Shown here one piece after another: positions 1 to 43,653 of a stretch of DNA of 43,653 nucleotides. How positions within the stretch are numbered: the stretch's first letter is position 1; each line of letters opens with the position of its first letter. The DNA is taken from contig CAMYMF010000005.1 in assembly GCA_947259355.1 (NCBI GenBank), positions 1 through 43,653 on the forward strand, in the 5' to 3' direction. The notes beneath the pieces are model-generated. The model was not told the DNA's origin. It searched no databases and was given only the letters and a program-made list of their open reading frames with translations. The stretch comes from an uncultured Nitrospirota bacterium. Lineage in GTDB: Bacteria > CG2-30-53-67. A program made the position numbers and the translations under genes.

Positions 1-314
1 GCGTGGCCCGGATCGCCGGCATCATGGCCGCCAAGAGGACGTCCCAGCTGATCCCGCTCTGTCATCCGCTGCCGATCAACTCCGTGGAGATCGATTTTAC
101 CCCGGACGAAAGCCAGGCCCGGATCGAGATCGAGGCCCGGGTCCAGGTGACGGGCAAGACCGGCGTGGAGATGGAGGCTCTCACCGCCGTGTCGGCGGCG
201 GCGTTGACCATCTATGACATGGCCAAGGCCGTCGACCGGGGGATGGTCATTTCGGACATCCGACTCATCGAAAAGAGCGGCGGCAAGAGCGGCACCTACA
301 AGCGAAAGCCCTGA
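1..314 (+). CDS. moaC: Cyclic pyranopterin monophosphate synthase MoaC (5'-truncated)
   Basis: C-terminal two-thirds of MoaC, which with MoaA converts GTP to cyclic pyranopterin monophosphate in cytoplasmic molybdenum cofactor synthesis. The frame is open to the left edge, so the N-terminus lies outside the window; the GTG at base 3 is probably internal. Family signatures visible are the segment [10 protein letters not shown], the run [16 protein letters not shown] and the ending [16 protein letters not shown], which together cover the conserved substrate pocket of the family. It ends 70 bases before the next gene, which has its own promoter, so the two need not be co-transcribed. Identification is secure. 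Confidence 0.95.
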
Positions 315-320
315 GGTCGC

Positions 321-349
321 TTGACACTTTTCCGGCCTTCTTGTAGATT
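321..349 (+). promoter_or_regulatory. sigma70-type promoter for the radical SAM gene
   Basis: TTGACA at 321-326 and TAGATT at 344-349 are separated by exactly 17 bases, a near-consensus vegetative promoter directly after the moaC stop. Predicted transcription start is about 356, leaving a leader of roughly 30 nt with an AGGAG ribosome site at 371-375 before the ATG at 385. Confidence 0.7.
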
Positions 350-384
350 CTGGCTGATTTTATGTTTCCCAGGAGTTCCCAGTC

Positions 385-2124
385 ATGCGTATCAAACTGA
401 TCGACCCGGCCCTGAAAGAATCGCACATGCAGCACACCCACAAGGAGGTCCGGACGCTCTGGTTCCCGCGGCTCAGCCTGCCGCTCATTGCTGCGCTCAC
501 CCCGCCCGAGCATGAGGTCACCATCACGGACGAAACAGTGGAGCGCCTCGACATGGACGAACCGGTCGATCTCGTCGGCATCGGTGCGATGAGCACCTAC
601 ATCCCCCGGGCGTACGAGATTGCCGACGCCTATCGCGCCAAGGGGGTGCCGGTGGTTTTGGGCGGGATCCACGCCTCCCTCATGCCCGATGAAGCGATTC
701 AGCATGCCGACGCCGTCGTCGTGGGCGAGGCGGAAAATATCTGGTCCCAGGTGCTGGAGGATGCGGAGAACGGCATCTTGCGTGGGATCTACAAAGCGGA
801 CCGGCCGGCGGACATCAACCGGATCCCCATGCCCCGTCTCGATCTTCTGAAGCGGGACCGCTATATGACGGCCAACTCCCTGCAGACCACCCGGGGCTGT
901 CCGTTCAACTGCGATTTCTGCTCGGTGACCGAGTTCTTCGGAAACACCTACCGCTTCCGGCCGGTGGCGGATGTGGTGGCCGAGGTCCGCACTCTGAAGG
1001 AGCGCTTCGGCGCGCAGTTCGTCGCCTTCGTCGACGACAATATGGTGGGAAACCCCAAATATGCCAAGGAGCTTTTCCGGGCCCTCATCCCGCTCGAGAT
1101 CAAGTGGGGCAGCCAGGGCTCTCTCACCATGGCCAAGGATCCGGAACTGCTGACCCTCGCGGAAAAGAGCGGGTGCGTCTCCATGTTTGTCGGCATCGAA
1201 TCGCTCTCCGAAAAGACACTGAAGGCGGCCAACAAATCGTTCAACAAGGTGTCGGACTACGAGGAGTCGATCCGCAAGATCCACGACCATGGGATGATGA
1301 TCAACGCCGCCTTCATCTTCGGATTTGACACCGACGACGAGGGGGTCTTTGAGCGGACGGTGCGCTTTGTGAAGAAGAACCACATCGCGCTGCCGACCTA
1401 CCACGTCCTGACCCCACTGCCGGGAACGAAGCTCTTCTTCCGGATGAAGGAGGAGGGGCGGATCTTCGACTACGACTGGTCCAAGTACAACTCGGGCACC
1501 GTCGTCTTCTATCCGAAGCTCATGTCGCCCGAGACCCTGCAGAAGGGCTACTTCTGGGCCTTTCAAGAAACGTACAAGGTTCGCGCCATCGCGCAGCGGA
1601 TCCTGCGGCCCCAGCCGCGGTTTTTCTCCCGCATGGGCCTGAACTACGGCTACCGCCGGATCGTCCAGAGAACTCCCGAAGGGGCCATGCCCAAGTACGC
1701 CCGGCTCTTCAACAAGATCCCCGAGATCATCCCCTCCCGGGAAAAGATCGGCGCCGCGCTCGATCTGAGCACCCGGGGTGCCGTCGAGCGATCCCAGATG
1801 ATCGTCGATTTTTTGAAGATCAAGATCCGCAAGGTCGGCTCGGAACCGGTCTTCCAGTTCGATTTGCAGGGCGTACTCGACAAGGTCTCCGCACGCAAGC
1901 TCTGGAAGAAGAGCCGCCAGGCCATCAACCACGGCGCCCAGACGGTGGTCATCAACTTCCAGGAAGTCCGTGCCGTCACCCCGAAGGCCCTCAAGATTCT
2001 CCTCTTCAAGGGACGCAAGATCAAACGGTACAGCAGCCAGATTCGGTTGATCAACATCAGCCCCGAATACGCCGACGCCGTCCGCAGGATCACCGGGTTT
2101 CAGGTCTACTCCACTGAGCAATAA
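385..2124 (+). CDS. B12-binding radical SAM protein with C-terminal STAS-like domain
   Basis: 579-residue cytoplasmic enzyme. The first 140 residues form a cobalamin-binding Rossmann-like domain (for example PVVLGGIHASLMPDEA and VVVGEAENIW), typical of BchE/HpnJ-like B12 radical SAM proteins. The radical SAM core follows, with the cluster motif C172-x3-C176-x2-C179 in TTRGCPFNCDFC. Residues about 490-579 look like a STAS domain (FDLQGVLDKVSARKLWKKS, then VVINFQEVRAVTPKALKIL and IRLINISPEYADAVRRITG), an unusual addition. The usual phosphorylatable serine region of anti-sigma antagonists reads AVTPKAL here, so this domain may bind rather than be phosphorylated. Such enzymes commonly methylate or rearrange unactivated carbons; the substrate cannot be told from sequence. 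Start chosen at ATG 385 for its AGGAG site and upstream promoter. Confidence 0.85.
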   Translation: MRIKLIDPALKESHMQHTHKEVRTLWFPRLSLPLIAALTPPEHEVTITDETVERLDMDEPVDLVGIGAMSTYIPRAYEIADAYRAKGVPVVLGGIHASLMPDEAIQHADAVVVGEAENIWSQVLEDAENGILRGIYKADRPADINRIPMPRLDLLKRDRYMTANSLQTTRGCPFNCDFCSVTEFFGNTYRFRPVADVVAEVRTLKERFGAQFVAFVDDNMVGNPKYAKELFRALIPLEIKWGSQGSLTMAKDPELLTLAEKSGCVSMFVGIESLSEKTLKAANKSFNKVSDYEESIRKIHDHGMMINAAFIFGFDTDDEGVFERTVRFVKKNHIALPTYHVLTPLPGTKLFFRMKEEGRIFDYDWSKYNSGTVVFYPKLMSPETLQKGYFWAFQETYKVRAIAQRILRPQPRFFSRMGLNYGYRRIVQRTPEGAMPKYARLFNKIPEIIPSREKIGAALDLSTRGAVERSQMIVDFLKIKIRKVGSEPVFQFDLQGVLDKVSARKLWKKSRQAINHGAQTVVINFQEVRAVTPKALKILLFKGRKIKRYSSQIRLINISPEYADAVRRITGFQVYSTEQ

Positions 2125-2615
2125 ATACAAATCAGGGGTTTAGGCTGAAGACTGTGACCCCGGAGGACGGCGTAACAGATGGCGGATGACGGAAACTACA
2201 ATCTAAACACCCCCTCACCTTTGGCCTCTCCCCCAGGGGAGAGGAAATCAGGAAATAGTCAATAGAAAATGGGGAAGGCCTTTGCTCTTCCTCCGCGACC
2301 GCCCAACTGATTGAAAAATGAAAAATAGCAAATGGAAAATAGGTTGTTATGGGTCGTAGGTCGAAGACTGAAGGCTGAAGGTTTTTACCTTTCACGCGAC
2401 ATGCTTTCCTTTGTAGCCTTTGTGCCTGTGATGAAAGCCTTTCGCTCTTTGACGCAAAGCGGTCTTTCTCTGCGCACTCCGCGGTAAGATTGGTTTCGAC
2501 TTTAACCGGACCTGGCCTTTCTCCGCGTCCTCTGCGTGCTCTGCGGTGAAATGTTTTTGACTTTTGCCTTTAACCAGACTTGGCCGTTCTCTGCGCCCTC
2601 TGCGGTAAGACGGGG
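2125..2615. repeat. Gene-free spacer carrying dispersed intergenic repeats
   Basis: About 490 bases without a credible gene. It is patchwork: a 9-bp-arm inverted repeat at 2225-2244 (CCTCTCCCC / GGGGAGAGG); AT-rich text with 'gaaaaatg' and 'gaaaatag' variants around 2268-2340 and a 'gtcgaagactgaaggctgaag' type run near 2350-2380; then three tandem imperfect units at 2465-2517, 2518-2585 and 2586-2615. The units share TTCTC[T/C]GCG..CTC[T/C]GCGGT[A/G]A; the first two also share a TTTAACC[A/G]GAC-TTGGCC-like tail. A more degenerate unit may lie at 2410-2464. Similar boilerplate recurs between genes in many environmental bacterial genomes, by recollection rather than search. Function unknown. 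Confidence 0.6.
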
Positions 2616-3086
2616 TTAGTCTTTTGCGCTGCGCAGGAAGAGCTTCTTGATGGACACGGACAGAGTGCCGAGGAAAATGTTGATGGGGTTGCTGCGGGCG
2701 AGGAAGGGGATCTTGGGCCGCTGCCGGAAACCGAGGATGTGCCGGGCCTCCTGCACAAAAGGCTCCTGGGGCGCCAGCTCCATGGCCCGGTTCAGATGAT
2801 CCAGCGCCTTTTCACGAAGGCCGTGGTAGAGATAGACCTTGCCGAGATTTACCAGCAGGTAGGGGTCGTCGGGCGATTCCTTCTGAGCCTCGCTGCACCA
2901 CTTGAGCCCCCGGTAAAAACCGTAGAAACTTCGATCGGCCCGCGCGCTGGCCAGCCCGAAGAGAGACCGAATGCCGGGCTCGGCCTTGGGACGGGTCGCC
3001 TCCCTCTTGAGCAGCACCATCGCGCGCTTGTGCTCCTCGCTCTTGAGAAACCCTTCCGCCTGTAGACGGAGCGCGTGGAGGTCCAC
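2616..3086 (-). CDS. Small TPR-repeat protein
   Basis: 156 residues from a GTG start, no signal peptide. A tetratricopeptide-like pair of helices is clear at about residues 75-115 (DPYLLVNLGKVYLYHGLREK followed by ALDHLNRAMELAPQEPFVQEA), preceded by degenerate helical repeats. The C-terminus is basic and partly hydrophobic (NPINIFLGTLSVSIKKLF), possibly membrane-associating. It lies 88 bases downstream of selB on the same strand and may be co-transcribed with it. TPR proteins are protein-interaction scaffolds; no specific partner is indicated. The start is uncertain because no strong ribosome site is seen. Confidence 0.7.
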   Translation of the reverse strand: MDLHALRLQAEGFLKSEEHKRAMVLLKREATRPKAEPGIRSLFGLASARADRSFYGFYRGLKWCSEAQKESPDDPYLLVNLGKVYLYHGLREKALDHLNRAMELAPQEPFVQEARHILGFRQRPKIPFLARSNPINIFLGTLSVSIKKLFLRSAKD

Positions 3087-3174
3087 TTGTTCTCGCTTCT
3101 TTGCTCGGGCAGGAATCTCCGTCTACCCCCTCTGTCAACAGAACACCCTGCACAAGACGGCTCACCGTCTCATG

Positions 3175-5079
3175 CTATCGCAGCACCCGCTTGTCGCCCT
3201 TCCGGGCCGTGAGGCCCGTGGCATCGAAGTACTCAAGCAGCGGGATGAGGAACTTGCGGGTGATGTTGAGGATCTCCCGGGTATCGGGCACGCTCATCTC
3301 ACCCTGCTCCTCGAGGAATCGCCTCACTTTCTCCCTGCCTTCCTTCAGGGCGACCGCGTCCATGAAGAGGTCCCCTTGAATGCGGACCAGCTCATTGCTG
3401 TCAGTGAGGTAACGCATAAGATCACTCACCAGGCGCTCGTCCAACCCCAGCTCCTCGGGCAAAGATCTCGCGTACGGCGGTTTCATCCCTGCCTTTCGGT
3501 AAAGGGCGCGAATCTTCTCGACGGCGGCCTCCTCCTCTCCCTTGAGACGAACACGGTGCTCCGAACGACGGACGAGTTTTTCCTCGACACAGAGCACAGC
3601 TTCGCGGCCGAGCCGGTTCAGGACAGCCTGAAAGAGTTTTTCATCGATCAGCCCGGAGAGTCGGGAGAAAAGCTCCGCCTTCGGTAGCCCCGGCTCCAGC
3701 GGTTTTTTCTGGTGAAACTCCTTGAGCACCCGCACCATCCGCTCCCGGATCTCTCCGTAGAAGTCACGGTGCAGCAGATGGAGTGTGTCGGAGCTGACGG
3801 TAAAGGCCGTACCGTTGTCGCGAAGCTTCTGCAGGATCCGCTTCGAAGTCCCCTGCGCCAGCGGCAGCCGACAGCGAAAGGCCGCGAGGTCCATTCCCTT
3901 GAAGCCCGAATGGTAGAGAAATACACCCGCCTTCTCTTCAGGCTCTCCTTTCTCCAGGAACTGCAGCGAAGGGATCACCCGAGAATCGAAGCGCTTGTGC
4001 TTGACCGGCAGGGGGTCCAGGATCTGGCCTCCGCCGATGGTTTTGTTCTCCGACATGGAGCGGAGGATGAAACGATCGCCCCCCATGGCCACCACCCGTT
4101 CCCGGACGCGGATCTGTACGTAGGCTTGCTCGCCGGGATGCAGTGTTTCGCGATCGAGCAGCACCACGGTGGCAATGCCCCGGGTGGCGCCCACATGAAA
4201 CCGCACCATTGCCCTCTGCTTCAGTGCTTTGTCTACTTCCGGCAGGAGGGAAATCCTAGCGTCCATCATGAAGCTGGGGGTCAACAGACCTGGTACGGTC
4301 ACCGTGTGGCCCCGCTCGATCTTCTCCCGTTCGATTCCCTGCAGGTTCAACGCCGTGCGCTGGCCTGCCTCCGCAACCTCCACACTCTTCGCGTGAACCT
4401 GAACCCCCCGGACCCGGGCCTTGTGCCCCGGAGGGAGGATCTCCACCGTGTCTCCGTTCCGAACGCTGCCGGAGACCAGTGTCCCCGTGACCACCGTGCC
4501 AAATCCCTTCATGGTGAAGATCCGGTCCACCGGCAGGCGGAGGATCCCCTCGCTGCTTCGCTCGGGCACCTGCTTGCTCAGCCCTGTGAGCCCCTCGAGG
4601 AGCGCCGGGATTCCCTGGCCCGTCTTTGCGGAGACGGGAAAGATCCCGCCCCCCTCGAGAAAGGTCCCGGCAACCAGGGCCTCGGCATCCTGGGTGACCA
4701 GTTGGAGCCACTCCTCGTCGACCAGGTCGCACTTGGTGATGACCGTCAGGCCTAGCGGAATACTCAGAAGACGACAGATGTCAAAATGCTCCCGCGTCTG
4801 GGGCATCACTCCCTCGTCGGCAGCAATGACCAGCATGACCAGATCGATCCCCCCGATGCCCGCCAGCATGTTGTTGATGAACCGTTCATGACCGGGAACA
4901 TCGACGATACCCATCTGAGTGCCGTCGGGTAGGGTCAGCTCGGCAAAACCGAGCACAATGGTAATGCCCCGCTGCTTTTCCTCGCGGAGCCGATCGGTAT
5001 CAACCCCGGTGAGCGCTTTGACCAGGGCGGTCTTTCCGTGATCCACATGCCCCGCGGTTCCGAGCACCAGATGTTTCAT
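3175..5079 (-). CDS. selB: Selenocysteine-specific elongation factor SelB
   Basis: 634-residue translational GTPase that delivers Sec-tRNA to UGA codons marked by a SECIS hairpin. The N-terminal GTPase domain opens with [20 protein letters not shown] (P-loop), followed by DVPGHERFI (G3) and TKCD (G4). EF-Tu-like beta-barrel domains follow ([20 protein letters not shown] is the domain 2 signature). The C-terminal ~240 residues are the winged-helix repeats that bind SECIS RNA. Length matches bacterial SelB. The ATG at 5079 is preferred over upstream in-frame codons because the family begins at MKHLVLG. No selC, selA or selD and no obvious selenoprotein are in the window, so their location is unknown; presence of SelB implies the organism makes selenoproteins. 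Confidence 0.95.
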
Positions 5080-5119
5080 TGAACGATTCCCTGATTGGTG
5101 CGGCGGTGGCAACCAAAAG

Positions 5120-5137
5120 TGTCAGAAAAATCTGACA
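5120..5137. promoter_or_regulatory. 18-bp perfect inverted repeat upstream of the chemosensory promoter
   Basis: TGTCAGA-AAAA-TCTGACA: seven-base perfect arms around an A4 spacer, located 7 bases before the -35 element at 5144 and 40 bases upstream of the divergent selB start. A second palindrome, AATGTT-AAC-AACATT (5176-5190), sits near the predicted transcription start. Both look like operator candidates; the regulator is unknown. A terminator role is unlikely because no gene ends here. Confidence 0.4.
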
Positions 5138-5143
5138 GAAAAA

Positions 5144-5173
5144 TTGACTTTACGAAATCGAATGCTGTGTAAT
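5144..5173 (+). promoter_or_regulatory. Candidate sigma70-type promoter of the chemosensory locus
   Basis: TTGACT (5144-5149) and TGTAAT (5168-5173) separated by 18 bases, in an AT-rich island inside a GC-rich intergenic region. Predicted start is near 5181, giving a leader of about 370 nt before the GTG at 5554. No other good promoter was seen closer to the gene. Confidence 0.5.
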
Positions 5174-5280
5174 AAAATGTTAACAACATTGATACTTACG
5201 CCCTATCCGTACGTTGTTATCTGACATTCAAGATTAAGAACGATGGCGCAAGGAGCTCCCCGGCGCGAAATGCCACCAAA

Positions 5281-5553
5281 GGGGATCAGACCCCATGATA
5301 TCAGCGTAAACGCCTGATTCGAAAGCAGAAAGAGCCGGCCGCTTACAAGGCTGCCGGATTATAGCTCAGGCCTGCATATTTGTAAACACTTACGTCGTCT
5401 CGGACACGGGGGTTTTCCCCCGAACCCGGCGGCGCCGCAACCCATAAGCACTCCTTCGGCACCCAGGGGAATGGTCGCCGAAGGCCTTCGTCTGATATCG
5501 GACATCCTGTCTGAGCCAACTCGATGCCCGAAGAGAGTTGGATTGCCTAATCC
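5281..5553 (+). promoter_or_regulatory. Highly structured 5' leader of the chemosensory locus
   Basis: A dense series of inverted repeats in the untranslated leader. GGGG/CCCC is at 5281-5294 and ATCAG/CTGAT at 5300-5318. The 5312-5317 GCCTGA can instead pair with TCAGGC at 5366-5371, enclosing CCGGC/GCCGG at 5335-5339/5353-5357. A perfect CGGGGG-tttt-CCCCCG is at 5407-5422 and CCTTCGGC/GCCGAAGG at 5453-5484; the latter's right arm can alternatively pair with CCTTCG at 5485-5490. CCAACTC/GAGTTGG is at 5516-5541, and GGATT-GCCT-AATCC at 5540-5553 directly abuts the GTG start. The alternative pairings suggest a switch-like RNA. It does not match the c-di-GMP-I riboswitch core as I know it. Confidence 0.45.
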
Positions 5554-6840
5554 GTGAGTCTCGTTGGAAACTTGGCGGATCTACCGCTGACGGACATCCT
5601 GCAAATTGTCAGTCTGAGTCACCGGACGGGAATCCTGAAGATCAGCTCCGGCGATAGCGAGGCCTCCATCACCTTTATGAATGGCAATGTTATCAAAGCA
5701 TCCTCCTCCCAGAACCGGGTGAGTCTCGGTCATCGGCTAAAGCAGAAGGGGCTGATTTCCGATGAGGATGAAGCCAGAGCGCTCGCCTACCAGCAGGAGG
5801 TAGGAGAGCCTTTCGGAACCATCCTGGTACAGCAAGAATTGGTGCCCAAGGAGAAGATGGAAGCCATTCTGCTGGACTACATTCAGGAGACTGTTCTCGA
5901 AGTGCTTTCCTGGAATCAGGGACATTTTGACTTTCAATTGATTCCTTCGCCCGCGGCACTGCTGCCGACGGGGGAGACTGAATTGGTTCTGAGTCAAGGT
6001 GTCGACACACAGCATCTGATCATGGAAGGGCTGCGGCTCCTCGACGAAAAGAAGCACGAGGCGGCCTGCGGCGACGCTTCCGATCCGAGCGACCTCGGTT
6101 TCGCCTGCGTCTTGCCGGAGCGGCCCATCCCCCTCTCTGAAGTCGCCGCGTCCGTGGCAACCGGCGCGGGATCAACCGAGCCGCACCCCATCGATCGGTC
6201 CCCGTTGACCGCGGGGGCTGTGGCTCCGATGGAGAGACCGGTAGAACTCGATTTCATCGAGCAGTTGATACTGGAAGTGGGGGAAGATGTCGAACCCGAG
6301 GGGAGCCGACCGCCGCAGCGGGATCTCTCCAGTCTCAAAGCGATGGTGGCCGAGCTCAACGGACCCGGCACCCTTTCCGAGGTGCTGCTGCTTGTGCTGC
6401 GCTATGCCAGTGACTTCTTCCGCCGCGCCGTGCTGTTCGTCGTGCGAAAAGACGAAATCCGAGGCTTCGGGCAATTCGGCCTCGAAGGCGGGGACCACAA
6501 GATCAACGAGCGGATCCGCACGATGCGCCTCCCGGCCGCAGAAGACTCCCTGATGGCCGACGCGTTGCGCGCCAAGCGCCGCGTCCAGGGCCGGCTGACG
6601 GCGACCCGGCTGTGGGATCGGTATCTGCTGCAGCACCTGGGGGGAGACACTCCCGAGGAATCGGTGGTGATCCCATTAATCAGCAGCGACCAGGCCGTGG
6701 CTCTCGTCTATGGCGACGGCGGCGCAAAGGCGGCAGCCCCGACCGATACCGAAGCCCTCGAGATATTTATCATCCAGGCAGGGATGGTGCTGGACCGCTC
6801 ACATTTGGAACGACGGCTGCAAGCCATGGGCGGACAGTGA
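5554..6840 (+). CDS. PATAN (DUF4388) domain protein with C-terminal GAF-like domain
   Basis: 428 residues, cytoplasmic. Residues 1-135 are a PATAN/DUF4388 domain (MSLVGNLADLPLTDILQIVS at the N-terminus, then LGHRLKQKGLI and VLEVLSWNQGHFDF), a family found beside two-component and chemosensory genes in deltaproteobacteria and thought to mediate protein interaction. A proline/alanine-rich linker (about 160-230) joins a GAF-like domain at about 255-420 (AVLFVVRKDEIRGFGQFGLE, then ESVVIPLISSDQAVALVYGD). GTG 5554 is the only plausible start: an in-frame TAA lies at 5548-5550 and the family motif begins at residue 1. No Shine-Dalgarno is seen and a hairpin abuts the start. First gene of the chemosensory locus, 31 bases before the receiver gene. 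Confidence 0.8.
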   Translation: MSLVGNLADLPLTDILQIVSLSHRTGILKISSGDSEASITFMNGNVIKASSSQNRVSLGHRLKQKGLISDEDEARALAYQQEVGEPFGTILVQQELVPKEKMEAILLDYIQETVLEVLSWNQGHFDFQLIPSPAALLPTGETELVLSQGVDTQHLIMEGLRLLDEKKHEAACGDASDPSDLGFACVLPERPIPLSEVAASVATGAGSTEPHPIDRSPLTAGAVAPMERPVELDFIEQLILEVGEDVEPEGSRPPQRDLSSLKAMVAELNGPGTLSEVLLLVLRYASDFFRRAVLFVVRKDEIRGFGQFGLEGGDHKINERIRTMRLPAAEDSLMADALRAKRRVQGRLTATRLWDRYLLQHLGGDTPEESVVIPLISSDQAVALVYGDGGAKAAAPTDTEALEIFIIQAGMVLDRSHLERRLQAMGGQ

Positions 6841-6871
6841 ACGCAGGCGCCAGCCCGAGAGAGGTGCACCG

Positions 6872-7252
6872 GTGGCAATTTCCATTTTGATCGTTGAAGA
6901 CTCTTCCACAATGCGATCCCTCATCGCCTCCACCCTGGAAAGTCTGGGGGATTATGAGGTGATCGAAGCGGGCAGCGGGTTCGAAGCGCTGAAAATTCTC
7001 CCGGGCCGCCGTTTCGATCTGATCATCACCGATATCAACATGCCCGACATCAACGGGCTTGAGCTGGTGAACTTCGTGCGCAGTCACCCCCGCTACAGGG
7101 AGACACCGCTGATGATCGTCACCACGGAGAAGAGCGCGGAAGACCGTGCAAAAGGCATTGCCCTGGGTGCCAACACCTACATCACCAAGCCGTTCGCCGC
7201 AGAGGCATTGAAGGCGGCCGTACTGCAACTGTTAGACGAAACGCGGGTTTAG
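6872..7252 (+). CDS. Single-domain response regulator (CheY-like)
   Basis: 126-residue stand-alone receiver. Acidic pocket E9-D10 in ILIVEDSSTM, phosphoacceptor D54 in IITDINMPDINGLE, switch Thr in MIVTTEKSAED and Lys in TYITKPF are all present, so it should be phosphorylatable, most likely by the CheA encoded 2 bases downstream. The GTG at 6872 is chosen because GAGAGG lies 8 bases upstream and the receiver fold starts there; an in-frame start further upstream would overlap the previous gene. It resembles the last gene of the locus (24043) and could act as competing phosphate sink or diffusible output. Confidence 0.88.
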   Translation: MAISILIVEDSSTMRSLIASTLESLGDYEVIEAGSGFEALKILPGRRFDLIITDINMPDINGLELVNFVRSHPRYRETPLMIVTTEKSAEDRAKGIALGANTYITKPFAAEALKAAVLQLLDETRV

Positions 7253-7254
7253 CG

Positions 7255-9315
7255 ATGACCCAACGCAATCAGGACAAAGCCGTCACCGAGTTCCTCGCCG
7301 AAGCCGAAGACATCCTGGAGGGCATCGGCCAGTCGCTCATCGATCTCGAATCGGGGATGAAGAGCGGCGCCGTCAACCCGGAAGTGATCAACACGATCTT
7401 CCGGGGCGCCCATTCCCTGAAAGGTCTTTCAGGGATGCTCGGATTTTTCCGCGTCTCCGAGCTGAGTCACACCCTCGAGAACCTGCTCGACAACCTGCGC
7501 CTCGGGAAGCTCGCCCTGACCGGCGCCGTCATGGACTGCCTCTTTGAAAGCCTCGAAACCCTGAACAGTCTGATTGCCAAGATCGGTCAGGCCGGCGACG
7601 ACGACGTGGAAACCGGCCCCAGCCTGTCGCACATCGACGCGATTCTCTCTGGTGAGGATTCGGAAAAACCCTCGGACGGATCCCCCCTGGGCGGCGTAGA
7701 GCTTGCGGCCTCCGTGCTCGAAGTTCTGACCGAATACGAAGAACACCGCCTGATGGAGAACATCCGCCAGGGCGCCCGGCTCTACGAGGTCCAGGTCACG
7801 CTCGATCTCACCACCTTTGACGATGATCTTCAAGAGTTGACCAAGACTCTCGGCACCCTCGGCGAGGTCATCACCACGCTCCCCAGCGCCTCGGACACTC
7901 CCGAGTCGACCATCCGCTTCAACCTGATCATCGGCACCCCCCACGGCGAGACAGAGCTCCGAGAAGTGATCACTTTGGATACGGCTGTCCTCCGGGAGAT
8001 TCAGTACAGCACAGAGGTCAAGCCGGTCCAGGCCGCTTCTCGCCCCAGCCGTCCCGCTGAGCAAGGGGCGCAAGGGAGACCGGCCGGTACAGAACAGAGT
8101 TTCACGGGTGAGCTAAAAGGCCTGACCAAAACGGTACGCGTCGACATCACGAAGCTCGACGCCCTCATGAACTCCGTGGGCGACCTGATTCAAAAGAAGA
8201 ACATGCTCTACGGCCTCGCCTGGGAGATGAAGAAAGAGAGCACCCTGGCCGGCCCCGCCAACGACCTGCTTCGTATCACCGATGCCGTGGATCGGAAACT
8301 TCAAGAACTGCAGGAGGGCATTCTGGATGTTCGAATGATCCCCATCGGGCAGATCTTCAACCGGATGGCGCGCATTGTACGCAAACTCTCCAACGCCTCC
8401 GGCAAGAAGATCAATTTCAGCACTTCCGGGGAAGATACCGAACTGGACAAACTGGTGATCGAGGACATGGCGGACCCGTTGATGCACATCATCCGAAATG
8501 CCATCGACCATGGGATCGAGCCGCCGGAGGAACGCGAACGCCTCGGCAAACCGGTGGAAGGAACCATCCGTCTCGATGCGTACCAGAAGGGCAACCACGT
8601 GGTGGTGGAAGTCTCCGATGACGGCGCCGGTATCGATGCAGAGCAAGTTTATGCCAAGGCAATCGCGAAGGGACTTTTGGAAGAACAGGACAACCTCGAT
8701 GAAGATTACCTGCTGAAGCTCCTCTGTCTGCCGGGGTTCTCCACGGCCGACGAAATCACCGAAGTTTCCGGGCGTGGCGTCGGCATGGACGTGGTGAAGC
8801 AGAATATCAGCGCGCTGGGTGGCGTCATCGATATTCAAACCGAGCTGGGACGGGGCACCCGTTTCTTCATTACCCTGCCGATAACGCTGGCCATCATGCC
8901 CGCGCTCATCGTCCGCTGTTCGAAACAGACGTTCGCCATTCCGCTGAACGCCGTTTCGGAGAACCTCATCGTCCCCGGTGATGCAGTGAGGACGGTGGAA
9001 CAAAAGGAGGTCATCCGGCTCCGGGGTCGCACCCTTTCCCTGCTGCGCTTGCAGGAGATCTTCCGGTTGCCCCCGAGTGAAAACCCGAAGAACAAGGCTC
9101 ACATCGTGGTGGCAGGCCTTGCCGAGAAAAAGATCGGTATCATTGTAGATGAGTTTCTGGACAAGCAGGAGATCGTCATCAAATCCATCGGCACCACGCT
9201 GAAGAAGATCCGTGGCATCGCAGGGGCGACAGAGACGGCCGATAAGCGGGCCCGACTGGTCCTCGACGTGAGTGCGTTGATAGAGGAAGCCACACAGGGA
9301 GTGCAGACTGCATGA
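7255..9315 (+). CDS. cheA: Chemotaxis-type histidine kinase CheA
   Basis: 686-residue class II sensor kinase that phosphorylates receivers in response to MCP arrays. Order of domains: Hpt (residues 5-110) with phosphorylated H53 in RGAHSLKGLSGM; a ferredoxin-like P2-type region (about 145-250) with linker; dimerisation domain (290-355, VRVDITKLDALMNSVGDLIQ); HATPase (360-540) with N box HIIRNAIDHGIEPPEERE and G boxes DDGAGID and GRGVGMDVV; C-terminal CheW-like regulatory domain (546-675). All catalytic motifs are intact. Starts 2 bases after the receiver gene stop and overlaps the GGDEF gene by 4 bases (ATGA), indicating coupled translation and a functional kinase/diguanylate cyclase pair. 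Confidence 0.96.
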   Translation: MTQRNQDKAVTEFLAEAEDILEGIGQSLIDLESGMKSGAVNPEVINTIFRGAHSLKGLSGMLGFFRVSELSHTLENLLDNLRLGKLALTGAVMDCLFESLETLNSLIAKIGQAGDDDVETGPSLSHIDAILSGEDSEKPSDGSPLGGVELAASVLEVLTEYEEHRLMENIRQGARLYEVQVTLDLTTFDDDLQELTKTLGTLGEVITTLPSASDTPESTIRFNLIIGTPHGETELREVITLDTAVLREIQYSTEVKPVQAASRPSRPAEQGAQGRPAGTEQSFTGELKGLTKTVRVDITKLDALMNSVGDLIQKKNMLYGLAWEMKKESTLAGPANDLLRITDAVDRKLQELQEGILDVRMIPIGQIFNRMARIVRKLSNASGKKINFSTSGEDTELDKLVIEDMADPLMHIIRNAIDHGIEPPEERERLGKPVEGTIRLDAYQKGNHVVVEVSDDGAGIDAEQVYAKAIAKGLLEEQDNLDEDYLLKLLCLPGFSTADEITEVSGRGVGMDVVKQNISALGGVIDIQTELGRGTRFFITLPITLAIMPALIVRCSKQTFAIPLNAVSENLIVPGDAVRTVEQKEVIRLRGRTLSLLRLQEIFRLPPSENPKNKAHIVVAGLAEKKIGIIVDEFLDKQEIVIKSIGTTLKKIRGIAGATETADKRARLVLDVSALIEEATQGVQTA

Positions 9316-10286
9316 CGCAGACGCAAAATGATGCAACCATATTGATCGTGGACGACACCGAGACCGTGCGCCGCCAGATTCAGCGCGTCCTTGCACAGGA
9401 GACGGGATTGGTGGGTCAGTTTCTCGAGGCAGGTTCTGCGCTGGAGGGGTACAAACAGCTCGTCACCCAGAAAGTCGATCTCGTTGTGTGCGACGTGGTC
9501 ATGCCGGACATCGACGGCTTCAAGTTCCTCAGCATGGTGAAGGGCCACCCGGAGCTGGCGCACATCCCCGTACTGCTGCTCACCTCCCAGGGGGATCAGG
9601 AGAGCAAGAACAAAGGACTGGAGCAGGGGGCCAGCGATTATCTGACCAAACCTTTCAATGAGATAGAGCTGCTGGCCCGGGTGCGGGTGCATCTGAAACT
9701 GAAACTGGTGCAGGACGAACTGAGAGAAGCGAACAAACAACTGACGGCGCTGTCCAACACCGATGGGCTGACGGAGATCTTCAATCGGCGGCATCTGATG
9801 AACACCATGACCTATGAGATCTCCCGGGCCGCACGCTATGCATCTCCCCTGGCTTTCCTGCTCATGGATCTGGATGACTTCAAGAGCGTCAACGACACCT
9901 ACGGCCACCAGGCCGGCGATCAGGTCCTCGTCAGTTTCTGCAATCGTGTCAATACTATCCTGCGACGGACAGATATCTTCGCCCGGTACGGCGGTGAGGA
10001 ATTCGCCATCCTGCTGCCGCAGGCAAAACCGAGCGGCGTGGAAAACCTGGCGGAGAAGATCCGGGCGAATCTGGCCAACACCCCCTTCGACATCGGCGGG
10101 CAGCTCGTTACAGTCACCGTGAGCTGCGGCATTGCCAGCTACAAAGAGGGGGTGGCCGACACGGTCGACACCATCATCAAGGAAGCGGACCAGGCACTCT
10201 ATCGCGCGAAGCAGACCGGCAAGAATCGGGTGGTACTGTCCCCGCACTGCCTCGAGGGCGCCCGCGTTCCAGACCATGAGGATTGA
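9312..10286 (+). CDS. Receiver-GGDEF diguanylate cyclase (PleD/WspR-like)
   Basis: 324 residues: an N-terminal receiver with acidic pair in ILIVDDTETV, phosphoacceptor D61 in VVCDVVMPDIDGF and Lys in YLTKPFNE, then a GGDEF domain with active-site GGEEF at 227-231. An RxxD product-inhibition site (RRTD, 218-221) lies five residues before it. All residues needed for c-di-GMP synthesis from two GTP are present. It overlaps cheA by four bases, which makes CheA the likely kinase for its receiver. This layout parallels Wsp-type chemosensory systems, where phosphorylation of a receiver-GGDEF protein raises c-di-GMP; here it is the only recognisable effector in the locus. Confidence 0.94.
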   Translation: MTQTQNDATILIVDDTETVRRQIQRVLAQETGLVGQFLEAGSALEGYKQLVTQKVDLVVCDVVMPDIDGFKFLSMVKGHPELAHIPVLLLTSQGDQESKNKGLEQGASDYLTKPFNEIELLARVRVHLKLKLVQDELREANKQLTALSNTDGLTEIFNRRHLMNTMTYEISRAARYASPLAFLLMDLDDFKSVNDTYGHQAGDQVLVSFCNRVNTILRRTDIFARYGGEEFAILLPQAKPSGVENLAEKIRANLANTPFDIGGQLVTVTVSCGIASYKEGVADTVDTIIKEADQALYRAKQTGKNRVVLSPHCLEGARVPDHED

Positions 10287-10288
10287 AA

Positions 10289-10876
10289 ATGGTTGAGCAG
10301 AACATCATCGATGCCTTTCTGGAACAGATGGGACCTCTCCTGGACGAGGAGCCGGCCCAAGTCGCGCCGGAAACCGCCGGTACAGAGAAGGCGACGGAGC
10401 GGTATCTCGATCTCATGGGGTTTCAGCTGGGCGACGAGGAGTACGCTGTGGACATCATGCGTATCCGGGAGATCACGACCTTGCTTGAGATGACCCCCAT
10501 TCCGAGGGCACCCGGATACATCGCCGGCGTGGTGTCCCTGCGGGGAAACATCACCCCCATCTTCGATCCCAAGAAAAAGATCGGTCTGCCGCAGACTGAG
10601 CGGAGTAATCGCGCACGCATTATCGTACTCAATCGCAACGACGAACAGGTTGGCATACTGGTGGACGCGATCATTGGCGCCGCCCGCGTTGCGCTGGGCA
10701 GCCTGGAGCCCCCACCCGCCGTGATACGGGGTCCCCAGGCCGAGTATGTCTCGGGAGTGGCCCGTGACGCCGATCGGATGTTGATCGTCATGGACATCGA
10801 CGCCATCACCCGGGTCGAAGGCGCGGCGGGAAGTTGGAAAAGGGTTGCTGAACCAGCGAGCCCCGAAGAGAGATGA
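10289..10876 (+). CDS. cheW: CheW-type coupling protein
   Basis: 195-residue adaptor linking MCPs to CheA. A 35-residue N-terminal extension precedes the CheW fold (FQLGDEEYAVDIMRIREI, then TPIPRAPGYIAGVVSLRGN and ITPIFDPKKKIGLP, and EQVGILVDAI). Residues that usually contact CheA and receptors are conserved. Two starts are possible: a TTG at 10283 overlapping the previous stop, or the ATG at 10289, preferred because GAGG at 10278-10281 is 7 bases upstream. It is the only stand-alone CheW in the window. Confidence 0.93.
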   Translation: MVEQNIIDAFLEQMGPLLDEEPAQVAPETAGTEKATERYLDLMGFQLGDEEYAVDIMRIREITTLLEMTPIPRAPGYIAGVVSLRGNITPIFDPKKKIGLPQTERSNRARIIVLNRNDEQVGILVDAIIGAARVALGSLEPPPAVIRGPQAEYVSGVARDADRMLIVMDIDAITRVEGAAGSWKRVAEPASPEER

Positions 10877-10924
10877 CAGCAGGGATGGGTCATTATTCTG
10901 ACGCGAAAGTCACCACCCTTCAAG

Positions 10925-10955
10925 AAAGGAGGACGAAGTGACAGCAGTCTGGTAA
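10925..10955 (+). promoter_or_regulatory. Strong Shine-Dalgarno preceding a five-codon reading frame
   Basis: AAAGGAGG (10925-10932), five bases, then GTG-ACA-GCA-GTC-TGG-TAA (10938-10955). This is the best ribosome site in the neighbourhood, yet the frame closes after five sense codons and no in-frame gene follows. It lies between cheW and the porin gene. It may be a leader peptide or a relic; coincidence is also possible. Confidence 0.3.
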
Positions 10956-11030
10956 CACGCAGCAAGCAGTCAACGAAGCAACACCACCCCCCTGTCTGAT
11001 TCAGTAAAGATATTTCTGGAGGTCTCTGTG

Positions 11031-12188
11031 ATGAAACGACATCTGTTCTGCGCCGTGGCCCTGCTCTGCGCTCTCTTGTGCCCCCAGGCGGCGACGGCCG
11101 ATGAACTCGACGATGTGAAAAAAGAAATCAAGGCGCTCCAGGAGCGTCTCGAGGCATTGGAGGCCGAGAGGAAAAGCAAGGCGCTCGAAGAGCGTCTCGC
11201 CGTGCTGGAAGCGGAGGATGAGGATTTCATGCACCGGCTGCAGGAAATGGTCACCGTCGGCGGCTACGCGGACGGCGAGTACATCATGACCGACAAGAAG
11301 GGAGAGAACAATCGCTTCCGCGTGCACCACCTCTCCCTCTTCTTCAAGAAGCAGATATCCGAACAGTGGCGGTTTTTTTCTGAGATTGAATATGAGGACG
11401 CGCCGAAAATCTCGGGCACCGATGACGGCTCCGCCATTAAAGACACTGAGGGCAAAGTTTTCGTTGAGGTCTTTACGTTGGAATACTATTTGAACCGGTA
11501 CCTCAACTTCCGGCTCGGCCGCTTTCTCACCCCCGGCGGCATCTGGAATGTGGACCATTACCCGCCCTTCGTGCTCACCCAGGACCGTCCGCAGCACATT
11601 CGCAAAATCTTTCCGCAACTCCAAGACGGTCTCCAACTGCTCGGCAGTGCGAATATGGCCGACGTGGTCACGGACTACATTCTCTATGTCTCTAACGGAC
11701 AGGGCAACACGGGACACGGCGACGGCAACGAAAACAAGGCCGTTGGCACTCGTTTGAAATTCAAGCTGCCCTATCTGTCGCGCTTGGAGGCGGGGTTCTC
11801 ATACTATCTGGAAGAGAAGAACAACGAAGACGACGTACGCGCCGCGGGGGCCGATCTAGTGATCCAGTGGGGCGGGCTCAAGTTCCAGGGTGAATACGCC
11901 AAGGAGTTCATCGAACCCGCCGTGGGAAGCTTCTTCCAGGAGATCGGCTATTACGCGCAGCTCCAGTATGACTACAGGAAATGGACCCTAGGCTACCGCT
12001 ACGACTGGTACGACAAAAACACAAAAGCCGACAACGACCGCAAAACGATCAACACCATCGTGCTGAACTACCACTTTACTCCGGACGTTGTCGTGAAAGC
12101 GGAGCACCACTTCCACGATCCCCAGGATCGTACCCTGGAAGAATTCACCAAGACTTTGCTCTCGGTGGCGGTCTATCTTGGAGATTAA
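11031..12188 (+). CDS. Outer-membrane porin with N-terminal coiled coil
   Basis: 385 residues. A signal peptide (MKRHLFCAVALLCALL, cut near ATADE) precedes a charged coiled coil (about 28-70, repeated KALEERL/EALEAE heptads) and then a beta-barrel of alternating-residue strands (VGGYADGEYIMTD, FRLGRFLTPGGIWN, WTLGYRYDWYDKN) that ends near the C-terminus. The layout (signal peptide, coiled coil, barrel) is that of trimeric porins related to the phosphate-selective OprP/OprO type; anion selectivity is inference. ATG 11031 is chosen because GGAGG at 11018-11022 lies 8 bases upstream. It is embedded in the chemosensory locus just before a PstS-like periplasmic gene and an MCP, suggesting that it admits the sensed solute. 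Confidence 0.78.
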   Translation: MKRHLFCAVALLCALLCPQAATADELDDVKKEIKALQERLEALEAERKSKALEERLAVLEAEDEDFMHRLQEMVTVGGYADGEYIMTDKKGENNRFRVHHLSLFFKKQISEQWRFFSEIEYEDAPKISGTDDGSAIKDTEGKVFVEVFTLEYYLNRYLNFRLGRFLTPGGIWNVDHYPPFVLTQDRPQHIRKIFPQLQDGLQLLGSANMADVVTDYILYVSNGQGNTGHGDGNENKAVGTRLKFKLPYLSRLEAGFSYYLEEKNNEDDVRAAGADLVIQWGGLKFQGEYAKEFIEPAVGSFFQEIGYYAQLQYDYRKWTLGYRYDWYDKNTKADNDRKTINTIVLNYHFTPDVVVKAEHHFHDPQDRTLEEFTKTLLSVAVYLGD

Positions 12189-12239
12189 TTTCGGCTCCAG
12201 GGTCTGAAACCCTGTATGCGAATACATGGAGACGATACC

Positions 12240-12722
12240 ATGAACACGCAATATAGAGATTTCACGCAGAGCAGTAAGGCGCTCCCTTGGTTCGCCCTCT
12301 GTCTGCTTCTTATGGGCCTGAGTGCTTTTTGGGCTCACCCGGTCGCGGCGGCCGATCCCGTGGTGGTGATTGTCAACACAGCCAATCCCGTGACCTCCCT
12401 GGACCTGAACACCGTCCGGAAATTTTACGAGAATGACCTCCTCCAGTGGGATGACGGCAAAAAGATCACCCTCTATGACTTGCGGGTCAAGGATGAGGCA
12501 CGCCAGCGGTTCTCTCGGGAGGTGCTTCAGAAAGAACCGGACATGGTGGCCATGGAGTGGGCCAACCAGAAGATCACCAATACGGCCAAGAACCCGCCCC
12601 GAACGGTCAGTTCTGAGGTGCTCATGCAGGCCAGAGTGGGAAAAGACCCAGCAGCCATCGGGTACCTTCACCGCAGCGAGTTGAGCAGCGACCAAGTGAA
12701 GGTCGTCGCCACCCTTGAGTAA
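12240..12722 (+). CDS. Small periplasmic PstS-like (phosphate-binding-type) protein
   Basis: 160 residues with a signal peptide (hydrophobic core [18 protein letters not shown], probable cleavage after HPVAAA). The mature part ([20 protein letters not shown], then [14 protein letters not shown] and [12 protein letters not shown]) resembles one lobe of PstS-type substrate-binding proteins and is about half their usual length, like the short PBP-like proteins often found next to porins and signalling genes. ATG 12240 has GGAG at 12228-12231, 8 bases upstream. No ABC permease or ATPase is nearby, so a sensory role with the adjacent MCP is more likely than transport. Ligand unknown; phosphate or another oxyanion is a guess from family resemblance. 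Confidence 0.72.
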
Positions 12723-12783
12723 GACCACCCGAGAGGTGCCCTGCCCCGCGGATGAGACACTACCGCTTGAGAAGGATGAAGAC

Positions 12784-15255
12784 ATGGATGCAGCACGGCC
12801 GAAAATCCGGCGGAGCATCTGGAGGCGAAACCTGAAATCCAGGGTCACCCTGGCGGCCTTGGCGGCCCTTTTGATGATGTCCGGTTTCATGGCCGTCTCT
12901 GCGGAGTACGGGCAGCGGCGGCTTCTGTCAGAAATCGATGCCAATGCCATTGCATACGACAGAACACTCTTTGAGGCGCTGCTGAAAAAGCACTTCCAGC
13001 GCCTCGACAATCAGCTGACCCTTGTGCTCCGTCTGGAGGAGATTCCCGACGCCTTCGCAGTGCGAGATCGCGAGGGTCTGGAAATCGGTGCCGTGCCGGG
13101 CTACGACCTGATACGTTCCCGGGAAAACTTCACCCAAATGAGCTTTTATGTGGAGCCCGGCGTGGCCTTCTTCCGGGCCCACGATCCGACACACCACGGA
13201 GATCGAGTCACCGAGTCTCGGCGGCTCGTAGAGGAGGCCTTGCAGAACAAAGAAGCCCGTATCGGTCTGGAGGCGGACGGGAAGGGCGCGCACCTCTTCG
13301 TCGTGCAGCCGCTCTTTCGCGAGGGCTCTTTCCTGGGCCTCGTTGAAGTCGCCGGGGACCTTCAGCCGGTTCTGGAAGAGATGAAGCAAACCCTCGGCCC
13401 CGATGCGGCCATCCTGTTGCGCACCGGCAAAGCGGCAAAGGGGACACAAACCGATAGCACGTGGTACGCCGCTGCAGCCACCGATGAACGCCTGCTGAAC
13501 CGCATAAGAAAACAGGTCGATTTTGCCCCGGGCTTGGAGACGGATCAACGCATCACTCATGAGGACGGTAACCGCACGTTGGCCACCACGCTCTTTCCCT
13601 TTCGAGATTTTCGGGGCAGAAGCATTGGCGTGGTTGCGGTCAGCTCCAATGTGACGGCCTTCCGCGCCACTATGATCGGAACATTGCTCCGCTCCATCGG
13701 CATCGCAGCTGCCGGCTTCGCAATGGCGGCGGCATGGATCTTTTTTACTCTCGAGAGGAGCTTTCGGCCCCTGTCCCGGATGGTCCATGTGCTGCAGGAC
13801 ATCGCCGAAGGGGGCGGGGACCTTACCCAGCGCGTCGAAGTATACTCCGAGGACGAAATACAGGAAGTCGCCCGCTGGATGAACAGTTTCATGACCAATC
13901 TGCAGGGCATGGTCTCCCAGGTCAAGGAAACGGTGAAAACCGTTTCGGCCGTTGCGCAAAAGATCACAGCGAGCACCGACACCGTAGCCAGTGGTCTGCT
14001 GCAGCAGGAAGCCTCCATTTCAGAGATCGTGCGGCGCATGGACCAGGTCGATCAATCGGCCAGCAGTACACTGGCCGGGATGAGCAACCTCGCCCTCAAC
14101 ATGGGAGAGGCGTCCTCATCGGTTCTCGAGATGAGTGCTTCCATTGACGAGGTGGCACAGGGTACGGAGGATTCTTCGGCGGCCGTCGAGCACAGCGCGT
14201 CGTCCATCATGCAGATGGTGCGATCCATCGATGAGATTTCGAACCATATCAATGCCCTCTCGGCCAGTGCGGAGCAGACAGCAGCCTCCGTGGAACAGAT
14301 CAGCCGATCCATCGAAGCCATCAGCAACAATGCCAACGCGTCCTCGGACAACTCCAGGGAGGCCGCCGCCAAGGCGCAAGGTGGAAACGCTGCGGTGGTG
14401 GAGATGCATCGCGGCATGGAGAAAATCCAGACCACCTTCAACGAAACAGCCTGCGTCATGGACCGCCTCGGAAAGCAATCGGCATCCATCGGCAAGATCC
14501 TCAAGGTGATCGACGAGGTGGCGGACCAGACAAACCTGTTGGCACTGAACGCTGCGATCATCGCTGCCCAGGCCGGCGAGCACGGCAAGGGGTTTGCCGT
14601 GGTGGCCGATGAAATCAAGACGCTCGCAGAGCGCTCTGTGTCGGCCAGCCGCGAAATCTACCACGTAGTCCAAAATGTGCAGGACGAATCGGCCGCGGCA
14701 AGCAAATCGATGCAGGTCAGCGCCGCCACAATCACGCAGGGGCTCAAGTTGTCCCAACAGGCCGCAGAGGCTTTGAAGGAGATCACCGAGACGGTCGGTC
14801 GCTCCCGGAATATGATCGAAGACATTGCCCGAGCCACGGTGGAGCAATCCAAAGGCACCCAGGGCGTCCAAAACGCCATCGGTGAAATCACCCAGGCCCT
14901 GCGCCGCATGGCCGATGGCACGGACCAGCAACGGGCGGGCTCCGAACAGATTATGATCAGCACCGAACGGTTTCGGGAGATGACCGTTCAGGTGAGCCGG
15001 GCCATGCACGAACAGTCCCGGGGCAGCGGCCAGATCAGCAGGTCCATCGAAGAGATCAATACACAAACCCAGCAAATCTCAAAGGCGACGGCGGGACAGT
15101 CCGAGCAGTCTCAACAGGTTCTGTTGAGCGTGCGGACTATTGAGCAGGTGTCTGAGGGAAACACTCGGCAGATTGAGGAGATGACTGCGGCCATTCGGCA
15201 ACTGAGCAATGCAGTGGCGCATCTCCAATCGGATATGGACAAGTTCCAGGTATGA
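12784..15255 (+). CDS. Methyl-accepting chemotaxis protein with dCache-type periplasmic sensor
   Basis: 823 residues. TM1 at about 18-40 ([20 protein letters not shown]), periplasmic sensor to about 297, TM2 at about 298-320, HAMP (to 375), then a long coiled-coil signalling domain with hairpin tip at 578-610 ([20 protein letters not shown]). The periplasmic stretch [20 protein letters not shown] followed by [18 protein letters not shown] fits dCache_3-like sensors. The tip keeps AGE but has Ile where many receptors have Glu (AIEAA), as in a subset of deltaproteobacterial MCPs. ATG 12784 is preferred (AAGGA, 6-base spacing); a TTG at 12715 overlapping the previous gene would add 23 residues. 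It probably senses together with the preceding PstS-like protein. Confidence 0.9.
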
Positions 15256-15275
15256 GTCTGGGAGGAAGAAGCGCC

Positions 15276-18191
15276 ATGCCCCAACGATACGAGCGCCTGA
15301 GGGCGTCGGCCCCTTTTCTAATTCTTTCTCTGCTGATCGCCTGGCTGGGCGGACAGCTCATGTTGGCGGGCTTGGCCTCGGAGCGACAGCTGCAGCAGCT
15401 GGACCGTTTGAGCACCCTTGCGCCGGAGGCCGCAGCGCTGCACCAACAGTGGACAGTCCATGCCGAAGGGCTCGCCGAAAGCCTCCGTGCGGGCGCGGCG
15501 GCGGGTCCCGAGCCGGACCAGCTGCACGGCGATACCCTGGCATGGCTCGGCGACGTGACGCAACAGGGGCAGAGCTGGCTTACGGCCGAACATTCAGCCG
15601 CGATGCGCGAGCACCTGGACCGGCTCCAACGCCTGAGGGGTGCGCAGGGAGCGCGCACGGACCCAGCCGCCTACGAAATACTTCAGGTGATTGAGACCCT
15701 GCTGGACGATCTTCGGGATGCGTCGCAATCTCTGGAGCAGCTGCGGCAGGAGACGCTGAACGGTTTCTCCCGCTCGGGTCTGCCCTCCGCCATGCTGGTT
15801 TTCTTTCTCACGCTCGCCGCCCTTCTTCTGGTGCTGCTGCTGGAAAACCTCTTCGCCGGCGCCATACGCAGGCATCTTCTGCGATTAAGGGAGACCCTCC
15901 TGGCGCTGACACACAACCGGCTCGCCAACAACGGCCGACTCTCGCTCCCCCTCGGCGGATGGGCCGGCGCGGTGTATCCCTTTGCGAAAATTGCCCATCT
16001 GTTGAACAACTGTGTGGAGATTCACGAAGAAGTCATCGCCCAAATCGGGGCGTCCGTCGAAAACTGCGAACAAGCGACCCGGGTAATCGAAAATTGCCAC
16101 CGGGAAATCCACGAAGGCGCTCGGGCCCAGGCCGTTGCAGCCGATGAAACGTCGGCCTCCAGTATTCAGATGACAACAACCCTTCAGGGCGTTGTTTCGA
16201 GCGTGCAGGAGCTGTCGCGATCCACCGAGGCCTCCTCCAAATCCATTCAGGAGATGGACCAGAGCATGCATCGCATCTCTGAAGGAAGCGGAGAGCTTCA
16301 CGCGCTGATCCAACACTCCAACGCCTCCATCAACGACATGGTTTTGTCTATCGGACAGATACGAGAAAGCCTCAGTTCGTTGAGCCACTCCGTTGCGTCC
16401 ACCTCAGCGACGGTCTCGGAAATCAACGCGTCCGTCAAATCGGTGGGACAGCATGCGAAGGAGTCGACCGCTCTGGCCCGGCAGAGCACTCAGGTAACAT
16501 CGGAGACAGGCGTCCGGGCCGTGGAACGGACGCTGGAGGGAATGCAACGCATACGGGAGACTGTGGACGATACAGATCGCCTGGTCAAATTGCTCGACAA
16601 ACGCTCCGATGAAATCGGCGAAATTCTCAACGTCATTGACGAAATTGCAGAAAAGACCAATCTGCTGGCCTTGAACGCGTCCATCATCGCCTCCCAGGCC
16701 GGCACCCATGGCCGGGCCTTTACTGTGGTGGCCAACGAAATCAAGGCGCTGGCTGAGAAGACCAGCGCGTCCATCAGCCAGATCGAACAGGTGATCGAAA
16801 ATACGCAGGCCGAAACCCGGGCCGTGTCTCGCTCAATTCATCAGGGTGTCCAACAGGTGCAGGAAGGGATGGACCGCTCGCTGAAAACGAAAAACGCCCT
16901 AGAGGCCATTCTCAGCAGCTCCAGACAGGCCAGTGAAATGACTGAGCGGATCGAAAAGACAACCATCGAGCAGATTCACGCCATTGACCGGGTCACCGGT
17001 GAGATTCAGAACATCAACGAGCGGGTTCAGCAGATAGCCGCATCGGCCGCGGAGCACGACAAAGGGGGCGCCGTAATTCTGGAGATGATCGCACGGCTCA
17101 GCGAATTCGCAGAGGAGCTCAAGCGTTCCATGGCGCAGGAATCGAAGGGCAGCCAGCGGGTATCGCAGGAAATCGAAAACATTTTCCTCAAGATTCGGGA
17201 GATCAACAAGGCCGTTGGAGAGCACCGCAGCGGCAACGAACTGATCGCCCGCGCCATCGAAAGAATCCGCATCGTCACCGAGGAAAAGATGAATATGGCC
17301 GACGACATGCGCACTGCCATCGTCACCCTCTCGGGCTATAGCAAGGATCTCCAGAATCAGGTGTACCATGCTGCTGCAACGGATACCGAAACCCTCACGC
17401 TCGCGGTGCTGCCCCTGGAATCGGGAAACAAGATGCAGCCCCGCTTTGCCCCGCTGGCGGGGTACCTCGAAGAAGTGCTGAGAAAACGGGTGCAGGTGCG
17501 CGTGTCGCCAGACTTCGAAAGTGCGGTGGACGCTCTAGGCCGCGGCACTGCGGACATGGCCTTTCTTGGCCCCGCGACGTTCATCGAATCCAGAAGGCGC
17601 CACGGCACCGAGGTCATCGTCAAGGCCGTTCGGAATGACTCCCCCTACTATCGCGCCGTCATTGCCACCCGCGAGGGCAGCCCCATTCAGGTCCTGACCG
17701 ATCTCCGGGGCAAGCGCTTCGGGTTCGGCGATGTTCACTCCACTTCCGGGCACCTGGTGCCGAAGGCCATGATAGCCCGGGAAGAAATTGAACTGCAGGA
17801 GCTCGGCGAGCACACATTTCTGCAACACCATGACTCGGTGGCCTGGGCGATCATCAACGGAGATGTGGATGCAGGCGGTCTCCTGGAGCCCGTGGCCCTG
17901 CGGTTCCTCTCCAAGGGCCTCAGGATCGTGGCGACTTCAGCCAATATCCCCGAGTTCAATTTCTGTGTTCGGGCCGCCATGGCGCCCGATTTAAAAAGAC
18001 GTCTGACGCAGGCCTTGCTCGCCCTGGATGCCGAGGACGGAGAACAGCGAAATATCATCAAGAGTATCGAATACGATTATAACGGCTTCATCGCGGCGAC
18101 GGAGCACGACTATTCCGCCATCGAAGATCTGGTGCACCCTGCGGTCCGGGGGGATATGGTGATGCCCATGACGCACGCGGGGGGCTCATGA
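15276..18191 (+). CDS. MCP with C-terminal PhnD-like substrate-binding domain
   Basis: 971 residues from ATG 15276 (GGAGG at 15261-15265); an ATG at 15252 overlapping the previous stop would add 8. TM1 about 13-35, a short helical periplasmic region (about 36-165), TM2 about 167-195 (LVFFLTLAALLLVLLLENLF), and a cytoplasmic coiled coil with tip near 450-490 ([20 protein letters not shown]). Residues about 701-948 match phosphate/phosphite/phosphonate binding proteins of the PhnD type (LTLAVLPLESGNKMQPRFAP, then GTADMAFLGPATFIESRRRH and LRGKRFGFGDVHSTSGHLVP). No further membrane segment separates this domain from the signalling coiled coil, so it should be cytoplasmic. The tip departs from consensus (AGT for AGE). 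Ligand unknown. Confidence 0.88.
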   Translation: MPQRYERLRASAPFLILSLLIAWLGGQLMLAGLASERQLQQLDRLSTLAPEAAALHQQWTVHAEGLAESLRAGAAAGPEPDQLHGDTLAWLGDVTQQGQSWLTAEHSAAMREHLDRLQRLRGAQGARTDPAAYEILQVIETLLDDLRDASQSLEQLRQETLNGFSRSGLPSAMLVFFLTLAALLLVLLLENLFAGAIRRHLLRLRETLLALTHNRLANNGRLSLPLGGWAGAVYPFAKIAHLLNNCVEIHEEVIAQIGASVENCEQATRVIENCHREIHEGARAQAVAADETSASSIQMTTTLQGVVSSVQELSRSTEASSKSIQEMDQSMHRISEGSGELHALIQHSNASINDMVLSIGQIRESLSSLSHSVASTSATVSEINASVKSVGQHAKESTALARQSTQVTSETGVRAVERTLEGMQRIRETVDDTDRLVKLLDKRSDEIGEILNVIDEIAEKTNLLALNASIIASQAGTHGRAFTVVANEIKALAEKTSASISQIEQVIENTQAETRAVSRSIHQGVQQVQEGMDRSLKTKNALEAILSSSRQASEMTERIEKTTIEQIHAIDRVTGEIQNINERVQQIAASAAEHDKGGAVILEMIARLSEFAEELKRSMAQESKGSQRVSQEIENIFLKIREINKAVGEHRSGNELIARAIERIRIVTEEKMNMADDMRTAIVTLSGYSKDLQNQVYHAAATDTETLTLAVLPLESGNKMQPRFAPLAGYLEEVLRKRVQVRVSPDFESAVDALGRGTADMAFLGPATFIESRRRHGTEVIVKAVRNDSPYYRAVIATREGSPIQVLTDLRGKRFGFGDVHSTSGHLVPKAMIAREEIELQELGEHTFLQHHDSVAWAIINGDVDAGGLLEPVALRFLSKGLRIVATSANIPEFNFCVRAAMAPDLKRRLTQALLALDAEDGEQRNIIKSIEYDYNGFIAATEHDYSAIEDLVHPAVRGDMVMPMTHAGGS

Positions 18192-19012
18192 CCATTCAAT
18201 GCGATCGCTGCAAGACTCAGTACCGGATTCCACCGGAACGGATGCCGGCAGCGGGAAGGCGCCTGCGCTGCTCGCGCTGTCAACACGTCTTCACCGTACC
18301 GGACCACGCGCCCCCGCGCCCGAGCATTCTCGTCGCCCACGGAAAGGAGACATTCCGCTCTTTGGTGAAAGAGCTTCTGCGAGATCAGCCCTTCAAGGTG
18401 TTGACGGCGGCGGACGGTGAGGATGCACTCCAGCAGATTCGACGGCATAAGCCTTCGCTTGTGCTCGTCGACGTGGGGTTGCCTGCACGCTTCGGTTTTG
18501 ACCTTTGTGAGACGCTGAAGCAGGATGCACAAACACAGGAGCTTCGAATAATCCTCTGTGCGACCGTCCATAATGAGCACCGCTATACACGGTTGCCCGA
18601 ATCGCTCTACGGAGCCGACGCCTACCTGGAGAGCCACCGGGTTGCGGACCGCCTGCTGCCGATACTCCAATCGCTCCAACCGGCGCTCTTCAAGACCGCA
18701 CGCGCCGGGCAGACGGGAGCAAAGGAGGACCGGCGGGGCTTATCTGTCGGATCGGACGCGCTGCCCGAGGAGCTTCAAGTCCGCACAGCACGCCTGGCCC
18801 GGACGATTCTGTCGGACATTGCGTTGTACAACCGGGACCGTGTTTCCGCCGGCGTCCGCAACGGAAACCTGGAGGAAGTTCTCTCGGAAGAGATCGCCGA
18901 AGCCACCGACATGATGAAAAGACGGTTCGCCGACGTTGACGCCAAAACACTTCAGCAAGTGCTGCAAAAAGAAATCGAGGCGTTCAAAGAGAAGACGAAG
19001 GCACGCGCGTGA
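18188..19012 (+). CDS. MJ0042-type zinc-ribbon protein with degenerate receiver domain
   Basis: 274 residues. N-terminal zinc ribbon (C5-x2-C8 and C29-x2-C32 in MTIQCDRCKTQYR / LRCSRCQHVF), then a receiver-like fold at about 45-165. The receiver keeps an Asp in LVLVDVGLPARFGFD, but the acidic pair is replaced (ILVAHGKE instead of ILVVDDE) and the conserved Lys is missing (AYLESHR instead of YLTKP). It is therefore probably not phosphorylated in the usual way. The C-terminal ~90 residues are helical and charged (LSEEIAEATDMMKRRF), without recognised family. Overlaps the MCP gene by 4 bases and is followed by the HEAT gene, so it belongs to the same transcript. A regulatory docking role is plausible. 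Confidence 0.82.
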   Translation: MTIQCDRCKTQYRIPPERMPAAGRRLRCSRCQHVFTVPDHAPPRPSILVAHGKETFRSLVKELLRDQPFKVLTAADGEDALQQIRRHKPSLVLVDVGLPARFGFDLCETLKQDAQTQELRIILCATVHNEHRYTRLPESLYGADAYLESHRVADRLLPILQSLQPALFKTARAGQTGAKEDRRGLSVGSDALPEELQVRTARLARTILSDIALYNRDRVSAGVRNGNLEEVLSEEIAEATDMMKRRFADVDAKTLQQVLQKEIEAFKEKTKARA

Positions 19013-19055
19013 CGTGTCTGCCCGTTTCGGCTACGCCGGGACGCGAAGGAGGCCG

Positions 19056-21062
19056 ATGGTGACAGAACATCTGCAACAACTGGTTCAGGACTTTCAACAC
19101 AGCGACGTGGAAATCCGCCGAAAGGCCGCCGAGCGCGCGGGGAGCCTGAAAGACAGTCGCGGCATTGCACCACTGACCCAACTGCTGGGAGATGCCGTCT
19201 GGCGCGTCCGGAAGACGGCCATTGACGCACTGCTGGAGATGGACGACAAACACGAAGTAATTGCCCACCTGGTTCTGGCGCTGCGCTCGCACGAGAATGC
19301 AGGCATGCGCAACGCGTCCGTGGAAGCCCTGACGCGCATGGGTGCCCCGGCCGTGCCGCCGCTCTGCCGCGTCGTCACCGATGCCGACCCCGATGTCCGC
19401 AAGTTTGCCATCGACATCCTCGGCGACATCCGCAGCGCGAGTGCCGTGGCGGCACTGATCGGAGCCCTCGCAGATGCCGACGCCAACGTTCGGACCGCGG
19501 CGGCGGAGAACCTCGGAAAAATTGGACAGCCACGGGCCGTTGAGCCCCTGCTGGAAGTGCTGTCGGGAGATGATTTCTGGTTAAAGTTCGCCGCCGTCGA
19601 TGCCCTCGGCAATCTGGGCGACCCGCAGGCCGTGCCCCCGCTGTTGCAACATTTGCACAACGAATCTCTCACCCGCGCCGTTCTGGATGCGCTGGGGCGG
19701 CTTGCGGACGGCGGTGTGCTCGAAAGCGTCGTCCCCCTGATCCAACACAAGAAGCGCACCATCCGCAACGCCGCCGTGCTTGCTGCCGGTCGCATTCTCA
19801 AGCGCTCGGAGGGCGGCGTCGATTCGAACAGCCTTTTTCAGAAAGAGACCAGCGAGGAGACGCTGGACGGACTCATCGCAGCGCTCCAGGAGGACGCTTT
19901 GCCCCTCCGGCAGACCGCACTGCAACTGCTCGGCCATCTAAAGAGCGCGCGATGCGTGCCCTACATCCTCGACATTCTCGGGGACATCGATATCCACGAG
20001 CAGGCCGTGTCCGCTTTGATGCAAATTGGGCCCGCAACGGCACCACACCTGATGGACGCCTTGGACCATCCCGATGAGCTGATCCGCAAAGCCGCAGCTG
20101 CGGTGATCGGTAAGGTCGGTGACGATACCACGTCCAGGCAGCTGGTGGAGCTGTTGCAGGATGACAACGGACACGTTCGACAGTCGGCTGCGCTCGCCCT
20201 GGCCAACCTAAATTGCTCTCAGGCTGCGCCCGCCTTGCTCCCCCTTCTGAATGATCCCTATCCGGACGTACAGGCTGCGGCTGTCCAAGCGCTGCAGAGA
20301 ATCGGGGATCAAAGCGCAAGCGCAACATTGATGGAACTGCTGGGGCACAGCAGTCCCTCGTACCGGAGGAATGCCGCGCTGGTGCTCGGAGCGCTGCACA
20401 CCAAAGACGCCGTCGAGCGACTTGTCTTTGCCGTCAATGACGAATGCCCCGAAGTCCGGAAAGCGGCCGTTGTTGCGCTCGGCCGCATCGGAGGAGACCG
20501 TGCGTTGGAAGGTTTGGTCTTTACCCTTTCCGACGAAATCACCGACGTGCGTCTCTCCGCCGCCACGGCGCTGCAGCACTTCAACGCCACCGCCGCCAAG
20601 CCGATCTTGATTTCGTTGCTCAAAGACGAGGACATCTGGGTCCGCTGTGCGGCAGTACAGGGTTTAGGCGAAATCGGCGATGCGGAAACGGTGGGCGTGC
20701 TGATTCCCCGCCTGGACGCAGAGATGCCACCCGTTCAGATAGCCATCCTGGACGCACTGGCAGACAACAAGGATCCCCGAGTCTTTCCGGTCCTGCTCAA
20801 AGCCTTGGAGAGCGCAGACAGGGAAGTCCGACGGGCCAGCATGCTCGCTCTCGGCAGGAACGGCAACCGCGCCGCCTTCGGTTCCCTGCTCTATCTGCTG
20901 GAGTCGGCCGACTGGAGTGAGCGCAATGCCGCCGTAGAAGCTCTGGGACTCCTGGGCGACGAGCGGGCAGTGCCCTATCTCAAAGAGATCGTCCACCATG
21001 ACCCAGACCCGCTGATTCAGAAGACCGCCCGTCAGGCCGTCGTAAGACTTTCGAGAGGATAA
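19056..21062 (+). CDS. HEAT-repeat protein
   Basis: 668 residues built almost entirely of about twenty ~31-residue HEAT (PBS-lyase-like) repeats of the form 'vR..Aa.aLg.igd..av..Li.aL.D.d..V', for example KAAVVALGRIGGDRALEGLV and VRCAAVQGLGEIGDAETVGV. No signal peptide or membrane segment. Such solenoids are protein-binding scaffolds. Sitting between a pseudo-receiver and cheR, it is likely a structural or regulatory component of this array; HEAT proteins also occur in other deltaproteobacterial chemosensory clusters. Start: ATG 19056 is only 3 bases from AAGGAGG (19046-19052); the adjacent GTG 19059 has better spacing and may be the true start. Ends one base before cheR. Confidence 0.88.
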   Translation: MVTEHLQQLVQDFQHSDVEIRRKAAERAGSLKDSRGIAPLTQLLGDAVWRVRKTAIDALLEMDDKHEVIAHLVLALRSHENAGMRNASVEALTRMGAPAVPPLCRVVTDADPDVRKFAIDILGDIRSASAVAALIGALADADANVRTAAAENLGKIGQPRAVEPLLEVLSGDDFWLKFAAVDALGNLGDPQAVPPLLQHLHNESLTRAVLDALGRLADGGVLESVVPLIQHKKRTIRNAAVLAAGRILKRSEGGVDSNSLFQKETSEETLDGLIAALQEDALPLRQTALQLLGHLKSARCVPYILDILGDIDIHEQAVSALMQIGPATAPHLMDALDHPDELIRKAAAAVIGKVGDDTTSRQLVELLQDDNGHVRQSAALALANLNCSQAAPALLPLLNDPYPDVQAAAVQALQRIGDQSASATLMELLGHSSPSYRRNAALVLGALHTKDAVERLVFAVNDECPEVRKAAVVALGRIGGDRALEGLVFTLSDEITDVRLSAATALQHFNATAAKPILISLLKDEDIWVRCAAVQGLGEIGDAETVGVLIPRLDAEMPPVQIAILDALADNKDPRVFPVLLKALESADREVRRASMLALGRNGNRAAFGSLLYLLESADWSERNAAVEALGLLGDERAVPYLKEIVHHDPDPLIQKTARQAVVRLSRG

Positions 21063-21905
21063 ATGATCACCCACGAGCTTTCATTGAGCGATACCACCTA
21101 TCGCCTGCTGAAAGAATTCATCTACCGGCACTGCGGGCTCTTCTTCGACGACGGCAACAAATATCTGTTGGAGAGACGCCTGGCAAACCGTGTCGCACTG
21201 CATCAGCTGCGCGATTTCCAGGAGTATTATTATTATCTCATGTACGACAAGAACCGCGCTGAAGAGCTCAACGCCGTTATCGACATTCTCACCATCAACG
21301 AAACTTACTTTTTCCGGGAGGTGCCGCAGCTGAAGGCCTTTGCAGAGGAGATACTCCCGGAGATCGCCGAGGCCAAAGGCCGGGCGGGAGAGCGGTCTCT
21401 GAGAATCTGGAGTGCAGGCTGCTCGACGGGAGAGGAACCTCACACAGTGGCCATGCTGGTCCTCGACTCAGGCCTCTTCGCCGGCTGGGAGGTGGAGATC
21501 TTCGGCAGTGATATCAGTCACCGGGTGCTCAAGATCGCACGTAAAGGTGAATACGGTCCCTCGTCGTTTCGGTGCACCGATCCGCTGCACCGGGATAAAT
21601 ACTTTACCCCCGTTGATGGAAAGTGGCGCATCATTGATCCCGTTCGGCGCCTCGTGCATTTCGGGTACCTCAACCTGTTTGACAGCAGCCGGATCGCACT
21701 TCTGGGAGAGGTGGACATTGTATTCTGTCGCAATGTGATCATCTATTTTGACAAGGAAGGCAAAAAAAAGGTCATCACCGAATTCGAGAATCGGTTGAAA
21801 ACAGGCGGCTATCTGCTGCTCGGCCACTCCGAGTCGCTCATGAACCTCTCGACGGCCTTCCGCCTGAAACATTTCAAACACGACATGGTGTATCAGAAAG
21901 CCTGA
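21063..21905 (+). CDS. cheR: Chemoreceptor methyltransferase CheR
   Basis: 280 residues. Transfers methyl groups from S-adenosylmethionine to glutamates of MCP helices for adaptation. An N-terminal all-helical domain (1-80) is followed by a Rossmann methyltransferase with IWSAGCSTGEEPHTVAML (SAM-binding), IFGSDISHRVLKIAR and VDIVFCRNVIIYFDKEGKKK, all hallmarks of CheR. The ATG at 21063 follows the HEAT gene stop directly, with GAGAGGA upstream. No TPR extension, so it is the minimal form. With cheB it indicates that the two MCPs undergo methylation-based adaptation. Confidence 0.95.
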   Translation: MITHELSLSDTTYRLLKEFIYRHCGLFFDDGNKYLLERRLANRVALHQLRDFQEYYYYLMYDKNRAEELNAVIDILTINETYFFREVPQLKAFAEEILPEIAEAKGRAGERSLRIWSAGCSTGEEPHTVAMLVLDSGLFAGWEVEIFGSDISHRVLKIARKGEYGPSSFRCTDPLHRDKYFTPVDGKWRIIDPVRRLVHFGYLNLFDSSRIALLGEVDIVFCRNVIIYFDKEGKKKVITEFENRLKTGGYLLLGHSESLMNLSTAFRLKHFKHDMVYQKA

Positions 21906-21942
21906 CACCCATGATCCGACGCAATGGAGATCGAGTAAACCC

Positions 21943-23022
21943 GTGAACATCCGCAGCACAACCGATACCATCCGCGCCCTGGTGGTCGATGACTCGGCCT
22001 ATCTGAGGCGGCTCATCTCGGACACGCTCAGCGCGATCCCCGGTGTGCATGTGGTGGGAACGGCATTCAACGGCCAGGACGCCATCCCCATGACCCTGCG
22101 TCTCAAGCCCGATCTGATCACCCTGGATCTGGAGATGCCGCAGATGAACGGCTACACCTTCCTGCGCTGGCTCATGCAGGAGCAGCCAACCTCCACCATC
22201 ATCGTGAGCTCTGAAGGAAGCGAAGAGAATGTGCTGAAGGGCCTAGAATTGGGGGCCGTCGATTTCATCGTCAAACCAACCCGTCGGATCACACCGGAGT
22301 TGAACGTCATCCGGGAGGCTTTGCTCGAGAAAGTGCAGACCTTGAGAAACCTCAGGATCGACAATGTCAAACGACGACTCACTTGGCGACCCTCGGAAGT
22401 CCCGGCCCCGGCCTGCCCGGTTTCGCCGGCCCGGAAGGGGCCCATCGACCTAGTGGCCATCGGTGCGTCCACCGGCGGCCCACCGGCGCTGCAGACCATT
22501 CTCAGCCAACTTCCAGAGGATTTCCCTGCGGCCGTCACCGTGGTGCAACACATGCCGCCCAAGTTCACTCGATATTTCGCACAGCGTCTGAACGACTCGT
22601 GCCGCCTGGCAGTCAAAGAAGCAGAAGACGGCGATCCACTCCAGACGGGTGGCATCCTGGTGGCGCCGGGAGACGCCAACATGATCCTGAGGCGAACTCC
22701 CGCCGGGATTGTCGTAGCCCTGGCCCCGGCCTCGCCGCAAGACCGGTTTACGCCGTCCGTCAATGCCATGATGCAATCGGCAGCGGAGCTGTTCGGGCAA
22801 CGGGTTCTGGGAGTGCTGCTGACCGGCATGGGAGACGATGGACGTATCGGCATGGGCGCGATCAAGGCAGCCCACGGCACCACCATTGCCGAGTCTGAAG
22901 AGACGGCCATTGTGTTCGGCATGCCGGGGGAGGCCGTCAAGGCGGGCGCCGTAGACCACGTCTATCCCCTGAACCAGATTGCGCGGAGAATCTGGTCTCT
23001 CTGCGTGCCCGGGGAGAGCTGA
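21943..23022 (+). CDS. cheB: Protein-glutamate methylesterase/deamidase CheB
   Basis: 359 residues from a GTG start. Receiver domain with D17-D18 region (ALVVDDSAYL), phosphoacceptor D62 (TLDLEMPQMNG) and Lys in DFIVKPTR, a linker, then the methylesterase domain. The catalytic triad is S176 (IGASTGGPPA), H203 (VVQHMPPKFT) and D299 (LLTGMGDDGRIGM), all present. Removes methyl groups from, and deamidates, MCPs; phosphorylation of its receiver by CheA normally activates it. The Shine-Dalgarno (GGAG near 21926) is rather distant from the GTG, so the start is moderately certain. Confidence 0.95.
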   Translation: MNIRSTTDTIRALVVDDSAYLRRLISDTLSAIPGVHVVGTAFNGQDAIPMTLRLKPDLITLDLEMPQMNGYTFLRWLMQEQPTSTIIVSSEGSEENVLKGLELGAVDFIVKPTRRITPELNVIREALLEKVQTLRNLRIDNVKRRLTWRPSEVPAPACPVSPARKGPIDLVAIGASTGGPPALQTILSQLPEDFPAAVTVVQHMPPKFTRYFAQRLNDSCRLAVKEAEDGDPLQTGGILVAPGDANMILRRTPAGIVVALAPASPQDRFTPSVNAMMQSAAELFGQRVLGVLLTGMGDDGRIGMGAIKAAHGTTIAESEETAIVFGMPGEAVKAGAVDHVYPLNQIARRIWSLCVPGES

Positions 23023-23115
23023 CACTCGAGGTATTACCGAAAGCGAGGCGGTACAACAGGCACAGCCTCCGCCCGCTTGTATCCATATTCAATCACAGCG
23101 ATGAGGAGTCATCGA

Positions 23116-23973
23116 ATGGAAGAGAGAAAACCGGCAGGCGGGGGGGATCTGGACAAGGGGGAGGAATTCCTCCAAATTTTCTACAAGGGCGCCGAGTTTA
23201 CCAAAGAACTCATGCGCGAAAATGAAAAGCTTCGCTACAAGGTGCTACAGCTGGAGGAGGCGGCGAGCTCCGGAAGCGACGGGCCGAGCGGCGGCGAACG
23301 AGTCGCCTTTCTTGAAAACCGCATCACCCTGCTGGAAAAGGACAAAGAGAGACTTCTGAAGCGGCACGAGGAAATTGAGAAAGAAAATCAAGACTTCGCC
23401 GACCGCTATGTGGAGGTTCAGGAAGAGAACAACAACCTGGCCAACCTTTACATTGCGAGCCACCAGCTCCACTCTACGCTCGATTATCAAGAGGTTCTGC
23501 GAGTGATTCTGGAGATTGTCATCAATCTGGTGGGCGCAGAGACCTTCTGCATCATGCTGCTCGACGAAAAACAGGAGGCCATGACCACCGTGGCGGCCGA
23601 AGGGATCGAATCGGGCCAGATCGAGCGCATTCCCATCGGCAGCGGTCTCATCGGACAGGTCGCCCGAACGGGTGAGCCCTTTTTTGCGGACAACCTGGAG
23701 CTTCACCAAGAGGTGGACCTGCAGGAGCCCATCGCCTGTGTCCCCCTCACCATCAACGACACCGTGATTGGACTACTCGTCATCTATAATTTGCTGACCC
23801 AGAAGGAGTGCTTCAAGGGTATCGATTTTGAGCTCTTTAACCTCCTGGCGGGGCACGCGGCGACAGCCATCTACAGCGCCGATCTTTACTCAAGATCCGA
23901 GCGGAAGCTGTCGACCATCCAGGGATTTCTGAATCTGCTCAGCGAAGCACCCTCCCAACACACACACAGATAG
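23116..23973 (+). CDS. Coiled-coil and GAF domain protein
   Basis: 285 residues, cytoplasmic. Residues about 12-120 form a long charged coiled coil (ENEKLRYKVLQLEEA and RITLLEKDKERLLKRHEEIE), followed by a GAF domain at about 125-265 (YQEVLRVILEIVINLVGAET, then IPIGSGLIGQVARTGEPFFA and CVPLTINDTVIGLLVIYN). No kinase, GGDEF or other output domain follows, so it probably acts by binding a small ligand and a partner. ATG 23116 is chosen because GAGGAG (23103-23108) is 7 bases upstream; an ATG at 23101 is an alternative. It lies between cheB and a cheY-like gene and so is part of the chemosensory locus. Confidence 0.85.
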   Translation: MEERKPAGGGDLDKGEEFLQIFYKGAEFTKELMRENEKLRYKVLQLEEAASSGSDGPSGGERVAFLENRITLLEKDKERLLKRHEEIEKENQDFADRYVEVQEENNNLANLYIASHQLHSTLDYQEVLRVILEIVINLVGAETFCIMLLDEKQEAMTTVAAEGIESGQIERIPIGSGLIGQVARTGEPFFADNLELHQEVDLQEPIACVPLTINDTVIGLLVIYNLLTQKECFKGIDFELFNLLAGHAATAIYSADLYSRSERKLSTIQGFLNLLSEAPSQHTHR

Positions 23974-24042
23974 GGCTGTGCCGCAAGAGCGGCGCGTGCA
24001 GTGATGGATTGAAGAATCGCATGATATAGAGGAGATAAGGGC

Positions 24043-24420
24043 ATGGCCAAACACAATATTTTGATCGTGGAGGATTCCCCGACCATGCGGCAGTTGATCA
24101 AGTTTTCTTTGAAGAGAATCTCCGACTGTAATCTGGTCGAAGCCAGCGACGGTGTAGACGGGTGGAAAAAGCTTTCCACGACCGAATTCGATCTCGTGCT
24201 CACCGATATCAACATGCCGGTGATGGACGGGCTCAAGCTCGTCAGCCTTATTCGCAATGACGACAAGAAAGGAGAAATCCCGATCATCATCATCACCACC
24301 GAAGGCGCCGAAGAAGACAAGAAACGCGGGCTCGCTCTCGGCGCAAACGACTATATCGCCAAACCGATTCAGTCGCATACCCTGCTGGAGGTGGTGAAGA
24401 AATACCTCAATGGCGGCTAA
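24043..24420 (+). CDS. cheY: CheY-like single-domain response regulator
   Basis: 125 residues. E10-D11 acidic pocket in ILIVEDSPTMRQL, phosphoacceptor D55 in VLTDINMPVMDGLK, Thr in IIITTEGAEED and Lys in DYIAKPIQ are all present, so it should accept phosphate from CheA. A GGAG-containing ribosome site precedes the ATG. It closes the chemosensory locus. With the receiver at 6872 there are two free-standing CheY-like proteins but no CheZ, CheC, CheX or flagellar motor gene, so its target is not evident. Assignment as CheY is by family and context. Confidence 0.88.
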   Translation: MAKHNILIVEDSPTMRQLIKFSLKRISDCNLVEASDGVDGWKKLSTTEFDLVLTDINMPVMDGLKLVSLIRNDDKKGEIPIIIITTEGAEEDKKRGLALGANDYIAKPIQSHTLLEVVKKYLNGG

Positions 24421-24767
24421 TCGCCCAGAAATTACACAGGAAGGATCAGGCGCCGGTCGATGCAGCGCGCCGGCCCCTGGCCCTCTTTTCATCACAACGG
24501 GCGCGCTGCAGCGGGATATCCCCATGCCCGGCTGCCGGCCAGTCATCGGACACGCGCCTGGAGAAAGCAGCTCCCCGTCTTCGGAGAGTCCCGCACCAGA
24601 AAGAGAAGAAGATTTCCTTTATCCCGGCAGTCAAACATACCCACCCCGGGTCTTTTCTGAGTCCAACCGTTTCGCCCATCTTTAACCAATTGCATGCGAT
24701 GCTCAAGGCAACCGGCGGGGGCTGCCCATCTGCGGTCCAGGTACGCAGGAAGGTCCTTGCAGGGGGT

Positions 24768-24797
24768 GGTGGACCCCCGACAAAGCGGGGGTCCACC
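24768..24797. repeat. Perfect 12-bp inverted repeat
   Basis: GGTGGACCCCCG - ACAAAG - CGGGGGTCCACC, a perfect 12-base-pair stem with a six-base loop, flanked by additional G runs. There is no T tract on either strand, so it is not a textbook intrinsic terminator. It lies 347 bases after the last chemosensory gene and may be a dispersed palindromic element or act as a bidirectional barrier. Confidence 0.5.
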
Positions 24798-24880
24798 GGG
24801 GGGAGATTCGCCTCAGAGGCGGTCCATTCTACAGTAAAAGGCGGTGCCCCTTTGGAACGAATGCACAAGCTTCGAAGGTG

Positions 24881-24902
24881 TTCCCCGTTTCCTTTCGGGG
24901 AA
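24881..24902 (-). terminator. Possible terminator hairpin after the outer-membrane protein gene
   Basis: TTCCCCG at 24881-24887 and CGGGGAA at 24896-24902 form a 7-bp stem with an 8-base loop, beginning 6 bases past the stop of the minus-strand gene at 24908. No U tract follows, so it is weak by intrinsic-terminator rules. Confidence 0.4.
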
Positions 24903-24907
24903 GCGCC

Positions 24908-25666
24908 TTAGAATGAATAGCTCACGTTCACGCCACCCCAGAGAATCGAGTCCTCATCGAAGAAACCGGCCCTCGCCGCCTTCTCCAGGGCATTGTCGGC
25001 CAGGGCCGAATACGCGATCATGGGTGTCACGGTGACCTTGTCTGTCAGTGCAAACGAAAGGGCGGCATTGATATTGTAATCGCTCAGCGAATCGTCCTTC
25101 ACGCCGAAATACCCCTTGTGGTAAGACTCGCTGCCCCAACCGACGGCCGCACCCAGCGACAGCGTCGCCTGATCGTTCAGTGCAAAATCATGCCCAATGG
25201 CGGCACTGATGTAGGTGCCGTCCACCTCGTGAATGTCCCGGTAAACCGTAATCGACGGCGACAGCGGTACACTCAGCGATGCCCCGACATAGAGCTCCTG
25301 GGTGTCCAGCCCGCCGGTCCGGGGAAAATCGTAGTAGATCCAGCCGAGGGAGATCCCTACGGGACCGAGGTCCCGGGAGTAATCCACCGTGTAGTCGACC
25401 TCGTTCACTTGGTGGCTCTTGTTGCGATATCGGTTGTCGTCGATATTGTAGTTCGCCCAGACACCGAGCGAGAGGCCGTAGCCAAAACCGATAGAGAAAT
25501 TGGGCTGAATCACGCCCCCCTCGCCGTAGTTCTGGCCCCGCCAGACATAGTGGCTCAAAATGGAAACATCGGCGTTCACATCAGCTGTAATCTCTCCTGC
25601 CCCCGCAGGCAGCGCAGAGAGAGCGAAGAGAAAACTCATCAAAACCAGCAACAGTGTCCGTCTCAT
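24908..25666 (-). CDS. gcw_chp-type (TorF-like) putative outer-membrane porin
   Basis: 252 residues with a signal peptide (LLLVLMSFLFALSALPAGAG) and a predicted 12-14 strand barrel. The start of the mature protein, DVNADVSILSHYVWRGQNYG, is the typical opening of the 'gcw_chp' uncharacterised barrel family, and the protein ends in aromatic-terminated VNVSYSF as expected for BAM recognition. ATG 25666 has AAGGAGG 5 bases upstream. It lies 83 bases downstream of amtB on the same strand, separated by a strong hairpin (25709-25732); it may be expressed with the nitrogen genes, perhaps admitting a nitrogen source. Function otherwise unknown. Confidence 0.75.
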   Translation of the reverse strand: MRRTLLLVLMSFLFALSALPAGAGEITADVNADVSILSHYVWRGQNYGEGGVIQPNFSIGFGYGLSLGVWANYNIDDNRYRNKSHQVNEVDYTVDYSRDLGPVGISLGWIYYDFPRTGGLDTQELYVGASLSVPLSPSITVYRDIHEVDGTYISAAIGHDFALNDQATLSLGAAVGWGSESYHKGYFGVKDDSLSDYNINAALSFALTDKVTVTPMIAYSALADNALEKAARAGFFDEDSILWGGVNVSYSF

Positions 25667-25708
25667 TTCTTCCTCCTTCACACAGGGCGCAAAAGCCCGG
25701 TTTGTCCC

Positions 25709-25732
25709 GCGGGGGAGGGTCCCCTCCCCCGC
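25709..25732 (-). terminator. Strong GC hairpin between amtB and the porin gene
   Basis: GCGGGGGAGGG and CCCTCCCCCGC form a near-perfect 24-base palindrome (centre TC). It lies between the amtB stop (25750) and the porin start (25666). With no U tract it may attenuate read-through or stabilise the upstream mRNA rather than terminate fully. Confidence 0.45.
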
Positions 25733-25749
25733 CGTTTAGATTGATTCAC

Positions 25750-27099
25750 TCAAGCATCCATGTTCACCCGAAGGGGTGGCAGGCTGAAGTTCGGATAGGC
25801 CTCCAGACCATGCTCGCCCACATCGAGCCCGTCCTGCTCCTCCTCGGCCGAGACCCGAAGGCCGATGGTAGCGTGGATCACTTTAAAGAGAAGGTACGCC
25901 GTGGGGAAGACCCACAGGAACGCAGCCCCGATGCCGAGCAACTGGACACCGATGACCTTGCCCGAGAGCCCCGCGGTGTCGAACAACCCCGCGGCCAGCG
26001 TGCCCCAGGCGCCGCAAACCCCGTGCACGGAGACCGCGCCCACGGGGTCGTCCACCTTCAGCACCTTGTCGATGAAGAGCACCGAAAAGACCACCAGGAT
26101 CCCGGCAATGAAGCCGATGATCACGGACGAGGTGGTGGAGACGTTGGCACACCCTGCGGTAATCCCCACGAGCCCGGCCAGGGCCCCGTTGAGGCTCATA
26201 CTCGCCTCGGGCTTGCCAAACAGGGCCCAAGCACAGATCATGGCGCCCACGGCACCCGCGGCGGCGGCCAGATTGGTGTTCACCGCAATGCCCGCAATGT
26301 CGGTACCCGCCGCAGTGGTGCTGCCCGCGTTGAAGCCGAACCACCCGAACCAGAGCAAAAAGACCCCGATCGCCGCGAAGGGAATGTTATGACCGGGCAT
26401 GGCCAGGGCCTTGCCCTCCTTGGAATACTTGCCGATGCGCGGTCCCAGCACCATGGCCCCGGCCAGCGCCGCCCAGCCGCCGACGGAGTGCACCACGGTG
26501 GAGCCGGCGAAGTCGATGAAACCGAGCCCTTCCAGCCAGCCCGAGCCCTTGTAGAGGCTGCCCCAAGCCCAGCTGCCGAAGATAGGATAGATGACCGCAG
26601 AGATCATCACACTGTAGGCCAGGTACGCAACGAACCTGGTTCGCTCCGCCATGGCCCCCGACACGATGGTCGCGGCGGTGGCGGCGAAGACGACCTGGAA
26701 CATCCAGAAGGCCAGCGTCCAGGGATCGCCCTCACCGGCGAAATCGGATAGAAAGAACCCGCTCGTGCCGAAAAGACCGAACTTGGAGACCCCGAACATC
26801 AATCCGAAACCGATGGCCCAGTACCCCAGCGTCCCCATGGAAAAGTCCATGAGGTTCTTCATCATGATGTTCACGGCGCTTCGCGCCCGGGTAAAACCCG
26901 CCTCCACCATGGCGAAGCCCGCCTGCATCAGAAAGACCAAAAAGGCCGCAATCAGGGTCCACATGTAATCGGCATGGGACTGCACCGCCGCAATGGCCTC
27001 GGCATTGGATGCCACCGTCGGGACCGCCTCTTCAGCCAGAGCGGGGTACACCCCGGCCAGCACGATGGCTGCTGCTGATATCAAAGCTCGTGGGTACAT
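25750..27099 (-). CDS. amtB: Ammonium transporter (Amt family), copy 1
   Basis: 449 residues. An N-terminal signal-like segment (LISAAAIVLAGVYPALAEEA) is followed by eleven membrane helices. The pore His pair is present: STVVHSVGGWAALAG and VSVHGVCGAWGTLAAGLF; ADYMWTLIAAFLVFLMQAGF and EAGFTRARSAVNIMMKN are standard Amt landmarks. Conducts ammonia/ammonium across the inner membrane and is normally blocked by unmodified PII. Length is usual for Amt with a leader. GGAGG precedes the ATG. It lies 331 bases downstream of glnB. Compared with copy 2 it is clearly diverged, so not a recent duplicate. Confidence 0.95.
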   Translation of the reverse strand: MYPRALISAAAIVLAGVYPALAEEAVPTVASNAEAIAAVQSHADYMWTLIAAFLVFLMQAGFAMVEAGFTRARSAVNIMMKNLMDFSMGTLGYWAIGFGLMFGVSKFGLFGTSGFFLSDFAGEGDPWTLAFWMFQVVFAATAATIVSGAMAERTRFVAYLAYSVMISAVIYPIFGSWAWGSLYKGSGWLEGLGFIDFAGSTVVHSVGGWAALAGAMVLGPRIGKYSKEGKALAMPGHNIPFAAIGVFLLWFGWFGFNAGSTTAAGTDIAGIAVNTNLAAAAGAVGAMICAWALFGKPEASMSLNGALAGLVGITAGCANVSTTSSVIIGFIAGILVVFSVLFIDKVLKVDDPVGAVSVHGVCGAWGTLAAGLFDTAGLSGKVIGVQLLGIGAAFLWVFPTAYLLFKVIHATIGLRVSAEEEQDGLDVGEHGLEAYPNFSLPPLRVNMDA

Positions 27100-27430
27100 G
27101 GTTCATTCCTCCTTTAGAAATAGCGCTCACACAGGATGTGGTTCATTATGGGTTTACAAAACTTCCGATCGCCCCGTCTTTTCTTCGCCTCGTTGTTGCA
27201 GCGCATTGAGAGTATCCCTGGCACGTCGACCGCATCGAGCGCCGGTGTGCTCTGTTCTGTTGCTCTTGATGGGAATTTATCTGTGATGCGATCTATAGAA
27301 ACTGATAAATCACTCGAATTTCGCAAGATCAAGGCCGGCGAGGAATGGTGCGGAGGCGTACTTGCTCCGTACGCCGCACAAACCATCCCGCAGCCGAACG
27401 CCGAGATTGCGGAAAAGGGCCGTTTCGAAT
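27100..27430. other. 331-base gap between glnB and amtB copy 1
   Basis: No credible gene. A perfect 7-bp hairpin (GGCGTAC / GTACGCC, 27355-27375) lies 56 bases past the glnB stop and may end or attenuate the upstream transcript. A minus-strand -10-like TATAGA appears near 27292-27297 with a poor -35. I found no good sigma54 site facing amtB here. Confidence 0.45.
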
Positions 27431-27811
<381 letters not shown>

Positions 27812-27864
27812 CTATGCTGAATCCTGCGCCAGCCTGCCTAACAGTCGTTCTTGTTCTTCCGAAC

Positions 27865-29151
27865 CTACAGGTTGTAGCCCTTTTCACCGTGGTGGGCCTG
27901 ATCGAGTCCATGGAGTTCCTCATCGTCGGCCACACGAAGCCCCATCACCTTGTCCAGGATCCAGACCAATCCATAGGTCATCCCGAATGCGTAGACAATG
28001 GTCGCTACCGTAGCGATGATCTGCACCATGAACTGTTTCGGCTCCCCGGCGATGAGGCCGGCGCCGTTGACAGTGGCAAAGAGTCCTGTAGCCAACGCGC
28101 CGAAGGCACCGCCGACGCCGTGGATACCGAAAGCATCCAAGGAGTCATCGTATCCGATACGCGATTTCAGCACCACCGCCGAGTAGCAGACCACACCGGC
28201 AGCGAAGCCTATCACCAAGGCCCAGACAGGGGTCACGAAACCCGCGGCCGGCGTGATCGCCACGAGACCGGCCACAATGCCCGAAGCGGCGCCCAGGGCG
28301 CTGGGGTGTTTCTGGAACCGCCACTCGCCGAGGAGCCACGATAAACAGCCCGCCGCAGCCGAGACCTGGGTATTGGTAAACGCCAGGGCGGCATTCCCGT
28401 CGGACGCGAGCGCACTGCCCGCGTTGAAACCGAACCATCCGAACCAGAGCAGACCTGCACCGAGCAGCGTGAGAGTCAGGTTGTGCGGCAGGATCGGTTC
28501 CTGCAGAAACCCTTTCCGTTTGCCCAGCAGCGCGATGGCAGCGAGGGCTGAGACGCCGGAAGAGATGTGCACCACCGTGCCTCCTGCGAAATCGAGGGCA
28601 CCGAGATTGAGCAGCCATCCCCCTTCTCCCCAGACCCAGTGGGCGATGGGATCGTAGACAAGGGTGGCCCAGAGCACGATGAAGACCACATAGGTGGAAA
28701 ACTTCATCCGCTCCGCGATGGCACCGCTGATCAGGGCCGGCGTGATGATGGCAAACATCCCCTGGAACATAATGAAGACATACGTCGGGATGGTGCCGGA
28801 GACCGACTCAGGCCCGATGCCGTTGAGAAACATATACTTCAGGTTCCCCACGAAGTGGCCCACGTCGGGGCCGAAGGCCAGGGTGTAACCGATCACGACC
28901 CATTGCACCCCGATGACGGCCATGGCCACGAAGCTGTGCATCATGGAGGACAGCACATTTTTCTTGCGGACCATGCCACCATAGAAAAGGGCCAGCCCCG
29001 GAATCATCAACAGGACCAGCGCCGTCGAGACCAAGACCCACGCCGTGTCGGCACCGTTGATCTCGGCCGGGCTCTCAGTTGCCCAAGCCGGAACAGACCC
29101 GAGAAACAAACTCGGCAATACAACTATTGCAGCAAATCGAATGAAACCCAT
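27865..29151 (-). CDS. amtB: Ammonium transporter (Amt family), copy 2
   Basis: 428 residues. Signal-like N-terminus (FIRFAAIVVLPSLFLGSVPA) followed by DTAWVLVSTALVLLMIPGLA and eleven helices; pore histidines in GTVVHISSGVSALAA and FGIHGVGGAFGALATGLF. The ATG at 29151 has GGGGGAGA upstream and is confirmed by the sigma54 promoter at 29205-29219, which lies inside any longer reading frame. It heads the Ntr-controlled series amtB-glnB-amtB. The PII-binding cytoplasmic tail is present. This copy has the more classical Amt N-terminus of the two. Confidence 0.95.
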   Translation of the reverse strand: MGFIRFAAIVVLPSLFLGSVPAWATESPAEINGADTAWVLVSTALVLLMIPGLALFYGGMVRKKNVLSSMMHSFVAMAVIGVQWVVIGYTLAFGPDVGHFVGNLKYMFLNGIGPESVSGTIPTYVFIMFQGMFAIITPALISGAIAERMKFSTYVVFIVLWATLVYDPIAHWVWGEGGWLLNLGALDFAGGTVVHISSGVSALAAIALLGKRKGFLQEPILPHNLTLTLLGAGLLWFGWFGFNAGSALASDGNAALAFTNTQVSAAAGCLSWLLGEWRFQKHPSALGAASGIVAGLVAITPAAGFVTPVWALVIGFAAGVVCYSAVVLKSRIGYDDSLDAFGIHGVGGAFGALATGLFATVNGAGLIAGEPKQFMVQIIATVATIVYAFGMTYGLVWILDKVMGLRVADDEELHGLDQAHHGEKGYNL

Positions 29152-29204
29152 GACAGTCTCTCCCCCTGTGGTTGTAGAAACACGACTCTCCTCACGGGGT
29201 GAGA

Positions 29205-29219
29205 GCAAACCCGGTGCCA
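29205..29219 (-). promoter_or_regulatory. sigma54 promoter of the amtB-glnB-amtB genes
   Basis: On the minus strand TGGCAC-CGGGT-TTGC, a full match to the -24/-12 consensus with GG-N10-GC spacing. Predicted start is near 29193, about 42 nt before the amtB ATG. Paired with two NtrC-like sites 110-160 bases upstream. Confidence 0.88.
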
Positions 29220-29331
29220 ACAGGAAAAACGGCCTTTTCGATGGAACCGCAATGACGCTATCTCATTGTTTTATTTCGGTTATCTCATGAAATGGAAGCT
29301 GACGCACATCGGGGCGAGGCAGCTCGTCAAT

Positions 29332-29367
29332 CGCACAAAAAGGGTGCAGCTGCCCAAATCTTGTGCA
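29332..29367 (-). promoter_or_regulatory. Tandem NtrC-like enhancer sites
   Basis: Two 17-base elements, read on the plus strand. CGCACAAAAAGGGTGCA (29332-29348) matches the enteric consensus TGCACCAAAATGGTGCA at 14 of 17 positions. TGCCCAAATCTTGTGCA (29351-29367) matches at 12 of 17. Centres are 19 bases apart and lie about 147 and 166 bases upstream of the predicted sigma54 start, a usual enhancer distance. Confidence 0.7.
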
Positions 29368-29441
29368 GAGTCCGGCCCCCTCCGGGGCACGATTCAGCGC
29401 GGATTGGGAAGTGAAAAGATGAACGGTGATGGTCAAACGGG

Positions 29442-30302
29442 TTAGCCCAAAGGCCCCAGAAGCCTGTCGAGAACCACCAGCGCGCCGACCCAGGCTGCAA
29501 AGAGGTTGATGGCCCGAAAGGAGGCCGAAGGAGCAACAGAGGTGGCCGATTTGAAGAGCAGCAGGATCACATTCCAGACAAGCCAGCCCGCAGCAGCTAC
29601 AAGGGCCCCGTGGAGCCATGGAGATCGGATGGCACCGAAGATGGGCAGCACCAGACAGGAGACGGCGGCGGCAAGCATCCAGATGGAGACAATGCGAACA
29701 AGTTGCCGATGGGAAAAAAGAGAGGCCAGCGAGGGAAACCCGGCCCGTTCGTAATCCCCAGGATGGATCAGAAGCAGCAGCCAGAAATGAGGGATCTGCC
29801 AGAGGAAGAAGAAAAAGGCGACGGACCCGATCTGCCGGTCGAAGAGAGCCCCGCCACCGAGGACCCAGCCGATCACCGGCGGCACCGCGCCCACCAGGGC
29901 TCCCGGCAGAACGGCAAAGGGGGTGAGTCGCTTCAGGGGCGTGTAAACGCCATTGTACCAGAAGAGCGTGACCAATCCCAGCACCGCGGCCGTCGCTGAG
30001 AAAAAACCAAGCAGCGTCTCACCGGCGGCGATCAGGACGACAGCGGCACCCCACGCCTGCGCCAGGGACACCGTCCCGGCAGGGATCGGTCGAAACCGGG
30101 TCCGCTGCATCAGGGCATCGGTGCGCCGCTCCTGAATCTGGTTGAGGACGGAGGCCCCGGCCGAAAGGAGGAAGACACCGGCCAAGGCGAACGCCTGGAC
30201 CGCCACCGGCTGCTTTGCAGCCAGCAGATATCCCATGGCCGCCGAGAGCGACACCATGCCGGCAATGCGAACTCTCAGGAGCCTGTAGTATGGACCCATC
30301 AT
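29442..30302 (-). CDS. ctaB: Protoheme IX farnesyltransferase (heme O synthase) CtaB
   Basis: 286-residue UbiA-family membrane protein with about eight helices. It attaches farnesyl to heme B to make heme O for the oxidase encoded upstream. First Asp-rich motif NQIQERRTDALMQRTRFRPI and second motif region YTPLKRLTPFAVLPGALVGA are the CtaB signatures; the usual second Asp of N-x3-D is varied (NQIQERRTD). The start overlaps the coxB stop (ATGA), so it is translationally coupled. The last gene of the cox operon. No heme A synthase gene (ctaA) is in the window. Confidence 0.9.
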   Translation of the reverse strand: MMGPYYRLLRVRIAGMVSLSAAMGYLLAAKQPVAVQAFALAGVFLLSAGASVLNQIQERRTDALMQRTRFRPIPAGTVSLAQAWGAAVVLIAAGETLLGFFSATAAVLGLVTLFWYNGVYTPLKRLTPFAVLPGALVGAVPPVIGWVLGGGALFDRQIGSVAFFFFLWQIPHFWLLLLIHPGDYERAGFPSLASLFSHRQLVRIVSIWMLAAAVSCLVLPIFGAIRSPWLHGALVAAAGWLVWNVILLLFKSATSVAPSASFRAINLFAAWVGALVVLDRLLGPLG

Positions 30303-31213
30303 TTCACTGTCTTGAGATGCTCGACGATGGCATCGATCTGCGCATCACTGAGGATGCCCTCCTGAGACGGCATGATCGGCGGATAACCCACCACCACATC
30401 GGCATTCGGCTTCAGAATGGAACGCCGCAGATACGCTTCGTCGGCGACGATCTCCCGCTCGGCACCGTCGGTGAGCACGAGCCCCTTTCTGCCGAAGATC
30501 CCTTTGAATGTGGGTCCCACGATCCGGGAACCATCGAGACTGTGACAACCCAGACACCCTTGGCTCTCCAGCAGTTCCCGCCCGACTGGCTCGGCGGCTT
30601 CCTGCGTGACCTTGCCGGCCATCCATGCGGCGAACCGATCCTGCGGCATGACCACCACCCGGGAGAGCATCGCGGAATGCCGCACGCCGCAGTACTCGGT
30701 ACAGAGCACATCGTAGGTTCCCTCCTCGTCGGCGGTGAACCAGAGGGAGGTCGGGATACCCGGTACCACATCCTTCTTAATCCGGAACGCAGGGACATAA
30801 AGACTGTGCAGCACATCCCGTGAGAAAAGCTCGAGCTTCACGGGCTTGTTGATGGGCACGGCCAGCTCATCGCTCCGGGTCCCGTTGTCATATTCGAAGG
30901 ACCACGACCACATCTGCGCCGTGACCTTCACTGCCATGGCATCCTCCGGAATCGTCTCCATCTCCCGGTATCCGATCCAGCCGTAATAGAACATGGCAAT
31001 TACCAGGAGGGTCGGCACCACGGTCCAGACAACTTCCAGAAGAAAGTTTCCTTCGATATTGGTGGGCGTGGGGTTTTTGTCCCGACGGTACTTGATCACG
31101 AAGTAGACCATCAGGAAGGTGATGAGAAGCAGCATCACCACACAGATGGCCAGGATGAAGAGAAAGGCCGAGTCGACTTTTGTTGCAATGGTGCTTGCGG
31201 CGCCGGAGAACAT
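30299..31213 (-). CDS. coxB: Cytochrome c oxidase subunit II with fused cytochrome c domain
   Basis: 304 residues: two N-terminal membrane helices (about 14-40 and 55-80), a periplasmic cupredoxin with the CuA ligands (H in DVLHSLYVPAF, then C-x3-C-x3-H-x2-M in CTEYCGVRHSAM), then a C-terminal cytochrome c (heme motif CLGCH, later Met in the terminal region). The fused cytochrome marks a caa3-type oxidase. It accepts electrons from soluble or membrane cytochrome c and passes them to subunit I. Located 9 bases downstream of the small subunit IV gene. Confidence 0.95.
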   Translation of the reverse strand: MFSGAASTIATKVDSAFLFILAICVVMLLLITFLMVYFVIKYRRDKNPTPTNIEGNFLLEVVWTVVPTLLVIAMFYYGWIGYREMETIPEDAMAVKVTAQMWSWSFEYDNGTRSDELAVPINKPVKLELFSRDVLHSLYVPAFRIKKDVVPGIPTSLWFTADEEGTYDVLCTEYCGVRHSAMLSRVVVMPQDRFAAWMAGKVTQEAAEPVGRELLESQGCLGCHSLDGSRIVGPTFKGIFGRKGLVLTDGAEREIVADEAYLRRSILKPNADVVVGYPPIMPSQEGILSDAQIDAIVEHLKTVK

Positions 31214-31222
31214 GCTGCCTCG

Positions 31223-31510
31223 TCAACGATACGCGATGTCAAAGAAAGTGAGACCGATGGCGATGGTCAGAAACGCGACGGCCACGACGAACATGACGAA
31301 AAAGATCTTCTTTTCATACTTGAGATGCATGAACCAGAGGAGCACCAGCCCGGCTTTGATGGAGGCAATGACCAGGGCTCCCAGGACACTGAACCGGCCG
31401 AGATGCATTCTGGCCACAACGATGGTGATGACGGTCAGCACCAGCAGCGCCCCGTAAACGGCCGTGTAGGTGCGCGCCTTGATCAGTGTATGCTCCTGTC
31501 CGTGCTGCAT
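31223..31510 (-). CDS. coxD: Cytochrome c oxidase subunit IV (caa3 type, small membrane subunit)
   Basis: 95 residues with three membrane helices (TYTAVYGALLVLTVITIVVA, then VLGALVIASIKAGLVLLWFM and IFFVMFVVAVAFLTIAIGLT) and the motif KAGLVLLWFMHLKYE typical of the small prokaryotic Cox4 subunit. The ATG at 31510 has GGAGGG 7 bases upstream; a longer frame in the same phase runs back over coxC but has no support. An accessory subunit, probably aiding assembly or stability. Sits between coxC and coxB. Confidence 0.88.
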   Translation of the reverse strand: MQHGQEHTLIKARTYTAVYGALLVLTVITIVVARMHLGRFSVLGALVIASIKAGLVLLWFMHLKYEKKIFFVMFVVAVAFLTIAIGLTFFDIAYR

Positions 31511-31524
31511 GAAAGTCCCTCCGC

Positions 31525-32151
31525 TCAGGTGATCAAATAGAACAGCGGAAACAGATAGATCCAGATGATATCGACCAGATGCCAATAGAGACCCGAATTG
31601 TCCAGGACGATGAAATTGTCCGGCGTCACTTTGTCTTTGACGATATAAATGAGCACCACCGACAGGAGCACGACTCCCACCAGCACGTGCAGGCCGTGCA
31701 GGCCGGTCATGGAGTAGTAGAGTCCGTAAAAGAGATTGTCTCCCTGACCGCGGCCCGCCAGTTCCGGCGAATTCGGGTAGAGGCCGTGATGAAACTTGGC
31801 CGACCATTCGAAATACTTGTTCACAAGAAAGGCCAGCCCCAGGGCGATGGTCAAGCCCAGGGCAAGAAGGGATTTCTTCTTCTCGCCCTCGCCGAGGTAG
31901 GAGATGGACATGACCATGGTGAAACTGCTGGTGAGCAGAATCAGGGTGTTCGCCGCGCCCAGGACGACATTGAGTTCTTTGGCCGCCTCGTGGAATTCTT
32001 GCGGATGCAGATAGCGATAGACGGCATAGAGCAGAAAGAGGCCGCCAAAGAGAATGAGCTCGGTGAACAGGAAGAGCCACATTCCGATCCGTGATCCTAC
32101 GTCGTCCCGATGTATCGCGCTGCTCTCGCTGGTGGTATGGCTCTCGTCCAT
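31525..32151 (-). CDS. coxC: Cytochrome c oxidase subunit III
   Basis: 208 residues, five to six membrane helices, the short caa3/bo3-like form of subunit III. Landmarks: IGMWLFLFTELILFGGLFLL, YFEWSAKFHHGLYPN, YSMTGLHGLHVLVGVVLLSV and YWHLVDIIWIYLFPLFYL; the histidines of the last two are standard for the family. Starts 7 bases after the coxA stop. Contributes to stability and the proton-uptake side of the complex. Confidence 0.94.
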   Translation of the reverse strand: MDESHTTSESSAIHRDDVGSRIGMWLFLFTELILFGGLFLLYAVYRYLHPQEFHEAAKELNVVLGAANTLILLTSSFTMVMSISYLGEGEKKKSLLALGLTIALGLAFLVNKYFEWSAKFHHGLYPNSPELAGRGQGDNLFYGLYYSMTGLHGLHVLVGVVLLSVVLIYIVKDKVTPDNFIVLDNSGLYWHLVDIIWIYLFPLFYLIT

Positions 32152-32158
32152 GACCCCT

Positions 32159-33784
32159 CTAATCGTAGTCGTAGGCTCCCCGGTCGATCACCGGTATCTC
32201 TTCGAAGTTCTCATGGGGCGGCGGCGAGGGGATCTGCCACTCGAGCGTCTTGCCTCCCCACGGGTCGGCCGCCGCGCGCTCCCCTTTGCGCAACCCCATC
32301 AGCAGATTTGCAAACATGATGATGAGTCCCGTCACCAGGATCCACGATCCCACGGTGGCAATGGTGTGACCCATTTGAAACTGCGGCAAAAAATCATAGT
32401 AACGTCGCGGCATCCCCTGCAGCCCGAGCACGAGCATGGTGAAATAAAAAACGTTGAACCCGATGAACATGATGGTGCACGCCAGGGTGGCTGTCCGCTG
32501 CGAATACATCCGCCCGAACATCTTGGGGTACCAGTAGTGCAGCCCCGCAAAAAAGGCAAAGGCTGTCCCGCCAAACATGACGTAGTGGAAATGGCCCACC
32601 ACAAAGTAGGTATCGTGGATATGCACGTTCACCGAAAGCGCGCCCTGCATGAGCCCTGTGAGACCGCCAATGGAAAAGAGAAAGATGAAGGCCAAGGCGA
32701 AGAGAAAGGGCGGCGCGATCAGAATGGAGCCCTTGTAGAGGGTCGCCACCCAGTTGAAAACCTTGATGGCGCTCGGGATCGCCACCAAAAAGGTAATGAA
32801 GGAGAAAATGACATTGGCCGTGTAGCTCTGACCGCTGACGAACATGTGGTGCCCCCATACCAGAGAGCCCAGTGCAGCAATGGCCACGCTGGAATAGGCG
32901 ATGGCCTTGTAGCCGAAAATGGTACGGCGCGCAAAGACGGGGATGATTTCAGTGATCACACCCATGCCCGGAAGAATCATGATGTAGACCGCCGGATGGG
33001 AATAGATCCAGAAGAGATGCTGGAACAGGATGGGATCCCCTCCCTTGGTGGGATCGAAGATCCCCACGCCGAAGAAGCGCTCCAGAATCACCAGCAGCAG
33101 GGTAATCCCGATGATGGGCGTTGCCAGGACCTGCACCCAGGCCGTGGCATAGGTCGCCCAGACGAACAGGGGCATGCGATTCCATGTCATGCCTGGGGCC
33201 CGGAGCCGGTGAATGGTTGTCACGAAATTGAGCCCCGTCAGGATAGAGGAAAAACCGAGTACAAACGCGGCGAAAACACCCAGCGTGACATTGGTGCCCG
33301 TCCGGAGGCTATAGGGTGCGTAAAAGGTCCAACCCGTATCGGGCGGTCCGCCCCCGGTGAACAGGGCAATCACAGCAATCATGGCCCCGCCGATGTATAG
33401 ATACCAGGACATGAGATTGATGCGCGGGAACGCCACATCCTTGGCCCCGATCAGGATGGGGAGACAGAAATTACCGAAGATCGCCGGCACTGCGGGGATG
33501 ACAAAGAGAAAAATCATGATCACCCCGTGCAGGGTGAACATGGCATTGTAGGTCTGCGCCTTGACGATGGTCTCGCCCGGGGTCAGCAGCTCCAGGCGCA
33601 TCAGCACGCCGAGGGTAATGCCGACGAAATAGAGCGCAAGAACCGAGATCAGATAGAGAATCGCAATCCGCTTGTGGTCGGTGGTCAGCAGCCACGAGAG
33701 GATGCCGCTGTATCGACCGCCCTCTACCAGGTAGCTTCGTCCCGACGCATGGGATCCGTAGGCCACACTACTCGTGTCGCTCAT
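32159..33784 (-). CDS. coxA: Cytochrome c oxidase subunit I (type A2 heme-copper oxidase)
   Basis: 541 residues, twelve membrane helices. Heme and copper ligands are present: FTLHGVIMIF (heme a), WIYSHPAVYIMILPGMGV (CuB His and cross-linked Tyr), VWGHHMFVSG (CuB His pair), and VVGHFHYVMFGG (heme a3 and heme a His). The motif YSHPAV instead of the GHPEV of mitochondrial-type enzymes is the hallmark of A2 oxidases, in which Tyr-Ser replaces the D-channel Glu. Reduces O2 to water and pumps protons. Its ATG overlaps the stop of the SCO gene by four bases. Evidence for aerobic or microaerobic respiration. Confidence 0.97.
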   Translation of the reverse strand: MSDTSSVAYGSHASGRSYLVEGGRYSGILSWLLTTDHKRIAILYLISVLALYFVGITLGVLMRLELLTPGETIVKAQTYNAMFTLHGVIMIFLFVIPAVPAIFGNFCLPILIGAKDVAFPRINLMSWYLYIGGAMIAVIALFTGGGPPDTGWTFYAPYSLRTGTNVTLGVFAAFVLGFSSILTGLNFVTTIHRLRAPGMTWNRMPLFVWATYATAWVQVLATPIIGITLLLVILERFFGVGIFDPTKGGDPILFQHLFWIYSHPAVYIMILPGMGVITEIIPVFARRTIFGYKAIAYSSVAIAALGSLVWGHHMFVSGQSYTANVIFSFITFLVAIPSAIKVFNWVATLYKGSILIAPPFLFALAFIFLFSIGGLTGLMQGALSVNVHIHDTYFVVGHFHYVMFGGTAFAFFAGLHYWYPKMFGRMYSQRTATLACTIMFIGFNVFYFTMLVLGLQGMPRRYYDFLPQFQMGHTIATVGSWILVTGLIIMFANLLMGLRKGERAAADPWGGKTLEWQIPSPPPHENFEEIPVIDRGAYDYD

Positions 33785-34605
33785 CCCGCCTCCCGACCGG
33801 ACAGTCTGCCCTTGCCCACCAACACTGCCAGCAGGACAAGGGCGAAGAAGATAATCACCGAAGCCGTGACTTTGAGGATGTTGAAGACATACGTTCTCCC
33901 TTCAGGATCGTAGCTGAAACAGAACAGCAGCGCCCGACGGATCGTCGGCCCGACCCGGCCCTCGGAGGCCTCTGTCAGGGCCATTTTCACATCGAAGGGG
34001 AGATAGGTCAGCCCGTAAAGATAGCGCACCACCTTGCCGCGCGGCGAAAGCACCATCAAGGCTGCCGGATGCTCAAAGGCCTCTCCCTGTCGCTGGAAAT
34101 TGAATCCGACGGCATCGGTCAATCGGCGGATAGCCCCAGGATCTCCCGTCAGGAAATGCCACCGCTCCTCGGGAAAGGGCTTGCCGATGGCCTTGAGAAA
34201 GTTCTTCTTCCGCTGCCGCGCCAGCTCGGGGGTGTCCGTCTCGTCAAAACTGAGGGTGATGACGTTTAAGGGCTCGCCGGCCTCAGGGGTCAGCCGTGCG
34301 AGCAGTTGCGCCACGCTCCCCAGAATGCGGGGGCAGACATTGGGGCAGGTATAGTACACAAGAGAGAGAATCGTTGGCCCGTCGATGAGCTCGCGCAGCG
34401 AGACGGCCGCGCCCGCTTCATCGGTGAATGTCACGTCCAACGGCACCGAATCGCCCAGCTTCTCATCGATACCAAGGGCAGCGGAGGCTGCCGTCGGCTC
34501 CGGATGTTGATGTTGTCCATGCGTTGCATGCTTCTCTTCGCCCCACGCGGGAAGCGCCAAGATCAGCATGGCGAAGCTGCTGAGGAAAAATCTCTTCCGT
34601 GTCAA
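33781..34605 (-). CDS. SCO1/SenC-family copper chaperone with C-terminal membrane anchor
   Basis: 274 residues. N-terminal signal (FFLSSFAMLILALPAWG), His-rich segment (HATHGQHQHPEP), thioredoxin-like domain with Cu-binding C-x3-C in YYTCPNVCPR and the distal His in GEAFEHPAALMVLSP, then a C-terminal helix (VTASVIIFFALVLLAVLVG). Delivers copper to the CuA centre of CoxB. The TTG at 34605 is preferred as start because GGAGG lies 6 bases upstream and the signal peptide begins there; no ATG gives a full signal sequence. First gene of the cox operon, with a promoter at 34703-34731. Confidence 0.9.
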   Translation of the reverse strand: MTRKRFFLSSFAMLILALPAWGEEKHATHGQHQHPEPTAASAALGIDEKLGDSVPLDVTFTDEAGAAVSLRELIDGPTILSLVYYTCPNVCPRILGSVAQLLARLTPEAGEPLNVITLSFDETDTPELARQRKKNFLKAIGKPFPEERWHFLTGDPGAIRRLTDAVGFNFQRQGEAFEHPAALMVLSPRGKVVRYLYGLTYLPFDVKMALTEASEGRVGPTIRRALLFCFSYDPEGRTYVFNILKVTASVIIFFALVLLAVLVGKGRLSGREAG

Positions 34606-34702
34606 CGGTATCCTCCGTTTGGGTCGGTTCTTCACAGGAGAGCTGGAAGCATGAACCGGAGCGGATTTTGAAAATAGGCGTCTTGATGCATATCGGCCCA
34701 CG

Positions 34703-34731
34703 AGTATAGCCAACGCTGCTGATTTTGTAAA
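34703..34731 (-). promoter_or_regulatory. sigma70-type promoter of the cox operon
   Basis: Minus strand TTTACA, 17 bases, TATACT: five of six matches in each hexamer. Predicted start near 34696, giving a leader of about 90 nt before the SCO start. Confidence 0.7.
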
Positions 34732-34812
34732 ATGATTTTTTGTGGACAGGTTGGAGGACTTCACGCACGCCGTTGGCAACCCACCCAGGGGCAGACTCGA
34801 GCTGTTGTGAAG

Positions 34813-37290
34813 TTAGAGCAGATCCGATTCGGCCCGTCGCAGCGGCTCGCGCTCCGGCGTAGCACCGATGGATCGGGAATCCATTTCAAAGAAATCGACC
34901 TCTTTGGCGTTCTTCACCGGCGCGTACTCCCGGGGCTCCGTTCCCTTCTTGAAGCACTCCAGATAAGTCGACTCGGACCCTGCTGAGGGAAGAAGACCCG
35001 TCTCCGCATCAACTTTGACGAAAATCACCCCAGGAGGTGCAATAAAGGGCTTTTTCTCCCAATCCCGCGTTGCATCCTTCATGAAGGAGAGCCAGATGGG
35101 ACCGGCGGCCTTGGAGCCGCTCTCCGACTGACCCAGGGGACGCATGTCGTCGTAGCCGACCCAGACACCGGCCACCAGATCCGGGACAAAACCGATATAG
35201 AGCGCGTCGAGAAAGTTGTTGGTCGTGCCTGTCTTGCCCGCGGAGGGACGGCCCAGCTCCTTCATCTCACGGCCCGTACCGTATTTGACCACGTCCTCCA
35301 GCATGCTGGTCACCACATAGGACAGATCCGGGTCGATGCCGTCGTAAACCCGGACATGGTTCTCTTCGATCACGTTGCCGTCATAGTCGAGGATTCGGCG
35401 GATGAAATACGGCTGGGTCCGCTTGCCGCCGTTGGCGAACACCCCGTACGCAGCGGTGAGTTCCTGAAGCGTCAGCACGGACGAGCCCAGTGCCAGCGAG
35501 TAGTCCATGGCCAGGGGGCTCGTAATGCCGAGCCGCTCGGCAAAATTGATGACGTGGCCGATCCCCACCTTCTGCAGCAGTTTTACCGTCACCACGTTGC
35601 GGGACTTGGCCAGCGCCACCCGCAGTCGCGTCGGGCCGTAGAATTTCTCACTGTAGTTGGCGGGCTTCCATTTCTCATCCATATTGGGATCCTGGAAGAT
35701 GACCGGCGTGTCGATGATCACCGAGGCCGGCGAGAACCCCTTTTCGATGGCCGCACCATAGATGATCGGTTTGAAGGCCGAGCCCGGCTGGCGTTTCGCC
35801 TGCACAGCCCGGTTGAACTCGCTCTTCTCGTAGTCGTAGCCGCCCACCATGGCCTTGATCTGACCCGTCCCGGGATCGAGCGCGATCATGGCCCCCTGCA
35901 CCTCCGGTTCCTGTTCCAGTGACAGGGGGTGCATGTCCAACTTGGCGTCAAAGGGGTGCACCTTGACCAGAATCCGATCCCCCGTGCGGACCACATCCGC
36001 CGGGCGCTTCGGCTCGATCCAGCGGACCCGGTCGGGATGGCCAGAGCGATCCAGCGGCATACCCTTCTTGGCCCACTGCAGCCCCTCGAAGGGGAGGTAC
36101 CCCATCTCCCCGCGGACCAGGACCCACGCGCCTTTGGCGCCCACTTTGGTCACAACCCCCTCGATGATCTGGTCCACACATATGGCCAGCGCGCTCTCGC
36201 TCCCATCCCCTCTGGACGGTTTGGCGTCCGCCGTCTGCTCGATGGCGGGGGGCACTTCTGCGGATGCCCTGCCCAGGGGACCGCGATAGCCGTGACGTTT
36301 GTCGTAGTCCCGGATCCCTGTGCGCACGGACACGGTGGCCGCCTGCTGCATCTCCTGATTCAAGGTGGTATAGACGTTCAGACCGCTCTGGTAGAGTTTC
36401 TGACTGCCATAGCGGCCCATGAGATAGCGGCGCACATGCTCGACGAAATAGGCATTCACATCGCGGCAGATCTCCTTCTCCGCCAACTTCAAGGCTTCCT
36501 CCTGGGCGGTCTTGCGCTGCTCGGCCGTGATGAAATGCTCGCTTTCCATGCGGCTCAACACCACGGCGCGGCGCGCCACGGCCTCTTCAGGCCGTTTGAA
36601 GGGATCAAAACGGCTCGGAGACTTGGGCAGTGCCGCCAAGACGGCCATCTCACCCAGTGTCAGTGCGCTCGCCGGTTTGCCAAAATAGGTTTGTGCGGCG
36701 GCCTCGACGCCGTAGGCACCTGCCCCGAAATAGATCTGATTCAGATAAAGCTCCAGGATCTCGTCCTTGGAGAAGCGGCCTTCGATGTCCATGGCCAGGA
36801 GCATCTCCTTCAGCTTACGGCGCATCTTACGCTCGGGGGAAAGAAAAAGAGTCTTGGCCAGTTGCTGGGTAATGGTGCTGCCGCCCTGGGTGATCTGCTT
36901 GGCCCGGTAGTTCGCCCAGAAGGCGCGGGAGATGCCTTGGAGGTCGATTCCCTTGTGATGGTAGAACCGGGCATCCTCAATGGCGATGAAGGCCTTCACC
37001 AGTAGATCTGGGACCTCCGCGAGGGGGAGCAGAATCCGCTTTTCGATGTAAAAGCTGCCGATGGGCTGGTCGTTATCGGAGTAGACCGTGGTGATGAGGC
37101 TGGGCCGATAGTCCTTCAGCGCATTCACATCGGGGAGGTCCTTGCGAAGCTGCAGATAAAAGTGCAGCCCGAACCCTGCCAGAAAAACCATCCCGACAAA
37201 AACCACAACCCCAACCAGCGACAATGACCAGACGAGAAAAGATCTTCGTCTCTTCGAGCGCTCTGTCTTCTTCGCTTTCTTATCCGCCAT
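34813..37290 (-). CDS. mrcA: Class A penicillin-binding protein 1A (bifunctional transglycosylase/transpeptidase)
   Basis: 825 residues. Cytoplasmic basic N-terminus, single membrane anchor (about 20-45), glycosyltransferase domain (about 70-245) with catalytic Glu in EDARFYHHKGID and GGSTITQQLAKTLF, an OB-like linker domain with a long insert (about 330-470), and a transpeptidase domain with SxxK (PGSAFKPI, about 502), SxN (AKSRNVV) and KTG (SAGKTGTTNNF). Polymerises and cross-links peptidoglycan in the periplasm. ATG 37290 has AGGA 6 bases upstream. Follows the zinc-ribbon gene by 24 bases on the same strand, so probably the same transcript. Confidence 0.96.
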   Translation of the reverse strand: MADKKAKKTERSKRRRSFLVWSLSLVGVVVFVGMVFLAGFGLHFYLQLRKDLPDVNALKDYRPSLITTVYSDNDQPIGSFYIEKRILLPLAEVPDLLVKAFIAIEDARFYHHKGIDLQGISRAFWANYRAKQITQGGSTITQQLAKTLFLSPERKMRRKLKEMLLAMDIEGRFSKDEILELYLNQIYFGAGAYGVEAAAQTYFGKPASALTLGEMAVLAALPKSPSRFDPFKRPEEAVARRAVVLSRMESEHFITAEQRKTAQEEALKLAEKEICRDVNAYFVEHVRRYLMGRYGSQKLYQSGLNVYTTLNQEMQQAATVSVRTGIRDYDKRHGYRGPLGRASAEVPPAIEQTADAKPSRGDGSESALAICVDQIIEGVVTKVGAKGAWVLVRGEMGYLPFEGLQWAKKGMPLDRSGHPDRVRWIEPKRPADVVRTGDRILVKVHPFDAKLDMHPLSLEQEPEVQGAMIALDPGTGQIKAMVGGYDYEKSEFNRAVQAKRQPGSAFKPIIYGAAIEKGFSPASVIIDTPVIFQDPNMDEKWKPANYSEKFYGPTRLRVALAKSRNVVTVKLLQKVGIGHVINFAERLGITSPLAMDYSLALGSSVLTLQELTAAYGVFANGGKRTQPYFIRRILDYDGNVIEENHVRVYDGIDPDLSYVVTSMLEDVVKYGTGREMKELGRPSAGKTGTTNNFLDALYIGFVPDLVAGVWVGYDDMRPLGQSESGSKAAGPIWLSFMKDATRDWEKKPFIAPPGVIFVKVDAETGLLPSAGSESTYLECFKKGTEPREYAPVKNAKEVDFFEMDSRSIGATPEREPLRRAESDLL

Positions 37291-37314
37291 CACATTTCCT
37301 GCTTCATCCGCATA

Positions 37315-37833
37315 TCATCCCGCGCGATCGTTCGGGCGGGGCGCGGTTTGCGGGGTTTCCGTTCCGCTCACCACAACGGCCGCCGTCGAGCCAACCGCCA
37401 GGCGATATCCCAAGTAGGCCGAGGCCAGCACGGCGAGCACCACCGCCATATAAAAGAAAAAACGGCCCCGGTGCCCCGCGCCCGCGAGATCCGTCGCCAA
37501 CCCGGCGCTTCGACTCCGTCGCCGCGCCGCGCCCGTCGATTCGCACTTGCTACAGACCGGGCGACCGGTCGGGCCAACCGGTGGATCCAAAGAGCCACCG
37601 CAGGCGATACAAAAACGATACGCGCCCCGGCCGATGGGCTGTGCCGTCTCGGGCTCGCGGCCTACCTCGCCCGGAGCCGCGGGCGGCTCGGCACGCTCGG
37701 TGGCATCACCCTTGCGCATCCGGATATGGAGCATCCGGCCGCAACTGCGGCATTTCGCCCGAATGGCTCCTCCCGTTAGACGCTCCTCGCTGACACGGTA
37801 TTCTCTGCCGCAGCCCGTACAACGAATACGCAT
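37315..37833 (-). CDS. MJ0042-type zinc-ribbon membrane protein
   Basis: 172 residues. N-terminal MJ0042 zinc ribbon (C-x2-C in RIRCTGCGREY and C-x2-C in AKCRSCGRML), a second four-cysteine knuckle (FCIACGG and VCSKCE), a basic stretch, then one membrane helix (FFFYMAVVLAVLASAYLGYRL) and a short Ala/Pro-rich tail. The zinc domains should be cytoplasmic. Start ATG 37833 is taken over a TTG at 37845; ribosome sites are weak for both. It precedes the PBP1A gene by 24 bases and may regulate or localise it, which is inference. No enzymatic motif. Confidence 0.75.
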   Translation of the reverse strand: MRIRCTGCGREYRVSEERLTGGAIRAKCRSCGRMLHIRMRKGDATERAEPPAAPGEVGREPETAQPIGRGAYRFCIACGGSLDPPVGPTGRPVCSKCESTGAARRRSRSAGLATDLAGAGHRGRFFFYMAVVLAVLASAYLGYRLAVGSTAAVVVSGTETPQTAPRPNDRAG

Positions 37834-37873
37834 GCGCCGCCCCAATCCAACAAACGGTATTTCAAAGGGTTAC

Positions 37874-37902
37874 ATTATAACGAACTACCTCCCGGAAAAC
37901 AA
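37874..37902 (-). promoter_or_regulatory. sigma70-type promoter for the zinc-ribbon and PBP1A genes
   Basis: Minus strand TTGTTT, 17 bases, perfect TATAAT. Predicted start near 37868, 35 nt before the ATG at 37833. Confidence 0.6.
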
Positions 37903-38092
37903 TCAAAAAGACTCGCCCCGTCCGAAAGCGGCCCAAACCAGGCTGTTGCGCGCCGGGGCCGTCATGGATGGGACCGCGTGCCTCCCTCGTCTCAGCCGGG
38001 CCTCACTCCGGCGTTGAATCGTGCCACACCGCATGATAGAGTGGTTCCCGGGACCAGGGATCCCGCAAGGAAGCCGCGCTGCAGGAGGGACC

Positions 38093-39172
38093 ATGGAGCG
38101 GATGCGACAGCTGGGGCAGTTTTTTCTCTTCGGGTTCGACGGCCTCGAGCCGAATCCTCATATTCTTAGGATGATTGAGGAACGCGGAATCGGAGGCGTC
38201 ATCCTCTTTTCCCGCAACATCCGGGACCCCCAGCAGACGGCCCGGCTCATCGAGTCGCTTCAGGACGCGTCGGAGACACCCCTTTTCATCGGAATTGACG
38301 AGGAGGGCGGACCGGTCTCCCGCCTTCGTCCGCCCTTCACCGCCTATCCCGGCAACCGGGCTGTGGGACTCTCGGGCTCCCCTGAGCTGGCCTACGGCTT
38401 CGGCCGGGCGCTGGCCCAGGAACTCTCGGCCGTCGGGATCAATCTCGATTTCGCCCCAGTGCTAGACGTTGACACCCACCGAGACAACCCCGTCATCGGC
38501 ACGCGAGCCTTCGGGGACGACCCTGAGGAGGTGGCCGCGCTCGGCTGCGCGCTCATCCGGGGCCTGCAGGAAAACGGGGTGCTCGCCTGCGGCAAGCATT
38601 TCCCCGGCCACGGCGACACGGCCCTTGACTCCCACCACGACCTGCCGCGGCTGCCGCACGACAAAGCGCGCCTTCGGGGAATTGAGCTCGTCCCCTTCGC
38701 GCGCGCCATCGCGGCCGGCGTCGAAACCCTTATGACCGCCCACGTCGTCTACACCGGCATCGATCCCGACCGGCCGGCCACGCTCTCGCCCCGGCTTATT
38801 CAGGGGCTGCTTCGCGAGGAACTCGGCTTCAACGGCGTCGTCTTCAGCGACGATCTGGAGATGAAGGCAGTGGCAACACCCTGGGGGATTGAACAATCGT
38901 GCGTCCTGGCGCTGCAGGCGGGCGTCGATATCCTGATCGTCTGCCACGACCCGGTGGCACAGGAAAAAGGGCTGCACGCCGTGCGGCGCGCGGTTGAGAC
39001 GGGAGATCTGACCCGGGATCAGATCGAAGCCGCGCTCGGCCGCGTCCTCGATCTCAAGCGAAGACGACTGGGAAAACCTTTCAAAGCCGACCCCGCAGTC
39101 ATCCGAAAACATGTCGGCTCAGAGGCCCATGGGAAGCTCGCCGCCCGCATGGCAAGTTATCTCGAGGCATGA
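38093..39172 (+). CDS. nagZ: Beta-N-acetylhexosaminidase NagZ (GH3)
   Basis: 359-residue single-domain GH3 enzyme that removes N-acetylglucosamine from 1,6-anhydro-muropeptides in cytoplasmic cell-wall recycling. The signature KHFPGHGDTALDSHHDLP (about 167-184) includes the NagZ-specific His-containing loop that acts as general acid/base, and the nucleophile Asp is in VVFSDDLEMKA. No signal peptide. ATG 38093 is chosen for AGGAGG 5 bases upstream; the frame is open further upstream but without support. Divergent from PBP1A, giving a local peptidoglycan synthesis/recycling pair. Confidence 0.94.
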   Translation: MERMRQLGQFFLFGFDGLEPNPHILRMIEERGIGGVILFSRNIRDPQQTARLIESLQDASETPLFIGIDEEGGPVSRLRPPFTAYPGNRAVGLSGSPELAYGFGRALAQELSAVGINLDFAPVLDVDTHRDNPVIGTRAFGDDPEEVAALGCALIRGLQENGVLACGKHFPGHGDTALDSHHDLPRLPHDKARLRGIELVPFARAIAAGVETLMTAHVVYTGIDPDRPATLSPRLIQGLLREELGFNGVVFSDDLEMKAVATPWGIEQSCVLALQAGVDILIVCHDPVAQEKGLHAVRRAVETGDLTRDQIEAALGRVLDLKRRRLGKPFKADPAVIRKHVGSEAHGKLAARMASYLEA

Positions 39173-39183
39173 TCATCATCAAT

Positions 39184-39230
39184 CTCGGCCAATCTCGGAC
39201 CCCACAAGTCGACCACAAGACGTGGCCGAG
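39184..39230. terminator. Inverted repeat between convergent nagZ and gshA
   Basis: CTCGGCCA (39184-39191) and TGGCCGAG (39223-39230) are perfect 8-base arms with a 31-base loop in the 63-base space between the two stop codons. A bidirectional terminator is possible, but the loop is long and there is no T tract. Confidence 0.3.
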
Positions 39231-39235
39231 CTACC

Positions 39236-40597
39236 CTACGGAGCCTCTTTTGCCAGCGCAACCCCCTCGAAATACGAGCAGTAGCGGATCAGCCGGGACA
39301 CATCGTGGTGCCAAGCGTCCCATTTCTCCAGCAGGATTTCGGCGGGGGTCTTTCCTTGCTTGAGAACGAGCGCCTCAATGGGGGCCAAAAGATCCGACGC
39401 TTCGCCCTGGCGGCGAAGCCCGTCTCCCGCAATCCGGATGAGCTCTTGGGCCATCCCCAGAAGGGGCGTGCCACGGACGCGGGCCTGCAGCCCCTCGCGA
39501 CAGATGTCACGATGCAAGGCCTGCCGCTCCTCGATGCGCCAGTCGCGAACCAGCTCCCAGGCGGCGCGCCGGGCCTCCGGATCGTATAATATCCCGGTCC
39601 AGAGCGCTGGCACGGCGAGCACCAGGTGCGGCGGCTGGGCATCGGCGCCGCGCACTTCGAGATACTGCTTGAGCCTGACCTCGGGAAAGAGGGTGCTCTG
39701 ATGCAGGTCCCAGTCCTCACGTGTGGCCCGGAGCCCTGCATGCCCGCGCGCCATGAAGTCACCGAAGAGAATCCCGTGCATCGGGATCCAGCGCTGGTCC
39801 CGAACGACAAACATCATCGGCACCTGCAGCGCATACCGGAGGTAGTCTTCAAAGGAAGCGTCTTGCTCGAACACGAAGGGGAGCAGGCCGCAGCGGTCGG
39901 GATCGGTGTGGCGCCAGACATGTTCGCGGCGCGTGAGAAAGCCGTTGGGCCGGCCGGCGGAAAGGGGCGAGTGGGCGAAGATGGCTGAGACAACGCTCGT
40001 GATGCCCATGGCGGTGCGGAGCTTCTCCATGGCATCGGCCTCGTTGGTGTAGTCGAGATTCACCTGCACGGTGGCGGTGGCTTTCATCATGGCCTCGGAG
40101 AGCCTGCCCTTCTCTTTGAGGTATGGGGCCATGATGGCGTAGCGGCACTTGTCGACAAAGGGAATCGCGTCGGTCCGACTGAAGGGGTGCATGCCGATAC
40201 CGATGAAATCGATGTGCCAATCGCGTGTAACTGCGCGCAGCTGCTCCACGTAATGGGACAGCTCCGAGGCCACCGCCCAAAGGTTGGCCTGTGGTGCGCC
40301 TGAGAGTTCTATCTGCGCGCCGGGCTCGATGGTGATGTTGGAATCGTCCCGGCCGATCAGGCAGATCAGCTGATTCGCTTCGCACAGTGGAGACCAGTTG
40401 GCGTCGGCCAGCATCCTTTCCAGGATGCGGCGCACACCGCGTCTGCCTTCAAAGGGGATGGCCTTGCCGCTGTCGGCCGCAATACCGAAGAGCTCATACT
40501 CGCCGCCGATGCGCAGCGCCGCGGCCGGCTTACGCCCTTCATCAAAGTAGTGCAGCAGATCGTCGTAACAAATGGGCACTGCACCCGGTGCTGACAT
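39236..40597 (-). CDS. gshA: Glutamate-cysteine ligase (plant/alphaproteobacterial-type GshA)
   Basis: 453 residues. Joins glutamate and cysteine with ATP, the first step of glutathione synthesis. Family marks: GGEYELFGIAADSGKAIPFE, EPGAQIELSGAPQANLW, FIGIGMHPFSRTDAIPFVDK, ATVQVNLDYTNEADAMEKL and HSPLSAGRPNGFLTRR. These identify the plant-type GshA (also related to EgtA). ATG 40597 has GGAGG 5 bases upstream and sits about 60 nt after a predicted start. Divergent from the gshB-like gene with overlapping promoters. Confidence 0.93.
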   Translation of the reverse strand: MSAPGAVPICYDDLLHYFDEGRKPAAALRIGGEYELFGIAADSGKAIPFEGRRGVRRILERMLADANWSPLCEANQLICLIGRDDSNITIEPGAQIELSGAPQANLWAVASELSHYVEQLRAVTRDWHIDFIGIGMHPFSRTDAIPFVDKCRYAIMAPYLKEKGRLSEAMMKATATVQVNLDYTNEADAMEKLRTAMGITSVVSAIFAHSPLSAGRPNGFLTRREHVWRHTDPDRCGLLPFVFEQDASFEDYLRYALQVPMMFVVRDQRWIPMHGILFGDFMARGHAGLRATREDWDLHQSTLFPEVRLKQYLEVRGADAQPPHLVLAVPALWTGILYDPEARRAAWELVRDWRIEERQALHRDICREGLQARVRGTPLLGMAQELIRIAGDGLRRQGEASDLLAPIEALVLKQGKTPAEILLEKWDAWHHDVSRLIRYCSYFEGVALAKEAP

Positions 40598-40622
40598 GCC
40601 ACCTCCCCGGACGTGTTGCGTG

Positions 40623-40651
40623 TTGACTCCATGGGGCCACTCTGCTAAGGT
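40623..40651 (+). promoter_or_regulatory. Candidate promoter for the gshB-like gene
   Basis: TTGACT, 17 bases, TAAGGT (weak -10). A GTGAG-CA-CTCAC palindrome (40650-40661) lies between this and the opposing gshA promoter and could be a shared operator. Predicted start is near 40658. Confidence 0.35.
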
Positions 40652-40664
40652 GAGCACTCACTGC

Positions 40665-40694
40665 ATTATAGGCGATCTAGCACGCGTTTGTCAG
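40665..40694 (-). promoter_or_regulatory. sigma70-type promoter of gshA
   Basis: Minus strand CTGACA, 18 bases, perfect TATAAT; predicted start near 40658, giving a leader of about 60 nt to the gshA ATG. Faces the weaker gshB promoter. Confidence 0.6.
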
Positions 40695-40773
40695 CTCAAA
40701 TGACGAATCGGCGCGACGAGAGAGGGGCCGGCGCTTCGCCCGGGCCCGCGATGGATCAGCACGGAAGACTCCC

Positions 40774-41730
40774 ATGGCGGCGCTTAAAATCGGGTTCATC
40801 ATGGACCCCATCGAGACGATCCGCACCGACGAGGACTCGACCTATCTCTTCATGCTGGAGGCCCAGCGCCGCGGCCATGCGCTCTTCTACATGACCGTCC
40901 CCGATCTCTGCCTCTGCGATCGCACCCCCACGGCCGAGGCCTTCCCCATCGAAGTCTTTCGGGCCACCGAATACTATCGACTCGGTGAGACGACGCGACT
41001 CTCGCTGAACGATCTCGACGCAGTCCTGATGCGCAAGGACCCACCCTTCAATATGGATTATTACCTGGCCACGCTGATTCTCGATCACGTCGACCCGAGC
41101 ACGCTGGTCATGAACAGCTCGCAGGGGCTTCGGAACAACAATGAAAAAATCGCCACGTTGCAGTTTCCTGAACTGACGCCGGAGACCCTCATCACACACC
41201 GAATTTCCCACCTGCAGAAGTTCCTTGAGGAGATGGGCGGAGAGATGATCGTCAAATCTCTCTACCGCTCTTACGGTCGGGAGATCCTTTATGTCCGGCG
41301 GGACAGCGTCAACTGCAACACCCTAATGGAAATGGCCACCAATGACGAGACCCGCTTTGTCATGGCGCAGCGCTACCTTCGCGACGTGGCCCAGGGGGAC
41401 AAGCGGATTGTCCTGCTCAACGGGGAGCCCATCGGTGCCGTGCTCTGGCTGCCACCGGAGGGCAGTAAAGAGCATCCTCCCATTCGAACGCCCTGGCGCG
41501 AGACGAAAACGGAGCTGAGCGATCGGGAGCGGGAAGTCTGCACAATGCTCGCGCCCTATCTTCGGGAGCAGGGACTTTACTTCGCCGGGATCGACATGAT
41601 CGGCGGCTACCTTACCGAAATCAACATTACCAGTCCCACCTGCCTGCCGGAGATCAACCGGCTGAACAACGACTGCCTCGAGGCGAAGGTCATCGACTTC
41701 GTGGAGCAGCGCTGCCGCGACTTGCGCTGA
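40774..41730 (+). CDS. gshB: Glutathione synthetase-like ATP-grasp protein (divergent loops)
   Basis: 318 residues, close in length to E. coli GshB. Clear homology: KIGFIMDPIETIRTDEDSTY, LEAQRRGHALFYM, DAVLMRKDPPFNMDYYLATL, FAGIDMIGGYLTEINITSPT. Two active-site loops differ. Where E. coli has KPLDGMGGASIFR this protein has KSLYRSYGREILYV, and where it has GETRGNLAAGGRGEPRPL this has GSKEHPPIRTPWRETKTEL. These are the glycine-rich and flexible loops that close over ATP and substrate in GshB, so catalysis or substrate may differ. Metal-binding residues (EIN) are kept. Divergent from gshA, so a gamma-glutamylcysteine-related role is likely. Symbol given by homology only. Confidence 0.82.
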   Translation: MAALKIGFIMDPIETIRTDEDSTYLFMLEAQRRGHALFYMTVPDLCLCDRTPTAEAFPIEVFRATEYYRLGETTRLSLNDLDAVLMRKDPPFNMDYYLATLILDHVDPSTLVMNSSQGLRNNNEKIATLQFPELTPETLITHRISHLQKFLEEMGGEMIVKSLYRSYGREILYVRRDSVNCNTLMEMATNDETRFVMAQRYLRDVAQGDKRIVLLNGEPIGAVLWLPPEGSKEHPPIRTPWRETKTELSDREREVCTMLAPYLREQGLYFAGIDMIGGYLTEINITSPTCLPEINRLNNDCLEAKVIDFVEQRCRDLR

Positions 41731-41798
41731 GACCGGCCTCTGCACTCAATTTCACGGGATGAAATGATCTTTGTCGGAAGGTTTCGTCCTGACAGCGC

Positions 41799-42527
41799 TC
41801 ACTGTGCGATCCGAGCTGCAGCGATGAAGGCTTGAAAGAGCCGTTGGCCGTCGGGCGAGTTTTCGGGGGACGCCTCGGGGTGCCACTGGACACCGAGGAC
41901 GAAGCGATGCCGTACGCTTTCGATCCCTTCGATGATCCCGTCGTCTGCGCGGGCATTTACGCGAAGACCTTCGCCCAGACGATGAACCGCCTGGTGATGG
42001 GAACTGTTGACGCGAAGCACCTCCGTGCCGACGATGCGGTACAGCAAAGTGTGGGGCGACACTGTCACCCGGTGCAGCGGCTCCGGGTCCCGCTTTCGCT
42101 CGTGCTTCACCGCCCCGGCCACCTGCGCCTCGATATCCTGATAGAGGCTGCCCCCCAGCAGGACATTTAGGTTCTGCTCGCCGCCGCAAATGCCGAGAAG
42201 AGGCATGTCCAGCGCCAGAGCCTGGCGGGTGATCTCCATCTCAAAACAGGTGCGCCGCGCCTTGACGGTCCTCGTGGCCGTTTGACGCTGTTGCCCGTAA
42301 TAGGACGGATCGATATCGAAGTTGCCGCCCGTCACCACCAGCCCGTCCAATCGCTCGAGGAGTCGCCCGACGGCCTCGGGTGCCTCGACGTAGGGAAGCA
42401 GGAGCGGCACGCCGCCGGCCCCTTCGACAGCCATCGCATAGCGCGCGTGCAGAAAATAACGGAGATCCTGGTTGCCCTCACTGCTTTCCTCGAAATCCGC
42501 TGTCAGACCGATGACAGGCCGCATCAT
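41799..42527 (-). CDS. Class I glutamine amidotransferase-like gamma-glutamyl hydrolase (peptidase C26, PuuD-like)
   Basis: 242 residues. Nucleophile Cys in LLGICGGEQNLNVLLGG and His-Glu in FVLGVQWHPEASPENS; the opening MRPVIGLTADFEESSEG and oxyanion region LDGLVVTGGNFDIDPSYYG are typical. Hydrolyses gamma-glutamyl amide bonds such as gamma-glutamyl-GABA in PuuD; the local substrate is unknown. The nucleophile elbow has Gly where most PuuD proteins have Arg (GICRG), which occurs in a subgroup. Starts at two tandem ATGs (42527/42524) that overlap the stop of the upstream amidohydrolase, so the pair is translationally coupled. Convergent with the gshB-like gene. Confidence 0.87.
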   Translation of the reverse strand: MMRPVIGLTADFEESSEGNQDLRYFLHARYAMAVEGAGGVPLLLPYVEAPEAVGRLLERLDGLVVTGGNFDIDPSYYGQQRQTATRTVKARRTCFEMEITRQALALDMPLLGICGGEQNLNVLLGGSLYQDIEAQVAGAVKHERKRDPEPLHRVTVSPHTLLYRIVGTEVLRVNSSHHQAVHRLGEGLRVNARADDGIIEGIESVRHRFVLGVQWHPEASPENSPDGQRLFQAFIAAARIAQ

Positions 42528-43653
42528 GCCCCCCCGGCGCCTGTTGGACGGTGTGCTTCGTTCGGAGCACGCTGCCCGGTGCCACCTTTCACGATCTGCC
42601 CCGGTGTGCTGCCCGTGTGCTCGCCGTGCCGCAGGACCACCTCCCCGTTGACCAGGACCCATTCGATGCCTCGGGGGTACTGCCTGGGCGTTTCATAGGT
42701 GGCCACGTCCGCGATGGTGTCGGGATCGAACAGCACCAGATCGGCGGCGAAGCCTTCTCGGATGAGACCCCGATCCGTCACACCAATGCGCCGCAGCGGG
42801 TCCCATGTCATCTTGCGCACCGCCGCCTCCAGGCTCAGGAGCCCCTCATCGCGCACATACTGCTGCAGCACCCGGGGAAAGGTTCCGAAGGCGCGGGGAT
42901 GGGGACAGCCGTCGCCCAGGGGGCCGTCCACCGCCTTGGCGCCGCTGTCGGAGCCGATCATGACATAGGGCTTTTCCAGGATGCGGCGCAGGTTCTCCCC
43001 GCTCATGGTGAAGTAGATGGCATCGACCATCCCCCGTTCCCCCATGAGCAGCTCCGCGATGAAATCGAATGTCTCCATCCCGGCCGCACGGGCACACTCC
43101 GAGACCCGCCGGCCCACATAGACATTGTTTTCGGGGCGGGTTACGGCGGCAATCATGATCTGGTCGTAGTAATCAGCCTCGGGGTGCTCCGCCGCGATCT
43201 CGTCCCGCACGGCAGCCCGAACCTCAGCCTCGGCGAGCCGGGCCAGCATCCGCTCCGTGCCGCCTTCAAAGACCCACTCCGGCAGCACCGCGGAGAGACC
43301 GGTGTTGGACGCCATGTAGGGATAACGGTCGCAGGTAATGTCGACACCCCGCTCCTGGGCGGCTTCAATGCGGGCGAAGGCGCCGTCCAGTTTTTCCCAG
43401 TTGCGACGCCCCGACGTCTTCAGGTGAGAAATCTGCAGCGGAACGCGGGCCTGCTCCGCCACGGCGATCACTTCGTCGATGGCCTCCAGCAGTCGGTTGC
43501 CCTCGCTTCGCATGTGCACGGCGAAGATGCCGCCGAGAGCTCCCACCACTTCACACAAAGCGATCAGTTCGTCGGCCCCGGCGAAGCAGCCGGGCGGATA
43601 GATCAGACCGGTCGAGAGTCCCACGGCACCGGCGGCCATGGCCGCCTCCACCA
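42524..43653 (-). CDS. N-acyl-D-amino-acid deacylase (amidohydrolase, N-terminus off window)
   Basis: The visible 376 residues are the C-terminal part; the frame is open to the right edge and the metal-binding N-terminus is missing. D-aminoacylase marks: GLSTGLIYPPGCFAGADELI, VHMRSEGNRLLEAIDEVI, LQISHLKTSGRRNWEKLD, DITCDRYPYMASNTGL, YVMIGSDSGAKAVDGPLGDG and HPRAFGTFPRVL. Zinc-dependent enzymes of this family hydrolyse N-acyl-D-amino acids. The stop overlaps the start of the C26 hydrolase gene (ATGA-type), suggesting a shared pathway for gamma-glutamyl or D-amino-acid derivatives, perhaps peptidoglycan-derived; this is inference. Confidence 0.9.
   Translation of the reverse strand, partial: VEAAMAAGAVGLSTGLIYPPGCFAGADELIALCEVVGALGGIFAVHMRSEGNRLLEAIDEVIAVAEQARVPLQISHLKTSGRRNWEKLDGAFARIEAAQERGVDITCDRYPYMASNTGLSAVLPEWVFEGGTERMLARLAEAEVRAAVRDEIAAEHPEADYYDQIMIAAVTRPENNVYVGRRVSECARAAGMETFDFIAELLMGERGMVDAIYFTMSGENLRRILEKPYVMIGSDSGAKAVDGPLGDGCPHPRAFGTFPRVLQQYVRDEGLLSLEAAVRKMTWDPLRRIGVTDRGLIREGFAADLVLFDPDTIADVATYETPRQYPRGIEWVLVNGEVVLRHGEHTGSTPGQIVKGGTGQRAPNEAHRPTGAGGA

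Follow-up and report, generated by a model that had tools for sequence, protein, structure and literature searches.

An old question is how chemotaxis senses a cell's internal metabolism, and the usual answers are the PTS, redox, and energy. A receptor that carries its own internal domain for binding phosphorylated compounds would link the two directly. Chemoreceptors with a ligand domain at the C terminus form a recognized, rare, and poorly studied class that includes at least 17 domain types, according to Ortega and Krell (PMC7390727). The studied example is TlpD, which carries a CZB domain (PMC13001251). The phosphorus-binding proteins PtxB, PhnD, and GpxB hold P-O groups with a hinge Tyr, a Ser-x-Ser loop, and a His (PMC5700983, PMC12718374), and replacing the cap Tyr of PtxB by Phe costs about three orders of affinity (PMC5700983). 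Finally, a family of glycerol 3-phosphate chemoreceptors in plant-associated bacteria is described as responding to a plant signal molecule (PMC12395807). Has a PhnD-type domain been described at the end of a chemoreceptor? Among the papers covered by our literature search, none names such an MCP-PhnD fusion.

The window, i.e., the whole stretch of 43,653 nucleotides analyzed here, comes from an incomplete draft genome (94 contigs, 90% complete) of an uncultured Nitrospirota bacterium. It carries a chemosensory cluster that includes two neighboring chemoreceptors, MCP1 and MCP2 (Table 1). MCP2 is encoded on the forward strand by an open reading frame at 15252-18191, giving 979 amino acids if counted from the ATG at 15252, as all residue numbers are here; the start in the first-pass annotation, 15276, is residue 9. 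Because the aligned Met of the orthologues falls on the codon at 15276 and a GGGAGGA resembling a ribosome site lies a few bases upstream, 15276 is probably the better start on these sequence grounds. We consider it fairly likely that MCP2 is a chemoreceptor anchored in the membrane and that its cytoplasmic C-terminal PhnD/PtxB-like domain is the working sensor, reading a phosphorus compound inside the cell.

Table 1. Features of MCP2 and of the chemosensory cluster around it (positions in the window)
Feature	Positions	Strand	Basis or remark
CheA	7255..9315	+	
CheW	10283..10876	+	Pfam
Small exported PstS-like (PBP_like_2) protein	12216..12722	+	Pfam, hydropathy
MCP1, neighboring chemoreceptor: dCache_3, HAMP, MCPsignal	12715..15255	+	Pfam
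MCP2, MCP-PhnD fusion chemoreceptor	15276..18191	+	ORF call, Pfam, orthologue alignment; in-frame ATG also at 15252
MCP2 membrane helix 1, residues 22-42	15315..15377	+	Hydropathy
MCP2 outer (periplasmic) domain, residues 43-176	15378..15779	+	Probable helical bundle; 16-19% identical between genera
MCP2 membrane helix 2, residues 177-197	15780..15842	+	Hydropathy
MCP2 post-membrane linker, residues 198-261	15843..16034	+	No HAMP recognized at E 0.01
MCP2 MCP signalling hairpin, residues 262-703	16035..17360	+	Tip ~456-506; Ile479 at the usual Glu position
MCP2 linker, residues 704-715	17361..17396	+	No membrane segment (hydropathy)
MCP2 PhnD/PtxB-type binding domain, residues 716-955, predicted cytoplasmic	17397..18116	+	Pfam, NCBIfam, AlphaFold/Foldseek, alignment
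Zinc-ribbon response regulator, directly downstream of MCP2	18188..19012	+	Pfam
CheR methyltransferase	21063..21905	+	Pfam
CheB methylesterase	21943..23022	+	Pfam

That MCP2 is an MCP follows from the presence of MCPsignal (PF00015) above its cut-off (residues 420-590, E 1.4e-37, 129.6 bits against 34.6 in Pfam) together with a long antiparallel hairpin, the helices of which span residues 303-482 and 488-657 in a full-length model of low confidence (pLDDT 53). In many MCPs, though not all, the second membrane helix is followed by a HAMP domain; MCP1 has one, and Pfam recognized none in MCP2 at E 0.01. The strict methylation motif [ASTG][ASTG]xx[EQ][EQ]xx[ASTG][ASTG], which differs among receptor classes, occurs once in MCP1 and not at all in MCP2. 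Inspection of MCP2 revealed no CheR/CheB pentapeptide at the C terminus. In both receptors, Ile replaces the tip Glu that is conserved in most chemoreceptors (16617-16769 for MCP2; within 12715-15255 for MCP1).

What is the domain at the C terminus? The last 250 or so residues had been read in the first-pass annotation as a complete PhnD-like domain, and domain searches bear this out: Phosphonate-bd (PF12974) matches residues 718-954 over profile positions 2-242 of 242 (E 1.3e-59, 201.9 bits against a cut-off of 27). The NCBIfam family TIGR01098 scores 167.7 bits, above its curated cut-off of 112.05, while TIGR03431, the equivalog for PhnD of phosphonate transport, reaches 141.2 bits and stays below its cut-off of 261.1. 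An AlphaFold model of residues 688-979 (292 residues, mean pLDDT 88.8) has phosphite-bound PtxB (5jvb) as its top Foldseek match, with a TM-score of 0.90, which excludes a lack of structural similarity to PhnD. Among proteins of solved structure, the closest in sequence is also PtxB (E 2.8e-35), followed by HtxB, PhnD, and ArrX. The domain does not have the marks of a transport-type PhnCDE binding protein, in that no export signal precedes it and no PhnE-type permease scores above cut-off in any of the six genomes of the family; given that no PhnE passes the cut-off, it was not copied from the binding protein of a resident transporter.

The residues that hold the P-O groups have counterparts in MCP2 at Y800, S830-T831-S832, and H860, invariant in all six orthologues, and the putative pocket further includes F755, E879, and F902. 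Eight of nine tested pocket positions are invariant, compared with 93 of 240 across the domain (P 0.0025); on this alignment, the pocket looks used and constrained. Phosphite is not put forward as the ligand: PtxB is the nearest solved relative, yet its phosphite-specific cap is altered in MCP2, with Tyr203 replaced by F902, the Asp16 latch by L722, and the pocket residue Tyr49 by F755. Judged by its residues, the pocket matches none of the standard types for phosphite, 2-aminoethylphosphonate, or glycerol phosphate. Since the specificity residues are altered, no particular ligand can be named, and we infer as the candidate a small phosphorus oxyanion or a phosphorylated metabolite.

How widely is the fusion conserved? 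The phylum is small, and the comparison set comprises eight genomes, six of the same family (three genera) and two of the next family. All six family genomes carry the fusion, at 48-82% identity, and neither of the two from the next family does. Identity to the other genera varies greatly by region, with 16-19% in the outer domain (complete rows), 51-56% in the hairpin arms, 73-78% at the tip, and 53-57% in the PhnD domain. Across the five full-length orthologues, 7 of 134 positions are invariant in the outer domain and 99 of 240 in the PhnD domain. Since the outer domain has diverged, no HAMP is recognized, and the PhnD domain is conserved, the conserved candidate sensor of MCP2 is the inner domain and not the outer one. 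MCP2 had been proposed to possess both an outer and an inner sensor, and the inner half of that proposal is well supported, while the outer half fares poorly. A true dual receptor, with sensing by both the outer helical and the inner PhnD domain and integration by the hairpin, seems unlikely, even though the ~130-residue outer domain between two membrane helices is kept in all five orthologues with complete sequence in this region, and even though MCP ligand domains usually diverge fast. The scarcity of invariant outer positions and the lack of a recognized HAMP speak against it, as does a TAA that interrupts the outer-domain frame of one orthologue (L008 in genome G005, near 3504-3510), where the hairpin and the PhnD domain stay open.

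A second set of fusions emerged when we searched another phylum, taken as Bacillota by gene content and represented by 398 genomes. These proteins have about 585-670 residues and consist of an MCP domain followed by PhnD. Among 23 distinct genes (L112 being the same gene as L054, and L101-L103 not caught by the motif used), 13 have no membrane helix and the others have one or two at the N terminus with no outer domain; none of the 23 has a helix beyond the hairpin tip. In the helix-less proteins, the PhnD domain must, from this predicted topology, be cytoplasmic. The first survey of this phylum missed members later found with a closer query. In three other phyla, no fusion was found among 195, 386, and 395 genomes, which are weak, threshold-limited negatives.

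The Bacillota-like fusions also keep telling company. One class carries the fusion in 14 of 26 genomes, and in 12 of these 14 cases the gene has an HPr-sigma54 regulator gene on one side and dhaK on the other, within a fuller operon, wherever the contig is long enough, of glpK-glpA-glpB-DUF1667-HPr/s54-MCP-PhnD-dhaKLM. L096 and L062 lie within a glp/dha operon, L091 and L092 directly 3' of pk-gap-pgk-tpi-eno, and one fusion beside glpP. Receptors of glycerol/dihydroxyacetone-kinase operons, soluble or anchored, are L064, L095, L096, L101-L111, and L114-L124, counts that are not all independent, as one family supplies most of the dha cases. Several members (e.g., L093, L094, L097, and L099) have no such metabolic neighbors. 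Triose- or glycerol-phosphate metabolism is nonetheless the context common to different Bacillota-like families, and because of these glp/dha and gap-pgk-tpi-eno operons, it suggests that the receptors sense a cytoplasmic phosphorylated metabolite, a triose-phosphate or glycerol-phosphate.

Could the PhnD domain of MCP2 serve for docking instead? A localization function is possible for the C-terminal parts of MCPs, and the lack of a visible CheR/CheB pentapeptide would leave room for such a role. Docking would not require a pocket more conserved than the whole domain, however, and the independent fusions sit in metabolic operons, which makes this alternative distinctly improbable.

Which side of the membrane does the domain face? 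Hydropathy finds two membrane segments in MCP2 (~22-42 and ~177-197), both N-terminal. After residue 198 the highest Kyte-Doolittle value in a 19-residue window is 0.99, compared with 2.03 and 2.84 for the real helices, and the junction at residues 704-722 reaches only 0.78, excluding a hidden membrane segment near residue 700. As no membrane segment lies anywhere after residue 197, including between the hairpin and the PhnD domain, a cytoplasmic location of this domain is well supported by the predicted topology. The first-pass annotation had placed a PhnD-like domain after the MCP coiled coil and in the cytoplasm, which agrees with this profile; the gap from hairpin to domain is 12 residues. 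Its suggestion that the domain acts on the array "from below" is doubtful on geometric grounds. The arms of the hairpin, roughly 262-479 and 479-703, are about equal in length, and the chain would therefore return to the membrane-proximal end, so that the PhnD domain should lie near that end and not at the CheA/CheW tip. A periplasmic PhnD domain that relays an outer signal through some unusual topology recalls the export signals of those free PhnD relatives with inspected N termini, and it is very improbable in light of the hydropathy after residue 197, the need for the hairpin to face the CheA side, and the 13 of 23 independent fusions without any membrane helix. An artefact of annotation or assembly joining two genes is refuted, since, despite the neighboring but separate MCP and PhnD genes seen elsewhere (L037, L038, L077, L086), one open frame crosses the junction in six independent assemblies from three genera, a result that also answers the first-pass call for homologues with the same fusion, together with the second, independent set.

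Did the two families inherit one fusion? A PhnD tree of 63 rows groups the six fused domains of the window's family in one clade (support 99), close to free sensory PhnDs, and the 14 Bacillota-like fused domains in another (support 100), close to different free PhnDs. A single clade for all fusions is rejected by the AU test (p 0.0004; quick trees, long branches removed). The pocket signatures differ as well, with a cap Phe in the window's family versus Asp in the Bacillota-like one, and the hairpin from tip to domain measures about 237 residues in MCP2 versus about 170 in L064. A single origin is ruled out by the AU test and the hairpin lengths; as far as these trees and alignments go, the fusion arose separately in the window's family and in the Bacillota-like phylum. 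The metabolic operon context comes only from the latter, and given the separate origins, it supports internal sensing in principle and not the ligand of MCP2.

The nearest free relatives of the MCP2 PhnD domain (L016, L041, L042, and L084) are exported by appearance, and for the three with a scanned neighbor (L016, L041, and L084), the next gene encodes a histidine kinase. Plasmids of Pseudomonas veronii and Cereibacter carry separate MCP genes paired with an exported PhnD gene, as do G496 and G1309. Such pairs include L037:3869-6654, L038:2966-5597, and L086:2059-4941, two of them on plasmids; the Cereibacter genes overlap by 14 bases. The apparent fusions in G496 (L077) and G1309 (L086) proved to be neighboring separate genes with exported PhnD proteins. 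The long frames L078-L081 were likewise discarded as fusions, PhnD being free and exported in L078 and L079 and the MCP part lacking in L080 and L081.

How might MCP2 work? Its binding domain probably began as an exported binding protein with a sensory role, of the type found beside histidine kinases or MCPs, which the gene fusion would have relocated to the cytoplasm. Its ligand there would be a small phosphorus oxyanion or a phosphorylated metabolite. The two lobes would close on the ligand next to the membrane-proximal end of the hairpin, via the ~12-residue linker; we infer this contact, the full-length model being poor (pLDDT 53). Lobe closure would then alter hairpin packing and hence how active the cluster's own CheA is. 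The first-pass annotation had allowed for an internal phosphorus compound or some other ligand, and of these the phosphorus type is favored by the topology, the invariant anion motif, the independent helix-less fusions, and their operon context.

The cluster itself runs CheA, response regulator-GGDEF, CheW, porin, PstS-like half protein, MCP1, MCP2-PhnD, zinc-ribbon response regulator, HEAT-repeat protein, CheR, and CheB. This order is retained in G003 and, over the reach of its contig, mostly in G002. The porin and the small exported PstS-like half protein just upstream of MCP1 (11028-12722) are conserved in G003 and possibly provide an outer, phosphate-related input to MCP1. A long HEAT-repeat protein (18990-21062) lies, with the zinc-ribbon response regulator, between the MCPs and CheR. 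No gene for a phosphorus or sugar-phosphate enzyme was found in the window's cluster. Tandem binding proteins, PBP_like_2 (PstS-like) followed by PhnD in a single protein, are encoded at L002:382-2304 (the same genome, contig C6 57293-59215) and L033:1453-3117. The former is flanked by a histidine kinase gene, a HAMP-PAS-HisKA frame, and a response-regulator gene.

Taking both families together, we propose, tentatively and with slightly less than even confidence, that an external phosphorus-collecting module has moved inside at least twice, yielding chemoreceptors for the cell's own small phosphorylated metabolites, with CheA output that tracks metabolic state. If so, the Bacillota-like receptors would read triose or glycerol phosphate and the window's family some phosphorus compound, and movement or other CheA output would follow metabolism and not the concentration outside. 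The conserved glycerol/dihydroxyacetone and glycolysis operons of the second family offer a short list of candidate ligands, and the window's family represents an independent fusion in a little-sampled phylum.

How does the fusion compare with known systems? As in TlpD and other CZB-type receptors, the sensor domain of MCP2 follows the MCP signalling domain and would be cytoplasmic. Unlike them, MCP2 has a two-lobed PhnD/PtxB-type domain, a membrane anchor, and a diverged outer domain, and CZB (PF13682) is not among its Pfam matches. With PtxB, PhnD, and GpxB of phosphorus ABC transporters, it shares the fold and the anion motif of Tyr, Ser-Thr-Ser, and His, but its domain is MCP-fused and predicted to be cytoplasmic, lacks a transporter partner and a signal peptide, and differs at cap residues F902, F755, and L722. 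The separate exported PhnD-like partners of MCPs (L037, L038, L086) and of histidine kinases (L016, L041, L084; AioX/ArrX type) apparently share its use in signalling rather than transport and include its nearest free relatives; theirs are free and outside, whereas that of MCP2 is joined and, by prediction, inside. The glycerol 3-phosphate receptors (PMC12395807) likewise link chemotaxis to a phosphorylated three-carbon compound, whereas the MCP-PhnD family would gauge an internal pool. The MCP-PhnD fusion would extend an already known class, the chemoreceptors with a C-terminal ligand domain, by a domain of the PhnD/PtxB type.
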